From contig NZ_BOOO01000036.1 of assembly GCF_016863275.1 (NCBI RefSeq), forward strand, positions 1-64,000: a stretch of 64,000 bases of DNA, in the 5' to 3' direction. The notes beneath the pieces were generated by a model that did no database searches, had not been told where the DNA came from, and was given only the letters and a program-made list of their open reading frames with translations. Below, piece after piece: positions 1-64,000 of this stretch. The first letter of the stretch is position 1, and the number at the start of each line of letters is the position of its first letter. The position numbers were made by a program, and so were the translations under genes. The DNA comes from Planotetraspora mira (GTDB taxonomy: Bacteria; Actinomycetota; Actinomycetes; Streptosporangiales; Streptosporangiaceae).

Positions 1-14
1 CGGTGCTGTCTTTG
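1..14. repeat. Left copy of target-site duplication
   Basis: The 14 bases cggtgctgtctttg abut the left inverted repeat and recur at 4502-4515 just outside the right one. The window begins inside this copy, so a fifteenth base may lie to its left. Confidence 0.7.
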
Positions 15-71
15 TGTCCTACCTCGGCTGATGCTTGACACTGCGGCCTCGGTTGATGGTTGACATGATCA
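15..71. repeat. Left terminal inverted repeat
   Basis: Bases 15-39 match the reverse complement of 4476-4500 without mismatch. Bases 40-71 match 4444-4475 imperfectly, with acatgatca at 63-71 pairing exactly with 4444-4452. Two tandem motifs (around 22-40 and 48-67, both of the form cctcggYtgatgSttgaca) may be transposase-binding sites. Confidence 0.75.
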
Positions 72-235
72 ATTCGGAGTCTGGCCGCGGGTACGACTCG
101 CGGCAGATCCGGAAGCGAAGATCGCGACGACAGGATGCAGCGGGGGCAGGGCTACGGTGTTGGCCTCCGGGGTGTCGGGTTGGGCCAGCCGGAGCAGGCG
201 TGCCCACGCCGGGCGACGACGGGTAGGAGTCGGCG

Positions 236-850
236 GTGGAGATGGTCGAGCAGCTTCTTTCCCGGACGGATGCCGTCTATCAGCGGTGGTTGGCGTCGAT
301 CACCGATGACGTCGTCGCCGACGGGGTGGTCATGTTCTGCCTGGAATCCCTGCTGGAGCGCCACGCGACCTACGGGATCGGCGAGTGGCTCACGGGCTAT
401 CTCATGATCGGCCAAGAAGGCGATCGGGGATTGTTCCTCAGGTGCGACGGTGGCGGCGGCCCGGTGTTCCGGGCCGACCTGGGCGGCCTCGGCGAAGTCG
501 ACCTCGATGTTGTTGCTCCCGTGTTCGAGGTGTGGCTGCATTCCCGCTTCGCCCTGCCACCCGACCCGGAGCCGGAGCTGCCGCCAACCGCCGACGTCTA
601 TGTAGACAACGTTCCGGTCGATGCCGTTCAGCTGCTGGTACGAGTCAGGAAGCTGCTGGGTGTGGATTGGCGGTTCGGGGACCTTCGGGGCCTACTCGCC
701 GCCCAACCGTTCCTAGCGGCGAGGTCAGCTCATCTGCGCGCGCTGCGTCGCGACCTGGAGCACGCTCCCGAGTTGCGGCCGTACGTGCACTACGCCAGCG
801 ACCATGGCCTGGAAGCAGTATGGTCGCCCGTCCGCCCAGGAAGCCGCTGA
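236..850 (+). CDS. SMI1/KNR4 (SUKH)-like protein
   Basis: 204-aa cytosolic protein without signal peptide or membrane segment. The GTG start at 236 is preceded by ggag at 226-229. The central part (about residues 45-105) has the SUKH-type pattern: a strand ending in GYLMIGQEGDRGLFL, a short loop, a strand with VFRADLGGLGE, then the APVFEVWL helix. In known SUKH proteins this fold binds partner proteins, often polymorphic toxins as an immunity factor. No toxin gene is visible beside it. It is cargo of the inverted-repeat-bounded unit, about 245 bases upstream of the AfsR-like regulator. The assignment is by pattern only; a generic actinobacterial hypothetical protein is the alternative. Confidence 0.5.
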   Translation: MEMVEQLLSRTDAVYQRWLASITDDVVADGVVMFCLESLLERHATYGIGEWLTGYLMIGQEGDRGLFLRCDGGGGPVFRADLGGLGEVDLDVVAPVFEVWLHSRFALPPDPEPELPPTADVYVDNVPVDAVQLLVRVRKLLGVDWRFGDLRGLLAAQPFLAARSAHLRALRRDLEHAPELRPYVHYASDHGLEAVWSPVRPGSR

Positions 851-1094
851 CGTGACGGACGTCCTCGGCTCCACATCTGCCGGAAGCGTGGCCGTGGTGG
901 GAGCGGCAGTTCATGTCGTGAGTGCACGCACATCGGCAAAGTCGCGTGTTGACTATTCGAAGATCAACGCGCGATCAGCGGCAGATCCGCGCACGTGATC
1001 TCGCAAGGGTATCTGCATACATCGTCTATCTGAGTGTTCGGTGTCGTGCGCGATAGCCGTGCGCATCGGCGGCGCGTGCCACGGCCTGTAAATT

Positions 1095-4019
1095 GTGCCG
1101 GTGACCGCACCCGAACCGGACGTCGTGGGCCAATCTGTCGCCCGCCCCGGTCTACCACTGCCACCGGCTGGGCGCCTGATGAAGGTTCGGTTGCGCTTGC
1201 AGGTCATGGGCCCGTTACGGGTATGGCGGGGTGATATCGAGGTCGATGCCGGCCCCCGGCAGCAGCAGGCTTTGCTGGCACTACTGCTGGCGCAGCACGG
1301 CCGGCCGGTCGGACTGGGCGAGCTCGTCGACCTGATCTGGGAGACGGACCCGCCGGCGACCGCGGTGAATATCATCCAAAAGTACATCGGTGCACTACGC
1401 CGGATGTTGGAACCCGACGTGGCGCCGCGGTCGTCTGGGTCGTACCTGGCCCGCCAGGGCAACGGCTACCGGCTGACGGCCGGTCCCGACGTGCTCGACC
1501 TGGCCGCCTTCGGCCGGTTCGTCACGGCGGCGAAAGCGGCGGCCGCCGCTGGGCGGACGGGTGAGGCGCTCGACCGGTACGGCGAGGCCCTGCAGCTGTG
1601 TCAGGGTCCGGCGGGCGGCGGCCTGGCGGACAACGCAGCGGCTGCGGCCGTCTTCGCCGGCATCGACGGCCAGTTCGTCGACGCGGCGGTCGATGCCGCC
1701 GGTATCGCGGTGGCCGAAGGCCGTCCGGGCGAGGTGCTCGCGCCGCTGCGACTGGCCGCGAGAATGTTCCCGCTCCACGAACCCGTGCACGCGGGTCTGA
1801 TGGCGGCGCTCGCCGGCGCCGATCGCCAGGCCGAAGGGCTGGCGGTGTACCAGTCGATTCGTGAACGTCTCGCCGACGAGCTCGGTGTCGACCCGGGACG
1901 CGAGCTGCGCGAGGCGTACCTGCGGGTGCTGACCCCGATCGTGGTCACCCCAGCCGTGGTGCCGCCCACCGCGCCCACCGTTCTTGTCCCGGCCCAGCTG
2001 CCGCCCGATCTTCCGCTGTTCGTCGGACGCCGGGCGGAACTGGCGGTGCTCGACGACTTCGTGGCCGCGACGACCAACCGCACCGGTCCACTGGTGATCG
2101 CGATGGACGGCATGGGCGGCGTGGGCAAGTCGACGCTCGCCGCGCACTTCGCGCACCGCGTCGCCCGGAAGTTCACCGACGGCCAGCTCTACCTGGACCT
2201 GCAGGGCCACGAGGACGACAGTGAGGGCGTCCCGGCCGTCGAAGCCCTGCGCTCCCTGCTCTACGCACTGGGGTTGCGCGGTGCGGACGCCCCGGAGTCG
2301 CTGGAGGCGTTGGTGGGTACCTACCGCAGCCTCACGGCCGGGAAGCGGATCCTGGTGCTACTGGACAACGTCCGCGACCAGTCGCAGGTCCAGCCGCTGC
2401 TGCCGGGTTCGGCCGGAAGTCTGGTACTGGTCACCAGCCGCCTCCCGCAGGTAGGCCTGGCCGCCCTCGGAGGCGCCCGCCTCATCCGGCTCGACCTGCC
2501 CGACCGACAGGTCGCCCGCAAGATGCTCGAACGGCGGCTCGCACACACCGAACGTGTCACCGGCGGCGACGCCGAGTCCCTCGACGCGATCGTCGAGCTG
2601 TCCGGGCGGCTGCCACTGGCACTGGCGATCCTGGGCGCCCGGCTCAGCGCCCATCCGCGACTGTCGCTCGCGTCGGTCGTCGCGGAGTTGCGCGACGGCG
2701 CCCACCGGCTGGCGGCGTTCCCCGGCGGGCGGGGCGTGCGTGACCCGCGTACGACGTTCGCGTGGTCGTACCGCCAGCTGAGTCCCGACGCGGCCCGGCT
2801 GTTCCGGCTGCTGTCGGTCGCGCTGACCCCGGGCATCACGGCCGAGGCGGCCACGAGCCTGTCGGCGTGGGAGCCGCGACGCACCCGCGAGGCCCTCATG
2901 GAACTGGCGGAGGCCGCGCTGGTGACGGAGGACGACCACGGCCGGTTCACCTCACACGTCCTGGTCAAGGCGTACGCGGAAGAGCTGTTCCGGGAAACCG
3001 AACCGCCCGCCGAGCGGGCGGCGGCGGTCAGCCGGCTTCTGCAGCATTACCTGCACAGTGTCCTGAATGCCCAGTCCGAGCTGAAGAGCTACTTCCGGAT
3101 CTCACCGCCGCCGCCTCCGCCGGACGGCGTTATCGCCGAGCGGCAGGGCTCACTGGACAACGCCTACGGCTGGTTCGACCGTCACCGCGACGTTCTGTTC
3201 GAGGCTGTCCACGTCTCGGCCGAGGGTGACCACGGTGTCGCCCCTTGGCGGCTGGCCCTGGCCATGCCGCAGTACCTGGAGAGTGCGGGCCTCATCCGCG
3301 ACTGGGAAGACGTCGTCCGCTTGGCGCTGCGCGCCGCCCGCAAGCAAGGTGACGCGATCGGCGAGGCGCACCTGTGCCGCAGCCTCGCCGGTCCCCGCTG
3401 GTACTCCGGCGCGAACGACGACGCCCTCGACCTGCTGCGGACCGCGTTGCGGCACTACACCGAGCACGGCATGACCAAGGAGCAGAGCGCGGTGCGGAAC
3501 AACCTCCAGGCGGTGTACACCTCGCTCGGCGACCACGAGGTGGCGCTGGAACACGCCCGGCAGGCGGTGACTCTGAGCCGGCTCAGCGGAGAGCGTCAAA
3601 CCGAACTCAACGGCCTGATGCGCATAGGTCAGTCGCTCGCCGAGCTTAAGCGGTTCGAGGAGGCGGTACACGCGTTGCGGCAGGCGCTCGACATCTGCCG
3701 TGACCTCGACCAGTGGACCGAGGAAGCGTGGATCCGGCACATGCTCGCGCAGAGCCTCGCGGGCATGGGCCGAGTCGACGAGGCGATCGAGGAATACACC
3801 GCAGCGGTCCGGCTGGGCGGCGTGTTGGCGCAGGGACCGACGCAGGTCTATACGCTCCGGGATCTGTCGAAGCTTCTGCTGTCGACGGGTGACGTGGCCG
3901 GGGCGCGGCGGGCATTCGACCGCGCCGTCGAGCTGATGGGCACATTCCAGGACGGCGGACCCGAGCTCCTGCGAGCCGACCTCGGGCAGCTCGCAGAACT
4001 GCTCGCCCGGCACCGCTAG
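1095..4019 (+). CDS. SARP/AfsR-type regulator: winged helix, BTAD, NB-ARC ATPase and TPR domains
   Basis: 974-aa large transcriptional activator. Order of parts: OmpR-like winged helix (about 30-115, MGPLRVW then a recognition region near NIIQKYIGALRRML), BTAD domain (about 120-265, ending DELGVDPGRELRE), proline-rich linker, NB-ARC NTPase with P-loop GMGGVGKST (339-347) and a hydrophobic Walker B strand ending LVLLDN, and TPR repeats (about 680-970). AfsR-type proteins couple nucleotide and partner sensing to activation of secondary-metabolite or stress genes. The frame opens at GTG 1095, but the family usually starts just before the winged helix, which favours ATG 1179 (MKVRLRLQ). Neither start has a clear ribosome site. 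No biosynthetic cluster lies nearby, so targets are unknown. Confidence 0.88.
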   Translation: MPVTAPEPDVVGQSVARPGLPLPPAGRLMKVRLRLQVMGPLRVWRGDIEVDAGPRQQQALLALLLAQHGRPVGLGELVDLIWETDPPATAVNIIQKYIGALRRMLEPDVAPRSSGSYLARQGNGYRLTAGPDVLDLAAFGRFVTAAKAAAAAGRTGEALDRYGEALQLCQGPAGGGLADNAAAAAVFAGIDGQFVDAAVDAAGIAVAEGRPGEVLAPLRLAARMFPLHEPVHAGLMAALAGADRQAEGLAVYQSIRERLADELGVDPGRELREAYLRVLTPIVVTPAVVPPTAPTVLVPAQLPPDLPLFVGRRAELAVLDDFVAATTNRTGPLVIAMDGMGGVGKSTLAAHFAHRVARKFTDGQLYLDLQGHEDDSEGVPAVEALRSLLYALGLRGADAPESLEALVGTYRSLTAGKRILVLLDNVRDQSQVQPLLPGSAGSLVLVTSRLPQVGLAALGGARLIRLDLPDRQVARKMLERRLAHTERVTGGDAESLDAIVELSGRLPLALAILGARLSAHPRLSLASVVAELRDGAHRLAAFPGGRGVRDPRTTFAWSYRQLSPDAARLFRLLSVALTPGITAEAATSLSAWEPRRTREALMELAEAALVTEDDHGRFTSHVLVKAYAEELFRETEPPAERAAAVSRLLQHYLHSVLNAQSELKSYFRISPPPPPPDGVIAERQGSLDNAYGWFDRHRDVLFEAVHVSAEGDHGVAPWRLALAMPQYLESAGLIRDWEDVVRLALRAARKQGDAIGEAHLCRSLAGPRWYSGANDDALDLLRTALRHYTEHGMTKEQSAVRNNLQAVYTSLGDHEVALEHARQAVTLSRLSGERQTELNGLMRIGQSLAELKRFEEAVHALRQALDICRDLDQWTEEAWIRHMLAQSLAGMGRVDEAIEEYTAAVRLGGVLAQGPTQVYTLRDLSKLLLSTGDVAGARRAFDRAVELMGTFQDGGPELLRADLGQLAELLARHR

Positions 4020-4246
4020 GACGCCGTCTCGGCGGCCGCCCGCTGGATGAAGGCCGCCATAACGTCCGGATGCGAGACGAACACCATGTGCGAGGCGCCC
4101 TCGACCACCCTCACCGTGGCGTTGGCCCGGGTAGCCATGAACTCCTGCGCCGCCGCCGGGTTCGCGACCAACGCACCGACGGCCTCCCCGCTGCCGGGGA
4201 CGAAGGCCGCCACGTAGACCAGCGCCGTGACATGCTCGGTCCCCAC
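4016..4246 (-). pseudogene. Alpha/beta-hydrolase remnant with internal deletion
   Basis: 76-aa frame joining two pieces of a typical alpha/beta hydrolase. The middle strand (HVTALVYVAAFVPGSGE) is followed by what looks like the C-terminus (GASHMVFVSHPDVMAAFIQ, with the usual C-terminal catalytic His after GASH). The N-terminal half with the nucleophile elbow and the lid region are missing, so it cannot be an active hydrolase. It overlaps the stop codon of the AfsR-like gene tail-to-tail. It looks like deletion decay within the mobile unit. Confidence 0.6.
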
Positions 4247-4443
4247 GGCGGCCGTCGAAAGGACCGCGCCACCGTAGACCGGCCCGCTACGCCTTCACAC
4301 GGACGAAGAGAACCAGGCCCTCCGCATACCGTTCGCCGTACGGCTCGATGAACGTCTCGGCCGTGTCCAACGCCGTCGTCCGAACCTTGGCATGATCACA
4401 TGCACTACTTTCGGCAGAAGAGGAAGTGTCGCCAGTCTCGCCG
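4247..4443. other. Region without an intact gene
   Basis: No convincing gene. The minus strand reads a short C-terminal-looking piece at about 4287-4385 (ending YGERYAEGLVLFVRVKA) that may be the tail of another decayed gene. I cannot assign its family. Confidence 0.4.
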
Positions 4444-4500
4444 TGATCATGTAAGGCATCAGGCGGTGTCGATGCGTCAAGCATCAGCCGAGGTAGGACA
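4444..4500. repeat. Right terminal inverted repeat
   Basis: Mirror image of 15-71. It ends in aggtaggaca at 4491-4500 and is followed directly by the right copy of the flanking direct repeat. Confidence 0.75.
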
Positions 4501-4744
4501 GCGGTGCTGTCTTTGGTGTCCCGTCCCGGAACGTGGGCAAATGCAATCCCGGTGCCTGATCAGGTAGGCCAACCGGGGGCCGAGACCAGTCACGAGGATC
4601 GCTAAAGTCGACCTCTCCGCCGGAGAACGTCATCTCGTTGAACGAGACTTTGCCGCCCGAGAACACCGCCTGGCTGAACGGGACCTCGCCGTTGGGGGAG
4701 CGGTGGCCATGGACCGCATCTTCAGGGAAGATCCGGAACCGTAG
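4484..4744 (-). pseudogene. Fragment of a pentapeptide-type (FSGG) repeat protein, interrupted by the mobile unit
   Basis: The minus-strand frame is open from 4744 to the stop at 4484-4486. It encodes tandem repeats of the form F-S-G-G-x-V-x-F (FSGGKVSF, FSGGEVDF) followed by DPRDWSRPPVGLPD. That is the C-terminal pattern I know from actinobacterial beta-helix/pentapeptide-like proteins. The upstream part is missing, because a stop occurs at 4745-4747 before any start. The last residues (LSYLG) and the stop codon are supplied by the inverted repeat, so the insertion truncated the gene near its 3' end. Confidence 0.55.
4501..4515. repeat. Right copy of target-site duplication
   Basis: gcggtgctgtctttg. 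Bases 4502-4515 equal 1-14. On the minus strand this stretch is read through by the interrupted pentapeptide-type frame, which then takes its stop codon from the inverted repeat. Confidence 0.7.
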
Positions 4745-4764
4745 TCACTCAGTTTGTCACGCAG

Positions 4765-4794
4765 AAGGCCACCCCCGATCTTGGGGATGGCCTT
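4765..4794 (-). terminator. Hairpin terminator downstream of the tRNA-Pro fragment
   Basis: aaggcca (4765-4771) pairs with tggcctt (4788-4794), and the inner cccc/gggg pairs extend the stem around a short loop. It lies just 3' of the tRNA fragment on the minus strand, where a tRNA terminator is expected. It suggests that the sequence at lower coordinates is the original chromosomal flank of the tRNA gene. Confidence 0.65.
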
Positions 4795-4810
4795 CTTGCT
4801 GGTTGGAGAG

Positions 4811-4854
4811 TCGGGGCGACAGGATTTGAACCTGCGACTTCTTGCTCCCAAAGC
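4811..4854 (-). other. tRNA-Pro(UGG) 3' fragment, probable attachment-site remnant
   Basis: On the minus strand these 44 bases read from the anticodon loop (gctttgggag, anticodon TGG) through the variable region, the T-arm (ggttcaaatcc) and the 3' acceptor strand to the discriminator base. Similarity to tRNA-Pro stops abruptly at 4855, so the D-arm and 5' acceptor strand are absent and the gene cannot be functional. Actinomycete integrative elements such as pSAM2 recombine in the 3' part of tRNA-Pro and leave a duplicated 3' fragment at one junction. If so, element DNA should extend to higher coordinates. No integrase or intact tRNA-Pro was seen there. Confidence 0.7.
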
Positions 4855-5065
4855 ATTGACCGTGATCCTGGGGTCTAGCGCTTGTCCTGTGAATCCCACA
4901 TGTTCAGCGCACTGAAGGGCCAGCCCGGGCACCCCGGAAATCGACCAGTCGGGCACTCGCTCGGCAGTGATGTGAAAGCCGCAGAAGAAGAGGTCTACAA
5001 GGACCCGTAGGTTCTGCCTGGCTACGATCAAGAGTGCCGAGTCCCGCATCGTGCCCTTTTCGCCG
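4855..5065. other. Non-coding or decayed stretch beside the tRNA fragment
   Basis: A minus-strand frame beginning at 5049 runs through here into the tRNA fragment, but its C-terminal half is only translated tRNA. I see no recognisable domain in the first 65 codons. Confidence 0.35.
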
Positions 5066-5449
5066 TCACGCGACGCAGAACTCGTTGCCTTCTGGGTCGA
5101 GCATCACGATATGACCAAGCTGCTCACCGTAGGACTCCTCGCGGACAGCCGTTGCCCCGGCGGTGACCAGTTCGGCTACCTTCACACGGATGAGCTGCTC
5201 GCGCTCGGCCATGTCCCAGGGCGGCTCGCCCGCCACTCGGATGTCGATGTGCATCTTGTTCTTGGCTGTCTTGCCCTCCGGCACCCTGAGAAAGCCGATG
5301 GCAGGACCCAGGCCGTTCGGATCGACGATGGAGGCACCATCTGGATCGTCGTAACCCGGCTCACTCACATACCCGAGCGCGCTCGCCCAGAACGCCGCTA
5401 TCCCCTGCGGGTCGGCTGCATCACAACCAAGCGTCCAATGTGTCGCCAT
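5066..5449 (-). CDS. VOC/glyoxalase-like protein
   Basis: 127-aa single-module vicinal-oxygen-chelate fold protein. ATG at 5449 gives MATHWTLG. The betaalphabetabetabeta pattern is visible: ADPQGIAAFWASALGY, then DPNGLGPAIGFLRVPE, HIDIRVAGEPPWD, and the final HIVMLDPEGNEFCV. His in MHIDI and Glu in PEGNEF are the positions that usually bind metal. This is the Glyoxalase_6-like type common in actinomycetes, of unknown substrate; some members are resistance or dioxygenase-like. The frame stays open upstream to 6466 only as antisense of the neighbouring gene, so the internal ATG is the true start. Confidence 0.75.
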   Translation of the reverse strand: MATHWTLGCDAADPQGIAAFWASALGYVSEPGYDDPDGASIVDPNGLGPAIGFLRVPEGKTAKNKMHIDIRVAGEPPWDMAEREQLIRVKVAELVTAGATAVREESYGEQLGHIVMLDPEGNEFCVA

Positions 5450-5574
5450 GTCTGCAAGGTACCGCTGTGCACGCCTCGGCGATATGTGATCGATGAGATC
5501 ACCGCCGGGACCATCCGCAACAATGCCGGCACCCGCTCCGCCGGGACGCGAGCGGGTGGCCGGCCGTGCGCGGA

Positions 5575-6561
5575 TCAGGCGCCGAGCTTTTCGCGGCCGT
5601 GCGGGGCCTCCCAGTCGGCCTCGCGCGGCTCCACCTCGATGCGGACGGGGCCGTCGTTGAGGAACGAGGCGCCCTTGAAGTGGAAGGAGCCGAAGTCGGT
5701 GGTGTCCCGGAAGGCGGAGTGCTGGTAGAGGTCGCGGGCGTAGCCCCACAGGTGGGGGAAGGCCGTGAGCGGGCGCTCGCTGATCTTGCCGAGCGGGTTG
5801 TACCCGAGGTCGAAGCGGGCGAGCGTCACCCACAGCCGGACGTCCGACTCGGTGATGTGGTCGCCGAACAGGAACCGGCGGTCGGCCAGCCGGGCGTCGA
5901 GGTCGTCCAGTGTCGCGATCAAGTCGTGGCGGAACTCCTCGTAGTCCTCCTGCGTGGTCGCCCCGGCGACCCGGTAGGTGCCGTTGTTGACCTTCCGGTA
6001 GATCTCCTCGTTCAGCTCGTCGATCTGCGGGCGCAGGTGCTCCGGGTAGAGCCGGATGTCCGGGTCTCCCCACTGCTCGAACTGGGTGCCCAGGTCGATG
6101 GTGATGTCCGGGAAGTTGTTGCTGACGAGCCTGCCGGTCTGCCGGTCCCAGAGCGCCGGCACCGACAGGTGTCCCGGATAGCCCGGCTCGGTCGCGTCGT
6201 AGGCCTGTTCCAGGAACAGGAACCCGTTCACCGGGTCGGCCCCGCGGCGCTCGCGGAACGCCCATCCGCGGGCGTCGCGCTCGTCGTCGACGTAGGAGAG
6301 CGTCACCACCTCGTCGAGGCCTTTGAGCGACCGGACGATCGCCGTGCGCTGCGCCCATGGGCAGAACCAGCCGACGTAGAGGTGGTAGCGACCGGGCTCC
6401 GCCGGGTATCCGCTCGAGCCGTCGGCGGTGATCCGGTCCTGGAAGGGGTAACGCGGACGATTCCATCCCGAGGAGCTGTCGATCCGCCCCGGGCCGTACG
6501 GGCCATAGGTCTCGATGTCCACCGGGCTCGCGTATGCGGGGCTCTCCGCTGGTGCGGTCAT
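5575..6561 (-). CDS. Glutathionyl-hydroquinone-reductase-like (Xi-class GST, ECM4/YqjG family)
   Basis: 328 aa, the normal family length. N-terminal thioredoxin-like domain with the Xi-class active site GWFCPWAQRT (Cys67), SVPALWD and SNNFPDI motifs (thiol-substrate site), then an all-helical C-terminal domain containing HITESDVRLWVTLARFD and YARDLYQ. Family members remove a thiol adduct from hydroquinones. Since actinomycetes use mycothiol, the physiological thiol is probably mycothiol (inference). It is transcribed toward lower coordinates from a promoter region that shares a sequence box with the nitroreductase promoter, on either side of the IclR gene. Cytoplasmic. Confidence 0.88.
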   Translation of the reverse strand: MTAPAESPAYASPVDIETYGPYGPGRIDSSSGWNRPRYPFQDRITADGSSGYPAEPGRYHLYVGWFCPWAQRTAIVRSLKGLDEVVTLSYVDDERDARGWAFRERRGADPVNGFLFLEQAYDATEPGYPGHLSVPALWDRQTGRLVSNNFPDITIDLGTQFEQWGDPDIRLYPEHLRPQIDELNEEIYRKVNNGTYRVAGATTQEDYEEFRHDLIATLDDLDARLADRRFLFGDHITESDVRLWVTLARFDLGYNPLGKISERPLTAFPHLWGYARDLYQHSAFRDTTDFGSFHFKGASFLNDGPVRIEVEPREADWEAPHGREKLGA

Positions 6562-6618
6562 GACGTCACCTTCCGGGCACTGGCCGGTCGTATCGGCTCG
6601 TTCTCATTAAACCTGTAA

Positions 6619-6643
6619 TTCCTACCAGAGTAGTCTGGAAATT
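6619..6643. promoter_or_regulatory. Candidate IclR-controlled box upstream of the GST gene
   Basis: ttcctaccag (6619-6628) and tggaaatt (6636-6643) flank a CCAGA-gtag-TCTGG dyad. The same two elements recur at 7435-7444 and 7464-7471 in the IclR/nitroreductase intergenic region. Inferred operator; no experimental basis. Confidence 0.45.
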
Positions 6644-6684
6644 GAGATTCGCAACTGTGATGCTCCTCGAGCGGTGCCCGGGGT

Positions 6685-7401
6685 TCAAGCCTGGTCCAGT
6701 GAGCGCGACATGTGGGCGGCCGCGTCCACGAGCGCCCGGGTGATCCTGCCGGTCTGGGTGGAGGTGACGGCGGGTGTCGCCGACACCGACAGCGCCGCGA
6801 CCGTGCCCACGTCGCCTGCCGTCACGGGAACCGCCAGGCAGACCACCCCCTGTCGCCATTCCTCGTGCGACGCGGCGACGCCTCCCTCGCGTACGGCCTG
6901 GAGTCGCTGAGCGAGCACGTTCACGTTCGTGATCGTGTACGGCGTCAGCCGGGCCGGCTCGGCGAGGGCCTTGTCGACCACCGTCTCGGGGGCGTCCGCG
7001 AGCAGCGCCCGGCCGGCAGCGGTGGCGTGCGCGGGCAGGCGGGAGCCGTACAGGACGGGGGAGCCCAACTCGTCGAGCACCATGGCGTGGTGCCCGTCGA
7101 GGACGAACAGCCGCGCCGCCGACCGGGTGACATCGTGGAGTTCGCGCAGGAAGGGCCGGCCGGTCGCGCGCAACCTGCGCAGGCAGGGGGTGAGCTCGCC
7201 GAGGGCCCACAACCGCGTGCCGACGCGGTAGGTCCCGTCGCGCTGCCGCTCGAGGCCGCCCCACAGGACCAGTTCCCTGGCCATCCGCAGCGCGGTCGGC
7301 AGCGGGAGGCCGGTCCGTTCGGCGATGTCCGACAGCCGCAACGACTCCGGCCCGTCCTGGAACGCGCCCAGGACCGACAGGAGTCTTCCGGCGACGGACA
7401 T
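6685..7401 (-). CDS. IclR-family transcriptional regulator
   Basis: 238 aa from ATG 7401 (MSVAGRLLSVL). The helper sequence gaaaggg lies 7 bases upstream, which favours this over GTG 7407. N-terminal winged helix (about 3-60: LSDIAERTGLPLPTALRMARELV), then the IclR effector domain (about 75-235), including GSRLPAHATAAGRALLA and VCLAVPV stretches typical of the ligand pocket. The gene stands between a thiol-transferase gene and a divergent nitroreductase. Boxes shared by their two promoters suggest it controls both, perhaps in response to a quinone or nitroaromatic compound. A 6-bp inverted repeat just upstream (7411-7427) may be for autoregulation. Confidence 0.88.
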   Translation of the reverse strand: MSVAGRLLSVLGAFQDGPESLRLSDIAERTGLPLPTALRMARELVLWGGLERQRDGTYRVGTRLWALGELTPCLRRLRATGRPFLRELHDVTRSAARLFVLDGHHAMVLDELGSPVLYGSRLPAHATAAGRALLADAPETVVDKALAEPARLTPYTITNVNVLAQRLQAVREGGVAASHEEWRQGVVCLAVPVTAGDVGTVAALSVSATPAVTSTQTGRITRALVDAAAHMSRSLDQA

Positions 7402-7410
7402 GTTCACGCC

Positions 7411-7427
7411 CTTTCAGTGGGTGAAAG
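7411..7427. promoter_or_regulatory. Inverted repeat CTTTCA-N5-TGAAAG upstream of the IclR gene
   Basis: Perfect 6-bp arms at 7411-7416 and 7422-7427, overlapping the ribosome-binding region of the IclR gene. This position suits autorepression. Confidence 0.4.
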
Positions 7428-7434
7428 TCGAGCC

Positions 7435-7471
7435 TTCCTACCAGTCACAACTCGCTGTCAGGTTGGAAATT
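7435..7471. promoter_or_regulatory. Second copy of the shared ttcctaccag / tggaaatt box
   Basis: ttcctaccag at 7435-7444 and tggaaatt at 7464-7471, in the divergent region between the IclR and nitroreductase genes. Same order and orientation as 6619-6643, but with a wider gap. Confidence 0.45.
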
Positions 7472-7513
7472 CCGGGTTTTACCTAATTCCGATCCTGATC
7501 TAAGGGAATGCTC

Positions 7514-8158
7514 ATGGACCTCTCGGCCGACGAACTCCTTTCCACCACCCGTGCCGTGCGCAAGCGCCTCGACCTCACCAGGACCGTGCCCCGGGCGCTG
7601 ATCGAGGAATGCGTGGACCTCGCCGTGCAGGCCCCCACCGGCCGCAACCGCCAGCGCTGGCACTTCGTCGTCGTGACCGAGCCCGAGCGGCGGGCGGCCG
7701 TGGCCGAGGTCTTCCGGCGGGGCGTCGCCTCCGCCGAGGGCGCCCGGCCCGTCAACCCTCAGGACGTCAGGCGGATGTACGCCCATCCAGGGTCCATGGA
7801 GCGGATCGCCGAGGGCTTCACCCATCTCTACCAGGTCATCGACCGGGTCCCGGCTCTCGTGATTCCGTGCGTCGAGGGCCGCACGGACGGCGCGCCCGTG
7901 CTCGACCAGGCGATGACGTGGGGCTCGATCCTGCCCGCGGTGTGGAGCTTCATGCTGGCCGCCCGCGCCCGCGGGCTCGGGACGGTCTGGACCACGGGCC
8001 AGGCGCCACTCGAGCGGGACATGGCCGAGGTCCTCGGCGTTCCGTACGACGATGTGATGCTGGCCGCCTTCATCCCCCTGGCGTACACGATCGGCACGGA
8101 TTTCCGCCCGGCCCGCCGTGTCCCACGTGAGGAGGTCCTGCACTGGGACCGGTGGTGA
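7514..8158 (+). CDS. Nitroreductase-family FMN oxidoreductase
   Basis: 214 aa from ATG 7514 (MDLSADELL). The sequence aaggga ends 6 bases upstream, which favours it over ATG 7508. N-terminal motif STTRAVRKRLD is the FMN-phosphate-binding RSxR-like segment. APTGRNRQRWHFVVV follows, and a GLGTVWTT motif near residue 155 completes the FMN site. Soluble NAD(P)H-dependent flavoprotein of the nitroreductase superfamily; substrates could be nitro compounds, quinones or a specific metabolite. Divergent from the IclR gene and probably its target. Spaced from the following ABC exporter by 80 bases that contain small inverted repeats (8171-8184 and 8186-8198). Confidence 0.85.
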   Translation: MDLSADELLSTTRAVRKRLDLTRTVPRALIEECVDLAVQAPTGRNRQRWHFVVVTEPERRAAVAEVFRRGVASAEGARPVNPQDVRRMYAHPGSMERIAEGFTHLYQVIDRVPALVIPCVEGRTDGAPVLDQAMTWGSILPAVWSFMLAARARGLGTVWTTGQAPLERDMAEVLGVPYDDVMLAAFIPLAYTIGTDFRPARRVPREEVLHWDRW

Positions 8159-8238
8159 GGAGACCACCCCTATTTCCTGAAATATCCCGTTAATCGGGTG
8201 ATGTAAGGATCTCCGGGGATCGTACGGAGAGGTCGGGC

Positions 8239-9990
8239 ATGACGGCGCTGGATCATCGTTATCGCGGGGAGCATCCGGTCCGGACCCTCGCCTACCTGTT
8301 CAGCGAGGATCGGCGCGGCATCGCCGTTGCCGTCATCGCGTTCATGGTGAAGCACAGCCCGACCTGGACGCTTCCTCTGATCACCGCCAACGTGATCGAC
8401 GTGCTGGTGGCACACCGGCCCGTCGTGGAGTTGTGGGCCAACACGGGCGTGCTGCTCTTCCTGCTGGTCCTCAACTATCCCGGCCATCTGCTCTATGTCC
8501 GCAACATGCACGGCGCCATCCGCCGGATGGGAACGCGGGTGCGGTCGGCGCTGTGCCGCCGCATGCAGGACCTGTCGATCGGCTATCACTCCAGGGTCAG
8601 CGCCGGAGTCCTGCAGACCAAGGTCATCCGCGACGTCGAGGTCGTCGAGCAGATGGCGCAGCAGGCGAGTGACGGCGGCCTGAGCGCACTCGCCATGCTC
8701 GTCGGCGGCCTCGGGGTGATCGCGTTCAAGGTGCCGCTCGCGCTGCCGGTCTTCCTCCTCGTCGTCCCGGCGGCCTCGGTCCTCGTCATGCGCATGCGCG
8801 GCCGGATGCGGTCCGACAACGAGAGCTTCCGCCAAGAGGTGGAGCGGCTCTCCTCACGCGTGAGCGAGATGACCGCGCTCATCCCGATCACCCGGGCGCA
8901 CGGGCTGGAGCAGGACGCGCTGCACCGGGTCGACCGCACCCTGAGCAAGGTCCTGCGCACCGGCCTGCGTCTCGACCTGGTCAACGGCAGGTTCGGCTCG
9001 CTCGCCTGGATCATCCTCAACGTCCTGGGCGTCGGCTTCCTCGCCGGGTCGGCGCTGATCGCCTACTACGGCGTGCTGGCGATCACCCCGGGCGACGTGG
9101 TCATGCTCAGCACCTTCTTCGCCACCCTCACCTCGGCGGTCACCACCCTGATGAGCCTCACCCCCGTGATCGGCAAGGGCCTCGAGGCGGTCCGGTCGAT
9201 CGGCGAGGTGCTGCAGGCGCCCGATCTGGAGCAGAACGCCGGCAAGCAGGAGGTCGACGGGATCACCGGGACGTTCGAGTTCCGCGACGTGACCTACGCC
9301 TACGAGCCGGGCCGCCCGGCGATCGACGGCCTCAGTCTCACCGTGGCGCTCGGCGAGACGATCGCGCTGGTGGGCGCGTCGGGCGCGGGCAAGTCCACCG
9401 TGCTCAACCTCGTCATCGGGTTCCTGCGGCCCACGTCGGGCGCCATCCTCCTGGACGGCAGGGACATGGAGACGCTCGACCTGCGGACCTACCGCCGGTT
9501 CCTCTCGGTGGTGCCCCAGGAGTCGATCCTGTTCGAGGGCAGCATCAGGGAGAACGTCACCTACGGCATGCGCGACGTGCCGGAGGAGACCGTGCGGCGG
9601 GCCCTGCGCGACGCCAACGCGCTGGAGTTCATCGACCGGCTTCCCGGCGGGCTGGACACGGTCGTCGGTGAGCGCGGCGCCCGGCTCTCGGGCGGCCAGA
9701 GGCAGCGCCTGGCCATCGCCCGCGCGCTCATCCGCGATCCGCGGGTGCTGATCCTGGACGAGGCCACCTCCGCGCTCGACTCGCATTCCGAGGCGCTGGT
9801 GCAGGAGGCGCTCGGCCGCCTGGTGACCGGCCGCACCGTCTTCGTGGTCGCGCACCGCCTGTCCACCATCCGGGGAGCGGACCGGATCGTGGTGATGGCG
9901 GACGGCCGGATCGTGGAGATCGGCTCGCACGAGGACCTGCTCCGCGGCGGGGGCGTCTACTCCGGGTTGCGGGCGCTGCAGGCCGGCTGA
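8239..9990 (+). CDS. ABC exporter, fused membrane and ATPase domains
   Basis: 583 aa, a half-transporter of the type-IV exporter (ABCB/MsbA-like) fold. A six-helix membrane domain covers about 1-320, followed by the nucleotide-binding domain with Walker A GASGAGKST (379-387), Q-loop VVPQES, signature LSGGQRQR (483-490), Walker B VLILDEATSALD and the H-loop VAHRLS. The ATG at 8239 has ggagagg upstream. It would act as a homodimer in the cytoplasmic membrane; the cargo is unknown. Its last 34 bases overlap the convergent P-loop ATPase gene. No partner half-transporter is adjacent. Confidence 0.92.
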   Translation: MTALDHRYRGEHPVRTLAYLFSEDRRGIAVAVIAFMVKHSPTWTLPLITANVIDVLVAHRPVVELWANTGVLLFLLVLNYPGHLLYVRNMHGAIRRMGTRVRSALCRRMQDLSIGYHSRVSAGVLQTKVIRDVEVVEQMAQQASDGGLSALAMLVGGLGVIAFKVPLALPVFLLVVPAASVLVMRMRGRMRSDNESFRQEVERLSSRVSEMTALIPITRAHGLEQDALHRVDRTLSKVLRTGLRLDLVNGRFGSLAWIILNVLGVGFLAGSALIAYYGVLAITPGDVVMLSTFFATLTSAVTTLMSLTPVIGKGLEAVRSIGEVLQAPDLEQNAGKQEVDGITGTFEFRDVTYAYEPGRPAIDGLSLTVALGETIALVGASGAGKSTVLNLVIGFLRPTSGAILLDGRDMETLDLRTYRRFLSVVPQESILFEGSIRENVTYGMRDVPEETVRRALRDANALEFIDRLPGGLDTVVGERGARLSGGQRQRLAIARALIRDPRVLILDEATSALDSHSEALVQEALGRLVTGRTVFVVAHRLSTIRGADRIVVMADGRIVEIGSHEDLLRGGGVYSGLRALQAG

Positions 9991-10511
9991 GCCTCGAGGA
10001 GGCGGCGGACGTCGCGGCGCGATCGCAGGCGGACGAACCGCAGGTGTGCGTGCTCCGCGGAGGCTGCGGCTCGCGTGTACCTGTCCCGGTACTCGCGGTG
10101 TTTCGTCCACGCCCACATCACGACCGACTCGTGCGGATCGAGTGTGGTCAGGTTGCGCCAGCGTTCCCTGTTGCCGTTCCACAACTCGGCCCGCGTGGCC
10201 GCCCTCCTCAGCGTGCGGATGACGACCTGCCACATGACGACCCGGCGTGGGGGGTCGACCCAGATCACCGTGTCGGCGCGGGCCCAGATCCGTTCGCGCA
10301 CGGCGCTGTAGTTGCCGTCGATCACCCAGGCGTCGCGGGTGACCAGCGCGTCGATCCGGCGGCGGAACTCGTCGGCGGGCAGGGGCTCCCAGCCCGGCTG
10401 GTGATACAACGCGTCCAGCTCGACATGCGGCGCGCCCAGTTGCTCGGCCAGGCGGCGGGCCAGCGTCGTCTTGCCCGACCCGGAGTTGCCCACCACCGAG
10501 ACCCTGCGCAT
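9957..10511 (-). CDS. P-loop ATPase/adenylate-kinase-like (topology-modulation/FlaR type)
   Basis: 184 aa from ATG 10511 (MRRVSVVGNSGSGKTT). The P-loop GNSGSGKTT is at residues 8-16. It is followed by ELDALYHQPGWEPLP and WVIDGNYS, both typical of the FlaR/topology-modulation group of small kinases, and a WVDPPRRVVMWQVVIRTLRR helix. Exact substrate is unknown for this family. The frame is open further upstream to 10760, but that part overlaps the divergent promoter region and lacks family similarity. It converges on and overlaps the 3' end of the ABC exporter gene. Confidence 0.8.
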   Translation of the reverse strand: MRRVSVVGNSGSGKTTLARRLAEQLGAPHVELDALYHQPGWEPLPADEFRRRIDALVTRDAWVIDGNYSAVRERIWARADTVIWVDPPRRVVMWQVVIRTLRRAATRAELWNGNRERWRNLTTLDPHESVVMWAWTKHREYRDRYTRAAASAEHAHLRFVRLRSRRDVRRLLEAQPACSARNPE

Positions 10512-10594
10512 CGTTCCCACGAACCGGAACCCTATAGTCGCCGGGCGCGCCGGGCGGTTATCGTGCGCGTACGGGCGACGTGAGGAGTTCACCG

Positions 10595-10636
10595 ATGACA
10601 GTGCGTGACGGCGATTCGGACTCCGGCGTCGTCTGA
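10595..10636 (+). CDS. Possible 13-codon leader peptide upstream of the MFS gene
   Basis: ATG at 10595 has gaggag upstream at good spacing, and the frame stops at 10634-10636 (MTVRDGDSDSGVV). A small hairpin follows: AGGGT at 10652-10656 pairing with ACCCT at 10661-10665, and then the MFS ribosome-binding sequence. This is the usual layout of ribosome-mediated attenuation for antibiotic exporters, but it rests on the pattern alone. Confidence 0.35.
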   Translation: MTVRDGDSDSGVV

Positions 10637-10686
10637 ACGGATGGGCGCCGGAGGGTAACCACCCTTCCCACCCATTGGAGCCTGTT

Positions 10687-12192
10687 TTGCGTGCCTCCGT
10701 CACGTATTTGATCATTCGCGGGATGGCGGCCTTCGCCGCCGGCTGCGCGTTCACCCTCAATCTGGTGTACCAGGCACAGGTCGCGGGTCTCGGGCCCCTT
10801 CAGCTCGTCATCGTCGGCACGACGCTGGAGGTCGTCTGCCTGGTCGCGCAGGTGCCGACGGGGGTGCTCGCAGACCTGCGCAGCCGCAGGCTGTCGGTCG
10901 TCGTCGGATACCTGCTGTTCGGGACCGGCGTGCTGATCGAAGGTCTGGCGCCCCATTTCGGGCCGATCCTGGTGGCCAACGCGGTCCTGGGCGTCGGCTG
11001 GACGTTCGTCGACGGCGCCCAGGACGCGTGGGTCGCCGACGAGGTCGGCCCCGGACGCGTGAGCCCCCTTCTCGTGCGCGGTGCGCAAGTCGACCAGGCG
11101 GCGACCGTGGCCGGCATCGGGGCGTCGGTCTGGCTGGCCGGGTTCGGGCTGAACGTCCCTCTCGTCGTGGGCGCCGTCGTCTGGCTGGTCCTCGGCCTCC
11201 TCCTCGCCGCCGCGATGCCCGAGCGGGGCTTCCGCCCGCAGGCCCGGCACGCCGCGTGGCGGGGGTCGATGCGGTCGATGCGGGACCAGGCCGGGCTTGC
11301 GGTCGCCGCGGCCCGCCGTAGCCGCCCGATGAAGCTCATGCTGGTCGCGGTGCTGTTGACCGCCTTCGCGAGCGAAGGCTTCGACCGGCTCGGGCAGGTC
11401 CACTTCATCCGGTCCTGGGGCACCGGGCCGTACTGGTTCGGAGTCATGGCCGTGGCGGCGATGGCGGGGGCGGCCGGCGTCACCGAACTGGTCCGCAGGC
11501 TGACCGACCTGACCGACCCGGCGCGTACGGCTCGCACACTGGCCGTCTTGCAGACGCTGGGCGCGGCGGCGACGGCCGTGTTCGCGCTGACCGGCGTGTT
11601 CTGGGTCGCCGCCCTCGCGTGGGCCGGGGCGAGCATGGCGCGGTCGGCGGCCGAGCCGGCGCGCGCGGCCTGGCTGGCCCGTCAGACGGAGCCCGCGAGC
11701 CGTGCGACGGTCTACTCGCTGTTCTCGCAGGCGGACGCCGCCGGAGAACTCGTGGGAGGCCCGCCTCTTGGCCTGCTCGCCCAACGCCTGTCGATCGGCG
11801 CGGCGCTCACCGGGTCGGCCGCGGTGCTCGGCCTCGCCGTGCCGTTCCTCACCGCCGCGGGCCGACGGCTACCAGTCCCCGGTCCACTCGGTGACGACCA
11901 CGGTGTCGTCCAGCCGGCAGCGGAGCCGGAACGGCCCGGGGGGAACGCCGCCGCAGGTGAAGCGCCCGAGGGAGTCGGTCCTGACGGCGACGCGGCCGCC
12001 GCCGATTCCGGTGCCGGCCGCTGTGCCCGTCTCGACGATGATCTCAGCGGGTCGCGGCGGGACGAGCCGTCCCACGATGGTGGTGGCGGCGCCACTGTGC
12101 ACGACCTCCACCTCGACGGTCGTCCCGCCGCATTCGTACGCGAGCAGGCGCGTCCCGCCTCCCGTCCGGACGAGCAGCGGCCCGGTGAGTGA
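10687..12192 (+). CDS. MFS transporter with an abnormal antisense-encoded C-terminal tail
   Basis: About 501 aa from TTG 10687, with ggag at 10677-10680 (the frame opens at TTG 10675). About twelve membrane helices occupy residues 1-395. The MFS loop motif GVLADLRSRRLSVVVGY lies between helices 2 and 3. It resembles small drug/multidrug exporters. After the last helix (around 11865) the frame runs on for about 105 residues that are Gly/Pro/Arg-rich, without membrane segments. These lie exactly antisense to the coding region of the next gene (11869-12339). The original stop was probably lost by mutation, or this is a real overlap; the tail is not expected to be conserved. Confidence 0.8.
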   Translation: MRASVTYLIIRGMAAFAAGCAFTLNLVYQAQVAGLGPLQLVIVGTTLEVVCLVAQVPTGVLADLRSRRLSVVVGYLLFGTGVLIEGLAPHFGPILVANAVLGVGWTFVDGAQDAWVADEVGPGRVSPLLVRGAQVDQAATVAGIGASVWLAGFGLNVPLVVGAVVWLVLGLLLAAAMPERGFRPQARHAAWRGSMRSMRDQAGLAVAAARRSRPMKLMLVAVLLTAFASEGFDRLGQVHFIRSWGTGPYWFGVMAVAAMAGAAGVTELVRRLTDLTDPARTARTLAVLQTLGAAATAVFALTGVFWVAALAWAGASMARSAAEPARAAWLARQTEPASRATVYSLFSQADAAGELVGGPPLGLLAQRLSIGAALTGSAAVLGLAVPFLTAAGRRLPVPGPLGDDHGVVQPAAEPERPGGNAAAGEAPEGVGPDGDAAAADSGAGRCARLDDDLSGSRRDEPSHDGGGGATVHDLHLDGRPAAFVREQARPASRPDEQRPGE

Positions 12193-12339
12193 GTCGAAGG
12201 TCAGCCGGGCGAACTCGTCGTCCACCGCACGCATGGCGTGAGCGGCCACGGCCGGCGGGATGAGGGAGGAGGGCAGGGGATCCATGAACTCCACGGCACG
12301 GGACAGGGTGCCTTCGAGTCGGTCGTCGTCGGAGTTCAT
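11869..12339 (-). CDS. Small subtilase-associated protein, transthyretin-like-fold candidate (paralogue of 43030-43488)
   Basis: 156 aa from ATG 12339, with gaggga upstream. Acidic helical N-terminus (about 1-45), then a strand-rich part with LTFDSLTGPLLV, TTIVGRLVPPRPAEIIVETG and a C-terminal TDSLGRFTCGGVPPGPFRLR...VVTEW. The D-x-x-GRF-x5-PxGP pattern is that of carboxypeptidase-regulatory/transthyretin-like beta-sandwiches. It shares order and key motifs with the protein at 43030-43488, which follows an ECF sigma gene. It lies 38 bases after the subtilase stop and is likely co-transcribed with it. I infer an adaptor or regulator of protease or sigma; the function is unknown. Its 3' two-thirds are overlapped antisense by the MFS tail. 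Confidence 0.7.
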   Translation of the reverse strand: MNSDDDRLEGTLSRAVEFMDPLPSSLIPPAVAAHAMRAVDDEFARLTFDSLTGPLLVRTGGGTRLLAYECGGTTVEVEVVHSGAATTIVGRLVPPRPAEIIVETGTAAGTGIGGGRVAVRTDSLGRFTCGGVPPGPFRLRCRLDDTVVVTEWTGDW

Positions 12340-12377
12340 GGATTCCCTCGTTCTGCCGGAAGAGTGCGCTGGAGCCC

Positions 12378-13889
12378 CTACGAGGTGGGGGTGTAGTCGA
12401 AGGGACGCCAGGTGTCGGGGATCAGCGCGAGGGCGTCCCTTCCGCGTACCTTCGCATGGCTGTGACGCGTGGCGAGCAGGTCCTTCGCGGCCTCCCTCGG
12501 ATTGCGCTCGCCCGTCCAGAGCATGTGGTTGGCGATCATGGCGGCGACGATCGGCGTGGCGAACGACGTGCCGCTCCATCGCGCCAGCCCGGTGAAGTCC
12601 GTGCTGGTCCCGACCGGCGGCTCGGTGCTGAGGACGCCGGTGTGGTTGGGGAGTTGGCAGACGCACTCCTCGTAGGAGTCATCGCCGCCGAGGTAACGGC
12701 AGTCGTCGAAGGTCGAGTGCTGGTACACGTAGGGCACACTCTCGCCGACTCCCGTCAGGGCGCTGGTGAGGCGCTCACCAGGGGCGTAGACGCGGACCCA
12801 CGGTCCGTAGTTGGTGAAGCAGGCGCCCTTGGGCTCCTCGTCGTTGCGCAGCGCCCCGACCGACACGACCGCGTCGCGGAAGTCGCGGTCGCCCGCGTAC
12901 GCCGCGGGGTGGAACTTCCTGGCCAGGCCGTCGTTGCCGGCCGCGGCGACCAGCAGGGTCCTCGTCTGGCGCAGCCGGTCCATGAAGTGCTCGAGCCCCT
13001 TGAGCGCCGCCTGGTCGGCCGTCCCCGTGCCGGCGGACAGGCTGAGGATGTCGGGCCAGCCACGCTCCGCGATGACGCCGAACAGGACGTTGCCCAGGTC
13101 GTTCTCCAGGATGGCCCCCGCCTTGACACCCTGCAGCGCGTTGTGGACGTAGACGCTCGCGGTGGGCGCCACGGCCCGGATGAGAGCCAGGATGAACGTG
13201 CCGTGCCCGACGTACTGGAGGAGTGTCCCGTCGGGCGCCGTCTCGTGCGGCTTCAGCATGCCGCCGGCGTCGATGAGCGGCAACGATCCGCCGCCCCTCG
13301 GCGCTCCGCCGATGAAGAGGTCCGCCGGCTCGCCGGTCCCTGTGGCGATCCACGAGTGTTTCCTGTAGTCGCTCACGAGCCCGGTGTCGATCACCAGGAT
13401 GTCGACGGTCTCCTCGGAGTCGATCCGCGGGGCGAGGCCCGGGTTCAGAGCCCCCTCGCCGGTCGCCCGCACGGTGTCGGGCTCGTCGGCGGGGCAGCAG
13501 TTCACGTTGGTGATGCTGACGACGTGGTTCATGGTGGCCAGCGTCGACCCGTGCGTGCTCCGTTCGGCCCGCAACTCGTTCAACGCGTCGGTCACGCCTC
13601 CGTCGTCGTCGGCCTCCTCCGCGGGGTCCCCGACCTGGATGCGATAGGTGTCCGACGGCTGCGTGTCCGGGTTCTCCGTGTTCTGGATCAGCCGCCGGCG
13701 GTTGCGGGGGAGCCTCTCGTTGAGCAGGGTGAGGACCTGCTCGACGTCGTCGCCCCGCGTGAGGATGTGGGTCTTCTCGTAGACGAGTCCCTCCGCCTCG
13801 TTCATGGTCACTTGAACGGGATTGGCGGCGTCGTCCGCGAACGCCCGCCGTATCACCTCGAACTGCTCTCTGAATCTGTTCGGCGCCAT
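12378..13889 (-). CDS. S8 (subtilisin-like) serine peptidase, cytoplasmic type
   Basis: 503 aa from ATG 13889, with aaggag seven bases upstream (the frame is open upstream to 13973 without a ribosome site). Catalytic residues are Asp168 (DILVIDTG), His229 (YVGHGTF), oxyanion Asn319 (AAAGND) and Ser442 (WSGTSFATP). No signal peptide or propeptide of the secreted type is visible. Instead residues 1-160 form an acidic uncharacterised domain with a CC pair at 131-132. A secretion-less subtilase divergent from a CHAT protease, followed by an adaptor-like protein, suggests an intracellular regulated proteolysis or conflict system rather than nutrient digestion (inference). Confidence 0.85.
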   Translation of the reverse strand: MAPNRFREQFEVIRRAFADDAANPVQVTMNEAEGLVYEKTHILTRGDDVEQVLTLLNERLPRNRRRLIQNTENPDTQPSDTYRIQVGDPAEEADDDGGVTDALNELRAERSTHGSTLATMNHVVSITNVNCCPADEPDTVRATGEGALNPGLAPRIDSEETVDILVIDTGLVSDYRKHSWIATGTGEPADLFIGGAPRGGGSLPLIDAGGMLKPHETAPDGTLLQYVGHGTFILALIRAVAPTASVYVHNALQGVKAGAILENDLGNVLFGVIAERGWPDILSLSAGTGTADQAALKGLEHFMDRLRQTRTLLVAAAGNDGLARKFHPAAYAGDRDFRDAVVSVGALRNDEEPKGACFTNYGPWVRVYAPGERLTSALTGVGESVPYVYQHSTFDDCRYLGGDDSYEECVCQLPNHTGVLSTEPPVGTSTDFTGLARWSGTSFATPIVAAMIANHMLWTGERNPREAAKDLLATRHSHAKVRGRDALALIPDTWRPFDYTPTS

Positions 13890-13939
13890 GGAGCCGCTCC
13901 TTGTGAAGCCGGATGTCGTGGTGTCATGAACGAGAGCCG

Positions 13940-13995
13940 GTGACCGGCGGTCTGATACATCCGTGTGATGCACGGAGGGTGGACGTGCCGGTCAC
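13940..13995. promoter_or_regulatory. Inverted repeat GTGACCGGC...GCCGGTCAC in the subtilase/CHAT divergent region
   Basis: Perfect 9-bp arms at 13940-13948 and 13987-13995. A related palindrome (TGACCGGCA...TGCCGGTCA) lies at 42048-42073, upstream of the CHAP-domain gene. Possibly a shared operator. Confidence 0.35.
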
Positions 13996-14009
13996 TCAAT
14001 GTCTAACAT
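13980..14009 (+). promoter_or_regulatory. Promoter of the CHAT gene, likely leaderless
   Basis: A -35-like TGGACG (13980-13985), an 18-base spacer and a -10-like TAACAT (14004-14009) place the transcription start at about the GTG at 14016. No ribosome-binding sequence precedes that codon. Confidence 0.45.
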
Positions 14010-14015
14010 CGAGCC

Positions 14016-16640
14016 GTGGTCGCGGGAAGATCATCGGGGCGACCGTCCGTACCGGATCCGGTGGAACTGCTGCCCCTGGTGTTCGCGCGACCGGGGGAGG
14101 CCCTCGAACGGGCTCACGCGCTGCTGGACGCGGAGCCCGGCCCTGGGCCGTATGAGGCCTCCATCGCGCACCAGGTGATCGGCATATGGCAGCGCGACTT
14201 CGGCGAACTCGCGGTCGGACTCGGGCACCTGCGGCGAGCGCGCGACCTGGCGGCGAGGTCCGGTTCCGCCGACCGTGAGGCGGACGTGCTCGCCACCCTC
14301 GGAGCCGCGTACGTCCACGCCGGCCGCACGAGACGGGGGCTGGACACCCTGGACCAGGGGGTCGCCCGCGGGACGGGGGTCACGCTGGCCCGCGTGCTGT
14401 TCCGCCGGTCGTACGCGTCGTGGGTGCTCGGCCGTCACCGCGAGGCACTGGAGGACCTGCGGCGGGCCATCCCCATTCTGAGACGGGCGGGCGACATCAT
14501 CTGGAGCGCCCGGGCGCTGACCCTGCGCGCCACCGTCAACCTGGCCATGGGCGCCGCCGAGTGGGCCCAGGCCGACTTCGCCGCCGCCGAGCGGCTGTGG
14601 GACGCCACCGACCAGGAGCACGACAAGGCCGTCGCCGTGGAGAACCGCGGGCTCGCCGCGTTCCGCGCGGGAGACCTCCCCGCCGCGCTCGGCCACTTCG
14701 ACGAGGCGGCGCGGCGCTACGCCGCCCTCGGCACGCCCGCGTTCGTCCTGGCCGGCTCCCGCTGCGGCGCCCTGCTCGCGGCCGGGCTCGCCCGTGAGGC
14801 GGCGCAGGAGGCCGACGCGGCGACGGAACTGCTCGACCGGCTGGGCGGCCAGACCACGCGAAGAGCCGAACTCATGCTCGTCGCCGCACGGGCGCTCAAC
14901 GACTCCGGCGATCCCGAGGCGGCGGCCGCCCGCGCCGACGCCGCGGTGCGCTCGTTCTCCGCGCAGCGGCGCGAGTGGTGGGAGGCCCACGCGCGGCTCG
15001 TGCGTGTCCAGGCCCGCCTCGCAGCCGGGCAGGCGTCGGAGACTCTCCTGCGGGAGGCGGTCGCGGTCGCCGAGGGGCTCACCGGACTCGGGTCGCCGGA
15101 ATCCGTCCAGGCGTTCCTGCTGGCCGGCCGTACGGCCACGGCCCTCGGCCGGCGGGCCGACGCGGACAGACATCTGGCCGTCGCCGCGAAGGCGAGGTGG
15201 CGGGGACCCGCCGTCGCGCGGGTCGACGGCTGGGTCGCCCAGGCGCTGCTGGCCGAGGCGGCGGGGCGGAGCCGCGGGCTGCTCGACGCCTGCCGGCGGG
15301 GGCTCGAACTGCTCGACGAGCACCGCATGACGCTGGGGGCGTCCGAGTTGCGGGCCCGCGTGACCGCGCGGGGAGCCGAACTCGCGACCCTCGCGCAACG
15401 GGCGACCTCGGGCGACCCGCGGAGGTTCCTCGTCTGGAGCGAGCGCCGGCGTGCGGTCGCGCTCGCCGTCCCGCCCGCCCGGCCGCCGGACGACCCCGAG
15501 TTGCAGCGGGACCTGACGGCGTTCCGTGAGATCTCCAGCCGCGTGGAGGCCGCCAGGTCGGCGGGCAGCCCGGTGCCGTGGTTACGCAGGGAGCAGGAGC
15601 GGCTGGAGCGGGACATCCGCGCGCGCAGCCTGCGGATGCGGAGCGAGGGGACCGCGCCCGACCACCGCGTGGACGCGCGTGCCCTGCTCGCCGCCCTCGG
15701 CGACGGGTGGCTGATCGAGATCGTCGCGCTCGACGGCCGGCTGGTCGTCCTGCTCTGTGGGAGCGGCCGGGTCCGCGCGTTCCAGGCGGGCCGGGTCGCC
15801 GACGCCGCGGCGGAGGCCGAGCACGCGCGCGCGGCCCTGCGCAGGTTCGCCTACCAGGGGCCGGGCGGGCGGACCGCCCTTCTCGAGGAGGCCGGGCGGC
15901 GGCTCCAGGAGACCCTGCTCGGGCCCGCCGTACGGCATCTGGTGGGGGAGGAGCCGGTCGTCGTCGTCCCGCCCGGGCCGCTCCACGGCGTGCCGTGGGC
16001 GCTGCTGCCCGCGCTGCGGGAGCGCGTGCTGAGTGTGTCGCCGTCCGCGAGCACATGGCTGCGCGCCCGGCGGATCGAGCCGCGCGGGGACCGGGTGGTG
16101 CTCGTCCGCGGCCCCGGCCTGGCGACCGGCGGTGCGGAGGTGCCGGTTCTGGCGGACCTGTACGGCGGCGCGACCGTGCTGGAGAACGGGACGGCCACCG
16201 GCGACTCCGTGCTGAAGGAGATCGACGGCTGCCGCATCGCCCACATCGCCGCGCACGGGACCTTCCGCGCCGACAGCCCGATGTTCTCCTCGCTGCAGAT
16301 GGACGACGGCCCGCTGATCGTGCACGACCTCGAACGGCTCAGGAGCGCTCCCTACCGGATCGTCCTGTCGAGCTGCGACTCGGGCACGCTCGAACCGGTG
16401 GGCGCGGACGAACTGCTCGGCCTCGCGACCGCGCTGCTTCCGCTCGGCACCGCCGGGATCGTCGCCAGCTCGGTGCCCGTGCACGACGAAGCCGTGGTCC
16501 CGCTCATGGTCGCCCTGCATCAGGCGCTGAGGAGCGGGCGCGGACTGGCCGAGGCCCTCCGCGACGCACGCGCGACGCTCCCGTCCTCCGCTCTCCACCA
16601 GGCCACCGGATGGTCCTTCTCCGCCATCGGGGCCGCCTGA
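14016..16640 (+). CDS. CHAT-domain (caspase-like) protease with TPR array
   Basis: 874 aa. The N-terminal 430 residues are alanine-rich paired helices with TPR periodicity (GELAVGLGHLRRARDLA, RTRRGLDTLDQGVA and so on), followed by a coiled stretch and the C-terminal CHAT peptidase domain (about 590-874). The catalytic dyad is visible: His747 in HIAAHGTF and Cys787 in VLSSCDSG, with ELLGLATALLPLGTAGIVAS after it, as in CHAT proteases. CHAT/TPR proteins are caspase-clan enzymes; several act in bacterial defence (for example Craspase-type partners). It is divergent from the S8 peptidase over a 126-base promoter region. With the paralogous adaptors and the sigma factor at 43.5 kb it may form one system. 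Confidence 0.88.
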   Translation: MVAGRSSGRPSVPDPVELLPLVFARPGEALERAHALLDAEPGPGPYEASIAHQVIGIWQRDFGELAVGLGHLRRARDLAARSGSADREADVLATLGAAYVHAGRTRRGLDTLDQGVARGTGVTLARVLFRRSYASWVLGRHREALEDLRRAIPILRRAGDIIWSARALTLRATVNLAMGAAEWAQADFAAAERLWDATDQEHDKAVAVENRGLAAFRAGDLPAALGHFDEAARRYAALGTPAFVLAGSRCGALLAAGLAREAAQEADAATELLDRLGGQTTRRAELMLVAARALNDSGDPEAAAARADAAVRSFSAQRREWWEAHARLVRVQARLAAGQASETLLREAVAVAEGLTGLGSPESVQAFLLAGRTATALGRRADADRHLAVAAKARWRGPAVARVDGWVAQALLAEAAGRSRGLLDACRRGLELLDEHRMTLGASELRARVTARGAELATLAQRATSGDPRRFLVWSERRRAVALAVPPARPPDDPELQRDLTAFREISSRVEAARSAGSPVPWLRREQERLERDIRARSLRMRSEGTAPDHRVDARALLAALGDGWLIEIVALDGRLVVLLCGSGRVRAFQAGRVADAAAEAEHARAALRRFAYQGPGGRTALLEEAGRRLQETLLGPAVRHLVGEEPVVVVPPGPLHGVPWALLPALRERVLSVSPSASTWLRARRIEPRGDRVVLVRGPGLATGGAEVPVLADLYGGATVLENGTATGDSVLKEIDGCRIAHIAAHGTFRADSPMFSSLQMDDGPLIVHDLERLRSAPYRIVLSSCDSGTLEPVGADELLGLATALLPLGTAGIVASSVPVHDEAVVPLMVALHQALRSGRGLAEALRDARATLPSSALHQATGWSFSAIGAA

Positions 16641-16671
16641 GCGGCGAGCGGTCCGGTCGAACGGCCGTGGG

Positions 16672-17091
16672 TCACGGGGTCGCGCAGACGGACTCCACGA
16701 AGTGCCCGACCTCGTCCTCGGGCAGGTGACGGGCCAGATCCGCCTCAGTGATCAGGCCCACGAGCCGGTGGTCCTCGATGACGGGAAGCCGGCGGATCCG
16801 GCTCTCCTCCATCGTCTGGAGCACACGGCTGACATCCGCGTCAGCGGTGATCGTGACCGGCTTGCCCTGGGCGAGCTGGCCGGCGGTCATCGACATCGGG
16901 TCGCAGCCGATCGCGACGCACTTGGTCACGATGTCCCGATCGGTGATGATGCCCTGGAGCCGGTCGTCGTCACCGCAGATCGGCAGGGCGCCCACGTCCA
17001 GGTCGCGCATGAGCACAGCGGCGGCCCGGAGCGTCTGATGTTCACCGACGCATTTGACCCCAGGGTGCATGATCTCTCGCGCTGTGGTCAC
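16672..17091 (-). CDS. Tandem CBS-domain protein
   Basis: 139 aa from GTG 17091, chosen because the ideal ribosome site aaggaggag lies at the right distance. An in-frame ATG at 17121 would place that site inside the gene. Two CBS motifs fill the protein: MHPGVKCVGEHQTLRAAAVLMRDLDVGALPI...IITDRDIV and KPVTITADADVSRVLQTMEESRIRRLPVI...LITEADLA. Free-standing CBS pairs bind adenine nucleotides and act as energy or stress sensors; in mycobacteria comparable proteins belong to dormancy regulons. Partner unknown. It converges with the CHAT gene. Confidence 0.85.
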   Translation of the reverse strand: MTTAREIMHPGVKCVGEHQTLRAAAVLMRDLDVGALPICGDDDRLQGIITDRDIVTKCVAIGCDPMSMTAGQLAQGKPVTITADADVSRVLQTMEESRIRRLPVIEDHRLVGLITEADLARHLPEDEVGHFVESVCATP

Positions 17092-17282
17092 CGGGATCTC
17101 CTCCTTCGGTATTTGCCTCACCTTCCATCATGTGAGGGGGCCGAGCGCGGGAAACAGTGTCGAAAGTCCCGATCCGGGTGTTCGGCCGACGCCCCATGCG
17201 GTCCGGTGCCGCTCCCCGCAGGGCACGGTCCGGTGCCGTTCCCCACAGGGGCGGAGTCCGCCTCCGTCGCGGAATCCCGGAG

Positions 17283-18368
17283 TCACCCGCCGTCCTCGCC
17301 GTGCTCGGTGGGGTGGCCGGGCACGGCGAGGACGGCGCCGACGGGCTCGGGATCGGCTGAGGGGGGATCGGCGTCAGCGGTGCGGTTGGAGCGGGGGTCG
17401 GCGCAGTGGCCGGGCTTGGTACGGCCCAGGGCCAGCACCTCCGGAGCGGCGTGGTCGACCTGGAGGGTGGTGTGCCCGATTCCCCATTCGTCGTGGACCA
17501 GCCGTTCCGCGGCCTGCCGTACGGTGTGACAGTCCGCGCCCGGCGCCACCAGGATGTGCGCGGACATCGCGGGATAGCCCGAGGTGACCTCCCAGATGTG
17601 CAGGTCGTGGACTTCGGCGACGTGCTCCAGAGCGGCGGTCTTGCGGCCGATCTCGGTGGGGTTCAGGCCCGCGGGCGCCGCCTCCATGAAGATCCGGCCC
17701 GAGTCCCGGACCAGAGCCCAGCCCGCCTTCAGCATCAGCGCCGCGACGATGAGGGCGGCGACGGCGTCGGCCCTGCCCCAGCCGGTGAGCCAGACGACCG
17801 CCCCGGCGACGGTGGTGGCGATGAACGCGTACAGGTCGTTGAGGATGTGCTGGAAGGCGCCCTCGACGTTGAGGCTGGTCCGGTCGGCCCTGTTGAGGAG
17901 CCAGGTCGCCGCGAGGTTGACGATGATCCCGGCGAGCCCCGTCGCCACCACGTAGGCGCCCTCGACCTCGGGCGGCACGATCAGCCGCCGGATGCCCTCG
18001 GCCACGAAGTACGCCCCCAGCAGGAGCAGCGTGATCCCGTTGATCTGCGCTGAGATGATCTCGGCTCGCTTGAGCCCGTAGGTGAAACCACCCTGAGGCG
18101 GCCTGGCCGATATCCGCATCGCGATCAGGGCGAAGACGATCGCGATGGCGTCGGTGAGCATGTGGCCCGCGTCGGAGACCAGCGCGAGTGACCGGGCGAT
18201 GAGGCCGATCACCACCTCCACGGCCATGAAGGCGACGATGAGCGCGAGCGCACCACCGAGCAGACGCCTGTCGGCGTCGGCGGCCACCGCGTGCCCGTGG
18301 CCGTGTCCGTGCCCATGTCCGTGCTTGTGCTGGGCATCAGTCGGCACGACATGTGAACGGATATTCAT
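17283..18368 (-). CDS. Cation diffusion facilitator (CzcD/ZitB-like zinc exporter)
   Basis: 361 aa, six membrane helices, the usual size plus a C-terminal tail. A His-rich N-terminus (HKHGHGHGHGHGH, about residues 14-26) precedes the first helix. Helix 2 carries SDAGHMLTDA and helix 5 carries HILNDLYAF, the paired HxxxD-type metal sites of zinc exporters. The cytoplasmic domain has VHDLHIWEVTSGYPAMSAHI. Known members exchange cytosolic Zn/Co/Cd for protons. A 22-bp palindrome covers its start codon, so metal-dependent derepression is likely. The low-complexity tail (last 45 residues) is not conserved in the family. Divergent from the DivIVA/ZIP gene chain, which also has His-rich proteins. 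Confidence 0.9.
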   Translation of the reverse strand: MNIRSHVVPTDAQHKHGHGHGHGHGHAVAADADRRLLGGALALIVAFMAVEVVIGLIARSLALVSDAGHMLTDAIAIVFALIAMRISARPPQGGFTYGLKRAEIISAQINGITLLLLGAYFVAEGIRRLIVPPEVEGAYVVATGLAGIIVNLAATWLLNRADRTSLNVEGAFQHILNDLYAFIATTVAGAVVWLTGWGRADAVAALIVAALMLKAGWALVRDSGRIFMEAAPAGLNPTEIGRKTAALEHVAEVHDLHIWEVTSGYPAMSAHILVAPGADCHTVRQAAERLVHDEWGIGHTTLQVDHAAPEVLALGRTKPGHCADPRSNRTADADPPSADPEPVGAVLAVPGHPTEHGEDGG

Positions 18369-18371
18369 ATG
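18350..18371. promoter_or_regulatory. Palindromic ArsR/SmtB-type operator over the CDF start
   Basis: CATgTGAA-N6-TTCAtATG, arms 18350-18357 and 18364-18371, seven of eight positions paired. It overlaps the CDF ATG (18366-18368). It resembles the TGAA-N6-TTCA core bound by zinc sensors of the ArsR/SmtB family. No such regulator is encoded in the window. Confidence 0.6.
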
Positions 18372-18447
18372 TGCGAGTGTAGGCCGGTCGGAGCCGCTGT
18401 CAAGGCACGCCGTAGCGGGCCGGTCGCGTTCCGTATCTCACTCGAGA

Positions 18448-18462
18448 GCCCTCCGGGAGGGC
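18448..18462. other. Small hairpin in the CDF/DivIVA divergent region
   Basis: GCCCTC-cgg-GAGGGC. Too small and without a T-run for a confident terminator. The rest of 18372-18608 shows no gene. Confidence 0.3.
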
Positions 18463-18608
18463 CAAGAACGATTGATTGATTGCTCAGATGTGTAAACGAT
18501 AAGTAACTGGAGAACTACTTTCAGTAAGCATCGCAGGCCGGCCCGGCAACACTGGGCCGACCCGCCGGGCTCCCGCTGGGGGAGGCGATGCCATCGAAGG
18601 GAGACAGC

Positions 18609-18704
18609 GTGGCAATCGCCAAGAGGACGGCCTCCGTGCGGATCCTCCATGCCGCGGCGGCCCACAGTGCCCGCGGAGACATGTCGAAAGGCTCGGTGAG
18701 GTAG
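18609..18704 (+). CDS. Possible 31-aa small protein upstream of the DivIVA-like gene
   Basis: GTG at 18609 is preceded by aagggag at ideal distance. The frame encodes 31 mostly basic/alanine residues and stops (TAG 18702-18704) three bases before the ATG of the DivIVA-like gene, which is the spacing of translational coupling. No family recognised. It could be a real small protein or a leader that controls the next gene. Confidence 0.35.
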   Translation: MAIAKRTASVRILHAAAAHSARGDMSKGSVR

Positions 18705-18707
18705 GTC

Positions 18708-19448
18708 ATGGGCGAAGGACATGGGCACGGCCACTCCGCTGTGGATGTGGCCGAGAACGGTTCGGCCGTGCGGGCGGGCTCCGACCCGCACGGGGTGACG
18801 GGCCTGCTGAGCCCGGCCGCCGTGCGCAACCAGGTGTTCACGGTCGTCCGCCTGCGGGAGGGGTACGACCTGGCCGAGGTGGACCGCTTCCTCGGGCAGG
18901 TCGAGACCACCCTGAGCCGCGTCCTGCGGGACAACGAGGAGCTCAGGGTCCGGCAGGACCAGGCGGAACAGAACATCCAGCGGGCGGTGCTCTCGCCCGG
19001 TGACAGCGCGGTGCGCATCGTCGAGATCGCCCAGGAGGCCGCCGACCGGACCTTGGCCATGGCCCAGGAGGAGGCGCACGCGATCCTGGCCAGGGCGCAG
19101 GAGCAGGCCGAGATGGTGGAGAGCGACGCGCTGGGACGGGCGGCGCTGCTGCAACGCGAGGCCAGAGAGTCCCATCGGGACGTCCTCGAGCGCCGGGTGG
19201 AAGGACTGCACGCCTTCGTGGCCGACCTCGGTGCGCGCCTGCGGGAGATCGTGGACGGCGAGATCGGCCGGCTCCACGGACTGCTCGACGAACTTCCCGA
19301 TTTCGGCGGTGTCCAGCCGATCCTCGCCCAGCACGCCGCCTCGGATGATGCCGACGGCGACCGTGACGGCGACACGGCACCCCTGGTGAGCGGCCTGGCG
19401 GCGGGGGAGCAGTCCCATCCGGGCGCGAACGGGCGCGCACTCGGATGA
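18708..19448 (+). CDS. DivIVA-domain protein with His-rich N-terminus
   Basis: 246 aa. Starts MGEGHGHGHSAVDV, a short metal-binding-like segment. A DivIVA N-terminal motif follows at about 38-65 (VFTVVRLREGYDLAEVDRFLGQVE, quoted in parts: the RLREGYD and EVDRFL elements), then coiled coils (about 65-200: VRQDQAEQNIQRAV, AAD and EAHAILARAQEQAEM) and an acidic tail. DivIVA proteins assemble at poles and septa of actinomycetes and recruit partners through coiled coils. This copy is shorter than the growth-pole DivIVA/Wag31 and is probably a specialised paralogue. Its stop overlaps a small ORF (ATGA) which overlaps the ZIP-IHF gene. Location in a metal-transport cluster suggests a scaffold linked to metal handling (inference). 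Confidence 0.82.
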   Translation: MGEGHGHGHSAVDVAENGSAVRAGSDPHGVTGLLSPAAVRNQVFTVVRLREGYDLAEVDRFLGQVETTLSRVLRDNEELRVRQDQAEQNIQRAVLSPGDSAVRIVEIAQEAADRTLAMAQEEAHAILARAQEQAEMVESDALGRAALLQREARESHRDVLERRVEGLHAFVADLGARLREIVDGEIGRLHGLLDELPDFGGVQPILAQHAASDDADGDRDGDTAPLVSGLAAGEQSHPGANGRALG

Positions 19449-19606
19449 ACGCCGCGACGTCGCGGGACAGCGTGCGCGACACCTCGCACCGCAGCGAGCA
19501 CCGCAGCGAGTGGGACAACGAGCAGAACGGTGACCGGACCGACCGGCGGACCGAGCAGATCGAGCAGACCGAGCAGATCGACAGGAGATCTCAGCGATGC
19601 CGCTAA
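19445..19606 (+). CDS. Possible 53-aa charged linker protein between DivIVA and ZIP genes
   Basis: ATG at 19445 overlaps the DivIVA stop (ATGA), and the stop at 19604-19606 lies inside the first codons of the ZIP gene (ATG 19597), so both junctions are coupled. The product is highly polar and contains short repeats (HRSEHRSE, TEQIEQTEQI). It fills the whole 148-base gap between the two genes. Too short for a family assignment. Repeat DNA alone could create such an open frame, so confidence is modest. Confidence 0.4.
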   Translation: MNAATSRDSVRDTSHRSEHRSEWDNEQNGDRTDRRTEQIEQTEQIDRRSQRCR

Positions 19607-20844
19607 CGGATTGGGTGGGCACCGTCGGGCCGGTGCTGGAGGCGATTCCGGGCAGGCGGGAGGCGTGGGCGGCGGTGGTCCTGGTCTGCGCCGCGACCCT
19701 GGCCGGTGCGTGGATGGCCCGGCGCAACACCCGGCGGTTGAGCCTGTGGCTGGCGATCGCCTCGGCGATGATGCTGGTCACGGCGCTGGTCGACCTGCTG
19801 CCTGACGCGTGGTCGGAGGCCGTGGAGGCCGGAGTCCCCCTTTGGACGCTCCTTCTCTCCGGCTCGTTCGGCTTTCTCGTCATCACCTATTTCACGCGAC
19901 GCGGGTGTGCCTGTCCGTCCGACGCGGCTCCGGGCGCGATGCACGCGCCCGGGCGTCATCGCCGGGTGAAGCAGGCGGTCGACGCGGCGTTGTTCGGCGG
20001 CATGGGAACCGCCGCCGCGCTCACGCTCCACCGTGCGATCGAGGGCGCGACCCTCGGGCTCACCGCGTCGGCCGTCGTGATCGTGGCGCTGACGATCCAC
20101 TCGGCGAGTGAGGGGCTCGCGCTGGCCGCTCTCCTGGACCTGGCCAGGCAGCGCGTCGCCCCCTGGCTGGTGGTCGCGTGCGTGAGCCCGGCCGTCGGGG
20201 TGCTGATGGCCACCGTCGCCCCGATGCCCGGCTGGCTTGTGCCGATCCTGCTGAGCATGGTCATGGGCGTGCTGCTCCGCACCGCGGTGGTGGGCATGAA
20301 GCTCGCCGCGAGCAACCAGCGGGACGGCCGGCTCTCCCGGCGCCAGGTCACGATCGCGGCCATGGCCGCCACGACCGTGGGGGTCATCATCGTCACGGCG
20401 CACACCCTCCACGGCGAGGGTGAGCCCGAGCAGGCGGCCCCGCTCTTCCGGCACTCTCTCGCGGGGTTCCCCGACGCGGCCGTGGCCCACGCCCACGGGG
20501 CGCCGCCGGCTCTGGCGGGTGGCTCGAGCACCTCACCGACGGCGCCGCTCGCCCGGGTTCCCGGGGCGACGGCGACGACCGACGCCGGCCCGCTCAACCG
20601 GGCGGAGCTCCGTGAGGCCGTGACGTCGGGAAAACTGAGCCTCGGCGACGTGCTCAAACGGCACGATGAGACCACCGGGCGTGTGGTCGTCGGCCGGATC
20701 GTCCGTCTTCTGCCCGGGTACCTGCCGGAAAGGGTCGACTCCCTGATCCAGTCGAGCGGCGTCGATGAGAAGCGGCACATCGCCGACCTGTCCGAGGACG
20801 AGCGCCGCAAGTTGCTGGCGGTCTTCGACGGCCATCCCGAATGA
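19597..20844 (+). CDS. ZIP-type metal transporter fused to an actinobacterial IHF-like (H2TH) domain
   Basis: 415 aa. About eight membrane helices (residues 22-280) include the ZIP signatures LHRAIEGATLGLT and TIHSASEGLALA, whose HxxxEG-type residues coordinate metal in known ZIPs. A short CACPSD loop and HAHGAP stretch may bind metal as well. After a flexible linker, residues about 333-412 (RAELREAV...SLGDVLKR...GRVVVGRIVRLLPGYLPERVDSLI...GVDEKRHIADLSEDE) align along their whole length with the helix-two-turn-helix fold of actinobacterial integration host factor, including the LPG turn and the final arginine-rich GxxExRxIxxL segment. A DNA-binding nucleoid domain tethered to a metal transporter is unusual. 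ZIP assignment is fair; the IHF likeness is by eye. Confidence 0.75.
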   Translation: MPLTDWVGTVGPVLEAIPGRREAWAAVVLVCAATLAGAWMARRNTRRLSLWLAIASAMMLVTALVDLLPDAWSEAVEAGVPLWTLLLSGSFGFLVITYFTRRGCACPSDAAPGAMHAPGRHRRVKQAVDAALFGGMGTAAALTLHRAIEGATLGLTASAVVIVALTIHSASEGLALAALLDLARQRVAPWLVVACVSPAVGVLMATVAPMPGWLVPILLSMVMGVLLRTAVVGMKLAASNQRDGRLSRRQVTIAAMAATTVGVIIVTAHTLHGEGEPEQAAPLFRHSLAGFPDAAVAHAHGAPPALAGGSSTSPTAPLARVPGATATTDAGPLNRAELREAVTSGKLSLGDVLKRHDETTGRVVVGRIVRLLPGYLPERVDSLIQSSGVDEKRHIADLSEDERRKLLAVFDGHPE

Positions 20845-20859
20845 GCTAGCATCGTTATC

Positions 20860-21582
20860 ATGGATGCGAAAACGCGGATACTTCAGGCCGCCGCGACTTT
20901 GCTCTCCGAGTCGCCGGAGGCGGACATCTCGACCCGGGCGGTCTGTGAGGCCGCGGGGGTCGGTGCGCCGGCGCTCTACCGGCAGTTCGGCGACAAGGAG
21001 GGGTTGCTGACCGCGGTCGTCGACTACGGCTTCGAGCAGTATCTGGCGGGCAAGCGGGCGGCCCAGCCGTCGGCCGACCCCGTGCAGGACCTGCGGGACG
21101 GATGGGACAACCATGTGGCGTTCGCGGTCGACAACCCCAACTACTACCGGCTGATGTACTCGCCCGGTCTCTCGGCCCCGCCGGGCGCGGCGGCCGAGGC
21201 GCACGGGCTGCTGGTGGCGGTGCTCGAGCGATGCGCGGCGGCGGGCAGGCTCCGGATCTCGCCGCAGCTCGCGGCTCAGATGGTCATGTCCGCCAACGCG
21301 GGAGTCGCCCTGTCCCTGGTCTCCCGCCCCGCCATCTACACCGACCAGGGCTTCTCTCGTCTGGTGCGTGACGCCGTCATCGCGTCCATCACCGTCGACG
21401 AGGCTCCCGCGGACGGCGGGACGGCGCCGGGAACGGCGGCCGGAGCGCCGGGCGTCCCGGTGACGGCGACCACACTCAGCGCGCAGTTGCGTGACGCGCC
21501 TCCGGCGGTCCTGACCTCGGCCGAGACCGCCCTGCTCCAGCAGTGGCTCACAAGTCTCGCCGGGGCGCCGTCCGGGGCCTGA
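20860..21582 (+). CDS. TetR/AcrR-family regulator
   Basis: 240 aa. N-terminal helix-turn-helix (about 3-50: RILQAAATLL, STRAVCEAAGVGAPALYRQFGDKEGLL), then an effector domain of the TetR_C_33-like kind (NPNYYRLMYSPGLSAPPGAA). The gene lies 15 bases after the ZIP-IHF stop and so is probably in the same transcript. It may regulate the metal cluster, although its ligand is unknown. The C-terminal 50 residues are Gly/Ala/Pro-rich. A strong hairpin follows immediately after its stop. Confidence 0.87.
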   Translation: MDAKTRILQAAATLLSESPEADISTRAVCEAAGVGAPALYRQFGDKEGLLTAVVDYGFEQYLAGKRAAQPSADPVQDLRDGWDNHVAFAVDNPNYYRLMYSPGLSAPPGAAAEAHGLLVAVLERCAAAGRLRISPQLAAQMVMSANAGVALSLVSRPAIYTDQGFSRLVRDAVIASITVDEAPADGGTAPGTAAGAPGVPVTATTLSAQLRDAPPAVLTSAETALLQQWLTSLAGAPSGA

Positions 21583-21614
21583 GGCCAGGCCGTCCGGGGC
21601 GGATGCCTGGCCTC
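21581..21614. terminator. Hairpin between TetR and FMN reductase genes
   Basis: GAGGCCAGGC (21581-21590) pairs perfectly with GCCTGGCCTC (21605-21614). It sits between two convergent genes and overlaps the TetR stop codon. Likely bidirectional terminator. Confidence 0.65.
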
Positions 21615-21661
21615 TTCGAGTGCGACGGGATCTTCCGCCGAGGGCCGTCCGGCCCGGCCGC

Positions 21662-22279
21662 TCAGGGGCGCAGCGCGGCCAGCTGCTCCGCGAACGGGAC
21701 GACCGTCTCGACCGGTCTGGTCGCCGGAGGCCGCCGCAGCAGCAGGTCGGCCAACTCCCCGGCCGCACGGTCGATCCTGACGGCGAGGCCGTCCGTGTGG
21801 GCGTCCCCGCCGCCGCCCCAGTCCTCCGACGCCGCGTACACGGCCGTCGGCAAGACGAGCGCCCGCAGGTAGACGAACATCGGGCGCAGGGCGTGCTCGA
21901 GAGCCAGCGAATGCCGGGCCGTGCCTCCTGTCGCCGCGATGAGAACAGGCTTCCCGGCGAGCGCGTCACTGTCGATCACGTCGAAGAACGACTTGAACAG
22001 CCCGCTGTAGGAGGCGGTGAAAATTGGGGTGACCGCGATCAGTCCGTCCGCCTCCGTCACGGCCTCGATCACTTCGCGCAGCACGGGGCCGGGGAATCCG
22101 GTCACCATGTTCTTCGCGACGTCGGTGGCGACGTCGCGCAGTTCGACCACGCGTACCTCGACCTCTCGCTCCTCGGCGAGCCGCCGTCGGGTCGCCTCCG
22201 CCAGCCGGTCGGCGAGCAGACGCGTCGACGACGGCTGGCTGAGGCCGGCGGAGACGGCCACTATCTTCAGGGGCTTCAC
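21662..22279 (-). CDS. NAD(P)H-dependent FMN reductase (CE1759-like)
   Basis: 205 aa from GTG 22279 (MKPLKIVAVSAGL). The ggaga ribosome site precedes it, so the in-frame GTG 22291 is less likely. Flavodoxin-like fold: AVSAGLSQPSSTRLLADRL (FMN phosphate loop), EADGLIAVTPIFTASYSGLFKSFFD (isoalloxazine site) and PVLIAATGGTARHS. It follows the LLM monooxygenase gene after about 30 bases and would supply reduced flavin to it. This pairing is known as CE1758/CE1759 in corynebacteria. Confidence 0.87.
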   Translation of the reverse strand: MKPLKIVAVSAGLSQPSSTRLLADRLAEATRRRLAEEREVEVRVVELRDVATDVAKNMVTGFPGPVLREVIEAVTEADGLIAVTPIFTASYSGLFKSFFDVIDSDALAGKPVLIAATGGTARHSLALEHALRPMFVYLRALVLPTAVYAASEDWGGGGDAHTDGLAVRIDRAAGELADLLLRRPPATRPVETVVPFAEQLAALRP

Positions 22280-22308
22280 GTTCTTCTCCACACTCGTTCG
22301 TTCAGAAG

Positions 22309-23424
22309 TCAGGATCCGGAGGCCGCGGGCTCGGCCTGCTCGGCGTCGCGCCGGGCGATGAGGGACCGGTGGGTCGGGCTGTCGGGCACCTCGCTCGGCC
22401 GTCCCACCGCGAACTCCTTGCGGAGCACGGGCACGACCTCCTCGCCGAGGATGTCGAGCTGCTCCAGCACGGTCTTGAGGGGCAGCCCCGCGTGGTCCAT
22501 CAGGAAGAGCTGACGCTGGTAGTCGCCGAAGGACTCCCGGAAGGTCAGCGTCCTGTCGATGACCTCCTGCGGGCTTCCCACCGTGAGCGGGGTCTCCCTG
22601 GTGAAGTCCTCGAGCGACGGCCCGTGGCCGTACACGGGGGCGTTGTCGAAGTAGGGGCGGAACTCGCGGACGGCGTCCTGGGAGTTCTTACGCATGAACA
22701 CCTGACCGCCGAGGCCGACGATGGCCTGCTCGGGGGTGCCGTGCCCGTAGTGGGCGTAGCGCTCCCGATAGAGGCGGATCATCTGCCGCGTGTGCTCCAT
22801 CGGCCAGAAGATGTTGTTGTGGAAGAAGCCGTCGCCGTAGTAGGCGGCCTGCTCGGCGATCTCCGGGCTGCGGATCGAGCCGTGCCAGACGAACGGCGGA
22901 ACGCCGTCCAGCGGGCGGGGCGTCGAGGTGAAGCCCTGCAGCGGGGTGCGGAACCGTCCCTCCCAGTCGACCACGTCCTCGCGCCACAACTGGTGGAGCA
23001 GGGCGTAGTTCTCGATCGCGAGCGGGATGCCCTGGCGGATGTCCTGTCCGAACCAGGGGTAGACCGGGCCGGTGTTGCCACGGCCCATCATCAGGTCGAC
23101 CCGGCCGTCGGCCAGGTGCTGCAACATCGCGAAGTCTTCAGCGATCTTCACCGGGTCGCTCGTGGTGATCAGCGTCGTCGCCGTCGAGAGGATCAGGCGT
23201 TCGGTCCTCGCCGCGACGTACCCCAGCAGGGTGGTCGGTGAGGACGGGACGAAGGGCGGGTTGTGGTGCTCGCCGGTCGCGAAGACGTCCAGCCCCACCT
23301 CCTCCGCCTTGAGGGCGATGGCCACCATCGCCTTGATTCGCTCGTGCTCGCTCGGCGTCCTACCCGTGGTCGGGTCGGTGGTGACGTCGCCGACGGAGAA
23401 GATTCCGAACTGCATCGTGCTCAC
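22309..23424 (-). CDS. LLM-class (luciferase-like) flavin monooxygenase (CE1758-like)
   Basis: 371 aa from GTG 23424 (aaggag four bases upstream); ATG 23415 is an alternative. TIM-barrel F420/FMN luciferase fold: MQFGIFSVGD strand 1, GLDVFATGEHHNPP, ILSTATTLITTSDPVKIAEDFAMLQHLADGRVDLMMGRGN, all typical of the bacterial luciferase family. Uses reduced flavin, probably from the adjacent reductase, to oxygenate an unknown small molecule. The operon is led by a perfect 14-bp palindrome, suggesting MarR/Lrp-type control. Cytoplasmic. Confidence 0.9.
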   Translation of the reverse strand: MSTMQFGIFSVGDVTTDPTTGRTPSEHERIKAMVAIALKAEEVGLDVFATGEHHNPPFVPSSPTTLLGYVAARTERLILSTATTLITTSDPVKIAEDFAMLQHLADGRVDLMMGRGNTGPVYPWFGQDIRQGIPLAIENYALLHQLWREDVVDWEGRFRTPLQGFTSTPRPLDGVPPFVWHGSIRSPEIAEQAAYYGDGFFHNNIFWPMEHTRQMIRLYRERYAHYGHGTPEQAIVGLGGQVFMRKNSQDAVREFRPYFDNAPVYGHGPSLEDFTRETPLTVGSPQEVIDRTLTFRESFGDYQRQLFLMDHAGLPLKTVLEQLDILGEEVVPVLRKEFAVGRPSEVPDSPTHRSLIARRDAEQAEPAASGS

Positions 23425-23437
23425 CAGTCTCCTTGTC

Positions 23438-23451
23438 GTTGAAATTTCAAC
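23438..23451. promoter_or_regulatory. Perfect palindrome GTTGAAATTTCAAC upstream of the LLM operon
   Basis: Fourteen bases with full dyad symmetry, 14 bases before the LLM start. This type of AT-centred palindrome is often bound by MarR-like regulators. The regulator is not identified. Confidence 0.55.
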
Positions 23452-23582
23452 CACCTTTAACGCAGACGAGGGGATCTTATTCCCGTTCGGAGAACGCTTG
23501 AAGCGTGACGGGAGGCCTCGACGGCCCCGCTGATCCTCATCGATGATGAAGCATCCGGCGGAGAGGGGAGGCGCACCGCCCG

Positions 23583-24221
23583 ATGCGGGACAAGGTCATG
23601 GGCGACCTGGTCAGAGGACAGGTCTGCCTGCTTGTTGGTTTGCTGCTCTGTATCGTGCTGATGCCCGAGGGCCTGGGGGCCAACAACGGGATGAGCTACT
23701 ACGGCGTTCATTGGGAGACGGTCCTGCCCTACGCGGTGGGCATCCTGAGTGCGGCGTTGTTCACCCGAAGGGCGTTACGCCACGCGGCGTCCACGTCGCC
23801 GTCGCCAGGTCATCTGCGGATCGCGGCCGACGCGTTCGCGCTCCTGCTCGGCGGGATCATCCTGACGCCGTACACACTGAGCGGCGCGGTCGACTGGACC
23901 CACCGGCTGCTGGGTGCGGCTCTGTTCATGCTCCAGTTGCTGCTCGCCTTACGGCTCGTCGCCTGGGCGCACGGCGCAGGCGCCGCGCTCCTGCTCGTCC
24001 AGCTCGCCGGCGGCATCATCGCGGCCGTCTATCTGCTGCAGGACGACGGGTTCCTCCTCCAGGGGGAGGCGACGTTCCAGTTCGGCTTCGGCGCGCTGCT
24101 GATCAGAACCATTCCGCTCTTGTCGGTCTTACCGATGTCGCCCGCGCCGTCGATGGACAACCCGCTCGGCGGGCCCGCGGTGGCGTGTTGCGGCGACGGA
24201 GACGGCGGCACCCCCGCCTGA
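23583..24221 (+). CDS. Membrane protein of unknown function (about six helices)
   Basis: 212 aa. ATG 23583 follows a ggggagg at slightly long distance; ATG 23601 (MGDLVRG) is an alternative. Hydrophobic segments at about 13-30, 48-62, 80-95, 105-125, 127-150 and 160-180, with acidic DWTHR and QDDGF loops between. The last 25 residues are a soluble Gly/Pro/Cys tail (VACCGDGDGG). No catalytic motif recognised. It stands alone between the LLM operon (divergent) and the catabolic genes (convergent). Family unknown to me. Confidence 0.65.
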   Translation: MRDKVMGDLVRGQVCLLVGLLLCIVLMPEGLGANNGMSYYGVHWETVLPYAVGILSAALFTRRALRHAASTSPSPGHLRIAADAFALLLGGIILTPYTLSGAVDWTHRLLGAALFMLQLLLALRLVAWAHGAGAALLLVQLAGGIIAAVYLLQDDGFLLQGEATFQFGFGALLIRTIPLLSVLPMSPAPSMDNPLGGPAVACCGDGDGGTPA

Positions 24222-24293
24222 ACCCCACCTCCGGCCGATCACGTCAACCCGCGCATCCGGCACCACAACAAGACGGTCCGCGCCGGCCCGCCG

Positions 24294-25103
24294 TCACGGC
24301 GTAGCGCGGCTCCTGCGCGGCGGGCGGGGGAGGAACCCGCTCGTCCTGGCCAGGTAGTCGGCGTACTCGGGGCCGCGTGAGCGGGCCATCCGGCGCTCAA
24401 GGAGGGCCTTGCCGCTGCGGTTGACCAGCATGTGGGTCATCAGGAGCGGTGAGACGACGGTGAGTAGGGCGGCCCAGTGCGCGCAGGCGACGAGGAACAG
24501 GCCCCACCACACGGTCGCGTCGCCGAAGTAGTTGGGGTGGCGGGTCCACGCCCACAGGCCGCGGTCCATGACCTTCCCCCGGTTGGCGGGGTCGGCCTTG
24601 AACCGGGAGAGTTGCAGGTCGCCGATGGTCTCGAAGAGCAGGCCGACGAGCCACACGGCGACGCCGAGCCAGGTGACGATCCCGAGGGGCGCGGTCTCGT
24701 ACATCGCGACCTGGACGGGCAGCGACACCACCCACATGATGGCGCCCTGCGGCCAGTAGATCGTCCTGATCACGTAGGGGATGACGGGGCTGGTGTTCCT
24801 GCGCATCAGCGCGGCGTAACGAGGATCCTCACCCGTGCCCCGGTTCCGCGCGTGGATGTGCGCCCCGAGCCGCACTCCCCACAGCGCGGTGAGGACGAGC
24901 ACGAGTATCCGCCGCCCGTCGAGCCCGTCCCCGAGCACCTGCGAGGTCACGAAGCTCACCGCCGCGATCACCACGAAGCCGAGGCCCCAGATCGTGTCGA
25001 TGATGCTCTGGGTGCCCGTCCGCAGCGCGTACGCCATGGTGGCCAGCATCGTCACCACGACGGCGAGCGCCGTCACGAGCAGGTTGGTCAGCAGTCCCGT
25101 CAT
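24294..25103 (-). CDS. DUF1295 membrane protein (steroid 5-alpha-reductase / ICMT-like)
   Basis: 269 aa with about seven membrane helices. The C-terminal motif GLWAWTRHPNYFGDATVWWGLFL is the HPNYxG signature shared by DUF1295, steroid 5-alpha reductases and isoprenylcysteine methyltransferases, which bind NADPH or SAM. ATG at 25103 overlaps the stop of the upstream SDR gene (ATGA), so it is the third gene of the thiolase-SDR-DUF1295 operon. In this context an enoyl/steroid-type reductase on a terpenoid or steroid-like substrate is plausible. Proteins of this family remain mostly uncharacterised. Confidence 0.85.
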   Translation of the reverse strand: MTGLLTNLLVTALAVVVTMLATMAYALRTGTQSIIDTIWGLGFVVIAAVSFVTSQVLGDGLDGRRILVLVLTALWGVRLGAHIHARNRGTGEDPRYAALMRRNTSPVIPYVIRTIYWPQGAIMWVVSLPVQVAMYETAPLGIVTWLGVAVWLVGLLFETIGDLQLSRFKADPANRGKVMDRGLWAWTRHPNYFGDATVWWGLFLVACAHWAALLTVVSPLLMTHMLVNRSGKALLERRMARSRGPEYADYLARTSGFLPRPPRRSRATP

Positions 25104-25984
25104 CGCGTCATCTCCGCGGCGAAGTCCAGGAACCCGTCCCTGGCGTTGGTGTAGCGGTGGACAGGGCCCTTGCGGCTGCGCCCGAGCAGGTCGGCCAGCT
25201 CCGCGGGGCCGGAGCAGGACGCGGGCACGGTGCCCCACTCGACCGAGTCGGAGGCGCGCAGCCCGCTCCCGGCGGCGACGATCACCTCGCCGTTGAGCTC
25301 GCACGACGGGTCGCACAGCGCCGCCACCACGGGGGCGACCGCCTCGGGGTCCATCAGGTGACGATGCTCGCCGGCCATGCCGTTCTCGGTCATTTGCGTC
25401 AGCGCGTAGGGCAGGAGCACGTTGGTGTGCACACCGCGCGGCGCGCCTTCGACGGCGACCGTCCGGCCGAGGGCGATCACCGCGCCCTTGCTCGCGGCGT
25501 ACGCGGACACGGTGGGCTCGCCGTGCAGGCCGGCGGTGGAGGCCACCATGACGATGCGGCCGTGTCTCTGCTCGCGCATGACGGCCGAGCACGCCGCGGC
25601 GACCTGGGCGGTGCCGAGGACATTCGTCCGGATGACGGCCTCGAACGCCTCCGGCGTGGACTTGTGGAACATCGCGGGCGCGCTGACGGCGGCGCTGGTC
25701 ACGCAGGCGTCGATCCGTCCCCAGGTGCCGGTCGCCAACTCGACCAGCCGCCGCGCGGTCGCGGGATCGGCCACGTCGCCGTGCTCGGCGACCGCCTCCC
25801 CGCCCGCGGAGCGGATCTCCTCGACCACATGGTCGGCCGGGCCGAGCCCGTTCTCGTCGACCACCCGGTTGCGGTTGTTGACCACCAGTCGCGCGCCGAG
25901 GCCCGCCAGGTGCAGGGCGAACGCCCGGCCCAGGCCCCGGCCTCCACCGGTGACGACGACGACGCGCCCGTCGAGGGAGCTCAC
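25100..25984 (-). CDS. Short-chain dehydrogenase (MFE-2/HSD17B4-like)
   Basis: 294 aa from GTG 25984, which overlaps the stop of the thiolase gene (GTGA). NAD(P)-binding TGGGRGLGRAFA (about 12-23), NNRNRVVDENGLGPADHVVEEI typical of the (3R)-hydroxyacyl-CoA dehydrogenase branch, HGDVAD, and catalytic Ser in MVASTAG with YAASKGA (Tyr-x3-Lys). Likely oxidises a 3-hydroxyacyl-CoA in side-chain beta-oxidation and feeds the thiolase encoded just upstream. C-terminal 60 residues extend past the core fold. Confidence 0.88.
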   Translation of the reverse strand: MSSLDGRVVVVTGGGRGLGRAFALHLAGLGARLVVNNRNRVVDENGLGPADHVVEEIRSAGGEAVAEHGDVADPATARRLVELATGTWGRIDACVTSAAVSAPAMFHKSTPEAFEAVIRTNVLGTAQVAAACSAVMREQRHGRIVMVASTAGLHGEPTVSAYAASKGAVIALGRTVAVEGAPRGVHTNVLLPYALTQMTENGMAGEHRHLMDPEAVAPVVAALCDPSCELNGEVIVAAGSGLRASDSVEWGTVPASCSGPAELADLLGRSRKGPVHRYTNARDGFLDFAAEMTR

Positions 25985-27189
25985 GCGGGCACCCGCTCGA
26001 TCAGGACCGCGACGCCTAGTCCGGCCGCGCCGCTGACGGCGGCGACGCCGTACCTGCCGCCGAGCCTGTCGAGCGCGTCGGCGCAGCCGCCGACCATGAT
26101 GGCTCCGGTGGCGCCGAAGGCGTGGCCCATGGCGATGGTCCCTCCGGCCGGGTTGAGCCGGTCGGGCCCGGGCCCGAGGTCGCGGCGCAGCCGCAGGCAC
26201 AACGCGGAGAACGCCTCGGCGAACTCGAACACGTCGATGTCGGACGGCTTGAGCCCCGCCTTGGCGATGACCTTCTCGACCGCTGTCTGACCGGCCGTCA
26301 GCATGATCACCGGGTCGACGGCGGCGGTCGCGGACGCGATCACGCGGGCACGTGGCCGCAGGCCCTGGTGGTGCGCCTGCTCCTCGGTGCCGAGCACGAG
26401 GAGTGCCGCGCCGTCGGCGAGGGCGGGGGAACTGCCGACCGTGTGCAGGTGGGAGATCGCCCCGACCTCGGGGTGGGCGGCGACCGCGAGATCGTCCTGG
26501 CCGGAGGCACCCAGTTCCTCGAACGCGGGAGGCAGCGCGGCAAGGGCCGCGGCGGTGGTGCCGGGCCTGATCAGCTCGTCGCGGTCGAAGACCGTGCCGT
26601 CGGCGCCCTGCACCGGGACGACCGAGCGGGCGTAGTCGCCGCGGTCCCATGCGGCGGCGGCCTTGGTGTGGGTCTCCACCGCGTAGGCGTCGAGTTCCTC
26701 ACGCCGCCAGCCGTCGATGGTCGCGTTCAGGTCGGCGGCGACGCCCATGTGGATCGAACCGACCCGCTTGACGGTCTCCGGGTCCGACCACAGCGGGCCG
26801 CGGTCGCTGAACATCGGGACGCGCGAGACGCTCTCGACGCCTCCGGCGACGGCGAGGCCGAGGTCGCCCGAGCGGATCCGCGCGGCGGTCTGGGCGACGG
26901 CGTCGATGCCGGACGCGCAGAAACGGTTGATCGTGCCTCCGGGGACGCCGTCGCCCCACCCGGTCAGGAGGGTCGCGGTGCGAGCCAGGTTGGCGCCCTG
27001 CTCGTCGACCTGCGATGCCGATCCCACCACCACGTCCTCCACGGCCGTGGGATCGAGGCCGGTGCGCTCGACGATGGCCTGCTGCAGCGCGGCGACCAGG
27101 TCGACGGGGCTGCGGTGGTGGAGGGAACCGCGGGCGGAGCCTTTGCCGCGAGGGGTCCGCACATACTCCAGCACGTAGACGTCGGACAC
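25981..27189 (-). CDS. Thiolase-family protein with altered catalytic set
   Basis: 402 aa from GTG 27189 (gagagg upstream). Thiolase fold, nucleophile Cys91 in INRFCASG and His356 in GGTIAMGHAFGATG are present. However, the usual NEAF motif reads FAEAF (323-327), so the Asn is Ala, and the second catalytic Cys position is Ser386 (AVSGAAGLG). Canonical biosynthetic/degradative thiolases need both, so this enzyme may do only part of the reaction or use another mechanism. First gene of the minus operon (thiolase-SDR-DUF1295). Divergent from another thiolase-like gene over a 134-base region with two copies of the shared 17-bp box. Confidence 0.85.
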   Translation of the reverse strand: MSDVYVLEYVRTPRGKGSARGSLHHRSPVDLVAALQQAIVERTGLDPTAVEDVVVGSASQVDEQGANLARTATLLTGWGDGVPGGTINRFCASGIDAVAQTAARIRSGDLGLAVAGGVESVSRVPMFSDRGPLWSDPETVKRVGSIHMGVAADLNATIDGWRREELDAYAVETHTKAAAAWDRGDYARSVVPVQGADGTVFDRDELIRPGTTAAALAALPPAFEELGASGQDDLAVAAHPEVGAISHLHTVGSSPALADGAALLVLGTEEQAHHQGLRPRARVIASATAAVDPVIMLTAGQTAVEKVIAKAGLKPSDIDVFEFAEAFSALCLRLRRDLGPGPDRLNPAGGTIAMGHAFGATGAIMVGGCADALDRLGGRYGVAAVSGAAGLGVAVLIERVPA

Positions 27190-27217
27190 GATCGCGCCTC
27201 TCTGCCGCCCGACATTG

Positions 27218-27234
27218 ACTCTCATAAATGTAGT
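27218..27234. promoter_or_regulatory. 17-bp regulon box, copy 1
   Basis: actctcat-aaa-tgtagt, 14 of 17 bases equal to the box at 27276-27292. It lies 29 bases before the start of the minus-strand thiolase operon. Confidence 0.5.
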
Positions 27235-27265
27235 GTCGATACCCCTGCCCGGCAAGGTCCTCTCG

Positions 27266-27294
27266 TTGACGGAACACTCTCATTGTTGTAGTAA
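27266..27294 (+). promoter_or_regulatory. Promoter of the plus operon with 17-bp regulon box, copy 2
   Basis: -35 TTGACG (27266-27271), 17-base spacer, -10 TAGTAA (27289-27294). The box actctcat-tgt-tgtagt (27276-27292) overlaps the -10, as expected for a repressor site. Confidence 0.55.
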
Positions 27295-27323
27295 GAATGG
27301 GAGAAGGCAGGGAGGTGGCGGGC

Positions 27324-28547
27324 ATGCCGGAAGCCGTGTGGATCCTCGGCGGATTCCAGACCGATTACGCGCGCAACTGGTCCAGAGCCGGTGACGGGTT
27401 CGCCGAGCTGGCCGGGCAGGTGGTGCGCGGCACGCTGGAGGACGCGCGCCTCGCACCCGAAGACGTCGACGTGATCCATGTCGGCAACGCCTTCGGCCAG
27501 CTCTTCACCGGTCAGGGACAACTCGGCGGCATGCCGGCGACGGTCGTCCCCGAGCTCTGGGATACTCCGGCGGCGCGGCACGAGGCCGCCTGCGCGTCGG
27601 GAGGCGTCGCCGCCCTCGCCGCGATGGCGGACATCGAGGCCGGCCGCTACGACTGCGCCCTCGTGCTCGGTCTCGAACTCGAGCGCACGGTCTCCGGTGA
27701 CGACGCGGCCGGACACCTCGGCGCGGCCGCCTGGGTCGGGCACGAGGGGGAGGACGCCCGGTTCATGTGGCCGTACATGTTCAGCGCCCTCGCCGACGAG
27801 TACGACCGAAGGTACGGCCTCGACGACTCCCACCTGCGCGCGGTGGCCGAGCTGAACTTCCGCAACGCCCGGGCCAACCCCAACGCGCAGACCCGGGGCT
27901 GGACCTTCACCGAGGGCAGTTTCCGGGCCGACGACGCCGCCAACCCGGTGGTGGAGGGCAGGCTGCGCCGTACGGACTGCAGTCAGATCACCGACGGCGG
28001 CGCCGGCGTGGTCCTGGTCGGCGAGCGGTTCCTGGCCCGCAGGCCCGACCTCGCACGCGAGCCCCTCGCCCGGATCCTCGGCTGGGGCCACCGCACCGTC
28101 GGCCTGCCGCTGGCGCAGAAGCTGGAGCGCAGCGCGGACGATCCGTACGTGCTGCCGCATGTGCGGCGGGCCGTGCTCGACGCGTTCCGCCGCGCCGGCA
28201 CAGCGGACGTGGACGACCTCGACGGCATCGAGACCCATGACTGTTTCACCATGTCGGAGTACGCGGCCATCGACCACTTCGGGATCACGGGACCGGGCGA
28301 GAGCTGGAAGGCGATCGAGAACGGCGACCTGGAGATCGGCGGGCGCATCCCCGTGAACCCGAGCGGCGGGCTCATCGGCGGCGGCCACCCCGTCGGCGCG
28401 ACCGGCGTGCGGATGGTGCTGGACGCCGCGCGTCAGGTCACCGGCCGGGCCGGGGACTACCAGGTGGAGGGGGCGCGCCGGTTCGGCACGCTCAACATCG
28501 GCGGCAGCACGACGACGACGGTCGCCTTCGTCGTCGGCGCCGACTGA
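27324..28547 (+). CDS. SCP2-thiolase-like (acetyl-CoA acetyltransferase family) protein
   Basis: 407 aa from ATG 27324, preceded by gggagg; an in-frame ATG at 27297 has no ribosome site and lies within the promoter. Nucleophile Cys in HEAACASGGVA, HDCF motif (ETHDCFTMSEYAAIDHFG) and GGHPVGATG are those of SCP-x/SCP2-type thiolases; the usual C-terminal Cys is replaced in NIGGSTTTTVAF. Members of this branch often need a DUF35 partner, and none is nearby. First gene of a four-gene operon with the carotenoid oxygenase, the HxlR regulator and an acyl-CoA ligase. Probably cleaves a branched or cyclic acyl-CoA. Confidence 0.85.
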   Translation: MPEAVWILGGFQTDYARNWSRAGDGFAELAGQVVRGTLEDARLAPEDVDVIHVGNAFGQLFTGQGQLGGMPATVVPELWDTPAARHEAACASGGVAALAAMADIEAGRYDCALVLGLELERTVSGDDAAGHLGAAAWVGHEGEDARFMWPYMFSALADEYDRRYGLDDSHLRAVAELNFRNARANPNAQTRGWTFTEGSFRADDAANPVVEGRLRRTDCSQITDGGAGVVLVGERFLARRPDLAREPLARILGWGHRTVGLPLAQKLERSADDPYVLPHVRRAVLDAFRRAGTADVDDLDGIETHDCFTMSEYAAIDHFGITGPGESWKAIENGDLEIGGRIPVNPSGGLIGGGHPVGATGVRMVLDAARQVTGRAGDYQVEGARRFGTLNIGGSTTTTVAFVVGAD

Positions 28548-28562
28548 GCGAGGGAGAACGCC

Positions 28563-30077
28563 GTGGACGTCGACGTCGTCGGAAGGGTCCTGTCGACCCT
28601 GCCGGAGGATGACGATCATCCGTACCGGACCGGGCCGTGGCGGCCGCAGACCACGGAATGGCGCGCCGACGACCTGGAGGTGGTCGGCGAGATCCCCGCC
28701 GACCTCGACGGGGTCTACCTGCGCAACACCGAGAACCCCGTGCACCCCGCGCTGGAGCGCTACCACCCGTTCGACGGTGACGGCATGGTCCACGTCGTGG
28801 GCTTCCGGGACGGCAAGGCGTTCTACCGCAACAGGTTCATCCGCACGGACGGCTTCCTGGCCGAGGCGGACGCGGGCAAGCCCCTGTGGGCGGGCATCGC
28901 CGAGCGGCCCGCGAAGTCCCCGCGCGAGGACGGCTGGGGCGCGCGCGGCCGGATGAAGGACGCGTCGAGCACCGACGTCGTCGTCCACGCGGGCGTGGCG
29001 CTGACCAGCTTCTACCAGTGCGGAGACCTCTACCGGCTCGACCCGCTCACGCTGGAGACGCTCGGCAAGGCCGACTGGGGCGGCCGCTTCCCCTTCGACC
29101 GCGGCGTCTCCGCGCACACGAAGGTCGACCCGCGCACGGGTGAGCTGCTGTTCTTCAACTACGGCACGGACGAGCCGTACATGCACTACGGCGTCGTCGG
29201 CGCGGACGACCGGCTCAGCCACTATGTGGACATCCCGTTGCCCGGTCCGCGCCTGCCGCACGACATGGCCTTCACCGAGAACTACGCGATCCTCAACGAC
29301 TGCCCGCTGTTCTGGGAGCCGGAGCTGATGGCGCGCGGCATGTACGCGGCCCGGTTCCACCCGGAGCTCCCGACGCGGCTGGGCGTCATCCCGCGCAAGG
29401 GCGACTCCTCGCAGGTGCGGTGGTTCGAGGCGGACCCGACGTACGTCCTGCACTGGGTCAACGCGTACGAAGAGGGCGACGAGATCGTCCTGGACGGGTT
29501 CTTCCAGGGCGACCCCGAGCCGAAGGACACCGGCGACGGCGGCTACTACCAGCGCATGTTCCGTTTCCTCGCGCTGGACCGGATGCAGACGAGGCTCCAC
29601 CGCTGGCGGCTCGACCTGGTGACCGGGCGGTGCCGCGAGGAGCGCCTGACCGACTCGATCACCGAGTTCGGCGTGGTCAACAACGCCTACGGCGGCCTGA
29701 ACTACCGGTACGCCTACGCGGCCACGGGCGCCAAGGGCTGGTTCCTGTTCGACGGCCTGGTCCGGCACGACCTCGTGACCGGCGGCGAGGAGCGCTTCCG
29801 CCTCCCCGAGGGCGTGTTCGGCAGTGAGCCCGCGATGGCGCCGCGCTCCGGCGCCTCCGCCGAGGACGACGGCTATCTTGTTACGCTGACGACCGACATG
29901 AACGAAGATCGATCCGAGTGTCTGATCTTCGACGCGGCGCGGGTGGCCGACGGTCCGGTGGCGAGGATCAGGCTGCCGGAGCGCGTCTCCAGCGGAACGC
30001 ACGCCACCTGGGCGCCGGGGGACTCCATCCCCGGCTGGCGAGAGGCCGACTCCCCGGTTCGGGCCCTGCGGCTCTGA
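28563..30077 (+). CDS. Carotenoid/stilbene cleavage oxygenase
   Basis: 504 aa from GTG 28563 (agggagaacgcc upstream). Seven-bladed propeller type. The four iron-binding histidines can be placed: His185 (SAHTKVD), His233 (LPHDMAF), His297 (LHWVNAYE) and His480 (SSGTHATW). The second-shell Glu of the HWVNAYEE motif is present. Family members cleave a C=C bond of carotenoids, apocarotenoids or lignostilbene-type compounds with O2. Its company of acyl-CoA ligases, thiolases and epoxide-hydrolase-like proteins suggests that the cleavage product enters CoA-dependent degradation. Soluble; no signal peptide. Confidence 0.92.
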   Translation: MDVDVVGRVLSTLPEDDDHPYRTGPWRPQTTEWRADDLEVVGEIPADLDGVYLRNTENPVHPALERYHPFDGDGMVHVVGFRDGKAFYRNRFIRTDGFLAEADAGKPLWAGIAERPAKSPREDGWGARGRMKDASSTDVVVHAGVALTSFYQCGDLYRLDPLTLETLGKADWGGRFPFDRGVSAHTKVDPRTGELLFFNYGTDEPYMHYGVVGADDRLSHYVDIPLPGPRLPHDMAFTENYAILNDCPLFWEPELMARGMYAARFHPELPTRLGVIPRKGDSSQVRWFEADPTYVLHWVNAYEEGDEIVLDGFFQGDPEPKDTGDGGYYQRMFRFLALDRMQTRLHRWRLDLVTGRCREERLTDSITEFGVVNNAYGGLNYRYAYAATGAKGWFLFDGLVRHDLVTGGEERFRLPEGVFGSEPAMAPRSGASAEDDGYLVTLTTDMNEDRSECLIFDAARVADGPVARIRLPERVSSGTHATWAPGDSIPGWREADSPVRALRL

Positions 30078-30096
30078 TGCGGGCGCGGGGGCTCTG

Positions 30097-31110
30097 ATGA
30101 CGGCCCGGGCGGAGCGGCGCGTCGACGGCGGACCGGACCGCAGACAGACGGAGACGCACGTGCTCGTCCATCCACCGGATCGGCCGACCCGGCTGCCGGC
30201 AGGCCATGCCAACGCCGTCGGCCTCACCCTGGGGCTCGTCGGCGACGAGTGGAACCTGCTCATCCTCCGCTACGCGCTGATGGGGGTCCGCAGGTACGGC
30301 GAGTGGCGCAAGGCGATGCCCATCTCGCACGCCGTGCTGACCCGCAGGCTCGCGTCGCTGACCGACATGGGGATCCTCGAGAAGGCCGGGGACGAGGGCC
30401 AGGGCAGACGGTTCGAGTACCGGCTGACCAAGCGCGGACGCGACCTGTGGCCGGTGCTGCTGACCATCTGGGCCTGGGAGTCGGCCTGGGTGCCCGAACA
30501 CGTCGAGTCGCTGCCGCGCATGGTCCACCGGACGTGCGGCAAGGAGTTCCTGCCCATCCTCTCGTGCGCCGCCTGCGGCGAGGCGGTGCGCCCGCGCGAC
30601 ATCACCGGCGGCTTCGGCCCGAGCGGCACCTGGGAGCGGTCGGTCCCCGCCGCGACGACCCGCCGCCGATCCGGGTCCACCTCGGAAGGCGGCGCGGGGA
30701 TGTTCCCGCAGACCATGGCCCTCATCGGCAACCGCTGGTCGGCGGCCATCCTGGGTGCGGCGTTCCAGGGCCTGCACCGGTTCCGCGACTTCGAGCAGAG
30801 GCTGGGCGCGCCGCCGACGATCGTCGCAGAACGGCTGCGCTCCTTCTGCGACCTCGGCGTCTTCGAGCAGGCCCCCAGCGCGGAGCGCGCCGACTGGCTC
30901 AGCTACCACCTCACGGAGAAGGGGCGTGCCTTCTTCCCCGTCGTCATCACCACGATCGACTGGGGCCAGCGATGGTTCCTGGCGGAGGAGGGCCCCGCCC
31001 TCGTCTACACCCACCGCGCCTGTGGCCGTGACTTCCACGCACAGCTCACCTGCGACGCCTGTGCGGTGCCGCTGCGCGGAACCGAGGTCGTGGTGGAACG
31101 CCCGGCCTGA
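30097..31110 (+). CDS. Tandem HxlR-type winged-helix regulator with two zinc-ribbon-like modules
   Basis: 337 aa. Two full HxlR units in one chain: about 45-125 (LVGDEWNLLILRYALMGVRRYGEW...LTRRLASLTDMGIL) and about 190-275 (IGNRWSAAILGAAFQGLHRFRDFEQ...VAERLRSFCDLGVF). Each is followed by a small Cys/His module: HRTCGKEFLPILSCAACGEAV and HRACGRDFHAQLTCDACAVPL, both of the pattern H-x2-C-x8-9-C-x2-C, suited to Zn binding. HxlR proteins bind DNA as dimers and sense aldehydes or redox; here one chain could act as a pseudo-dimer. It lies inside the catabolic operon and is the best candidate to bind the shared 17-bp boxes. Confidence 0.87.
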   Translation: MTARAERRVDGGPDRRQTETHVLVHPPDRPTRLPAGHANAVGLTLGLVGDEWNLLILRYALMGVRRYGEWRKAMPISHAVLTRRLASLTDMGILEKAGDEGQGRRFEYRLTKRGRDLWPVLLTIWAWESAWVPEHVESLPRMVHRTCGKEFLPILSCAACGEAVRPRDITGGFGPSGTWERSVPAATTRRRSGSTSEGGAGMFPQTMALIGNRWSAAILGAAFQGLHRFRDFEQRLGAPPTIVAERLRSFCDLGVFEQAPSAERADWLSYHLTEKGRAFFPVVITTIDWGQRWFLAEEGPALVYTHRACGRDFHAQLTCDACAVPLRGTEVVVERPA

Positions 31111-31127
31111 CGAGAAAGGAGGACCAG

Positions 31128-32651
31128 GTGTCCTCAGGCATCGCCGATCTGCTGCGCTCCTCGGCGTCGCGGAGCCCCGGCTCCCCAGTGGTGACCGGTG
31201 ACGGTCGCGCCCTCACCTACGGCGAACTGGCCGAACGGTCCGACCGGGTGGCCGCGGCACTGGCCCGGCTCGCCCCGGGATCCCGGGTGGGCTACGTCGA
31301 CAGGAACGCGACCGAATACTTCGAACTGCTCTTCGGCGCCGCAAAGGCCGGAGTGGTGCTCGTCCCGCTGAACTTCCGGCTGGCCCCCGACGAGATGCGC
31401 TGGATCCTCGGCGACGCGGACGTGTCGCTGGTCGTGGCGGGTCCCGACCATGTGGAGGCCCTTCGCGGCGCCGCGGACGTCCCGGTCATCGCCGTGGGTT
31501 CCGACTACGAGGAGTGGCTCGCCGGGCAGGAACCCGCCGACCCGAAGCGGGATGCGACCGGCGACGCGCTGGTGGTCCTCATGTACTCGTCCGGTACCAC
31601 CGGCCGGCCCAAGGGCGTGCACGTGACCGCCGCCGGTCTCGCCTCCGCCGTCGAGTTGTTCGGCGCGTGCTTCACCCTCGGCCCCGACACGGTCAGCATG
31701 GTCCCGATCCCCTACTACCACATCGCCGGGGCCGGGTGGGCGCTCATCACGATCGCCGAGGGGGGCACGCTCGTGCAGTGCCGTGAGCCGACACCCCAGT
31801 CGATGCTCGGCCAACTCGTCGATCATCGCGTGACCCACACGGCGCTGGTCCCCGCCGTCATCCAGATCATGACCGAGCTGCCCTCGGCCCGCGACGCCGA
31901 CTTCTCCGCGCTCCGGCAGGTCGTCTACGGCGCCTCGCCCATCTCGGAGAGCCTGCTGAGCCGGGCGGTCGCCCTGTTCGGCGCGGAGTTCTTCCAGTCC
32001 TACGGCCTCACGGAGACGATCGGCGTCACCACGCTGCTCGGACCCGACCAGCACCTGCCGGACAACCCCGTGGAGGGGCGGTTGCGCTCGGCGGGCCGGG
32101 CCGTCCCCGGCATGGAGGTCGCGGTGCTCGACCTGGAGACCGGCGGGACGGCGGCGCCGGGAACGGCCGGTGAGGTCATCGTGCGCGGGCCCTGTGTGAC
32201 GACCGGCTACTGGCGGAACGCCGCCGCGACCGAGGCCGCCTTCCTCCCCGGAGGCTGGCTGCGGACGGGCGACGCCGGGTCGATGGACTCCGACGGCTAC
32301 CTCTACCTGCACGACCGGCTCAAGGACATGATCGTCAGCGGTGGGGAGAACGTGTACCCCGCCGAGATCGAGAGTGTGCTCGCCGGGCATCCCGCCGTGC
32401 TGGAGGCCGCGGTGATCGGGGTGCCGTCCGAGAAGTGGGGGGAGACGCCGCTCGCGGTGGTCGTGCTGCGACCGGGCGCGGAGGCCACCGAGGACGACAT
32501 GCTGACCTGGGCGCGGGAACGGCTCGCGCACTACAAGTGCCCCACGAAGACCGTGTTCAGCGACGCGCTGCCGCGCAACCCGTCCGGGAAGATCCTCAAG
32601 CGGGAGCTGCGCCGTCCGTGGTGGGAGAGCTCAGAGCGCCGCATCGGCTGA
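31128..32651 (+). CDS. Acyl-CoA ligase (class I adenylate-forming)
   Basis: 507 aa from GTG 31128 with a perfect aaaggagg. Adenylation motifs: MYSSGTTGRPKGV (P-loop-like), YGLTET, GYWRN, WLRTGDAG, and the C-terminal NPSGKILKRELR carrying the catalytic Lys. Converts a carboxylic acid to its CoA thioester via an acyl-AMP. Last gene of the thiolase-oxygenase-HxlR-ligase operon. Very similar in layout to the ligase at 34866-36467; a duplication followed by divergence is possible. A 19-bp perfect hairpin ends the operon. Confidence 0.92.
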   Translation: MSSGIADLLRSSASRSPGSPVVTGDGRALTYGELAERSDRVAAALARLAPGSRVGYVDRNATEYFELLFGAAKAGVVLVPLNFRLAPDEMRWILGDADVSLVVAGPDHVEALRGAADVPVIAVGSDYEEWLAGQEPADPKRDATGDALVVLMYSSGTTGRPKGVHVTAAGLASAVELFGACFTLGPDTVSMVPIPYYHIAGAGWALITIAEGGTLVQCREPTPQSMLGQLVDHRVTHTALVPAVIQIMTELPSARDADFSALRQVVYGASPISESLLSRAVALFGAEFFQSYGLTETIGVTTLLGPDQHLPDNPVEGRLRSAGRAVPGMEVAVLDLETGGTAAPGTAGEVIVRGPCVTTGYWRNAAATEAAFLPGGWLRTGDAGSMDSDGYLYLHDRLKDMIVSGGENVYPAEIESVLAGHPAVLEAAVIGVPSEKWGETPLAVVVLRPGAEATEDDMLTWARERLAHYKCPTKTVFSDALPRNPSGKILKRELRRPWWESSERRIG

Positions 32652-32686
32652 CGCGCGGAGCGTGGTCCGCCGGATGACTCCGCGCA

Positions 32687-32726
32687 CCTGTACGGCGGAG
32701 CCCGGGACCGGGCTCCGCCGTACAGG
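32687..32726. terminator. Strong bidirectional terminator hairpin
   Basis: 19-base arms (32687-32705 and 32708-32726) pair perfectly around a two-base centre. It separates the acyl-CoA ligase from the convergent peptidase gene. Confidence 0.8.
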
Positions 32727-32739
32727 GTGGGTCAGCGGA

Positions 32740-34668
32740 TCAGAACAGGCGTGCCTGCGGCGTCGGCAGGTCCACCCTGCCGGGGCCGTGCCAGCCGTGC
32801 TTGCCGCCGAAGGCGTGTGCGCCCTTGTCGCTCACCAGCGGCAGTGTGACCTTGCTCTTGGACAGGTCGACCGTCACCGCGGCTCCGGTGGCCGTGTCGC
32901 GGGAGTAGCTGGAGTCGGTGCCCGCGAGGATCACGCCCAGCCGGTGGCCCTGCTTGAAGGTGTAGTCCTGCGGCAGGGTGTCCCACGTGACGGTGGCGGA
33001 CTCCCCGGCAGGCAGGGGGGACGACGTCGTCAGCGAGTCGCGGTTCTGCACGTCGATCCAGCCGCGGGCCACGATCTCCAGGGGCCGGCTCACGACGTTC
33101 GTGGTGGTCGTCCGGTAGCAGGCGTCGTCGGTCGCCGTGCTGTCGCCGTAGCAGGTCTCGTCGGTGTTCGTCGTGATGCCGCCGCCGGACCGCCAGTCCA
33201 CTCGGGCCTCCTCGCCGAAGTCGACGAGCAGCGCGGTGAGGTTGGAGGTCGGCTTGTCCAGCGTGACCTTCAGCGACACCTCGGGGGTGCCGGACATCCG
33301 CAGGTCGCCGGGGAGCTCGCCGGTCGTGAACGCGACGCGTCCCGCCGCCGGGGTGCCCACGTCCGCGGTCATGGCGTTCTCCGACTGCCTGAGGTCGGTG
33401 AACGTCGCCGTCGTGCCCTTGCCGGCCTTGGTGAGGCCGAGGGTGCCGTCGGCGGCCGGGCGCAGCGCGACCTCGTCGGTGTGCGGGGCCGGCCAGTCCT
33501 TCTGCGTGATCCAGGTGTCGGGAGCGGCCTGGATGTCGGCGCGCGGCTCTTTCATGATCCCGTTGTGGACGCCCTGCAGCCAGTAGTCGAACCAGCGGTG
33601 CAGCGTGTCGACCCAGACGTCACGGCGGTAGTCGAAGGGATCGACGTGCTCGTACTGCCCGAGCCAGATCTTGCGCGGCACGTTCCTGTCGCCCAGCGCG
33701 TCCCACCAGGTGGAGAGGTTGTCGGTTTTGACGTTGAGGTCGTTGAGCGTGTGCACCGCGAAGACGCTGGCGCGGACCTTCCGCACGTCGGAGATCGAGC
33801 CGTGAAGGTAGTCGCGCTCGTTCCAGAACGCGTTGTAGTTGCCGGTGTCGTCCCCGGCCGCCGCGTCCAGTCCCGTCCGTACGGCCGCGCACTTGGCGTC
33901 CGGATCGGTGTCGACGGCGTTGGAGAGATAGGACGGGTAGTTGTAGTTGTAGACGACGCCGTTCATCCGCTGGTAGCGGTACCACGAACTGATGGCGTTG
34001 ATCGGCACGATGGTGACCAGGCCCTCGACGCCCGTTCCCGCCACCGCGTTGGCGAGCGTGCCGTCGTACGACTTGCCGATCATCCCGGCCTTGCCGGTGC
34101 TCCAGGTGGCCTTGACCTGCTTCCCGGCGGCGTCGTACGCCTTCGCGCGGCCGTTCAGCCAGTCGATGACCGCCTTGCCGCCGAGGACGTCCGCCTTGCC
34201 GCCCATGTCCGGGCATCCGTCGGACTTGGTCGTGCCGATCATGTCCACGTTGAGCACGGCGTAGCCGCGTGGCACGAAGTAGTTGTCGTAGAACAGGGGG
34301 AACTTGAGCGGGTTGCCGTCGGCGTCGTAGGTCTTGCGCTCCGCCTCGTTGCCCCGGCCCGAGTTGTCGTAGTAGGGGCTCTCGTCGATGATGGCGGGAA
34401 CCTTGAGCCCCCTGTCCGACTCCTTCGGCCGGATGATGTCGACGCGTACGCGGTCCTTCGTGCCGTCGCCGTCGCTGTCGACACTCGACTCGACGTAGAC
34501 GTATTCGCGGATGGCGTCGGCGTAGGAGAAGACCGGCTGGGTGACTCCTCGCTCGACCTTGATCTTGGGCTGTGTCGCCGCGCCGGCCGGTGTGGTCCCC
34601 ACGACCATGGCCAGTGCCGCTGTGAGGGCGAGAGCGGCTGAGACGCCTCGCCGACGGGATTTGAGCAC
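32740..34668 (-). CDS. Secreted X-Pro dipeptidyl-peptidase (CocE/PepX family)
   Basis: 642 aa from GTG 34668 (gggagg upstream). Signal peptide about 1-30 (ALALTAALAMVVGTTPAGA, cleavage near AGA-ATQ). Alpha/beta-hydrolase domain with nucleophile Ser200 in GKSYDG, and charge-relay His in LGQYEHVDPF. The C-terminal jelly-roll (about 420-640) is typical of PepX and CocE. Releases X-Pro dipeptides or hydrolyses related esters outside the cell. It lies between two operons of the catabolic island but has no evident link to them. Confidence 0.92.
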   Translation of the reverse strand: MLKSRRRGVSAALALTAALAMVVGTTPAGAATQPKIKVERGVTQPVFSYADAIREYVYVESSVDSDGDGTKDRVRVDIIRPKESDRGLKVPAIIDESPYYDNSGRGNEAERKTYDADGNPLKFPLFYDNYFVPRGYAVLNVDMIGTTKSDGCPDMGGKADVLGGKAVIDWLNGRAKAYDAAGKQVKATWSTGKAGMIGKSYDGTLANAVAGTGVEGLVTIVPINAISSWYRYQRMNGVVYNYNYPSYLSNAVDTDPDAKCAAVRTGLDAAAGDDTGNYNAFWNERDYLHGSISDVRKVRASVFAVHTLNDLNVKTDNLSTWWDALGDRNVPRKIWLGQYEHVDPFDYRRDVWVDTLHRWFDYWLQGVHNGIMKEPRADIQAAPDTWITQKDWPAPHTDEVALRPAADGTLGLTKAGKGTTATFTDLRQSENAMTADVGTPAAGRVAFTTGELPGDLRMSGTPEVSLKVTLDKPTSNLTALLVDFGEEARVDWRSGGGITTNTDETCYGDSTATDDACYRTTTTNVVSRPLEIVARGWIDVQNRDSLTTSSPLPAGESATVTWDTLPQDYTFKQGHRLGVILAGTDSSYSRDTATGAAVTVDLSKSKVTLPLVSDKGAHAFGGKHGWHGPGRVDLPTPQARLF

Positions 34669-34865
34669 GCAAATCCTCCCGGATTACCGGAAAAAGGGAC
34701 GATCGCGCGCAACTCTCACCCCGCATTGGGGGCCTGACAAGATCTCTTTACGTCTTGTACACCTCCTTGCGGCCGGTATGTGACATATGAGACAGAAGGT
34801 GCACCCTGTGTATCAAGAGAGATCACATCCGGTGATCAAGGGCCCGCCTCCCGCGTGCTCCACGG

Positions 34866-36467
34866 TCAGGAGTGGGTCTCGCGCAGGCGGTTCTTCAGCA
34901 GCTTGCCGCTGGCGTTGCGGGGGAGCGCCTCGGCGAACGTCACACCCCGCGGGCACTTGAAGTGGGCGAGGCGCTCGCGCGCGAAGGCGATGACGTCGTC
35001 TGCGCCCACCTGTGCGGCTCCAGGCCGGAGCACGACCACGGCGTGGGGCACCTCGCCCCACTGCTCCGACGGCACCCCGATCACGGCGACCTCGGCCACC
35101 GCCGGATGCGCGGTGAGCACGCTCTCGACCTCGGCGGGGTACACGTTCTCCCCACCGCTGACGATCATGTCCTTGAGGCGGTCGTGCAGGTAGAGGTAGC
35201 CGTCCTCGTCGAACGAGCCGCCGTCTCCGGTGCGCAGCCAGCCGCCGGGCAGGACGGCGGCCTCGGTCGCGGCCGGATTGCGCCAGTACCCGAGCATCAC
35301 GTGGCCGCCGCCGATGAGCACCTCGCCGCGCTCGCCGGGCGGCAGGTCGCGGATCTCGCCCGGCAGGGCCGCGGGGTCCACCACCCGGATCGGCACGCCG
35401 TGCATGGCCTTGCCCGCCGACAGCAGCCGCCGTTCCTGACCGGGGCCGGGCAGGTGGTCGGCCGCGGTGAGCATGGTCACGCCGCCCGTCGACTCGGTGA
35501 GGCCGTAGCTCTGGATGAACCGGCAGCCGATGGTCTCGGTCGCCCGGACGATCACCGGCAGGGGGATCGGCGAGGCGCCGTACACCACGTATTTGAGCGC
35601 CGACCAGTCATGGGCGGTGACGCCGTCGAGCGACACCAGTCGCTGGATGAGCGTCGGCACCATGACCGCGTGGGACACCCGGCGCGCGATCAGGAGGTCG
35701 CGTAGCTCCTCGGGCGCCGTGGCGTTCTCCAGCAGGATGGCCGCCCCGTTCACGGCGGCGATCAGGGCCAGGCCGAAGCCCGAGATGTGGAAGTACGGGA
35801 TCGGCGCCATCGCCACCGACGTCTCGTCGAGGTCGATCTCGTGGTGCATGGTCGCCAGGGCCCGGCCGAGGTTGCGGCCGCTCAGCATGATGCCCTTGGG
35901 CGTCCCCGTGGTCCCGGAGGTATAGAAGATCACCGCTGTCGCGTCCGGATCGGGGCGCGTGTCCGGGTCGACCGGCGGCTGACCGGCCAGCCAGGACTCG
36001 TACGGCGTCGCACCCGCGACCGGCTCGGCCGTCACGACCCTGACGACGGACGGCGCCGCCGTGGACGTCAGGCGCTCGTCGCCCGCGCCGAGCACGAGCA
36101 CGGCGGGCTCGGCGTCGGCGAGGATCCGCGCGACCTCCGGCGGGGCGAGCCGGTTGTTCACCGCGGTGGCGATCGCGCCGATCTTGGCCGCGCCGTACAG
36201 GACCTCGAGGAACGAGGCGGCGTTGACGCCGATGTAGGCGATCCGGTCGCCCGCGCGGACGCCGTCGGCCAGCAACGCCTGCGCGACCCGGCTGGAACGC
36301 TCATCGAGCTCGGCATGGGTGACGACCCGGCCGGCCTCGATGACGGCGGGCAGGTCCGGGGTGGCGGCCGCGCGGCGGCGCACGATGTCGGCCAGACGGT
36401 CGACGCGGGTGCCGTCGGCGTGCAGGGCGTAACCGGCGTCCGGACCGGTTCTGAGCGAGGTGTTCAC
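34866..36467 (-). CDS. Acyl-CoA ligase (class I adenylate-forming)
   Basis: 533 aa from GTG 36467, overlapping the stop of the preceding gene (GTGA). Motifs FYTSGTTGTPKGI, YGLTES, GYWRN, WLRTGDGG, LKDMIVSGGENVYP and NASGKLLKNRLR with catalytic Lys. Last gene of the five-gene minus operon SnoaL-SDR-VOC-dehydrogenase-ligase. Probably activates the acid made by that pathway. The region 34669-34865 upstream of the peptidase contains no gene. Confidence 0.92.
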   Translation of the reverse strand: MNTSLRTGPDAGYALHADGTRVDRLADIVRRRAAATPDLPAVIEAGRVVTHAELDERSSRVAQALLADGVRAGDRIAYIGVNAASFLEVLYGAAKIGAIATAVNNRLAPPEVARILADAEPAVLVLGAGDERLTSTAAPSVVRVVTAEPVAGATPYESWLAGQPPVDPDTRPDPDATAVIFYTSGTTGTPKGIMLSGRNLGRALATMHHEIDLDETSVAMAPIPYFHISGFGLALIAAVNGAAILLENATAPEELRDLLIARRVSHAVMVPTLIQRLVSLDGVTAHDWSALKYVVYGASPIPLPVIVRATETIGCRFIQSYGLTESTGGVTMLTAADHLPGPGQERRLLSAGKAMHGVPIRVVDPAALPGEIRDLPPGERGEVLIGGGHVMLGYWRNPAATEAAVLPGGWLRTGDGGSFDEDGYLYLHDRLKDMIVSGGENVYPAEVESVLTAHPAVAEVAVIGVPSEQWGEVPHAVVVLRPGAAQVGADDVIAFARERLAHFKCPRGVTFAEALPRNASGKLLKNRLRETHS

Positions 36468-37531
36468 GATGCCCCCTGGGTGGCCTCGGTGCTGAAGGTG
36501 TACGGCGCGAAGACCGGCGGCTCGAAGATCCCCGGCGGGGCCGCCACGACGTCGCCGATCGCGCGGATGACCGGTCCCGCGGTGACGAACTGCGCGGCGG
36601 TGGTCCTGCTGTGCGGATCGTCTGGTTCGACCAGGTTCAGCGTCATGGTGAGTCCCGGCCTGCCGGTCACGCTCACCGTCCAGTGGTCGCGCCCGGCGTA
36701 GCGCGGCATGGCCGGGTCCATGGTCCAGACGATGGACAGGGTGAGCACACGGCGGCCGGCGGACAGCGCGTGCCATCGCCACTCGGTGGCGGCGACGGTG
36801 CCCTTCCTGATGGTCCCCGCCGCCACCTCGAGGTCGCGGACGGCGGGCTCGATGTGGTGATCGGGCTCGTAGGCGTCGACGGCGAGCCTCATGCGTTCGG
36901 CCATGAACGCCAGCGTCTCGGTGTAGAGCCGGCCGTACAGCCGGGGCAGTTCGCCCGCCGTGAGGTCGATCGCGGCGGGGTCGGAGCCCATGCCCATCAC
37001 GTCGAACACGAAGTTCGGATCGGGCATCCGGGTGGCGTCCAGCACCTCGTCGACGACGATCCGGTCCAGCTCGAGACAGACGCCGGACAGGGCGAGGGCC
37101 AGGCGCTCGCCGATGACGCCGGGGCTGATGCCGACGCCGTACAGCGTGGTGCCGCCCTCGGCGCAGGCGGCCAGGAACATCTCCTCGCGCTCGCGGCCGT
37201 GCGCGCGCGGGAAGTGATTGCCCGCCGTGGTGATGACGTTCTTGCCGGAACGCAGCAGCGCGAGGATGTCGGCGTCGTGCGTCTCGTACGGCACCTGCAG
37301 CCGCGGCGTGTGCACGACCACGTCGGCGGGGATCGCCAGGATCTCGTCCCTGTCGCGGGTGGCGACGATCCCGGTGAGGGGACGGCGCGCGATGGCGCCG
37401 GCGTCGCGGCCCACCTTGCGGTCGCCGTAGACGTACAGCCCGGCGAGCTCGAGACCGGGGGAGTCGAGCACGGCCCGCAGGCAGGTCTTGCCGATGGCGC
37501 CGGTGGCCCACTGGATGACGCGCACGGTCAT
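36464..37531 (-). CDS. DapB-like NAD(P)H-dependent dehydrogenase
   Basis: 355 aa. N-terminal Rossmann fold (VIQWATGAIGKTCLRAVLDS; then GLYVYGDRKVGRDAG) as in dihydrodipicolinate reductase and 2,4-diaminopentanoate dehydrogenase. The C-terminal part is strand-rich (TVSVTGRPGLTMTLNLVE). This actinobacterial family is commonly found in steroid/terpenoid or amino-acid catabolic islands and its substrates are mostly unknown. Its ATG overlaps the VOC stop (ATGA) and its stop overlaps the ligase start, so the operon is translationally coupled throughout. Confidence 0.82.
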   Translation of the reverse strand: MTVRVIQWATGAIGKTCLRAVLDSPGLELAGLYVYGDRKVGRDAGAIARRPLTGIVATRDRDEILAIPADVVVHTPRLQVPYETHDADILALLRSGKNVITTAGNHFPRAHGREREEMFLAACAEGGTTLYGVGISPGVIGERLALALSGVCLELDRIVVDEVLDATRMPDPNFVFDVMGMGSDPAAIDLTAGELPRLYGRLYTETLAFMAERMRLAVDAYEPDHHIEPAVRDLEVAAGTIRKGTVAATEWRWHALSAGRRVLTLSIVWTMDPAMPRYAGRDHWTVSVTGRPGLTMTLNLVEPDDPHSRTTAAQFVTAGPVIRAIGDVVAAPPGIFEPPVFAPYTFSTEATQGAS

Positions 37532-38301
37532 GCGGCACCTCCGGGCCCTTCATGAGGGACGAGACGGATGGTCAGCCCGGCGGTCTCGATCACGCCCGCC
37601 TCGGACGCCCGGAGGTCCAGCGCGACCAGGCCGCGTCTGCCGGTCACGGGGACGAACCGGATCAGCCCACGCCCGGCGCGCACGGCGGCGCCCTCCACTG
37701 CGGGGCCCTCCACTGTCCTGCCTTCAACGGTGCTGCCTTCAACGGCGCTGTTCTCCGCGGCGGCGCCTTCCACGGGCAGGCCGAACAGCCGCGACCACAA
37801 CACCGCCGTCGCGGCGGGATCGGCTACGGCCACGTCGACGGCGACCAGGTCGCCCGCCGGCGCCCCCGGAGACACGCCCGGGGTGTCCCACGCGTCGTAG
37901 TGCCAGGCGCGTCCGGGCGGCATCTCGTCGGCCTCGACGAGGACGCCGAGGTCGCCGGGGTGGAGTTGGATGATCGTCGCTCCGTCGAGGTCCTGCCGGT
38001 GCACGATCCGCACGCCCGACGCGGCGCACCGCTCGGCCAGCGCCGTCGCCTCGGGGACGCGCAACGCGACCAGGTAGCCGCCTTCGCCGTCCTCGAGGAA
38101 GCGGTGCAGGCGGGACTGAGGGCCGGAGGGGGCGACCACCTCCAGGTAGGTGTCGCCGAGCGTCAGCACCTCGTTCGCGATCGCCCAGGCGGCCAGCTCG
38201 GGATCGGGGAATCCCGGAGCCAGCCCGAGCCGTTCCCGGATCCCCGCGGCGGCGAGGTCGTGGACCGCGACGGTCGCCTGCACGAGTTCGGGCGCGCTCA
38301 T
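37528..38301 (-). CDS. Glyoxalase-like (VOC) protein with a pentapeptide minisatellite insert
   Basis: 257 aa from ATG 38301. Two VOC-like halves: ATVAVHDLAAAGIRERLGL...DTYLEVVAPSG and VAVDVAVADPAATAVLWSRLFGLPVEG. Between the last helix and the final strands the chain carries about six copies of a V-E-G-x-x repeat, encoded by a 15-bp tandem repeat at 37690-37779. The insert would form an exposed loop. Likely a glyoxalase_5-like isomerase or dioxygenase of the pathway; metal ligands are not certain. Fully overlapped (4 bases) with the neighbours at both ends. Confidence 0.78.
   Translation of the reverse strand: MSAPELVQATVAVHDLAAAGIRERLGLAPGFPDPELAAWAIANEVLTLGDTYLEVVAPSGPQSRLHRFLEDGEGGYLVALRVPEATALAERCAASGVRIVHRQDLDGATIIQLHPGDLGVLVEADEMPPGRAWHYDAWDTPGVSPGAPAGDLVAVDVAVADPAATAVLWSRLFGLPVEGAAAENSAVEGSTVEGRTVEGPAVEGAAVRAGRGLIRFVPVTGRRGLVALDLRASEAGVIETAGLTIRLVPHEGPGGAA
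37690..37779. repeat. 15-bp minisatellite, six degenerate units, in the VOC gene
   Basis: Units begin at 37690, 37705, 37720, 37735, 37750 and 37765, each of the form gcc(c/t)tc(c/a)acNg-N5. The repeat keeps the reading frame and encodes VEG-x-x. Copy-number variation between strains would be expected. Confidence 0.7.
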
Positions 38302-39053
38302 CGGCCCGTTCGCAACGTGGACGCGTGCAGCAGCTTCGCCAGTTGCCGCTCGTAGCGGCCGGGGTCGCGAGCCATCCGCGCACGGGCGTCGACCGCCATC
38401 CAGTCGGTGTCGGCGACGCTCTCCCCGCGTTCCACCGCACGCAGGCCCGCCCGCGCGACGTCGCGCGGATCCTCCTTGCGCCCGTCCACGTGCGCGGCCA
38501 TCCGGGTGTCGACCGAGCCGACGATCAGCGAGGTGACCTGCGTGCCCTGCGGTTCCAGCTCGGCTCGGGCGATGGTGCCGAGCCAGAGCGCGGCGGCCTT
38601 GGACGTCGAGTAGCCGCCCATGAACGGGGTCGGCACCATCCCGGCCACCGACAGCACGTTGGCGATGGCCCCGCCGCCGTTGGCGGCGAGCACGGGCGCG
38701 AACGCGCGGATCATGTTGAGCGTGCCGAAGAAGTTGACCTCCATCTCGGCCCTGGCGGCGTCCGGATCGTCTGTGAGCACCAGGCGCCGGTTGGCGAAAT
38801 GGCCCGCGTTGTTGATCAGGACGGACACGTCGGCGCACATGGAGGCCGCCGCGGTGACCTGGCCGAGGTCGGTGACGTCGAGCCGTACCGGCACCGCTCC
38901 GGCCTCGACGAGCGCGGTGTCCACGTCGCCGGGGTCGCGGGTGCCCGCGTAGACCCGGGCCGCGCCGCGAGCCAGCAACTCCTCGACGAACGCCCTGCCG
39001 ATGCCCCTGTTGCCGCCGGTGACGAGGGCGGCCCGGCCCGTCAGCTCGATCAT
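38298..39053 (-). CDS. Short-chain dehydrogenase
   Basis: 251 aa. TGGNRGIGRAF (NADP loop), LDVTD, NNAGHF, catalytic Ser in LSVAGM, YSTSKAA (Tyr-x3-Lys). Classical SDR. Overlaps the SnoaL gene upstream (ATGA) and the VOC gene downstream (ATGA). Likely an alcohol/ketone dehydrogenase in the catabolic pathway; substrate unknown. Confidence 0.9.
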   Translation of the reverse strand: MIELTGRAALVTGGNRGIGRAFVEELLARGAARVYAGTRDPGDVDTALVEAGAVPVRLDVTDLGQVTAAASMCADVSVLINNAGHFANRRLVLTDDPDAARAEMEVNFFGTLNMIRAFAPVLAANGGGAIANVLSVAGMVPTPFMGGYSTSKAAALWLGTIARAELEPQGTQVTSLIVGSVDTRMAAHVDGRKEDPRDVARAGLRAVERGESVADTDWMAVDARARMARDPGRYERQLAKLLHASTLRTGR

Positions 39054-39583
39054 CGGGCCGCTCCGCCGTAAACCGGGTCGTTCGGGTGCTTGCCGCCGCG
39101 GACGAGCACGGACGGGTCGGGGACGAGCATGCCGAAGATCCAGGTCTCATTGGCGGGCGCGTCGTGGTTCCACTCCCACACGAGCGTGCGGTGCGCGATG
39201 CCCCAGCGGCCGTCGCGGCGCTCGAACCTGTCGATGATCCGGGCGCCGACGAACGAGTGGCCGTGCCCGTCGGGCGTGCGCACCCGCGTGAACGTCGTCA
39301 CGTACGACTCGGCCTGGGCGGTGTCCGGATCGTCCCCCAGCTCGACCAGCACGTTGGTCATGCAGTGCATGGTCCGGCCGCGCGGATGTGCCACCACCGG
39401 GGCGACGCTCGCCACGTAGTCCTCCGCGCTGCCGCTGAACACGCCGCCGTGGTCCTCGGTCGCCCCGGGGAGGTAGCAGGCCGAGACGCCCGCGACGTCA
39501 CCCCGATCCACCGCGCGCAGATAGCGCGCCAGCACCTCGTAGATGTCCTGTTTGTCGAGCAGTTCCCGCAACCGGTCCGTCAC
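39050..39583 (-). CDS. SnoaL-like (NTF2-fold) protein
   Basis: 177 aa from GTG 39583 (gaggagg upstream). SnoaL_4-type motifs: LLDKQDIYEVLARYLRAVDRGD, CYLPGATEDHGG, MHCMTNVLVEL, RIIDRFERRDGRWGIAHRTLVWEWNHD. The DH-x-DR type residues match a family that includes ring-hydroxylating-dioxygenase-like and dehydratase-like enzymes. First gene of the five-gene minus operon, about 110 bases downstream of the inverted copy of the 17-bp box. Likely isomerase, hydratase or cyclase in the pathway. Confidence 0.85.
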   Translation of the reverse strand: MTDRLRELLDKQDIYEVLARYLRAVDRGDVAGVSACYLPGATEDHGGVFSGSAEDYVASVAPVVAHPRGRTMHCMTNVLVELGDDPDTAQAESYVTTFTRVRTPDGHGHSFVGARIIDRFERRDGRWGIAHRTLVWEWNHDAPANETWIFGMLVPDPSVLVRGGKHPNDPVYGGAAR

Positions 39584-39691
39584 GCCTGGCCTCCTCACCG
39601 TCTCAACCTCACCGACTTGACCGCACCGACTCAACCGCACCGTCCGGCCGTCTCGCCGTCCGGGGGGAGCGGCCGACAGGCCAGGCATCAC

Positions 39692-39708
39692 GCTACAACT
39701 AAGAGAGT
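39692..39708 (-). promoter_or_regulatory. 17-bp regulon box, copy 3 (minus orientation)
   Basis: On the minus strand actctcttagttgtagc, 14 of 17 equal to the box at 27276-27292. It faces the SnoaL-to-ligase operon. The region 39584-39888 (305 bases) contains this box, box 4 and otherwise no gene. Confidence 0.5.
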
Positions 39709-39757
39709 TAAGCGGCCAGGGTTGATTGCGGACGAGTTTCGGCCGGGGCGTGACCCG

Positions 39758-39787
39758 TTGACGCGGTAACTCTGTCTGCTGTAGTAA
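39758..39787 (+). promoter_or_regulatory. Promoter with 17-bp regulon box, copy 4
   Basis: -35 TTGACG (39758-39763), 18-base spacer, -10 TAGTAA (39782-39787). The box actctgtctgctgtagt (39769-39785) overlaps the -10 as at 27276-27292. Confidence 0.55.
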
Positions 39788-39888
39788 CGCTGTGACCGGC
39801 AACACACTGCCGCCAGCCGTACGGAACTCGCAGGGGAGCGACGTCGGATGCACAGAACGCACAGCGCCCAGGACGCCGGAGCTCACCG

Positions 39889-41565
39889 GTGACCCGGGGA
39901 CTGCACTCGCGGGAGCGGGTCGAGGAATACACCCGCCTCGGCTGGTGGAGCGACGAGACGATGGACGGCCTGTTCCGCGTCCGGGTCGACGCCGCCCCCG
40001 ACCGGCTCGCCCTCGTGGACCCGCGCAACAAGGACGACCTGCTAGGGGTCCCGCCGCGGCGGCTCACCTGGCGTGAGCTCGAGGCGGAGGTGAACCGGCT
40101 CGCCGCCGTGTTCCTCCGGCACGGGCTGGGCGCCGGTGACGTGCTGGGCGTGCAACTGCCCAACACCGTCGAGTTGGTCACCGTCTATCTCGCGTGCTGG
40201 CGGCTGGGGATCGTGGTCTCGCCGCTGCCGGTGCAGTACCGCGAGCATGAGGTGACGGAACTGGGAGCCCTCGCCGGGTTCGCGGGGTTCGTCACCGTCG
40301 GGCGGTCCGGTGACCGCCGGCCGGCCGACGAGGTCCGTACGGCCCTGCCCGGCCTGGGGGCGGTCCTCGCGTACGGGGAGGACCTGGACGCGGAGCTCGC
40401 CGGGACCGACCCGGAGGAGGCGCGCCGGCTCGTGGAGGACTACGCGGCCGCCCACCCGGCGGACCCGAACGACTGCGTCACGATCTGCTGGACGTCGGGG
40501 ACCGAGAGCACGCCCAAGGGGGTGCCGCGCACCCACTACGACTGGCTGGCGATGAGCTGGGCGACCGTGGACGCGCCCCGGCTGACCGGCGACGACGTAC
40601 TGCTCAACCCGTTCCCCATGGTGAACATGGCGGGCATCAACGGGATGTTCCTGCCGTGGTTGCGGGTCGGGGGCGTGCTCGTGCAGCATCACCCGTTCGA
40701 CCTGCCCACGTTCCTGGCGCAGATCGCCGAGGAGCGCGCGACGTACACGGTGGCGCCGCCCGCGCTCCTGTCCCTGCTGCTGGCACGCGCGGACCTCCTC
40801 GCCCGCGCCGACATCTCGTCGCTCCGCCTGATCGGGTCCGGGTCCGCGCCGCTCCCGCCCCCGATGGTGAAGGGCTGGCAGGACGTCCACGGCATCGGCA
40901 TCGTGAACTTCTTCGGCTCGAACGAGGGGATCGCGCTGCTGACCGACCCTCACGACGTGCCCGATCCCGAGCAGCGGGCACGCTACTTCCCCCGGTACGG
41001 CGTGCCGGGGGTCAGGTGGAGTTCGCGGATCTCCCGCCAGGTGTCGGTCAGGCTCGTCGACCCCGACACCGGCGAGGAGGTCACGGAGCCGGGCCGCCCG
41101 GGAGAGTTGCGTCTCAAGGGCCCGACGGTCTTCGCGGGGTATCTCAAGGGCGAGCGCCTGCCCGATCCGTTCGACGAGCGGGGCTACCTGCGGACCGGTG
41201 ACGTCTTCGTCATCGACGGCGAGCGCGGCGAGTTCCTCCGGTACGTCGACCGGGCCAAGGACCTCATCATCCGCGGCGGCATGAACATCGCCCCCGCGGA
41301 GATCGAGGGACTGCTCTCCGCCCATCCCGGGGTCGCCGACGTCGCCGTCGTCGGTTATCCGGACGAGGTCCTGGGCGAGCGGGTCTGCGCGGTCGTCGTG
41401 CCCAAGGAGGGCGCCGAGGTCACCCTCGACGACCTTCTCGGTCACCTCCGGGCGGCCAGGATCGCCTCCTACAAACTGCCGGAGCGGCTGGAGACGCGCA
41501 CCGTCCTGCCGCGCAACCCGGTCGGCAAGATCCTGAAGCGCGAACTCCGCCGTGAGATCGCCTGA
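39889..41565 (+). CDS. Acyl-CoA ligase / (2,3-dihydroxybenzoate-AMP-ligase-like)
   Basis: 558 aa from GTG 39889. Motifs CWTSGTESTPKGV (note ESTP rather than TGRP), FFGSNEG, GYLKGERLP, YLRTGDVF, DLIIRGGMNIAPAEIE and NPVGKILKRELR with catalytic Lys. It is closer to the cyclohexanecarboxylate/aryl acid ligase branch than the other two ligases. First gene of the plus operon with the epoxide-hydrolase-like gene, transcribed from the box-4 promoter. Confidence 0.9.
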   Translation: MTRGLHSRERVEEYTRLGWWSDETMDGLFRVRVDAAPDRLALVDPRNKDDLLGVPPRRLTWRELEAEVNRLAAVFLRHGLGAGDVLGVQLPNTVELVTVYLACWRLGIVVSPLPVQYREHEVTELGALAGFAGFVTVGRSGDRRPADEVRTALPGLGAVLAYGEDLDAELAGTDPEEARRLVEDYAAAHPADPNDCVTICWTSGTESTPKGVPRTHYDWLAMSWATVDAPRLTGDDVLLNPFPMVNMAGINGMFLPWLRVGGVLVQHHPFDLPTFLAQIAEERATYTVAPPALLSLLLARADLLARADISSLRLIGSGSAPLPPPMVKGWQDVHGIGIVNFFGSNEGIALLTDPHDVPDPEQRARYFPRYGVPGVRWSSRISRQVSVRLVDPDTGEEVTEPGRPGELRLKGPTVFAGYLKGERLPDPFDERGYLRTGDVFVIDGERGEFLRYVDRAKDLIIRGGMNIAPAEIEGLLSAHPGVADVAVVGYPDEVLGERVCAVVVPKEGAEVTLDDLLGHLRAARIASYKLPERLETRTVLPRNPVGKILKRELRREIA

Positions 41566-41590
41566 CACCCGAGACAGCGGAGGAGACGAG

Positions 41591-41986
41591 ATGGACGACG
41601 CCGCGCGACTGCAAGTCGCCCGCGACATGGTCGAGGCGTGGAACACCATGGACTGGGAGCGGGTGGTGGACCTGTTCGCGCCCGACGGCGTCCTGCACAG
41701 CGTCATGCAGGAGCCCATCGTGGGCCACGACGCGATCCGCGGACGGCTCACCGCGCTGACGGACGGGCTCGAACGGATCACCCTGGAGATCAAGGCCATG
41801 GGCGTCATCGACGGCCGGGTCTTCATCGAACGGCGGGACGTGTTCGACGTGAAGGGCCATCACGGCGAGGTGCCCGCGGTGGGCGTCCTGTCCGTGGAGG
41901 ACGGCCGCGTCACCGAGTGGCTGGAGTACTACGACCGGCCGACGCTGCTGCGCGGCATGGGCCTGGGCGCCGACTTCGCGCACTGA
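41591..41986 (+). CDS. SnoaL / limonene-1,2-epoxide-hydrolase-like protein
   Basis: 131 aa from ATG 41591 (aggag at ideal distance). NTF2-like fold: AARLQVARDMVEAWNTMDWERVVDLFAPDG, ITLEIKAMGVIDGRVFIERRDVFDV, VLSVEDGRVTEWLEYYD. The R-x-D (ERRD) and the W-x-E-Y-Y-D segment lie where limonene epoxide hydrolase has its Asp-Arg-Asp triad, with Glu in place of one Asp. So an epoxide hydrolase or a related isomerase is possible. Follows the acyl-CoA ligase by 25 bases in the same operon. Confidence 0.8.
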   Translation: MDDAARLQVARDMVEAWNTMDWERVVDLFAPDGVLHSVMQEPIVGHDAIRGRLTALTDGLERITLEIKAMGVIDGRVFIERRDVFDVKGHHGEVPAVGVLSVEDGRVTEWLEYYDRPTLLRGMGLGADFAH

Positions 41987-42000
41987 CGGGCGGGCTTCTC

Positions 42001-42026
42001 GGGGCCGCACCGACGACGTCGGCCCC
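42001..42026 (+). terminator. Hairpin after the epoxide-hydrolase-like gene
   Basis: GGGGCCG (42001-42007) pairs with CGGCCCC (42020-42026), with a gacg/cgtc inner pair. Fifteen bases after the stop codon. Confidence 0.5.
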
Positions 42027-42046
42027 GAAGGAGTAGGGGGGTACTC

Positions 42047-42074
42047 ATGACCGGCACGCCCACCTGCCGGTCAT
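42047..42074. promoter_or_regulatory. Palindrome ATGACCGGCA-N8-TGCCGGTCAT
   Basis: Perfect 10-bp arms at 42047-42056 and 42065-42074, just upstream of a small ORF and the CHAP-domain gene. Its core TGCCGGTCA also occurs in the subtilase/CHAT divergent region (13987-13995). Could be an operator or a hairpin. Confidence 0.45.
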
Positions 42075-42082
42075 ATGGGGAC

Positions 42083-42214
42083 ATGGAAGAACACCTACCG
42101 GTTGAGCCGCGACCTGTGCCGGAGCCGTCACCCGACGATCCGCCCCAGGACTTCGACGAGCCCGACTATGACGAGATCGATCGCGAGGTGGCGCGCGATG
42201 CCGAGACCCAGTGA
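42083..42214 (+). CDS. Possible 43-aa acidic proline-rich small protein
   Basis: ATG 42083 with gggg just upstream. Product is rich in Pro, Glu and Asp (FDEPDYDEIDREVARD near the end). Its stop lies 17 bases inside the CHAP-domain gene, which starts at 42198 in another frame, so the two would be coupled. No family recognised. Confidence 0.35.
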   Translation: MEEHLPVEPRPVPEPSPDDPPQDFDEPDYDEIDREVARDAETQ

Positions 42215-42968
42215 GCTGCTGAAGGAGATGACCAGGTACCTCGGGTACGCGGAACCCGCCGGCGGGAGGACCGTGTTCGGGGCCTCCTTCCGTGAGCGGA
42301 AGGACCTGCGGCCCACGGACGCCTGGGACAAGGGCGCGTGGTGCGACATGTACGTCGCGCAGTGCGCGCTGGCCGCGGGCGGCAAGGACATGCTCGCCGT
42401 CGTCGGCGACTTCGCCTGGACGGTGGGCCACGCCCAATGGTTCAAGGACAACGGCCGCTGGCACGCGGGGACGGCCGGCATCCGCGCCGGCGACATCGTC
42501 TTCTTCGACTGGGCGGGCGGCAAGAAGATCGACGCCATCGACCATGTCGCCACGGTGGAGAAGGTCCACTCGGCGCGCGACATCCAGACGATCGACGGCA
42601 ACATCGGCGACTCCTGTGTGCGGAACCGGCGGACGAACGCCTGCGTGGTCGGCTTCGGCCGCCCGGCGTACGACGGCAGGCCGTCCGTCCCGAATCTCTC
42701 GCTCGCGGCCGTGCTGGCCGAGTTGGGAGACGCTCCCGGGTTCCCCGGCACGGTTCAGCAGGGGCACAAGGGCGCGAACGTGCGGCGCGTCCAGGAGAAA
42801 CTCCGCCGCCGCCGGTTCAAGCTCGGGCCCGCCGGGGTGGACGCCGACTTCGGCCCGGACACCAGGGCGGCCGTCAGAGGCTTCCAGGAGAGTCAGGGCA
42901 TGGACGCGACGGGGGTCGTGGACAAGCGGACCTGGGTGGCCCTGTGGGAGGCCCGCCTCAAGGCTTGA
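42198..42968 (+). CDS. CHAP amidase-like protein with peptidoglycan-binding domain
   Basis: 256 aa from ATG 42198 (gaggtgg upstream). Cysteine-histidine amidase/peptidase fold: Cys49 in GAWCDMYVAQC and His116 in AIDHVATVEKV, with GDIVFFDWAGG between, are the CHAP hallmarks. C-terminal helices (about 185-254: GHKGANVRRVQEKLRRRRF...DADFGPDTRAAVRGFQES) form a PG_binding_1 domain. No signal peptide, so it resembles a phage-type endolysin or an enzyme exported another way. Located between the catabolic island and the sigma gene, with no other phage genes around. Confidence 0.85.
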   Translation: MPRPSELLKEMTRYLGYAEPAGGRTVFGASFRERKDLRPTDAWDKGAWCDMYVAQCALAAGGKDMLAVVGDFAWTVGHAQWFKDNGRWHAGTAGIRAGDIVFFDWAGGKKIDAIDHVATVEKVHSARDIQTIDGNIGDSCVRNRRTNACVVGFGRPAYDGRPSVPNLSLAAVLAELGDAPGFPGTVQQGHKGANVRRVQEKLRRRRFKLGPAGVDADFGPDTRAAVRGFQESQGMDATGVVDKRTWVALWEARLKA

Positions 42969-43029
42969 CCTCCGCGCGGATCTCCGCCCGCGAGGGCCGC
43001 GCCTGCACGACCGGTCTGTCACCGTCCGG

Positions 43030-43488
43030 TCAGACGGTGACCCACTCCGTCGTGAAGACGACGTCGCCGACGCGGCAGCGCAAGCTCAGCGGACCGGGCG
43101 GAACCCGGTCCACGATGAAGCGGCCGAGCGCGTCCGTGGTGACGGACACGGGGGTGTGCCCCCGGACCTCCACCACCGCGTGAGCCGGCGGCGTCACCTG
43201 GCCGATGACACGGCGGGACGGCCCGGCTGCGGTGATCTCCAGATCGAGGCCGGCCGCCTGTCCGCCGAACCCGAGCACGCGCGCCTGCGCCGGGCCGCGG
43301 ACGGCCGCCGTCCCGGCCATCGAGTCGAACGTCAACTCGGCGAGTTCGGCGTCGACCGTACGGAACCGGAACGCCTCGACGGCGACCTCCACGAGGGCGG
43401 CCGGCACCGGGTCGAGAAGCTCCGCGGCCCGCCGCAGCGCACCCTCCAGTTCCGCGTCGTCGTCGACGTCACCGTTCACGCACGTCAC
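43030..43488 (-). CDS. Sigma-associated small protein, paralogue of the subtilase-linked protein
   Basis: 152 aa from GTG 43488, or GTG 43479 (MNGDVDDD). Acidic helical N-terminus, then LAELTFDSMAGTAAV, RRVIGQVTPPAHAVVEVRG and TDALGRFIVDRVPPGPLSLR...FTTEW. Same order of elements as the protein at 11869-12339 (LTFDS, GRF-x5-PPGP, TEW at the end). It lies 35 bases after the sigma-factor stop. The paralogous pair, one beside a sigma factor and one beside a subtilase, suggests that this is a shared adaptor (anti-sigma-like or substrate-like). Function unknown. Confidence 0.75.
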   Translation of the reverse strand: MTCVNGDVDDDAELEGALRRAAELLDPVPAALVEVAVEAFRFRTVDAELAELTFDSMAGTAAVRGPAQARVLGFGGQAAGLDLEITAAGPSRRVIGQVTPPAHAVVEVRGHTPVSVTTDALGRFIVDRVPPGPLSLRCRVGDVVFTTEWVTV

Positions 43489-43523
43489 CGTTCACGTCGC
43501 CGGCCCTCCGGTTCGCCGCGTCA

Positions 43524-44123
43524 TCACGTGAGCAACCTTCTCAGGTGACCGAGGCAGCGCCCCCGCGTCGGGCCGATGCTTCCGATCGCGATGCCGAGAC
43601 CGGCCGCGATCTCGGCGTAGCTCGGCGGAGGCGAGGCCATCAGGACCCGCAGCAGCCGCCTGCAGTTGTCGGAGAGCTGTTCGTACGCCTGCCAGACACG
43701 GCGCAGCGCGGCCTCCTGCCCCGCGGCCTCCTCGGCGTCGAGCACGGCCTGCTCGGGGGAGCGGTCGTCGGCCTCGGGCGACAGCACGTCCACGTCACTG
43801 GTCGGCACGACCCTGCGGGATCCGCGGATGACCTTGAGGCACTCGTGGCGCGCGGTGCTCGCCAGCCAGGAGCCGACCTTGTCCGGTTCCCTGATCCGGG
43901 TGAGGTTGTCGGCGAGCCGGAACCACGTGGTCTGGAAGACCTCGTGGGCGTCGGCGTCGATCAGCCGGTGCGAGCGGACGACCGACCAGACGAGTGGGCT
44001 GAGGCGGCCGACGAGTGCCTCCCAAGCCGCCGCGTCTCCCTTGGCCGCGGCCTGGAAGAGGGCGCCGGTCGAGTCGATGTCCACGCGGCACGCCCTTACG
44101 TCGGGTGCATCCGGGATCGTCAT
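43524..44123 (-). CDS. ECF-type RNA polymerase sigma factor
   Basis: 199 aa from ATG 44123; GTG 44084 (MDIDSTGALF) has aaggg upstream and may be the true start. Region 2: LFQAAAKGDAAAWEALVGRLSPLVWSVVRSHRLIDADAHEVFQTTWFRL and the WLASTARHE segment. Region 4: LSDNCRRLLRVLMASPPPSYAEIAAGLGIAIGSIGPTRGRCLGHLRRLL. The IGPTRGRCLGHLR ending is typical of the sigma group often next to CHAT and subtilase genes. Here it is followed by the adaptor paralogue only. Likely triggers expression of the subtilase/CHAT locus (inference). Confidence 0.88.
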   Translation of the reverse strand: MTIPDAPDVRACRVDIDSTGALFQAAAKGDAAAWEALVGRLSPLVWSVVRSHRLIDADAHEVFQTTWFRLADNLTRIREPDKVGSWLASTARHECLKVIRGSRRVVPTSDVDVLSPEADDRSPEQAVLDAEEAAGQEAALRRVWQAYEQLSDNCRRLLRVLMASPPPSYAEIAAGLGIAIGSIGPTRGRCLGHLRRLLT

Positions 44124-44322
44124 CGTACGACGAGGGGGACCTGCCGTGTGAGGAGCGAGACCTGTTCGAGATCGGCCGCGACCTCCCGGGTGCCGCACGC
44201 GGTTTCCGCCGTTCCTTCACGGCACGGAAAGCGGGGGGTGAATCTGGTCGGGAACGGATCCGGGCCGTCCGGGTGATAGCCGGTGAACCTGGTGCGCGCC
44301 TCGCACGAGAATCGGAGACCGG

Positions 44323-44937
44323 ATGAGAACAGAGCCGTATCCGCCCCCCACGGCGCGGCAGACCCTGAGCGACGCCGAGGTGATCGAACGGTCCGGGCGC
44401 GAGCCCGAGACGTTCGCGGTCCTCTACGACCGTCATGCCGCGCACATCCACCGCTATGTGACCCGCAGGCTCGGCGCGGACGTCGCCGACGACGTGGTCG
44501 CCGACACCTTCCTGGACGCGTTCCGCCAGCGGGGCCGTTACCGGAGCGACCGGGCCGACGCCCGGCCGTGGCTGTACGGGATCGCCGCCAACCTCATCGG
44601 CAAACACCGCCGCGCGGAGACGCGGATGCTCCACGCGTTCGCCCGCACGGGAGCCGACCCGGTGGCACAGACCTACGCCGACCAGGTCGACGACCGGGTG
44701 TCCGCCGCCGCGGCGCAGCGGAGGCTCGCCGACGCGATCGCCGGGCTCCCGCCGAAGTACCGGGAGGTCCTTCTGCTGGTCGCCTGGGCCGGACTCTCCC
44801 ACGAGGAGACGGCGGAGGCGCTGGGCATCGCGCCGGGCACCGTGCGGTCTCGGTTGCACAGAGCCCGGAAGAGGGCGCTCGCCGCGCTCGGCGGACAGAA
44901 CCCCGTTTCCATCACTGAGGAGATCGGCAATGAATGA
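44323..44937 (+). CDS. ECF sigma factor (SigE-like) paired with CU044_5270 protein
   Basis: 204 aa from ATG 44323 (ggagaccgg upstream). Region 2: FAVLYDRHAAHIHRYVTRRLGADVADDVVADTFLDAFRQ, PWLYGIAANLIGKHRR. Region 4: LPPKYREVLLLVAWAGLSHEETAEALGIAPGTVRSRLHRARKRAL. Its stop overlaps the next gene by 8 bases. The actinobacterial pairing of this sigma with a membrane-anchored CU044_5270 protein is common; the latter is the likely regulator. Unrelated to the sigma at 43.5 kb and divergent from it. Confidence 0.9.
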   Translation: MRTEPYPPPTARQTLSDAEVIERSGREPETFAVLYDRHAAHIHRYVTRRLGADVADDVVADTFLDAFRQRGRYRSDRADARPWLYGIAANLIGKHRRAETRMLHAFARTGADPVAQTYADQVDDRVSAAAAQRRLADAIAGLPPKYREVLLLVAWAGLSHEETAEALGIAPGTVRSRLHRARKRALAALGGQNPVSITEEIGNE

Positions 44938-45928
44938 CCTGGACTTCGTCCGTGAGATGCGGGCCGACGCCCCCGAGACCTCGCCCGCCCGGTTGTCGGC
45001 GGGGAGGGAACGCCTGCGCACCGCGATCACTTCACCGGCCGCCACGCCGGCGAGGTCGCGCAGGACCCTGCCTCGCCGTCCCCTGCTCGTCGCGGGTGGC
45101 CTGACCCTGGCCACGGCCGTCGCCGCCGCCGGTGTGGTCGTCGGGTTCCCGCACGACGACGGAGCCGTCGTCGCCCCCCGGCCCACCGCGTTCCAGCTGA
45201 GCGCGGCGTCCGAAGTGCTCAACAAGGCGGCACTGGCCGTCGAGGGACAGCCGAAGCGGGCATACACGCCCACGCAGTGGCTGTACTACAAGGCGTTCAG
45301 CTACCAGTACGGAAGCGCCCTGACCACCAGCGAGACCTGGGAGACGTTCGACGGCATGAAGGACGCCGACGTCGCGACCGGCAAGCTCGTCGTCTACAGA
45401 CACACCAGGACCGGGCCGAGTGACGGGACGCCGCTCGGCGCCTACCGGCTGCTCACTTCGTTGCCGACGGATCCGGACGCGATGATCGCCGCCCTCTACG
45501 AGATCGCCGGATCCCCGCCGGAGGACGGCGGACTCAGCCGCGACGAGTTCGCCTTCAGGAGCATCCAGCAACTCGTGTGGAACTCACTGGCGGGCGCGCC
45601 GCCGCACGTCCAGGCCGCGCTCTACCGGGCGCTGGGGCGGCTGCCCGGCGTCGAGGTCCGGTCGAAGGTGGAGTACGCCCCCGGCCGGTCGGCCATCGGC
45701 GTCTTCTCGAGCCCGACTCATGCCCTGCTCCTCGACCCCGTGACGTATCGCATGATCGGGTGGGCCGAGGTGAGCGACGGAACGCGTCCCGTCAATCCGA
45801 AGCCCGACGTGACCGGCAAGCCCGGCGATCCGTGGAACATGCCCGCCCGTCCCGCCGGCACCGTCCTGTCCTCCTTCACCCGCAGCGAGGTGATCGCGGT
45901 CGCCGCGCCGGGCCGGCGCCGGGCGTGA
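44930..45928 (+). CDS. CU044_5270-family membrane-anchored protein
   Basis: 332 aa. Cytoplasmic N-terminus (1-50), one membrane helix (LLVAGGLTLATAVAAAGVVVGF, about 51-72) and an extracellular domain (LSAASEVLNKAALAVEG...QWLYYKAFSYQYG, IQQLVWNSLAGAPPHVQAALYRALGRLPGV). This is the layout of the CU044_5270 family, always found after an ECF sigma gene, probably as sensor/anti-sigma. Coupled by overlap to the sigma gene. Confidence 0.88.
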   Translation: MNDLDFVREMRADAPETSPARLSAGRERLRTAITSPAATPARSRRTLPRRPLLVAGGLTLATAVAAAGVVVGFPHDDGAVVAPRPTAFQLSAASEVLNKAALAVEGQPKRAYTPTQWLYYKAFSYQYGSALTTSETWETFDGMKDADVATGKLVVYRHTRTGPSDGTPLGAYRLLTSLPTDPDAMIAALYEIAGSPPEDGGLSRDEFAFRSIQQLVWNSLAGAPPHVQAALYRALGRLPGVEVRSKVEYAPGRSAIGVFSSPTHALLLDPVTYRMIGWAEVSDGTRPVNPKPDVTGKPGDPWNMPARPAGTVLSSFTRSEVIAVAAPGRRRA

Positions 45929-45941
45929 CGTGCGCGGTCGA

Positions 45942-47966
45942 TCAGCCCGAGGCCAGACTGATCAACCGCCGCAGCGCGGTCCTGTCGCTGCTGCCGAGGT
46001 TCTCGTAGGCCCGGCACAGCTGGTTGGCGACCGTCCTGATGGACAGTCCCAGCCGCTTGGCGATCTCACGGTTGGTGAGGCCCGCCGCCGCCAGGCCGGC
46101 GATCTGCCGCTGCCTCGGGGTCAGGCGGGGGGTCGCGAGGTCGAGCAGCGCCGGGGTGTGGGCCCCCTGGCAGGCCTGGGCCAGCGTCGAGGCGTAGGCG
46201 ATGGAGGCGTCCGCGGATCGGGTGTCGCGGTGGGCCTTCGCGGCGTGGCCCGCCGCCTCGGCGGCATGCAGCAGCAGGCCGAGGTCCGCCAGCCTCCTGG
46301 CCACCTTGTCCAGGGCGGGCCCGTCCGCCGCCACGAGAGCGGCGGCGTGGTCGGCGAGCAGGGGAGCGAGGTCACCCGGCAGGGTGTCGGCGAGCCGCCT
46401 GAGCCGATCGGCGACCAGGCCGGGCGCGCCGAGCCGTACGACGTCGTGCAGGGCGAACAGCTCACCTGATCCTGGGCCGGTGAACCGGCCGTCACCGTGC
46501 GGCGCGAGCGGCGGTCCCGGTTTCGCGGCGCCGGAACGGGCGAGGCTGTGCAGCGCGAAGAGGCCATCCGGCAGGCGGGCGCCCGACCTGCACGCTCGGG
46601 CGGCCGCCAGGGCGGATCCCACCGCGGCGTCCTGCTCGCCCCGGGTGGCGAAGACCCACGCCCGCGCGAGGAGGAACGAGGCGGGCGTGGCCAGGAACTC
46701 GGGTAAGGAGTCCTGCGGCCACCGGCCCAACGCGTCCTCCGCCGTCAGCAGGTCACCGGACTGGGTGGCCGAGCAGGCCAGCTCCGCCAGGCACGGCCCG
46801 TGCAGGGGAGAGCGCCGCAGGCCCTCGGTGCTCCAGGCCACCGCTTCACGGAGCTCGCCGCGGAGCCGGGCGATCCAGGCCCGGCGCGCGCAGAAGTCGA
46901 CCATGCCGGGTTCGTCCCAGCCCTCGTCCTCCTCCGTGAGCCGCTCGCCGATGCCTGGGACGACCTGCGTCACGTCGCCGGCGTGACCGAGTGCGGTCAG
47001 CTCCGCGCACTGGGCCGACAACGCCGCCGCCAGGTTCTCCTGAGGCCGTGCCGTACGGCTCAGCCGGAGCGCGCGCAGCCGCCCGACGCCGGCACGTACG
47101 GCGGGGCCGAACAGGGGGTGGGCCAGCCGTACGAGAAGGGCGTCGTCGGTCACGACCAGTCCCCTCGCCTCCAGCCTCTCCAGCGGGGCGACGGGAGTCC
47201 CGGCGGCGGTGGCGTCGACCGGCTCGCCGAAGGCGACGAGCTCGAGCGCCTCCCGCTCGGCGCCGTCGACCTCTCCCATGGCGGCCCCGACCAGGTCCCT
47301 GAGCCGGCCCGTCATGGGCACGGCTCCACGCCACCGCCACACGCCGTTCACCCGCCGCAACATGCCCGCCTCGCGCGTCGCGACGACCAGTTCGCGGAGC
47401 AGCCACAGGTTCCCGTCGCTCACCCGCCGGAGCCTCTGCGCGGTCAGCGCCTCGACATGGTCACCGAGCACCGCACTGAGGACCTGGGTCACCTCCGTGG
47501 CGGGCAGCGGGCCGAGGCGGAGGTGGGAGAGCATGTGCTGCCGCCCGAGTGCGAGGACGGCGTCGGGGGCGGCGGCGCCGCCCGGCAGGGTGAGCAGGAC
47601 GCGCGCGCGCCGGTTGGCCACCAGGTGATGGACGAGCGCCGCCGAGGCGTCGTCGAGAAGGTGGGCGTCGTCCACGACGAGCACGCGCACCGGCCGCAGA
47701 GCGTCGACGGCCCGGCTCAGCGAGTCGGCCGCCGCACCGGGCAGCAGGTGCGCGAACGCCGCGAATCGAAGCGGCGCGGTGCCGCGCGTCCCGGTGACCC
47801 AGGCGTGCGGGAGACCGGCGACGGACTCGGCCGCGAGACGGCTCCTGCCGGCGCCGGCGCCGGCGGTGACGACGATGCCGCGGCGGTCGCCGTGAAGGGC
47901 TTCACGTATCAGGTCGAGCTCGGCCCCGCGCCCGCCGAACGGCCACTTGTCCCGAGGATCCTCCAT
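45942..47966 (-). CDS. LuxR-family (LAL-type) regulator
   Basis: About 674 aa from ATG 47966; the frame is open to 48083 (ATG 48002 is an alternative), but family members start near WPFGGRGAELD. N-terminal NTPase with a degenerate Walker A (TAGAGAGRSRLA), a Walker B-like strand RVLVVDDAHLLDD, TPR-like helices in the middle, and the C-terminal LuxR helix-turn-helix (LTPRQRQIAGLAAAGLTNREIAKRLGLSIRTVANQL, in part). Lysine of the P-loop appears replaced by Arg (GRSR), so ATP use may be weak. It converges with the CU044_5270 gene and is divergent from the beta-glucosidase, which it may regulate. Confidence 0.85.
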   Translation of the reverse strand: MEDPRDKWPFGGRGAELDLIREALHGDRRGIVVTAGAGAGRSRLAAESVAGLPHAWVTGTRGTAPLRFAAFAHLLPGAAADSLSRAVDALRPVRVLVVDDAHLLDDASAALVHHLVANRRARVLLTLPGGAAAPDAVLALGRQHMLSHLRLGPLPATEVTQVLSAVLGDHVEALTAQRLRRVSDGNLWLLRELVVATREAGMLRRVNGVWRWRGAVPMTGRLRDLVGAAMGEVDGAEREALELVAFGEPVDATAAGTPVAPLERLEARGLVVTDDALLVRLAHPLFGPAVRAGVGRLRALRLSRTARPQENLAAALSAQCAELTALGHAGDVTQVVPGIGERLTEEDEGWDEPGMVDFCARRAWIARLRGELREAVAWSTEGLRRSPLHGPCLAELACSATQSGDLLTAEDALGRWPQDSLPEFLATPASFLLARAWVFATRGEQDAAVGSALAAARACRSGARLPDGLFALHSLARSGAAKPGPPLAPHGDGRFTGPGSGELFALHDVVRLGAPGLVADRLRRLADTLPGDLAPLLADHAAALVAADGPALDKVARRLADLGLLLHAAEAAGHAAKAHRDTRSADASIAYASTLAQACQGAHTPALLDLATPRLTPRQRQIAGLAAAGLTNREIAKRLGLSIRTVANQLCRAYENLGSSDRTALRRLISLASG

Positions 47967-48096
47967 GTGAATGAAGAGCAGGCCGCCGCCGCTTTGATAC
48001 ATGCCGGTCCGGCAGGGGACGGCGCACAGCGTCGCGTCCGCGGACGTGAGGGATCTTTCAAGCAATCTTGACTCCGCATTCACGGACCCTTGACCA

Positions 48097-48108
48097 GAGA
48101 GCGCTCTC
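48097..48108. promoter_or_regulatory. CebR/LacI-like operator GAGAGCGCTCTC
   Basis: Perfect 12-bp palindrome 70 bases before the beta-glucosidase start. It resembles the TGGGAGCGCTCCCA box that CebR-type LacI regulators use for cellobiose genes. No LacI gene is in the window. Confidence 0.55.
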
Positions 48109-48178
48109 GCGTCAAGATCGGGCGAACGCCGCCCGGAGGCGCACCATGACCGAACCCGCGCCGTGAGAAGGACTCCTC

Positions 48179-50845
48179 ATGATCAGATCCCTGGCCCGAT
48201 TACGCGCGAGCCGGAGCATGCTCGCGACGCTGGCGGCCGTCGTCCTCCTGAGCGGCGGGGCCGCCGGAGTTCCGAGCGCCGGAGCCGACGCCGCGAAGGG
48301 CGGCAGGCAGCCCGTCGTCGGCAAGCCCGCCCTGGACGCCCACGGATGCGCCCGCATCGAGAACCGCCTGCCGGCGCTCGCCGACTGGCCGAAGGTCGAA
48401 AGCCAGATCAAGCGCGACCCCTCCGACGACAAGCGCATCAAGAAGATCCTCGGCGGCATGACGCTCGCGGAGAAGGTCGGCCAGATGACGCAGCCGGAGA
48501 TCGCCGCCATCACGCCCGCCGAGGTCGGGCAGTACGGCATCGGCTCGGTGCTCAACGGCGGAGGCTCGTGGCCGGGCCGTGACAAGCACGCGTCGCCGCA
48601 GGCCTGGCTGGACCTCGCCGACGCCTACTGGGCCGCCTCGAAGGCCACCCGGACGAAGATCCCCGTCATCTGGGGCATCGACGCCGTCCACGGCAACAGC
48701 AACGTGTACGGCGCGACCCTCTTCCCGCACAACATCGGCCTCGGCGCCGCCCAGGACCCCTGCCTCGTCCGCGACATCGGAGCGGCGACGGCGAAGCAGA
48801 TGCACGCGACCGGTCAGGACTGGGCGTTCGCGCCCACCCTCGCCGTGGTGCGCGACGACCGGTGGGGCCGCACCTACGAAGGCTTCTCCGAGGATCCCCG
48901 GATCACCCGCGCCTACGGCTACGAGGCCATCCGGGGACTCCAGGGCGGCGACTCGCACGGCATCAGCCGGAAGGGTGTCATCGCCACGGCGAAGCACTAC
49001 ATCGGCGACGGCGGCACGGACAAGGGCGTCGACCAGGGGGTCGACCCCTCGTCCGAGGCCCAGATGATCAACATTCACGGCCAGGGCTACTACGGCGCGC
49101 TGGCCGCGGGCGCCCAGACCGTGATGGCGTCGTTCAACAGCTGGACGAACGCCGACCTCGGCATCAACGAGGGCAAACTGCACGGCAGCGAGCGCGCGCT
49201 CACGGGCATCCTCAAGCAGAAGATGGGCTTCGACGGCGTCGTCGTCTCCGACTGGAACGGCATCGGCCAGGTCGCGGGATGCACCAACGCCAGTTGCGCG
49301 CGAGCGATCAACGCGGGCATCGACATCGTCATGGTGCCCAACGACTGGAAGGCGTTCATCTCCAACACGGTCGCGCAGGTCGAGAGCGGCGAGATCCCGA
49401 TGACGCGGATCGACGACGCGGTCACGCGCATCCTGCGGGTGAAGCTGCGCGCCGGCGTGTTCGACGAGCCCAGGCCGTCCGCCCGCTACGCGGCGGGATC
49501 CGCGGACGCGCTCCAGGCGAAGGACCTCGCCCGCGAGGCCGTTCGCGAGTCGCAGGTGCTGCTCAAGAACGACCACAAGGTGCTGCCGCTGTCGCCCTCG
49601 GCCAAGGTGCTCGTCGTCGGCAAGAGCGCCGACAACCTGCAGAACCAGACCGGTGGCTGGTCCCTCACCTGGCAGGGAACGGGCAACACCAACGCCGACT
49701 TCCCGAACGGCACGACGATCCTCGGCGGTCTGCGCGCGGCGCTGGGCACCGACGACGTCACCTTCAGCGAGACCGGTGACGGCGTCGACCCCTCGGCGTA
49801 CGACGCGGTCATCGCGGTCATCGGCGAGACGCCGTACGCCGAGGGTGTCGGCGACCTGTCGCGGCGCACCCTGGAGGCGGCCAAGCTCTACCCGGGTGAC
49901 CTCGCCGTGCTCGACAAGGTCAGCGGCAAGGGCGCGCCCGTCGTCACCGTCTACCTCTCCGGCCGCCCGCTCTACGTCAACAAGGAGCTCAACCGCTCCG
50001 ACGCGTTCGTGGCCGCATGGCTTCCCGGCACCGAGGGCGCGGGAGTCGCCGACCTGCTCGTCCGCGGCAGGCACAGCGGCGCGGGCTACACGGGCAAGCT
50101 GTCGTACTCGTGGCCGAAGTCGGCCTGCCAGACGCCGCTCAACACCGGCGACGCGGACTACGACCCGCTCTTCCCCGCGGGTTATGGCCTGCGTTACGGG
50201 CAGTCCGGCTCTGTCGGGACGCTGGACGAGACCTCACCCGAGTTCGCCTGCGGCCAGACGGGCGGAGGCGGCACCGCCACCGAGGACCTGGAGATCTTCA
50301 ACCGTGCCGACGTCGCGCCGTACAAGAGCTTCATCGGCTCGGCGGAGAACTGGGGCGGCACCGAGATCGGCGTGGACGGCGAGGCCGCGCACTCCGAGAT
50401 CAGCGTCGTGCCGTCCGACGTCAACGTGCAGGGCGACGGCCTGAAGGCGACCTGGAACGGCAGCGGGCCCGCGCAGATCTACATGCAGGACCCGGCGGGC
50501 GGCAGCGATCTTCGCGGCTACCTCAACGCCGACGCCGCCCTGGTCTTCGACACCGTCGTGCACCAGCCGCCGGCGGCGCGGACGGTGATCAGCACGCACT
50601 GCGTCTACCCGTGCTTCGCCGAGATCGACGCGACGCCGTTGTTCCAGCGGCTGCCCGTGGGCGCCAAGGCCACCGTCAAGGTCCCGATCTCGTGCTTCGC
50701 CACCGGGGGCCTCGACCTGAGCGTCGTCAACACGCCGTTCCTGGTCTACACGGACGGGGCCTTCTCCGCGTCGTTCGCGAACGTCCGCTGGGTGCCCGGC
50801 GCCGCGAAGGACGCCGACGCCGAAACCTGCGCCGGCACGACATAG
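48179..50845 (+). CDS. Secreted GH3 beta-glucosidase / exo-beta-glucanase
   Basis: 888 aa from ATG 48179 (aagga upstream). Signal peptide about 1-37 (LATLAAVVLLSGGAAGVPSAGADA). GH3 N-terminal domain (about 80-420) with EGFSEDPRI, KHYIGDGGT and the nucleophile Asp358 in GVVVSDWNGIGQ; GH3 C-terminal alpha/beta sandwich (about 450-680), and a C-terminal galactose-binding-type domain (about 700-885, ExoP-like: EDLEIFNRADVAPYKSFIG). Matches ExoP-type 1,3/1,4-beta-glucan exo-hydrolases. Outside the cell it would release glucose from beta-glucans. A CebR-like operator upstream suggests cellobiose control. Confidence 0.93.
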   Translation: MIRSLARLRASRSMLATLAAVVLLSGGAAGVPSAGADAAKGGRQPVVGKPALDAHGCARIENRLPALADWPKVESQIKRDPSDDKRIKKILGGMTLAEKVGQMTQPEIAAITPAEVGQYGIGSVLNGGGSWPGRDKHASPQAWLDLADAYWAASKATRTKIPVIWGIDAVHGNSNVYGATLFPHNIGLGAAQDPCLVRDIGAATAKQMHATGQDWAFAPTLAVVRDDRWGRTYEGFSEDPRITRAYGYEAIRGLQGGDSHGISRKGVIATAKHYIGDGGTDKGVDQGVDPSSEAQMINIHGQGYYGALAAGAQTVMASFNSWTNADLGINEGKLHGSERALTGILKQKMGFDGVVVSDWNGIGQVAGCTNASCARAINAGIDIVMVPNDWKAFISNTVAQVESGEIPMTRIDDAVTRILRVKLRAGVFDEPRPSARYAAGSADALQAKDLAREAVRESQVLLKNDHKVLPLSPSAKVLVVGKSADNLQNQTGGWSLTWQGTGNTNADFPNGTTILGGLRAALGTDDVTFSETGDGVDPSAYDAVIAVIGETPYAEGVGDLSRRTLEAAKLYPGDLAVLDKVSGKGAPVVTVYLSGRPLYVNKELNRSDAFVAAWLPGTEGAGVADLLVRGRHSGAGYTGKLSYSWPKSACQTPLNTGDADYDPLFPAGYGLRYGQSGSVGTLDETSPEFACGQTGGGGTATEDLEIFNRADVAPYKSFIGSAENWGGTEIGVDGEAAHSEISVVPSDVNVQGDGLKATWNGSGPAQIYMQDPAGGSDLRGYLNADAALVFDTVVHQPPAARTVISTHCVYPCFAEIDATPLFQRLPVGAKATVKVPISCFATGGLDLSVVNTPFLVYTDGAFSASFANVRWVPGAAKDADAETCAGTT

Positions 50846-50863
50846 CCCGGCGCGGCCAGACCT

Positions 50864-50898
50864 CCGGGTGGTGGGAGTGGACGCCTCCCACCACCCGG
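50864..50898 (+). terminator. Terminator of the GH3 gene
   Basis: 14-base arms (50864-50877 and 50885-50898) pair perfectly around a 7-base loop, 19 bases after the stop codon. Confidence 0.75.
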
Positions 50899-50919
50899 GC
50901 GGTACTTCGCGACCCCACC

Positions 50920-50952
50920 TCGCGCACCGGTTCGAACCGAGCCGGTGCGCGA
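50920..50952. other. Second hairpin before the lipoprotein gene
   Basis: TCGCGCACCGG (50920-50930) pairs with CCGGTGCGCGA (50942-50952). May be a second terminator or a regulatory structure for the lipoprotein gene that starts 35 bases later. Confidence 0.45.
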
Positions 50953-50986
50953 AGCGTCATATGGGCAGGAGCCTCTGGAGGCCGAT

Positions 50987-51847
50987 GTGCGCTGGCGATG
51001 GACGGTCATGCTCGTGTCCCTGGCAGGGATGGCGGCCTGCGGGCCGACCGGCGATCCACGTGAATCGGAGGGGACCGCCGAACCGCCCCAGGTGACCGTG
51101 CGCGGCGATGGGCGGCAGGTGTCCCTCGACGCGTTCACCTACTGTTACCTCAACACGTGCGCCGATGGGAGGCCGGAGCATCTGCCCGACCTGGGAACGG
51201 TCGCCGGTGAGATCACCGTCTCCTTTCCTCTGAAGGGATGGAGGTTCGAGGCGACGCAACTGCAGCCCGCCGTCGCCTTCCCGCAGCCCTGCGACGTGCA
51301 GCTTCCCGCACGTCTCGTCGGCGCCGGAACCGGCACGTGGCGGCTGGAGCCCGCCGGGCCTGCGGGGAGATACCGGATCGACGTGTTCGGGCATGCCCCG
51401 GGCGGAGGCGACCTCGTCACCGCGTTCGCGGTCACCACCACCCGCGCCGGTTCGACGCCTGCTCCCCAGGCGGGCCTGGGCGCCTTCCACGACCACGACG
51501 GCAAGCCGGACAACTACGGCACGTTCGAGTTCTGGATCGACCACCTGAGCACGTCGCCGCGCAAGGCCGCCGCCACGCTGACCATCACCGGGCGCAACGG
51601 CCGGGCGAGCTACGACCTCCCTCTATCCGAGGACGATTGCCGGCCGAAGGGGCAGGTCAGGTTCCACGCCGAGGTGCCCAACGAGAGGGTGTTGGGCGCC
51701 GTCGGGCGGGAGCCGTACACGATCGAGGTCGAGGTGGAACTGGACGGGAAGCGGCACACGGCGTCAATGGTCTGGCCGCGAGACGCGAGCACGGACCCCG
51801 ACGCAGGAGGGGCGCTGACCCCCGTTTTCGCCCCCGCGCTCTCTTGA
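50987..51847 (+). CDS. Putative lipoprotein of unknown function
   Basis: 286 aa from GTG 50987 (ctggagg upstream); the frame is open to 50945 but that part lacks a ribosome site. N-terminal lipoprotein signal WRWTVMLVSLAGMAAC with the lipobox Cys near residue 16. Mature part is strand-rich, with paired Cys in YCYLNTC and a DHDGKPDNYGTFEF stretch. Resembles an extracellular immunoglobulin-like or carbohydrate-binding fold, but I do not recognise the family. Follows the beta-glucosidase beyond two hairpins. Confidence 0.65.
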   Translation: MRWRWTVMLVSLAGMAACGPTGDPRESEGTAEPPQVTVRGDGRQVSLDAFTYCYLNTCADGRPEHLPDLGTVAGEITVSFPLKGWRFEATQLQPAVAFPQPCDVQLPARLVGAGTGTWRLEPAGPAGRYRIDVFGHAPGGGDLVTAFAVTTTRAGSTPAPQAGLGAFHDHDGKPDNYGTFEFWIDHLSTSPRKAAATLTITGRNGRASYDLPLSEDDCRPKGQVRFHAEVPNERVLGAVGREPYTIEVEVELDGKRHTASMVWPRDASTDPDAGGALTPVFAPALS

Positions 51848-51877
51848 CGCGCGCGGCGTCGCGTTCCGCGTGGTGAG

Positions 51878-52255
51878 TCACGAAGACGCCGGTGCCGTGT
51901 TGCCGGATGTCAGCGCCGCCTGGACGATGCGAATCGCCTCGCCCGTGTCGATGCCGACGCTGGCGATCACGGCCGCGTAGTCGGCGGCGGCACGGCGCGC
52001 CCGCTCACGTCCCTCCTCGCCCGCGGCCGACACGAACGAGCCCGCACGCCCGCGGGTCTCGATGAGCCCCGCCTCCTCCAGCTCGCGGTAGGCCCTGCCG
52101 ACCGTGTTGACGGCGAGGCCGAGGTCGGCCGCGAGGTGGCGGATCGTCGGCAGCCGGGAGCCCACAGCCAGCGTGCGGTCCTGGATCTGCCGGGCGAACT
52201 GGGCGCGCAACTGCTCGAACGGGGGGACGGGCGAGGCCGCGTCGATGACGATCAT
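51878..52255 (-). CDS. GntR-family regulator, YtrA subfamily
   Basis: 125 aa, the short form without a large effector domain. Winged helix (about 10-80: PPFEQLRAQFARQIQDRTLAVGSRLPTIRHLAADLGLAVNTVGRAYRELEEAGLIETRGRAGSFV, quoted in parts) with a short helical tail. ATG 52255 overlaps the stop of the membrane-protein gene upstream (ATGA). YtrA-type regulators usually control an adjacent membrane or ABC transport operon and their own expression. An inverted-repeat operator candidate lies at 53092-53138. Confidence 0.9.
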   Translation of the reverse strand: MIVIDAASPVPPFEQLRAQFARQIQDRTLAVGSRLPTIRHLAADLGLAVNTVGRAYRELEEAGLIETRGRAGSFVSAAGEEGRERARRAAADYAAVIASVGIDTGEAIRIVQAALTSGNTAPASS

Positions 52256-53079
52256 CGGGCGCTCATGGCCTGTCGTGCCACCGTCACGCTCGGCGGAGTC
52301 CTCTTGTTGATCACGACGAGCGTGACGAGGCCCGCGACCACCACGATGAGCGCGGCGGCGTTCCACCATCCGGGCGCCATGCCGAAGAGCAACACCAAGG
52401 GCAGCGCCCACGGCACCCCCGGCGCGGTGAGCTCGCGCGCGTCCTCGACCCGCATGATGACGTCGGCGGTCAGCGAGACCTCGTCCTCGGCCACGACCGG
52501 GCGCGCCAGCAGGTCGCGGAGTTGCAGTGCGGCCCCGACGGCGACCCCGAACAGGCCGACGAGGATGACGAAGGCCGCGTACCGCACGGTGGAGTCCGGG
52601 ACGGTCAGGGCGCTCACCCCCAGCGCCGTCGCGCCGGCGAACGTGGCGACCGCGAAGGCGGCGTACGGCAGGCCGAGCACGCCTCGCCAGCCTGGCTGTA
52701 CCGGGTGGGCCGCCCGTCGCGACAACGTGGCGCCCACGCGCCGGTCGACGCGCCGGACCCACCAGTCGAGCAGCGACTGGACCAGCACAAGTCCGGCTAT
52801 CAGCGCCATCAGGACCAGCAACGGCAGCGCGCGGTGCGGCTGGAACCCGCCGAAGGCGGAGGTGGACAGCCGGTCGTAGGCCTGTGCGAGCGCGGCCGCG
52901 ATGATCAACGCGGCCAGCATGACGTGATCGGCGAGGCGCGCACGTCGCCGTGCCGCCAGGCGCGCCGCCAGCAACGGCGTCGGCCGGGCGTCGGCCAGGC
53001 CGTGCCGGACCAGCCACGCGCCCGCCCGTTGAAGATCCGCGGGACGTACCGACAGGTCGGGCTCCGGTAATGCCCCCAT
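52252..53079 (-). CDS. Membrane protein paired with the YtrA regulator
   Basis: 275 aa from ATG 53079 (gggagg upstream). Four to six helices: HVMLAALIIAAALAQAY, ALPLLVLMALIAGLVLVQSLL, YAAFAVATFAGATALGVSAL, YAAFVILVGLFGVAVGAALQL, PLVLLFGMAPGWWNAAALIVVVAGLVTLVVI (in parts). DUF1648-like arrangement is possible. N-terminal PEPDLSVRPADLQRAGAWLVRHG is soluble. First gene of a two-gene operon with YtrA. Role unknown; probably envelope or antibiotic stress. Confidence 0.8.
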   Translation of the reverse strand: MGALPEPDLSVRPADLQRAGAWLVRHGLADARPTPLLAARLAARRRARLADHVMLAALIIAAALAQAYDRLSTSAFGGFQPHRALPLLVLMALIAGLVLVQSLLDWWVRRVDRRVGATLSRRAAHPVQPGWRGVLGLPYAAFAVATFAGATALGVSALTVPDSTVRYAAFVILVGLFGVAVGAALQLRDLLARPVVAEDEVSLTADVIMRVEDARELTAPGVPWALPLVLLFGMAPGWWNAAALIVVVAGLVTLVVINKRTPPSVTVARQAMSAR

Positions 53080-53091
53080 GACACCTCCCAA

Positions 53092-53138
53092 TGTCGCAAC
53101 CTTTGTCTCAACATAGTGAGTCATACATTGCGACAAAG
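53092..53138. promoter_or_regulatory. Nested inverted repeats upstream of the membrane protein/YtrA operon
   Basis: TGTCGCAA (53092-53099) with TTGCGACA (53128-53135), and CTTTGTC (53101-53107) with GACAAAG (53132-53138), all perfect. They lie just before the start of the operon and fit an autoregulated YtrA operator. Confidence 0.5.
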
Positions 53139-53204
53139 TCAACGCCCCGATGGAGGCGCCGACGCGCTCGGCACCGAGTCGCGCGGAGCCGGAAGGGGGC
53201 CGGC

Positions 53205-53639
53205 TCATTCGCCGAGGTCGAGCGGATGATCGCTCATCCGGTCAATGATCTTTTCGAGGGCGCTGCGCAGGTGGCGGCGCTCGTCGTCGGTGAGGGTGGC
53301 CATGGCGTGCTCGGCGAGCCGTCGCCTGGCCTCCTCGATCGGCTCCTGCGCGGCGCGTGCCTTCGGCGTGAGATGCAGGCGGACGAGGCGGCCGTCCGCC
53401 GGGTCCCTGCGGCGCACGAGCAGACCGGCGGCCTCCATCCTGGTCGCCGTGTTGACGACCGTCGGCGTCGTGACGCGCAGACGTCCCGCCAACTCGCCCG
53501 GTGTCAGGCCGTCCGTCTCCCACAGCACCTCGAGCACGAGGTTCTGGCCGACGCGCACGCCGTGGCGGCTCATCGCGTCGTCGGCGGCGGCCCGCAACAG
53601 CTTCTGTGCCCGTGTGAGCAGCCTGATCAGTTCGGTCAC
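53205..53639 (-). CDS. MarR-family regulator
   Basis: 144 aa. Winged helix (about 30-100: VLEVLWETDGLTPGELAGRLRVTTPTVVNTATRMEAAGLLVRRRDPADGRLVRLHLT, in parts) with helical ends for dimerisation. GTG 53639. Divergent from the NAD-dependent epimerase/dehydratase. Two palindromic boxes in the intergenic region suggest control of that gene and of itself. Confidence 0.9.
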   Translation of the reverse strand: MTELIRLLTRAQKLLRAAADDAMSRHGVRVGQNLVLEVLWETDGLTPGELAGRLRVTTPTVVNTATRMEAAGLLVRRRDPADGRLVRLHLTPKARAAQEPIEEARRRLAEHAMATLTDDERRHLRSALEKIIDRMSDHPLDLGE

Positions 53640-53658
53640 GGGCTCATTGTACGGATCG

Positions 53659-53704
53659 TTTGCATGCTAATGATTGCGCCGATACCGTGTCATTAGCGCG
53701 CTAA
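53659..53704. promoter_or_regulatory. Two MarR-type boxes (TTTGCATGCTAA and TTAGCGCGCTAA)
   Basis: Box 1 at 53659-53670 and box 2 (perfect palindrome) at 53693-53704, centres 34 bases apart, about three helical turns. GCTAATGA/TCATTAGC also form an inverted repeat across the pair. In the divergent MarR/epimerase region. Confidence 0.55.
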
Positions 53705-53741
53705 CGACCTGTCGGCGCCGATCGGGAGAAGGACGACTGCC

Positions 53742-54677
53742 GTGATTCTCGTTACGGGTGGACTGGGCTTCATCGGCTCGCACACGAGCCGTGCACTGCT
53801 GGACATGGGGGAGCGCTGCGTGATCGGCGGTCGGACGGCGGGGCGGTCGCCGGACGCCTTGGCGGCCGGTGGTCAGGCCGTGGTGGAGCGGATGGACTGC
53901 ACCGACCTCGACAGCCTCCTCGGCGTCGGCGAACGCCACGACATCACCGGCATCGTCCATCTGGCCGCCGCCGCCCTGGGCGCGGACACGCCGCTGGACG
54001 AGCTGTGGGCGAACACGCGGGCGTTGTTCAACGTGCTGCGCGCCGCGCAGGAGTGGGGCGTCGCCCGGGTGGTGCTGGCCAGCACCATCGGCGTGTACGG
54101 CGGAGCGGACGTGGCCGACGCGTATCGCGAGGACATGCCGCTGCCGATCGGCAGCGCCCACCTGATCCCCGCGCACAAGAAGAGCGCGGAGATCCTGGCG
54201 AGCGCCGTCTCAGGAAGCACCGGCCTCGACGTCGTCAGCGTCCGGATCGGGGCGGTCTGGGGTCCGCTCGGCAGACCGGCCTCGCCGTTCTTCGGAGCGC
54301 CCCAGATCGTCCACGCCGCCGTCGGCGGGCACGCCCTCCCCGGGCCGCTGTACGCCGAGGACGCGACCGACATGTGTTACGTCCGCGACTGCGGCCGGGC
54401 GATCGCGCTGCTGCAGACGGCGGAGGCGCTGAACCATCGGACCTACAACGTCGGCAGCGGGCGCACCACGACCAACCGCGAGGTCGCCGAGGCCCTCGCG
54501 AGAGCCGTGCCCGGCAGGATGCCCGGTCTCGCCGAGGGACGCCGGCCGGGCACCGCGCCCGCCGTGCCCCTCGATATCGACAGGCTGCGCGGCGACACCG
54601 GGTTCGCGCCCGAATACGACCTCGACCGCGCGGCAGGCGACTACGTCCGCTGGCTCCGGGCGGGCAACCTCCGCTGA
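53742..54677 (+). CDS. NAD-dependent epimerase/dehydratase family protein
   Basis: 311 aa from GTG 53742 (gggagaagga upstream). Extended SDR fold: GGLGFIGSH (NAD loop), HLAAAALGADTP, catalytic-Ser-type segment ASTIGVYGG, and IPAHKKSAE, where the active-site Lys is present (Lys146) but the expected Tyr four residues earlier is Ile142. So it may not be a classical oxidoreductase. NVGSGRTTTNREVAEAL is typical of UDP-glucose-epimerase-like proteins. Likely repressed by the MarR. Its 3' end overlaps the convergent kinase gene by 37 bases. Confidence 0.83.
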   Translation: MILVTGGLGFIGSHTSRALLDMGERCVIGGRTAGRSPDALAAGGQAVVERMDCTDLDSLLGVGERHDITGIVHLAAAALGADTPLDELWANTRALFNVLRAAQEWGVARVVLASTIGVYGGADVADAYREDMPLPIGSAHLIPAHKKSAEILASAVSGSTGLDVVSVRIGAVWGPLGRPASPFFGAPQIVHAAVGGHALPGPLYAEDATDMCYVRDCGRAIALLQTAEALNHRTYNVGSGRTTTNREVAEALARAVPGRMPGLAEGRRPGTAPAVPLDIDRLRGDTGFAPEYDLDRAAGDYVRWLRAGNLR

Positions 54678-55600
54678 CGCAGGAAGGCCGACAACTCCTC
54701 GGCGGCCGGGGCCGTGGCGGGCCCCCGTACGGTGACGGCCAGCGCCGCGGCGGCGTTGGCCGTGCGGGCCGCGTCCACGGCGGAGGAACCGGCGGCCAGC
54801 GCGGCCACGAACACGCCCGTGTGGGCGTCGCCCGCGCCGTTCATGTCCACCGCCTCCACGGGGAATCCCGGCACCCGCACGGGCGGACCGCCCGGTTCGG
54901 CGACGACGCATCCGTCGGGACCGGTCCGCACGAGGACGCCGTGTCTCCCCGTGCGGCCCGCGAGGTCCGCCGCCGCCGTCATCGGATCCGCGTGGCCGGT
55001 GACCACGGCCGCCTCGCGGGCGTTGCACGTCCACCAGTCGATCCTGGGGAGGACGGCCCGCATGACGTCGGCGGAGATCTCCCCGACCAGGGGCCCCGGA
55101 TCGAAGACCAGTGGGGTGGCGTCCGGGAGGCGGGGCAGACAGCCCGCCAGCGCCACCCGGTTGGACGCGTGGAGCATGCCGTACCCGGAGGCGTAGACGA
55201 TGTCGCCCGCGCCCGTGGCGACCGCGTCGAGATCCCGGCCGGTCAGCGTCGCCTCCGCTCCCGGGCTGGTCAGGAACGTGCGCTCCCCTCCGGCGTCGAC
55301 CACGGCGACCACGAACCCCGTGTCGAGGTCGGCCCGCGCGGGATGGAGGACCTCGATGCCGGCCTCCCGCATGCCCGCTCGCGCCAGGTCGCCGAAGGGA
55401 CCGGTGCCGTGGGCCCCCGCGTAGGCCACGCGCAGCCCCTGCCTGGCGGCGGCCGCCATCACGTTGAACCCGCCGCCGGGCGCGCGGGCGGACCCGGTCG
55501 CCAGCACGTCACCCCCGCGTTCCGGCAGGGCCGGAACATCGAGCACGAGGTCCACGACGACGTTGCCCACGTGGAGCAACCTGTCGTATGTCCGCCCCAC
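54641..55600 (-). CDS. PfkB-family carbohydrate/nucleoside kinase
   Basis: 319 aa from GTG 55600, one base overlapping the stop of the glycohydrolase gene. PfkB motifs: VGNVVVDLV...PGGGFNVMAAAARQG near the N-terminus and VDMNGAGDAHTGVFVAALAAG (with the catalytic Asp in NGAGDA) near the C-terminus. Phosphorylates a sugar or nucleoside with ATP. Its operon (NCS1 permease, hydrolase, GntR, glycohydrolase-like, kinase) suggests ribose or a nucleoside as substrate. No signal or membrane segment. Confidence 0.88.
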   Translation of the reverse strand: MGRTYDRLLHVGNVVVDLVLDVPALPERGGDVLATGSARAPGGGFNVMAAAARQGLRVAYAGAHGTGPFGDLARAGMREAGIEVLHPARADLDTGFVVAVVDAGGERTFLTSPGAEATLTGRDLDAVATGAGDIVYASGYGMLHASNRVALAGCLPRLPDATPLVFDPGPLVGEISADVMRAVLPRIDWWTCNAREAAVVTGHADPMTAAADLAGRTGRHGVLVRTGPDGCVVAEPGGPPVRVPGFPVEAVDMNGAGDAHTGVFVAALAAGSSAVDAARTANAAAALAVTVRGPATAPAAEELSAFLRQRRLPARSQRT

Positions 55601-56616
55601 TAGCGCTCGTGTCCCGAGGGGGAGCGCAGCGCCAGCAGCGCGTCGGCGGTCTCGTCGAGGCGCAGGCCGTTGACCCGGGCGATGGTCTGGCGGGCGTCCG
55701 CGGGGAAGGCGTCCACGCCGTGGCAGGCGCCGGCGACGGCTCCGGCCATCGCGGCGATGGTGTCGCAGTCGCCGCCCACCGAGGCGGACAGCAGGCAGGC
55801 CCGCCACGGGTCGTCGCGGCACGCCCACAGGATGGCGAACGCCGCGGGGACGGACTCCTGCGTGGCGAGGCTCGTGCCGACCAGCAGGTAGACGCGCTCG
55901 CACACCTCCTCGTCCGGCAACCCGTCGACGAGCGCCGTCGCCCAGGCGATGCGCTCCGCGACGTCGGCGGCGGCGACCCAGTGCCCGCGCCCGGCCGCGA
56001 GCCGCGCGGCGGCCTCGGCGAACCGCACGGCCTCCCCGACGGAGGCTCCCGCGACTCCGGCGGAGACGGCCGCCGCGACGGCCGCCGCGCCCGCGAGCGC
56101 GACCCCCGTGTTGTGCGTGACCATGCTCGTCTCGACGACCCGGTCCACGAGTGCGTGCAGGTCGTCCGATCCCGTCGCCACGCCGACCGGCGCGATCCGC
56201 ATCGCCGCGCCGTTGGTGGTGCCGAACCGGCCGGTCTCGGCGACGTCCGCCCCGGCGACGACCTCGGAGACGGCGCGTTTGGTCGACGGGCCGAGGAGGT
56301 CGAGCGAGCCGCGGGCCCGCATGGACTCCTCCCACACGACGAGGCGGCGGGCCAGCTCGGCGGGATCCACCTTGCCGTCGCCGTCGATCAGCAGACCGGC
56401 GAGCACCATCGCCTGCTCGGTGTCGTCGGTGACCGCCCCCGCGGGCATCCCCGCAGCGAGCGGGTGGTCGGGCGCGGCGTCGAGGAATCCGCCGAGGACA
56501 GGTCCGTACCGTGCCGTGATCTGCGGCCGGGAGAGCATCTGAGTGGGCATGCCGAGGGCGTCGCCGATCGCCAGCCCGTAGAGGGCGCCGGCGGCTCTCG
56601 ATCGTGTCGTGGTCAT
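55600..56616 (-). CDS. ADP-ribosylglycohydrolase-family protein
   Basis: 338 aa. The dinuclear-metal motifs of DraG-type enzymes: GLAIGDALGMP (about 14-24), VTDDTEQAM (about 62-70) and SVGGDCDTIAAMAGAVAGA in the last third. The DraG/ARH family hydrolyses N-glycosidic or related ribosyl bonds. In a nucleobase/nucleoside operon it probably splits a ribosylated base rather than a protein modification (inference). ATG 56616 overlaps the GntR stop (ATGA) and its own stop touches the kinase start. Confidence 0.9.
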   Translation of the reverse strand: MTTTRSRAAGALYGLAIGDALGMPTQMLSRPQITARYGPVLGGFLDAAPDHPLAAGMPAGAVTDDTEQAMVLAGLLIDGDGKVDPAELARRLVVWEESMRARGSLDLLGPSTKRAVSEVVAGADVAETGRFGTTNGAAMRIAPVGVATGSDDLHALVDRVVETSMVTHNTGVALAGAAAVAAAVSAGVAGASVGEAVRFAEAAARLAAGRGHWVAAADVAERIAWATALVDGLPDEEVCERVYLLVGTSLATQESVPAAFAILWACRDDPWRACLLSASVGGDCDTIAAMAGAVAGACHGVDAFPADARQTIARVNGLRLDETADALLALRSPSGHER

Positions 56617-57332
56617 GGGGTGCTTTCGCGGAAGTCCAGGCACAGCTGGAAGTGTTCGGGGTCGAGCAGGCTGTCGACGCGCTCGACGAACGTGCCGTCG
56701 GCCGCCCAGCTGGTCCGCCGCGTGTTCAGAAACCACGCGCCGGACTCGCGCCGCAGCAGCACGGCTTCGCGGGCGTCGATCCTGCGGCCCCGGAGGCGCT
56801 GCTCGCCGTGGTCGGCGTACAGCCCGGCACGGGTGAGCACCTCGGTGAGCGAGTCGCCTCCCAGACCGCGGGCGGGCAGATCGCGCAGCTCGCCGATCGC
56901 GGGGACGCAACTGCGTTCGTAGGAGACGACGGTCGAAGCCTCGATCTCGCGCACTCTCTCGATGACGATGACGTCCGGAGACGCCATCCCCGGCAGGCCG
57001 GACAGCTTCTCGTCCCGCGTCGCGGCGATGCCGAGGACGCGGACCCGTGTCTCGACGCCCTGAGCGGCCAGGGCGTGCGCCCACCCGAGCCGGTCGTCGA
57101 GCGGGCGCCCGTCGAAGAGCACGAAGGATCCCTTGCCGGTCCGGGTGGTGATCAGCCCCGCCTCGTTGAGCTCGGCGAGAGCCGCACGGACGGTGTTGCG
57201 GCTCACGCCGAAGCGCCGGGCGAGCGCGAGCTCGCCCGGCAGCCGGGCCCCACGGGGGACCCGGCCCGAACGGATCTCCGTCTCCAGGACGACGGTGATC
57301 CGCTGGTGCTTCAATCTGACGGGTCCGGTCAC
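56613..57332 (-). CDS. GntR/HutC-type regulator
   Basis: 239 aa from GTG 57332, overlapping the hydrolase stop (GTGA). N-terminal winged helix (about 8-75: VVLETEIRSGRVPRGARLPGELALARRFGVSRNTVRAALAELNEAGLI, in parts) and a UTRA effector domain (about 85-235). UTRA domains bind sugars, amino acids or nucleosides. It sits inside the operon and presumably controls it through the palindrome at 59462-59475. Confidence 0.9.
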   Translation of the reverse strand: MTGPVRLKHQRITVVLETEIRSGRVPRGARLPGELALARRFGVSRNTVRAALAELNEAGLITTRTGKGSFVLFDGRPLDDRLGWAHALAAQGVETRVRVLGIAATRDEKLSGLPGMASPDVIVIERVREIEASTVVSYERSCVPAIGELRDLPARGLGGDSLTEVLTRAGLYADHGEQRLRGRRIDAREAVLLRRESGAWFLNTRRTSWAADGTFVERVDSLLDPEHFQLCLDFRESTP

Positions 57333-57952
57333 GAAGCCCTTCCCGCGGTGTCCTCGATGTCGCGCAGGACCTCGGCCGAGGTCACCACCCGCACCAGAGG
57401 GCCGTACAGCGCCATGATGTCCAGCGCCTGCCGGTGGCTCTCGTCGGTCATGCCCGCGCACGCGTCGGAGACGACCAGGACCTCCACACCCGCGTCGGCC
57501 GCGGCGACGACCGTCGACAACACGCAGCAGTCGGTGGAGACACCGGCCACGACGAGCCGTCCTCCGGGGCCGACCGCTTCGGCCAGTTCCGGCGTCCACT
57601 TGCCGAAAGTCGTGGCGTCAAGCGTCGGGCCCGCGCCGTCCCCGAAGTCGTCGACCAGCTCGTAGATCCGGGCGTCCGGCGGCTGGAGGGCGAAGGGCCA
57701 GCGGCTGTAGTACTCGCGCCAGGCCCCCTCGGGCCTGTCGGGCGCGATGAAACGGGTGAAGGTGACCCGGGACCCGAACGCGCCGGTCAGCTCCTTGATC
57801 GGACCGACCGTCTCGGCGAAGCGCGGGGTGAACCACTCGCTGGACGGCTCGCCGAACACCCGCTGCATGTCGATGACGGCCAGCCAGGGCGGCCGGGCGC
57901 CCTGGAGGCCTTGCGGGTCTTGCGAGCCTTGCGAGCCTTGGGGGTCGCTCAC
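57329..57952 (-). CDS. Isochorismatase-family cysteine hydrolase (nicotinamidase-like)
   Basis: 207 aa from GTG 57952, overlapping the permease stop (GTGA). Catalytic triad positions: Asp28 (AVIDMQ), Lys118 (FGKW) and Cys143 (GVSTDCCVLST). Family includes nicotinamidase, N-carbamoylsarcosine amidase and others. The first 20 residues are a short Q/G/S repeat (GSQGSQ) encoded by repeated DNA, outside the fold. With a nucleobase permease and a ribosyl hydrolase it could act as nicotinamidase or ureide amidase (inference). Confidence 0.88.
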   Translation of the reverse strand: MSDPQGSQGSQDPQGLQGARPPWLAVIDMQRVFGEPSSEWFTPRFAETVGPIKELTGAFGSRVTFTRFIAPDRPEGAWREYYSRWPFALQPPDARIYELVDDFGDGAGPTLDATTFGKWTPELAEAVGPGGRLVVAGVSTDCCVLSTVVAAADAGVEVLVVSDACAGMTDESHRQALDIMALYGPLVRVVTSAEVLRDIEDTAGRAS

Positions 57953-59448
57953 GGCGCCACCCCTTCGGCGGGAGCGGGAGAGAAGCTCTCCTGGGCGCGG
58001 ACGCGCGACCGGTTCACCAGCAGGGTGGCGACGAAGGCCACGACGAGCGCCGCGAGCACGCCGAGGTTGGCGTAGGCCCAGGCGCCGTCCTTGCCGCCGA
58101 GGCCGAGCGGGCCGAGCAGGTAGCCCTGCCATTTGAGCCAACCGGCGTAGGTGTTGATGACCAGGCCCCAGCCGAGGGCGGTGCTGACGAGGATGATCGC
58201 GATGGGGGCCGCCGGGATGTTGCCGTACCGGCCGGAGGGACGGAAGAGATCGGTCTCGTCGTAGTCGCGGCGGCGGACCAGGATGTCGGCCAGCATGATC
58301 CCGCACCAGGCGGCGATGGGGACGCCCAGCGTGATCAGGAAGCCCTGGAACGGGCCGAGGAAGTCGTCCGCGATGAAGACGATGTACACCGTCCCGATGA
58401 TCATGATGACGCCGTCGACCAGGGCGGCGGCGTAGCGCGGCACCTTCAGACCGGCCGCGAGCAGGGCGAGACCGGAGGAGTAGATGTCGAGCACGGCGCC
58501 GCCGACGAGGCCGAGCACGGCCACGGCCACGAACGGGATGAGGAACCAGGTGGGCAGCACGGCCGCGAGCGCCCCGATGGGGTCTCCCGCGATCGCCGTG
58601 TTCAGGCCGGGGGAGGAGCCGGCCAGCAGCAGGCCGAAGACCACCAGGATGATCGGCGCAACGGACGCCCCGAACGTCGTCCACCCGACGACGCCCCGGC
58701 CGGAGGCCCTGCGCGGCAGGTAGCGCGAGTAGTCGGCCGCCGCGTTGACCCACCCGAGGCCGAAGCCGGTCGCCATGAACACCAGGGCGCCGATGAACTC
58801 CTGCGAGGACCCACTGGGGACGGCGGAGACCGTGCCCCAGTGGATGTGGTCGAAGACCAGCACGATGTAGACGACCGTCAGGACGCCGGTGATCACCGTG
58901 ATGATCGTTTGCAGGCGCATGATCAGGTGGAATCCCATGACCCCCGCGCCGATGATCAGGACGGTCACCACGATGAGCGCGATGACCTTGGTCGAGGTGC
59001 CGCCTCCCCAACCGAGCCTGCCGAGCACCGTCGCTGTCGCGAGGGTGGCCAGCGCGGTGAGCACGGTCTCCCAGCCCACCGTCAGGATCCAGGAGATGGC
59101 GGACGGCAGGCGGTTGCCTCCGATGCCGAACGCGGCGCGGCTGAGCACCATGGTGGGGGCCGAGCCCCGCTTGCCCGCCACCGCGACGAAGCCGCACAGC
59201 AGGAACGAGAAGACGATGCCCACCACGCTCGCGATGAGCGCCTGCCAGAAGGAGATGCCGAACCCGAGCGCGAACGAGCCGTAGCTCAGACCCAGAATCG
59301 AGACGTTGGCGCCGAACCACGGCCAGAAAAGCTGCCTGGGGCTGCCTTTCCGCTCCTCGTCGCCGATCACGTCGAGCCCGTGGGTCTCGACCGTCAGCGC
59401 CCGTCCGGCAGTCGTAGATTGCTGATGTTTGCCCTGCGTACTGGCCAT
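57949..59448 (-). CDS. NCS1-family permease (cytosine/purine/allantoin type)
   Basis: 499 aa from ATG 59448. Twelve membrane helices; NCS1 signatures WPWFGANVSILGLSYGSFALG, SRAAFGIGGNRLPS, GFGLGWVNAAADYSRYLPR. Proton- or sodium-coupled import of nucleobases or related rings. First gene of a five-gene operon in which every junction overlaps. The preceding palindrome (59462-59475) is the likely site of the operon's GntR regulator. Confidence 0.9.
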   Translation of the reverse strand: MASTQGKHQQSTTAGRALTVETHGLDVIGDEERKGSPRQLFWPWFGANVSILGLSYGSFALGFGISFWQALIASVVGIVFSFLLCGFVAVAGKRGSAPTMVLSRAAFGIGGNRLPSAISWILTVGWETVLTALATLATATVLGRLGWGGGTSTKVIALIVVTVLIIGAGVMGFHLIMRLQTIITVITGVLTVVYIVLVFDHIHWGTVSAVPSGSSQEFIGALVFMATGFGLGWVNAAADYSRYLPRRASGRGVVGWTTFGASVAPIILVVFGLLLAGSSPGLNTAIAGDPIGALAAVLPTWFLIPFVAVAVLGLVGGAVLDIYSSGLALLAAGLKVPRYAAALVDGVIMIIGTVYIVFIADDFLGPFQGFLITLGVPIAAWCGIMLADILVRRRDYDETDLFRPSGRYGNIPAAPIAIILVSTALGWGLVINTYAGWLKWQGYLLGPLGLGGKDGAWAYANLGVLAALVVAFVATLLVNRSRVRAQESFSPAPAEGVAP

Positions 59449-59461
59449 GTGCCCTACCTGT

Positions 59462-59475
59462 CTAAACTTGTTCAG
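59462..59475. promoter_or_regulatory. Operator candidate CTAAAC-TT-GTTCAG
   Basis: Imperfect palindrome (5 of 6 pairs) 14 bases before the permease start. Suits the GntR/HutC regulator encoded in the operon. Confidence 0.45.
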
Positions 59476-59681
59476 CGAAACATAGGACTTAGAGCGATAT
59501 AGCGTCAAGACCCCGTAAACATCGGGCCAGCGCCCGCCGTGCGAACAGGGGCCGTACGGCGGGCGCGTCCGGGGCGGGCGCAATGGACGCCTGAGATGAC
59601 CTTTGTCCCCGCTTTGGCTTGCCGTTCCCGGTGATGGGAACCCCCGTAAAGGAACGTAAGCGCCGTTTATGACGGAAAAGC

Positions 59682-61433
59682 ATGATTCCAGCCACGGGGG
59701 TGGGTCAGGTGTCCGCTGAGAAGAACGGGAAAATCGGGGGTCGGAGCTTCACGGAGACCGACGGGACCTACATCACGCCGGCGCGCGGACTGGAGGTCCT
59801 GCGAGACCCCCTCCTGAACAAGGGCACGGCCTTCACCGAGGAGGAACGGGCGGAACTCGGGCTCGAGGGCCTCGTCCCCCCGGCCGTCGAGACACTCGAC
59901 GAGCAGGCGCGCAGGGCCTACGAACAGTACGAGGCCCAGCCGGACGACCTCCGCAAGAACATCTACCTGACGGCGCTGCACGACCGGAACGAGGTGCTGT
60001 TCTACCGCCTGCTCTCCGACCATCTGAGGGAGATGCTCCCCGTCGTCTACGACCCCACCGTCGGCCAGGCGATCAAGGCGTACAGCCACGAGTACCGCAG
60101 GCCACGCGGGGTCTATCTGTCGATCGACGACGTGGGCGGCATCGAGCGGGCCTTCGGGAACCTCGGGCTGGGGCCGGACGACGTCGACCTGATCGTCGCC
60201 TCCGACGCGGAGGAGATCCTGGGCATCGGCGACTGGGGGATCGGCGGGGGCAGCGGCATCGCCGTCGGCAAACTGGCCGTCTACACCGCCGCCGCCGGGA
60301 TCCACCCGAACCGGGTCATCCCCGTCGCGCTGGACGCGGGGACGAACAACGAGGCGCTGCTCAACGACCCCTCCTACGTGGGCGACAGGCACTCGCGGGT
60401 GCGCGGCGGACGCTACGACGACTTCATCGACGCCTACGTCGCCACCGCCACCCGCATGTTCCCCAAGGCGCTGCTGCACTGGGAGGACTTCGGGCCGTCG
60501 AACGGCCGGCGGATCCTCGAGAAGTACACCGGGCGGATCAGCACCTTCAACGACGACATGCAGGGCACGGGCGCGATCGTGCTCGCCGCCGCGCTGGGTG
60601 CCACCCGGGTCGCCGGCCTGCCGCTGCGGGAGCAGCGGATCGTCGTGTTCGGCGCGGGTACGGCCGGTATCGGCATCGCCGACCAACTGCGCGACGCGAT
60701 GATGCGGTCCGGGCTCGACAAGGAGACCGCGACCCGCCTGATCTGGGCGGTCGACAAGCAGGGACTCCTGACCGACGACATGGACGACCTGCGGGACTAC
60801 CAGGCCCCCTACGCCCGGCCGGCCGGGGAGGTCGCGGGCCGGCGGGGCGAGGACGGACGCATCGGGCTCCGTGAAGTGATCGACCACGTCCACCCGACCA
60901 TGCTCGTCGGCACCTCCACCGTCCACGGCGCGTTCACCGAGGAGATCGTCCGGGCGATGGCCTCCCACACCGACCGGCCGATCATCTTCCCGCTGTCGAA
61001 CCCGACCGAGCGGATCGAGGCGATGCCGGGCGACCTGATCCGCTGGACGGACGGCCGCGCCCTGGTCGCCACCGGGATCCCGGTGCAACCGGTCACCTAC
61101 AAGGGCGTCACCTACGCCATCGGGCAGGCGAACAACGCCCTGCTGTATCCCGGGCTGGGGCTCGGCGTGACCGTCTCGCGGGCCCGGCGGGTCAGTGACG
61201 GCATGTTCCAGGCCGCCGCCGACGCCGTGGCGAGCCTCGTCGACGTGTCCACGCCGGGCGCGTCCCTGCTGCCGCAGGTGGACAACCTCAGGGAGATCTC
61301 GGCGCTGGTCGCCGTCGAGGTCGCCGGGGAGGCCGGGAAGGAGAGCCTCGCGCGCGTCGAACTGCACGACGTGATCCAGCAGGTGGAGGACGCGATGTGG
61401 CAACCCGAGTACCGCCGGGTGAGGGGAGGCTGA
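59682..61433 (+). CDS. NAD-dependent malic enzyme
   Basis: 583 aa from ATG 59682 (ggaaaag upstream; GTG 59709 is an alternative). N-terminal malic domain with [21 protein letters not shown], then the NAD-binding domain with [14 protein letters not shown]. The GIGDWGI motif and [11 protein letters not shown] stretch are those of the large NAD-malic enzymes. Malate to pyruvate plus CO2 and NADH. Coupled (2-base gap) to the fumarase gene, so fumarate to malate to pyruvate are encoded together. Region 59476-59681 has no gene. Confidence 0.95.
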
Positions 61434-61435
61434 CG

Positions 61436-62908
61436 ATGGCGCGCAACGACCCCCGCATCATGGACGTCCCGATCGGGCTGGACGCGTCGGGCACCCGCAC
61501 CGAGAGCGACTCGCTCGGGGAGATCGAGGTGCCGGCCGGCCACTACTGGGGAGCTCAGACGCAACGCTCTCTCATCCACTTCGACATCGGCGACGACCGG
61601 ATGCCCAAGGCCGTCTACCACGCCTACGGCTACATCAAGAAGGCGGCGGCGCGCGTCAACGGCCGCGCCGGCCGCCTGCCCCGGTGGAAGGCGGACCTCA
61701 TCGCCCGCGTCGCCGACGAGGTGATCGACGGCCGCCTGGACGCGGAGTTCCCGCTGTACGTCTGGCAGACCGGCTCGGGCACGCAGTCGAACATGAACGT
61801 GAACGAGGTGATCTCGAACCGGGCGATCCAACTGCTCGGCGGCCGTCTCGGCAGCAAGGATCCGGTGCACCCGAACGACCACGTGAACATGGGCCAGTCG
61901 TCCAACGACACCTTCGTCACCGCGATGCACATCGCGGTGGTCCAGGCCCTCGAGGCGCGGTTGCTGCCCGCGCTGGCACGGCTGAGCGACGCCGCCGGGC
62001 GCAAGAGCCGGGAGTGGGCGCATGTGGTCAAGGTGGGCCGTACGCACCTGGAGGACGCGACGCCGCTGACCGTCGGTCAGGAATGGTCGGGGTACGTCGC
62101 CCAGATCGATGACGCCACCGAGCATCTGAGGACCACGGCGAAGGGTCTCGACAGGCTGGCGATCGGCGGGACGGCGGTCGGCACCGGGCTGAACGCCCCG
62201 CCCGGGTTCGGAGACGAGGTCGCCCGCGAGATCGCCCGGCTGACCAGGCACGGGTTCACCGGCGCACCCAACCGGTTCGCCGCCCAGGCGTCGTGCGACC
62301 CGCTCGTCCGGGTCTCCGCGGCGCTGCGCACCCTGGCCGTGTCGCTGTTCAAGTTCGCCAACGACATGCGGTGGCTGGGGTCGGGCCCGCGGACCGGACT
62401 GCACGAACTGGACCTGCCGTCCAACGAGCCGGGGTCCTCGATCATGCCCGGCAAGGTCAACCCGACTCAGGCCGAGGCGATGCTGATGGTCGCCGTCCAG
62501 GTGATCGGCGACGACGGGGCCGTCTCGATGGCCGGGGCGGAGGGGAACTTCGAGCTCAACGCGTTCCGGCCGGTGATCATCAATAACGTTCTCCACTCGA
62601 TCCGGATCTTGTCCGACATGATCGACCATTTCCGGGAGTACCTCGTCGAGGGTGTGCGGTTGAACACATCCAAGCTCGAGTCCGACATCGAGCGCTCGGT
62701 CATGATGGTGACCGCGCTGAGCCCGGTCATCGGTTACGACGAGTCCGCGAAGATCGCGCATCGTGCGATCTCCGACGACCTCACGCTGAAGGAGGCGGCG
62801 ATGAAGTCGGGCGTCAGCGAGCGACTCTTCGACAAAGTGGTCGATCCTGAGCGCCTCACCCGCCCGGGGGTGGCGGGCGACGGCCGTTCGCACCGTACCG
62901 GCAGATGA
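61436..62908 (+). CDS. fumC: Class II fumarate hydratase
   Basis: 490 aa from ATG 61436 (ggggaggc upstream). Fumarase/aspartase superfamily: GHYWGAQTQRS, TGSGTQSNMNVNEVISN, VGRTHLEDATPL, and the signature SSIMPGKVNPTQ. The NMNVNEV form and HP-N-DHVNMGQSSND loop fit fumarase rather than aspartase. Interconverts fumarate and malate, feeding the malic enzyme encoded just upstream. C-terminus is slightly extended. Confidence 0.93.
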   Translation: MARNDPRIMDVPIGLDASGTRTESDSLGEIEVPAGHYWGAQTQRSLIHFDIGDDRMPKAVYHAYGYIKKAAARVNGRAGRLPRWKADLIARVADEVIDGRLDAEFPLYVWQTGSGTQSNMNVNEVISNRAIQLLGGRLGSKDPVHPNDHVNMGQSSNDTFVTAMHIAVVQALEARLLPALARLSDAAGRKSREWAHVVKVGRTHLEDATPLTVGQEWSGYVAQIDDATEHLRTTAKGLDRLAIGGTAVGTGLNAPPGFGDEVAREIARLTRHGFTGAPNRFAAQASCDPLVRVSAALRTLAVSLFKFANDMRWLGSGPRTGLHELDLPSNEPGSSIMPGKVNPTQAEAMLMVAVQVIGDDGAVSMAGAEGNFELNAFRPVIINNVLHSIRILSDMIDHFREYLVEGVRLNTSKLESDIERSVMMVTALSPVIGYDESAKIAHRAISDDLTLKEAAMKSGVSERLFDKVVDPERLTRPGVAGDGRSHRTGR

Positions 62909-63041
62909 CGTCTCCGCGGGCCGTGCCGGCCGGACTTTCCGCCGGTGAGGGACGCCCGCTGACGAAGGAGTGTCAGGTTGGGGGGATCATAGGGTGGACC
63001 CGTCCCCGCAAGCCTGCCCGTCCTCAGAGGAGCCCGACATC

Positions 63042-64000
63042 GTGAACGTGACCGACGAAGCCATGAGCTTCGCGGATCTGGCACTGCGCCCCGAGCTCCT
63101 GCGAGCTCTGGGTGATCTCGGCTACGAGGAGCCGACTCCCATCCAGCGGGAGGCGATTCCGCCCCTCCTCGAAGGCCGCGACCTGCTCGGACAGGCCGCC
63201 ACCGGCACGGGCAAGACGGCGGCGTTCGCCCTGCCCGTGCTGCAGCGCATGTCCGAGAGGGAGTCGGAGTCCGGGCCGGTCGCGTTGATCCTTGTCCCCA
63301 CGCGGGAGCTCGCCGTACAGGTGTCCGAGGCGATGCACCGCTACGGCAAGGACATGGGGGCGCGGGTGCTCCCGATCTACGGCGGGCAGCCGATCGGCCG
63401 CCAGCTGCGGGCGCTGGAGCGCGGCGTCGACGTGGTGGTCGCGACCCCCGGACGTGCTCTCGACCACATCGGCAGGGGCACGCTGTCCATGAGCGGACTC
63501 CGGATGGTCGTGCTCGACGAGGCCGACGAGATGCTCGACATGGGCTTCGCCGACGACATCGAGACGATCCTCCAGGACACCCCGGAGGACCGCCAGACGG
63601 TGCTCTTCTCGGCGACCATGCCGCCCCGCATCGACGGGATGGCGCGCCGGCACCTCACCGACCCCGTCCGGATCAAGATCGAGCACGAGCAGGCCACCAC
63701 GGGGGAGAGCCCGCGGGTACGGCAGAGCGCCTACATCGTGTCCCGGTCGCACAAGCCCGCTGCTCTCGGGCGCGTGCTCGACGTCGAGTCGCCCGCGGCC
63801 GCGATCGTGTTCTGCCGTACGCGTGACGAGGTCGACTCGCTGACCGAGACGCTCAACGGGCGCGGCTATCGCGCCGAAGCCCTGCACGGGGGCATGGGCC
63901 AGGAGCAGCGCGACCGCGTGATGGGACGGCTGCGGACCGGAACCGCCGACCTGCTGGTCGCGACCGACGTGGCGGCCAGAGGTCTCGACATCGAGCAGCT
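63042..64000 (+). CDS. DEAD-box RNA helicase (partial, runs off the window)
   Basis: About 319 codons present. GTG 63042 is chosen because gaggag precedes it; GTG 62994 is in frame but without a good site. Motifs: Q-motif FADLALRPELLRALGDLGYEEPTPIQ (in parts), Walker A ATGTGKT, PTRELAVQV, TPGR, VLDEADEML, SATMP, and the second domain IVFCRTRDEVD and TDVAARGLDI at the end of the window. ATP-dependent RNA unwinding, ribosome assembly or mRNA decay. Likely of the DeaD/CsdA type; the C-terminal part is not seen. Confidence 0.95.
   Translation, partial: MNVTDEAMSFADLALRPELLRALGDLGYEEPTPIQREAIPPLLEGRDLLGQAATGTGKTAAFALPVLQRMSERESESGPVALILVPTRELAVQVSEAMHRYGKDMGARVLPIYGGQPIGRQLRALERGVDVVVATPGRALDHIGRGTLSMSGLRMVVLDEADEMLDMGFADDIETILQDTPEDRQTVLFSATMPPRIDGMARRHLTDPVRIKIEHEQATTGESPRVRQSAYIVSRSHKPAALGRVLDVESPAAAIVFCRTRDEVDSLTETLNGRGYRAEALHGGMGQEQRDRVMGRLRTGTADLLVATDVAARGLDIEQ

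Follow-up and report, generated by a model that had tools for sequence, protein, structure and literature searches.

A ZIP-like membrane protein with a C-terminal actinobacterial IHF-fold domain in Planotetraspora mira and other actinomycetes

Why a membrane protein of the metal-transporter type should end in a domain resembling a nucleoid DNA-binding protein is the question raised by a gene of Planotetraspora mira, found in a 64,000-nucleotide stretch (contig NZ_BOOO01000036.1 of assembly GCF_016863275.1, positions 1 to 64,000, analyzed as a whole and referred to here as the window). A preliminary description had read the first two thirds of the encoded protein as ZIP-type helices with HxxxEG signatures and its C-terminal part, the tail, as the core of actinobacterial integration host factor (IHF), and had proposed that such a DNA-binding domain could couple metal flux to local DNA. 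Our analysis confirmed that the 415-aa protein is a ZIP-like membrane protein with a C-terminal actinobacterial IHF-fold domain (Table 1). As to its role, on balance we favor a divergent ZIP-family membrane protein of metal homeostasis, with an accessory domain that was exapted from IHF and lies outside.

Table 1 Layout of the fused gene and its neighbors in the window
Feature	Coordinates	Strand	Evidence or remarks
Whole gene (ZIP-like core, linker, IHF-fold tail)	19597..20844	+	ATG start; 415 aa plus stop
ZIP-like core, residues 20-275	19654..20421	+	AlphaFold2 model; Foldseek to BbZIP
TM4 metal motif HRAIEG, residues 145-150	20029..20046	+	H145, R146, E149 invariant 37/37
TM5 metal motif HSASEG, residues 168-173	20098..20115	+	H168, S169, E172 invariant 37/37
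Linker, residues 276-332, variable, predicted disordered	20422..20592	+	Low pLDDT; dN/dS
IHF-fold tail, residues 333-412, predicted outside membrane	20593..20832	+	NCBIfam actino_IHF; sIHF fold match; topology
DivIVA-domain protein, short His-rich start, 246 aa	18708..19448	+	Pfam DivIVA E 4.7e-14
CDF-type metal exporter, His-rich N-terminus, 361 aa	17283..18368	-	Pfam Cation_efflux E 3.6e-39
TetR-family regulator directly downstream	20860..21582	+	Pfam TetR_N E 2.3e-11

The AlphaFold2 model of the protein (pLDDT 72 overall) contains eight TM helices in the core (residues 20–43, 45–78, 82–103, 121–155, 159–182, 188–207, 214–239, and 248–275), followed by a linker with a pLDDT below 50 at residues 273–329. 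The core matched the Pfam Zip profile (PF02535) with an E of 6e-8 and 32.7 bits, under the cut-off of 35.1, and the NCBIfam ZupT profile over residues 30–233 with an E of 3.7e-5 and 23.1 bits, the cut-off being 252. When the full-length model was searched with Foldseek, the ten top matches were all ZIP entries, nearly all BbZIP-named (E 4.2e-4 to 1.7e-3; TM by target 0.51–0.61, rmsd 6.1–9.3), and the core model was thereby found to have a ZIP fold. The HxxxEG signatures are H145-R-A-I-E149-G and H168-S-A-S-E172-G, and their His and Glu residues, the M1-type ligands H145, E149, H168, and E172, are invariant in 37/37 fused proteins. By profile and model, the first two thirds of the protein are thus a ZIP-like membrane protein, as had been proposed.

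At the M2 site, which is present in most ZIPs and not in all, the usual residues are replaced in the fused family by R146 (invariant), S169, and P198. The acidic/Pro motif (D/E-x-x-P) of TM7 is absent from the fused family, which has an invariant R228 in this helix, whereas ZupT and loci L017 and L020 carry the motif there. The fused protein therefore shares with BbZIP and ZupT the predicted eight-helix fold, the HxxxEG motifs in TM4 and TM5 and, by homology, a C-terminus outside the membrane, while it differs from them in its M2 and TM7 residues, in its scores under the Pfam and ZupT cut-offs and in the addition of a folded C-terminal domain. A more distant relative, L014, has an HR..EG/HS..EG core without a tail. 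The M2 and TM7 replacements, including the invariant R146 and R228, would fit a core that no longer transports metal and serves as a metal sensor or, for the DivIVA-domain protein, as a scaffold in the membrane; the tail would then be the outer part of the protein. We regard this as possible and rather improbable, since the M1-type ligands are invariant and since, according to PMC11549095, M1 is the transport site of BbZIP and M2 is auxiliary, its loss lowering transport modestly. For the same reason, metal transport by the core of the fused protein is plausible, judging from its residues.

The tail was matched by the NCBIfam actino_IHF profile (NF041260) at residues 334–410, corresponding to profile positions 23–101 of 102, with an E of 5.9e-9 and 36.4 bits for the whole protein and an E of 3.5e-10 and 40.3 bits for the tail alone. 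Because both bit scores are under the curated cut-off of 60 bits, the tail is regarded as a divergent relative of actino_IHF; 32/37 tails, scanned singly, matched this profile at E<=0.01. Profile positions 1–22, which form the N-terminal helix in IHF, have no counterpart, so that the tail is an IHF core and not the whole protein, and the match starts at position 23, after TM8 of a membrane protein, which is not the arrangement of a small soluble nucleoid protein. Checked for H2TH/IHF fold matches in the PDB, the predicted tail structure ranked sIHF first and was found to have the sIHF/mIHF fold, while the H2TH domains of S13, KsgA, and topoisomerase VI ranked below sIHF and were set aside as related folds only. 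The profile of the fused family, searched against PDB sequences, found mIHF and sIHF and did not find BbZIP; eight further hits (E 0.011–0.97; a viral polyprotein, spikes, a huntingtin fusion, and another) were deemed chance. Compared with sIHF and mIHF (NF041260), the tail differs in sitting on a membrane protein, in having lost the N-terminal helix and most of the RRxxGLG motif and in scoring below the cut-off. The proposed relation to the actinobacterial IHF core was upheld by profile, by predicted fold, and by the tree described below, and a tail alone is poor ground for naming such proteins “integration host factor”.

ZIPs have eight TMs with both termini outside, an arrangement confirmed for BbZIP (PMC9530640) and also given as a prediction in PMC6527156. 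In the 37 fused proteins, the mean K+R counts were 3.54, 6.22, 1.68, and 5.00 for loops 1–2, 3–4, 5–6, and 7–8, and 0.92, 0.35, 1.00, 0.27, and 0.84 for the N-terminus, loops 2–3, 4–5, and 6–7 and the 15 columns following TM8, where one protein of the 37 is exceptional with 11 K+R. Since the tail follows TM8, the ZIP C-terminus lies outside and the K+R pattern agrees, we strongly infer, from homology and charge distribution, that a flexible linker carries the tail on the outer side of the membrane. Pro, Ser, and Thr are abundant in many linkers of the fused proteins, and stretches rich in these residues are common in exported proteins. The ZIP4-type ZIPs also have an accessory domain outside the membrane, which, as described in PMC9530640, is N-terminal and unrelated in fold, whereas the tail is C-terminal and IHF-like.

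The DNA-binding residues were compared among 45 tails, 20 type-2 IHFs (a second soluble type), and 6 canonical IHFs, with residues numbered after the canonical IHF of the window's own genome. Six loci (L077, L116, L123, L130, L131, and L132) had been dropped from the tails as repeats, and the 26 soluble IHFs are a sample of search hits, in which three of the six canonical proteins have one and the same core sequence and a further two are identical. Residues P150, R170, R171, and R173 of mIHF were reportedly found important by Sharadamma in 2017; by our own counting, we take them to be P65, R85, R86, and R88 in the present numbering. R85 and R86 of the RRxxGLG motif occur together in 26/26 soluble IHFs versus 6/45 tails (L036, L041, L060, L063, L108, and L121), the first Gly of the motif, G89, in 26/26 versus 1/45 (D or E in 40 tails), and G91 in 25/26 versus 1/45. 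Similarly, G68 and K/R71, each found in all 26 soluble IHFs, were retained in 5/45 and 14/45 tails, respectively, while L90, R95, and L98 were retained in all 71 proteins. P65 and R88 do not separate the tails from their nearest soluble kin, because P65 is present in 38/45 tails and 18/26 soluble IHFs and R88 is Gly in 20/20 type-2 IHFs. The window's tail reads RHIADLS at the RRxxGLG position and thus lacks the motif. The median net charge was +2 for the tails (-2 to +15) versus +5 and +6 for the type-2 and canonical IHFs. These comparisons suggest that the tails retain the fold with the DNA-facing motif mostly replaced, and the extent of this loss may be overstated, as the third Arg (R88) is missing from the soluble type-2 IHFs too. 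The Actinomadura-group tails L060, L108, and L121 retain RR (the genus code of L108 and L121 is that of L123, a copy from the L060 genome), which gives a series from these tails to tails without RR. L060 is strongly basic and its linker is Arg-rich, and the L108 linker contains a GHGHGHGHG stretch.

An outside tail might still bind a polyanion, for example teichoic acid or extracellular DNA, and so anchor the transporter to the wall or to a polymer that holds metal. The retained DNA-binding fold, the outside placement and the basic or His-rich character of some tails and linkers (L060 and L108) are in its favor, but with the motif lost and the charge lowered in most tails we consider it unlikely. 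The coupling of metal flux to local DNA, in which a cytoplasmic DNA-binding tail would tether the chromosome or transcription to the membrane transporter, found no support: ZIP topology and the K+R pattern place the tail outside, RR remains in few tails and GLG is nearly gone, and the median net charge falls below that of both kinds of soluble IHF. Although the tail has the sIHF fold and the Actinomadura-group tails retain RR, this tether is disfavored and seems very improbable to us, least firmly for the Actinomadura-group members.

The same fusion was sought in other actinomycetes and proved to be far from absent among the homologues. In a scan of named species genomes, core and tail were in one frame at 36/42 loci (several of them are paralogues from the same genome, and L048 has only part of a tail), spread over eight genera: Planotetraspora, Microtetraspora, Streptosporangium, Microbispora, Acrocarpospora, Actinomadura, Herbidospora, and Nonomuraea. 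L060, from Actinomadura, is filed by NCBI under Thermomonosporaceae. The other six loci (L040, L043, L044, L052, L058, and L065) are tail-less. The named locus nearest to the window's protein is that of Planotetraspora silvatica (96%), and all four Planotetraspora congeners have a full-length orthologue (75–96% identity), each with at least one further copy. Matches were found in 27/60 relative genomes, many to soluble IHFs only, and matches spanning core to tail in at least 24/150 genomes of the family, as counted from the listed spans. An order-level scan gave matches at E<=1e-15 in 23/121 genomes, all of the window's family code; five of these 23 (G009, G198, G027, G097, and G126) had no match spanning core and tail, and the G195 matches covered either the core alone or the core plus some of the linker. 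Neither the fusion nor a ZIP-DivIVA pairing was described in the titles and abstract openings listed by searches of open-licence literature. Among the five Planotetraspora orthologues, dN/dS was 0.12–0.23 for the core, 0.13–0.27 for the tail, and 0.33–1.67 for the linker, and the tail is under purifying selection. An artefact in which an assembly error or a frameshift joined two genes by chance, at which the tail-less copies (6/42) and an out-of-frame stretch in L026 that by eye looks like a remnant might hint, has a negligible probability and is ruled out by the same join at 36/42 loci, the selection on the tail and the single clade of tails.

In a tree of the 45 tails, 20 type-2 IHFs, and 6 canonical IHFs (77 columns), the tails formed one clade (98/91) that adjoins the type-2 IHFs, and the tails and type-2 IHFs have in common a two-residue gap relative to canonical IHF; both results support common descent of the tails with soluble IHFs. 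A second, independent fusion in Actinomadura had been considered when a quick tree of 37 tails, also built on 77 columns, placed L060 beside a soluble IHF (SH-aLRT 86), and it was dropped because the careful 45-tail tree gave a single clade. On the core tree, the tail label needed five changes, and 113/500 label shuffles were as low; because the absence of the tail is scattered and five changes are no better than shuffled labels, the tail appears dispensable in some lineages. One tail gain with repeated loss would most simply account for this distribution. Many genomes of the family carry a type-2 soluble IHF (MALPTLTPEQR...) beside the canonical one, and these are the nearest kin of the tails (loci L009, L010–L013, L015, L016, L018, L019, L102–L107, L110–L113, and L115).

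A DivIVA-domain homologue was found near 34/43 copies of the gene (33 within 350 bp) and not found near the other nine; CDF hits occurred at 27/43 and ArsR-type hits at 17/43 loci in flanks of up to about 5 kb, the profiles having been drawn from 8 (DivIVA), 2 (CDF), and 1 (ArsR) of the 43 counted loci themselves. A further set had a DivIVA-domain gene at 20/20 loci, eight of which repeat earlier ones. No ArsR gene was found near the window's copy, where the exporter reached 236.6 bits against the NCBIfam CDF cut-off of 82.35. The TetR neighbor (family 10) was confined to 5/43 loci, the five orthologous Planotetraspora loci, and a tail-bearing Planotetraspora paralogue group has a neighbor family in four loci, represented at L042 by a Cu/Zn superoxide dismutase; the genes of both families were called by a simple composition rule and not by a gene finder. 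A Zur box consensus, with up to three mismatches allowed, gave 0 matches in the window (0.03 expected), and the divergent region 18360–18720 contains a single 12-nt inverted repeat with 83% complementarity. The neighboring genes suggest a zinc-type metal homeostasis, and the DivIVA-domain protein is likely to be a partner of the ZIP-like protein. It resembles DivIVA/Wag31 in having an N-terminal DivIVA domain, but differs in reaching 56.6 of 260 bits (the Wag31 cut-off), in its His-rich start and in sitting with metal genes. Several DivIVA-domain neighbors (in the window, at L035–L076 and in the further 20-locus set) have His-rich GHGHGH starts, and DivIVA-domain genes adjoin ZIP genes both with and without the tail. 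The ZIP-DivIVA pair looks older than the tail. In this module, an atypical ZIP core is paired with a DivIVA-domain protein, and CDF and ArsR genes are often close by.

For a divergent ZIP-family protein with an outside accessory domain, we propose that a type-2 actinobacterial IHF core was fused once to its C-terminus, that most tails would have lost DNA binding after the fusion, and that the tail may have been kept as an accessory ectodomain whose binding to a partner, to a polymer of the wall or to a second tail could position or gate the transporter. More speculatively, the DivIVA-domain protein might hold the ZIP-like protein from the cytoplasm where the membrane is curved, at tips and septa, so that the two proteins together would fix the site of metal exchange. 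A nucleoid DNA-binding fold would then have become part of a membrane protein and, as the evidence now stands, apparently have been moved to the other side of the membrane. In a bolder version, which we hold unlikely, this fold moved once to the outside on the end of a ZIP-like transporter and there binds a polyanion that holds zinc, either extracellular DNA or the teichoic acid of the wall; on the inner side, the transporter would be pinned at tips or septa by its His-rich DivIVA-domain partner. If true, this would be a site-specific metal-exchange station at growing tips or septa. If confirmed, the ZIP-DivIVA module would link metal supply to the polar growth machinery.

Some frames depart from the fused arrangement. 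L022:4658-5614 and L026:4473-5462 (the L040 and L043 genes) are Planotetraspora paralogues without a tail, the second of which (L026) has a short stretch out of frame that resembles, by eye, the start of a tail. L109:2605-3126 (-) is a 174-aa frame with only loop 7–8, TM8, the linker, and an intact-looking tail; no other ZIP part was found in the 6 kb region, and the frame is either a remnant or a one-helix tail protein. L031:5040-6344 (-) has a tail and a Pro-rich linker that closely resembles the linker of the fused L076. Its frame lacks a ZIP core, the upstream part appears by eye to be another gene read out of frame, and this tail is possibly detached. Elsewhere in the window, 14016-16640 (+) encodes an 874-aa protein presumably made up, by eye, of TPR repeats followed by a CHAT-like domain.
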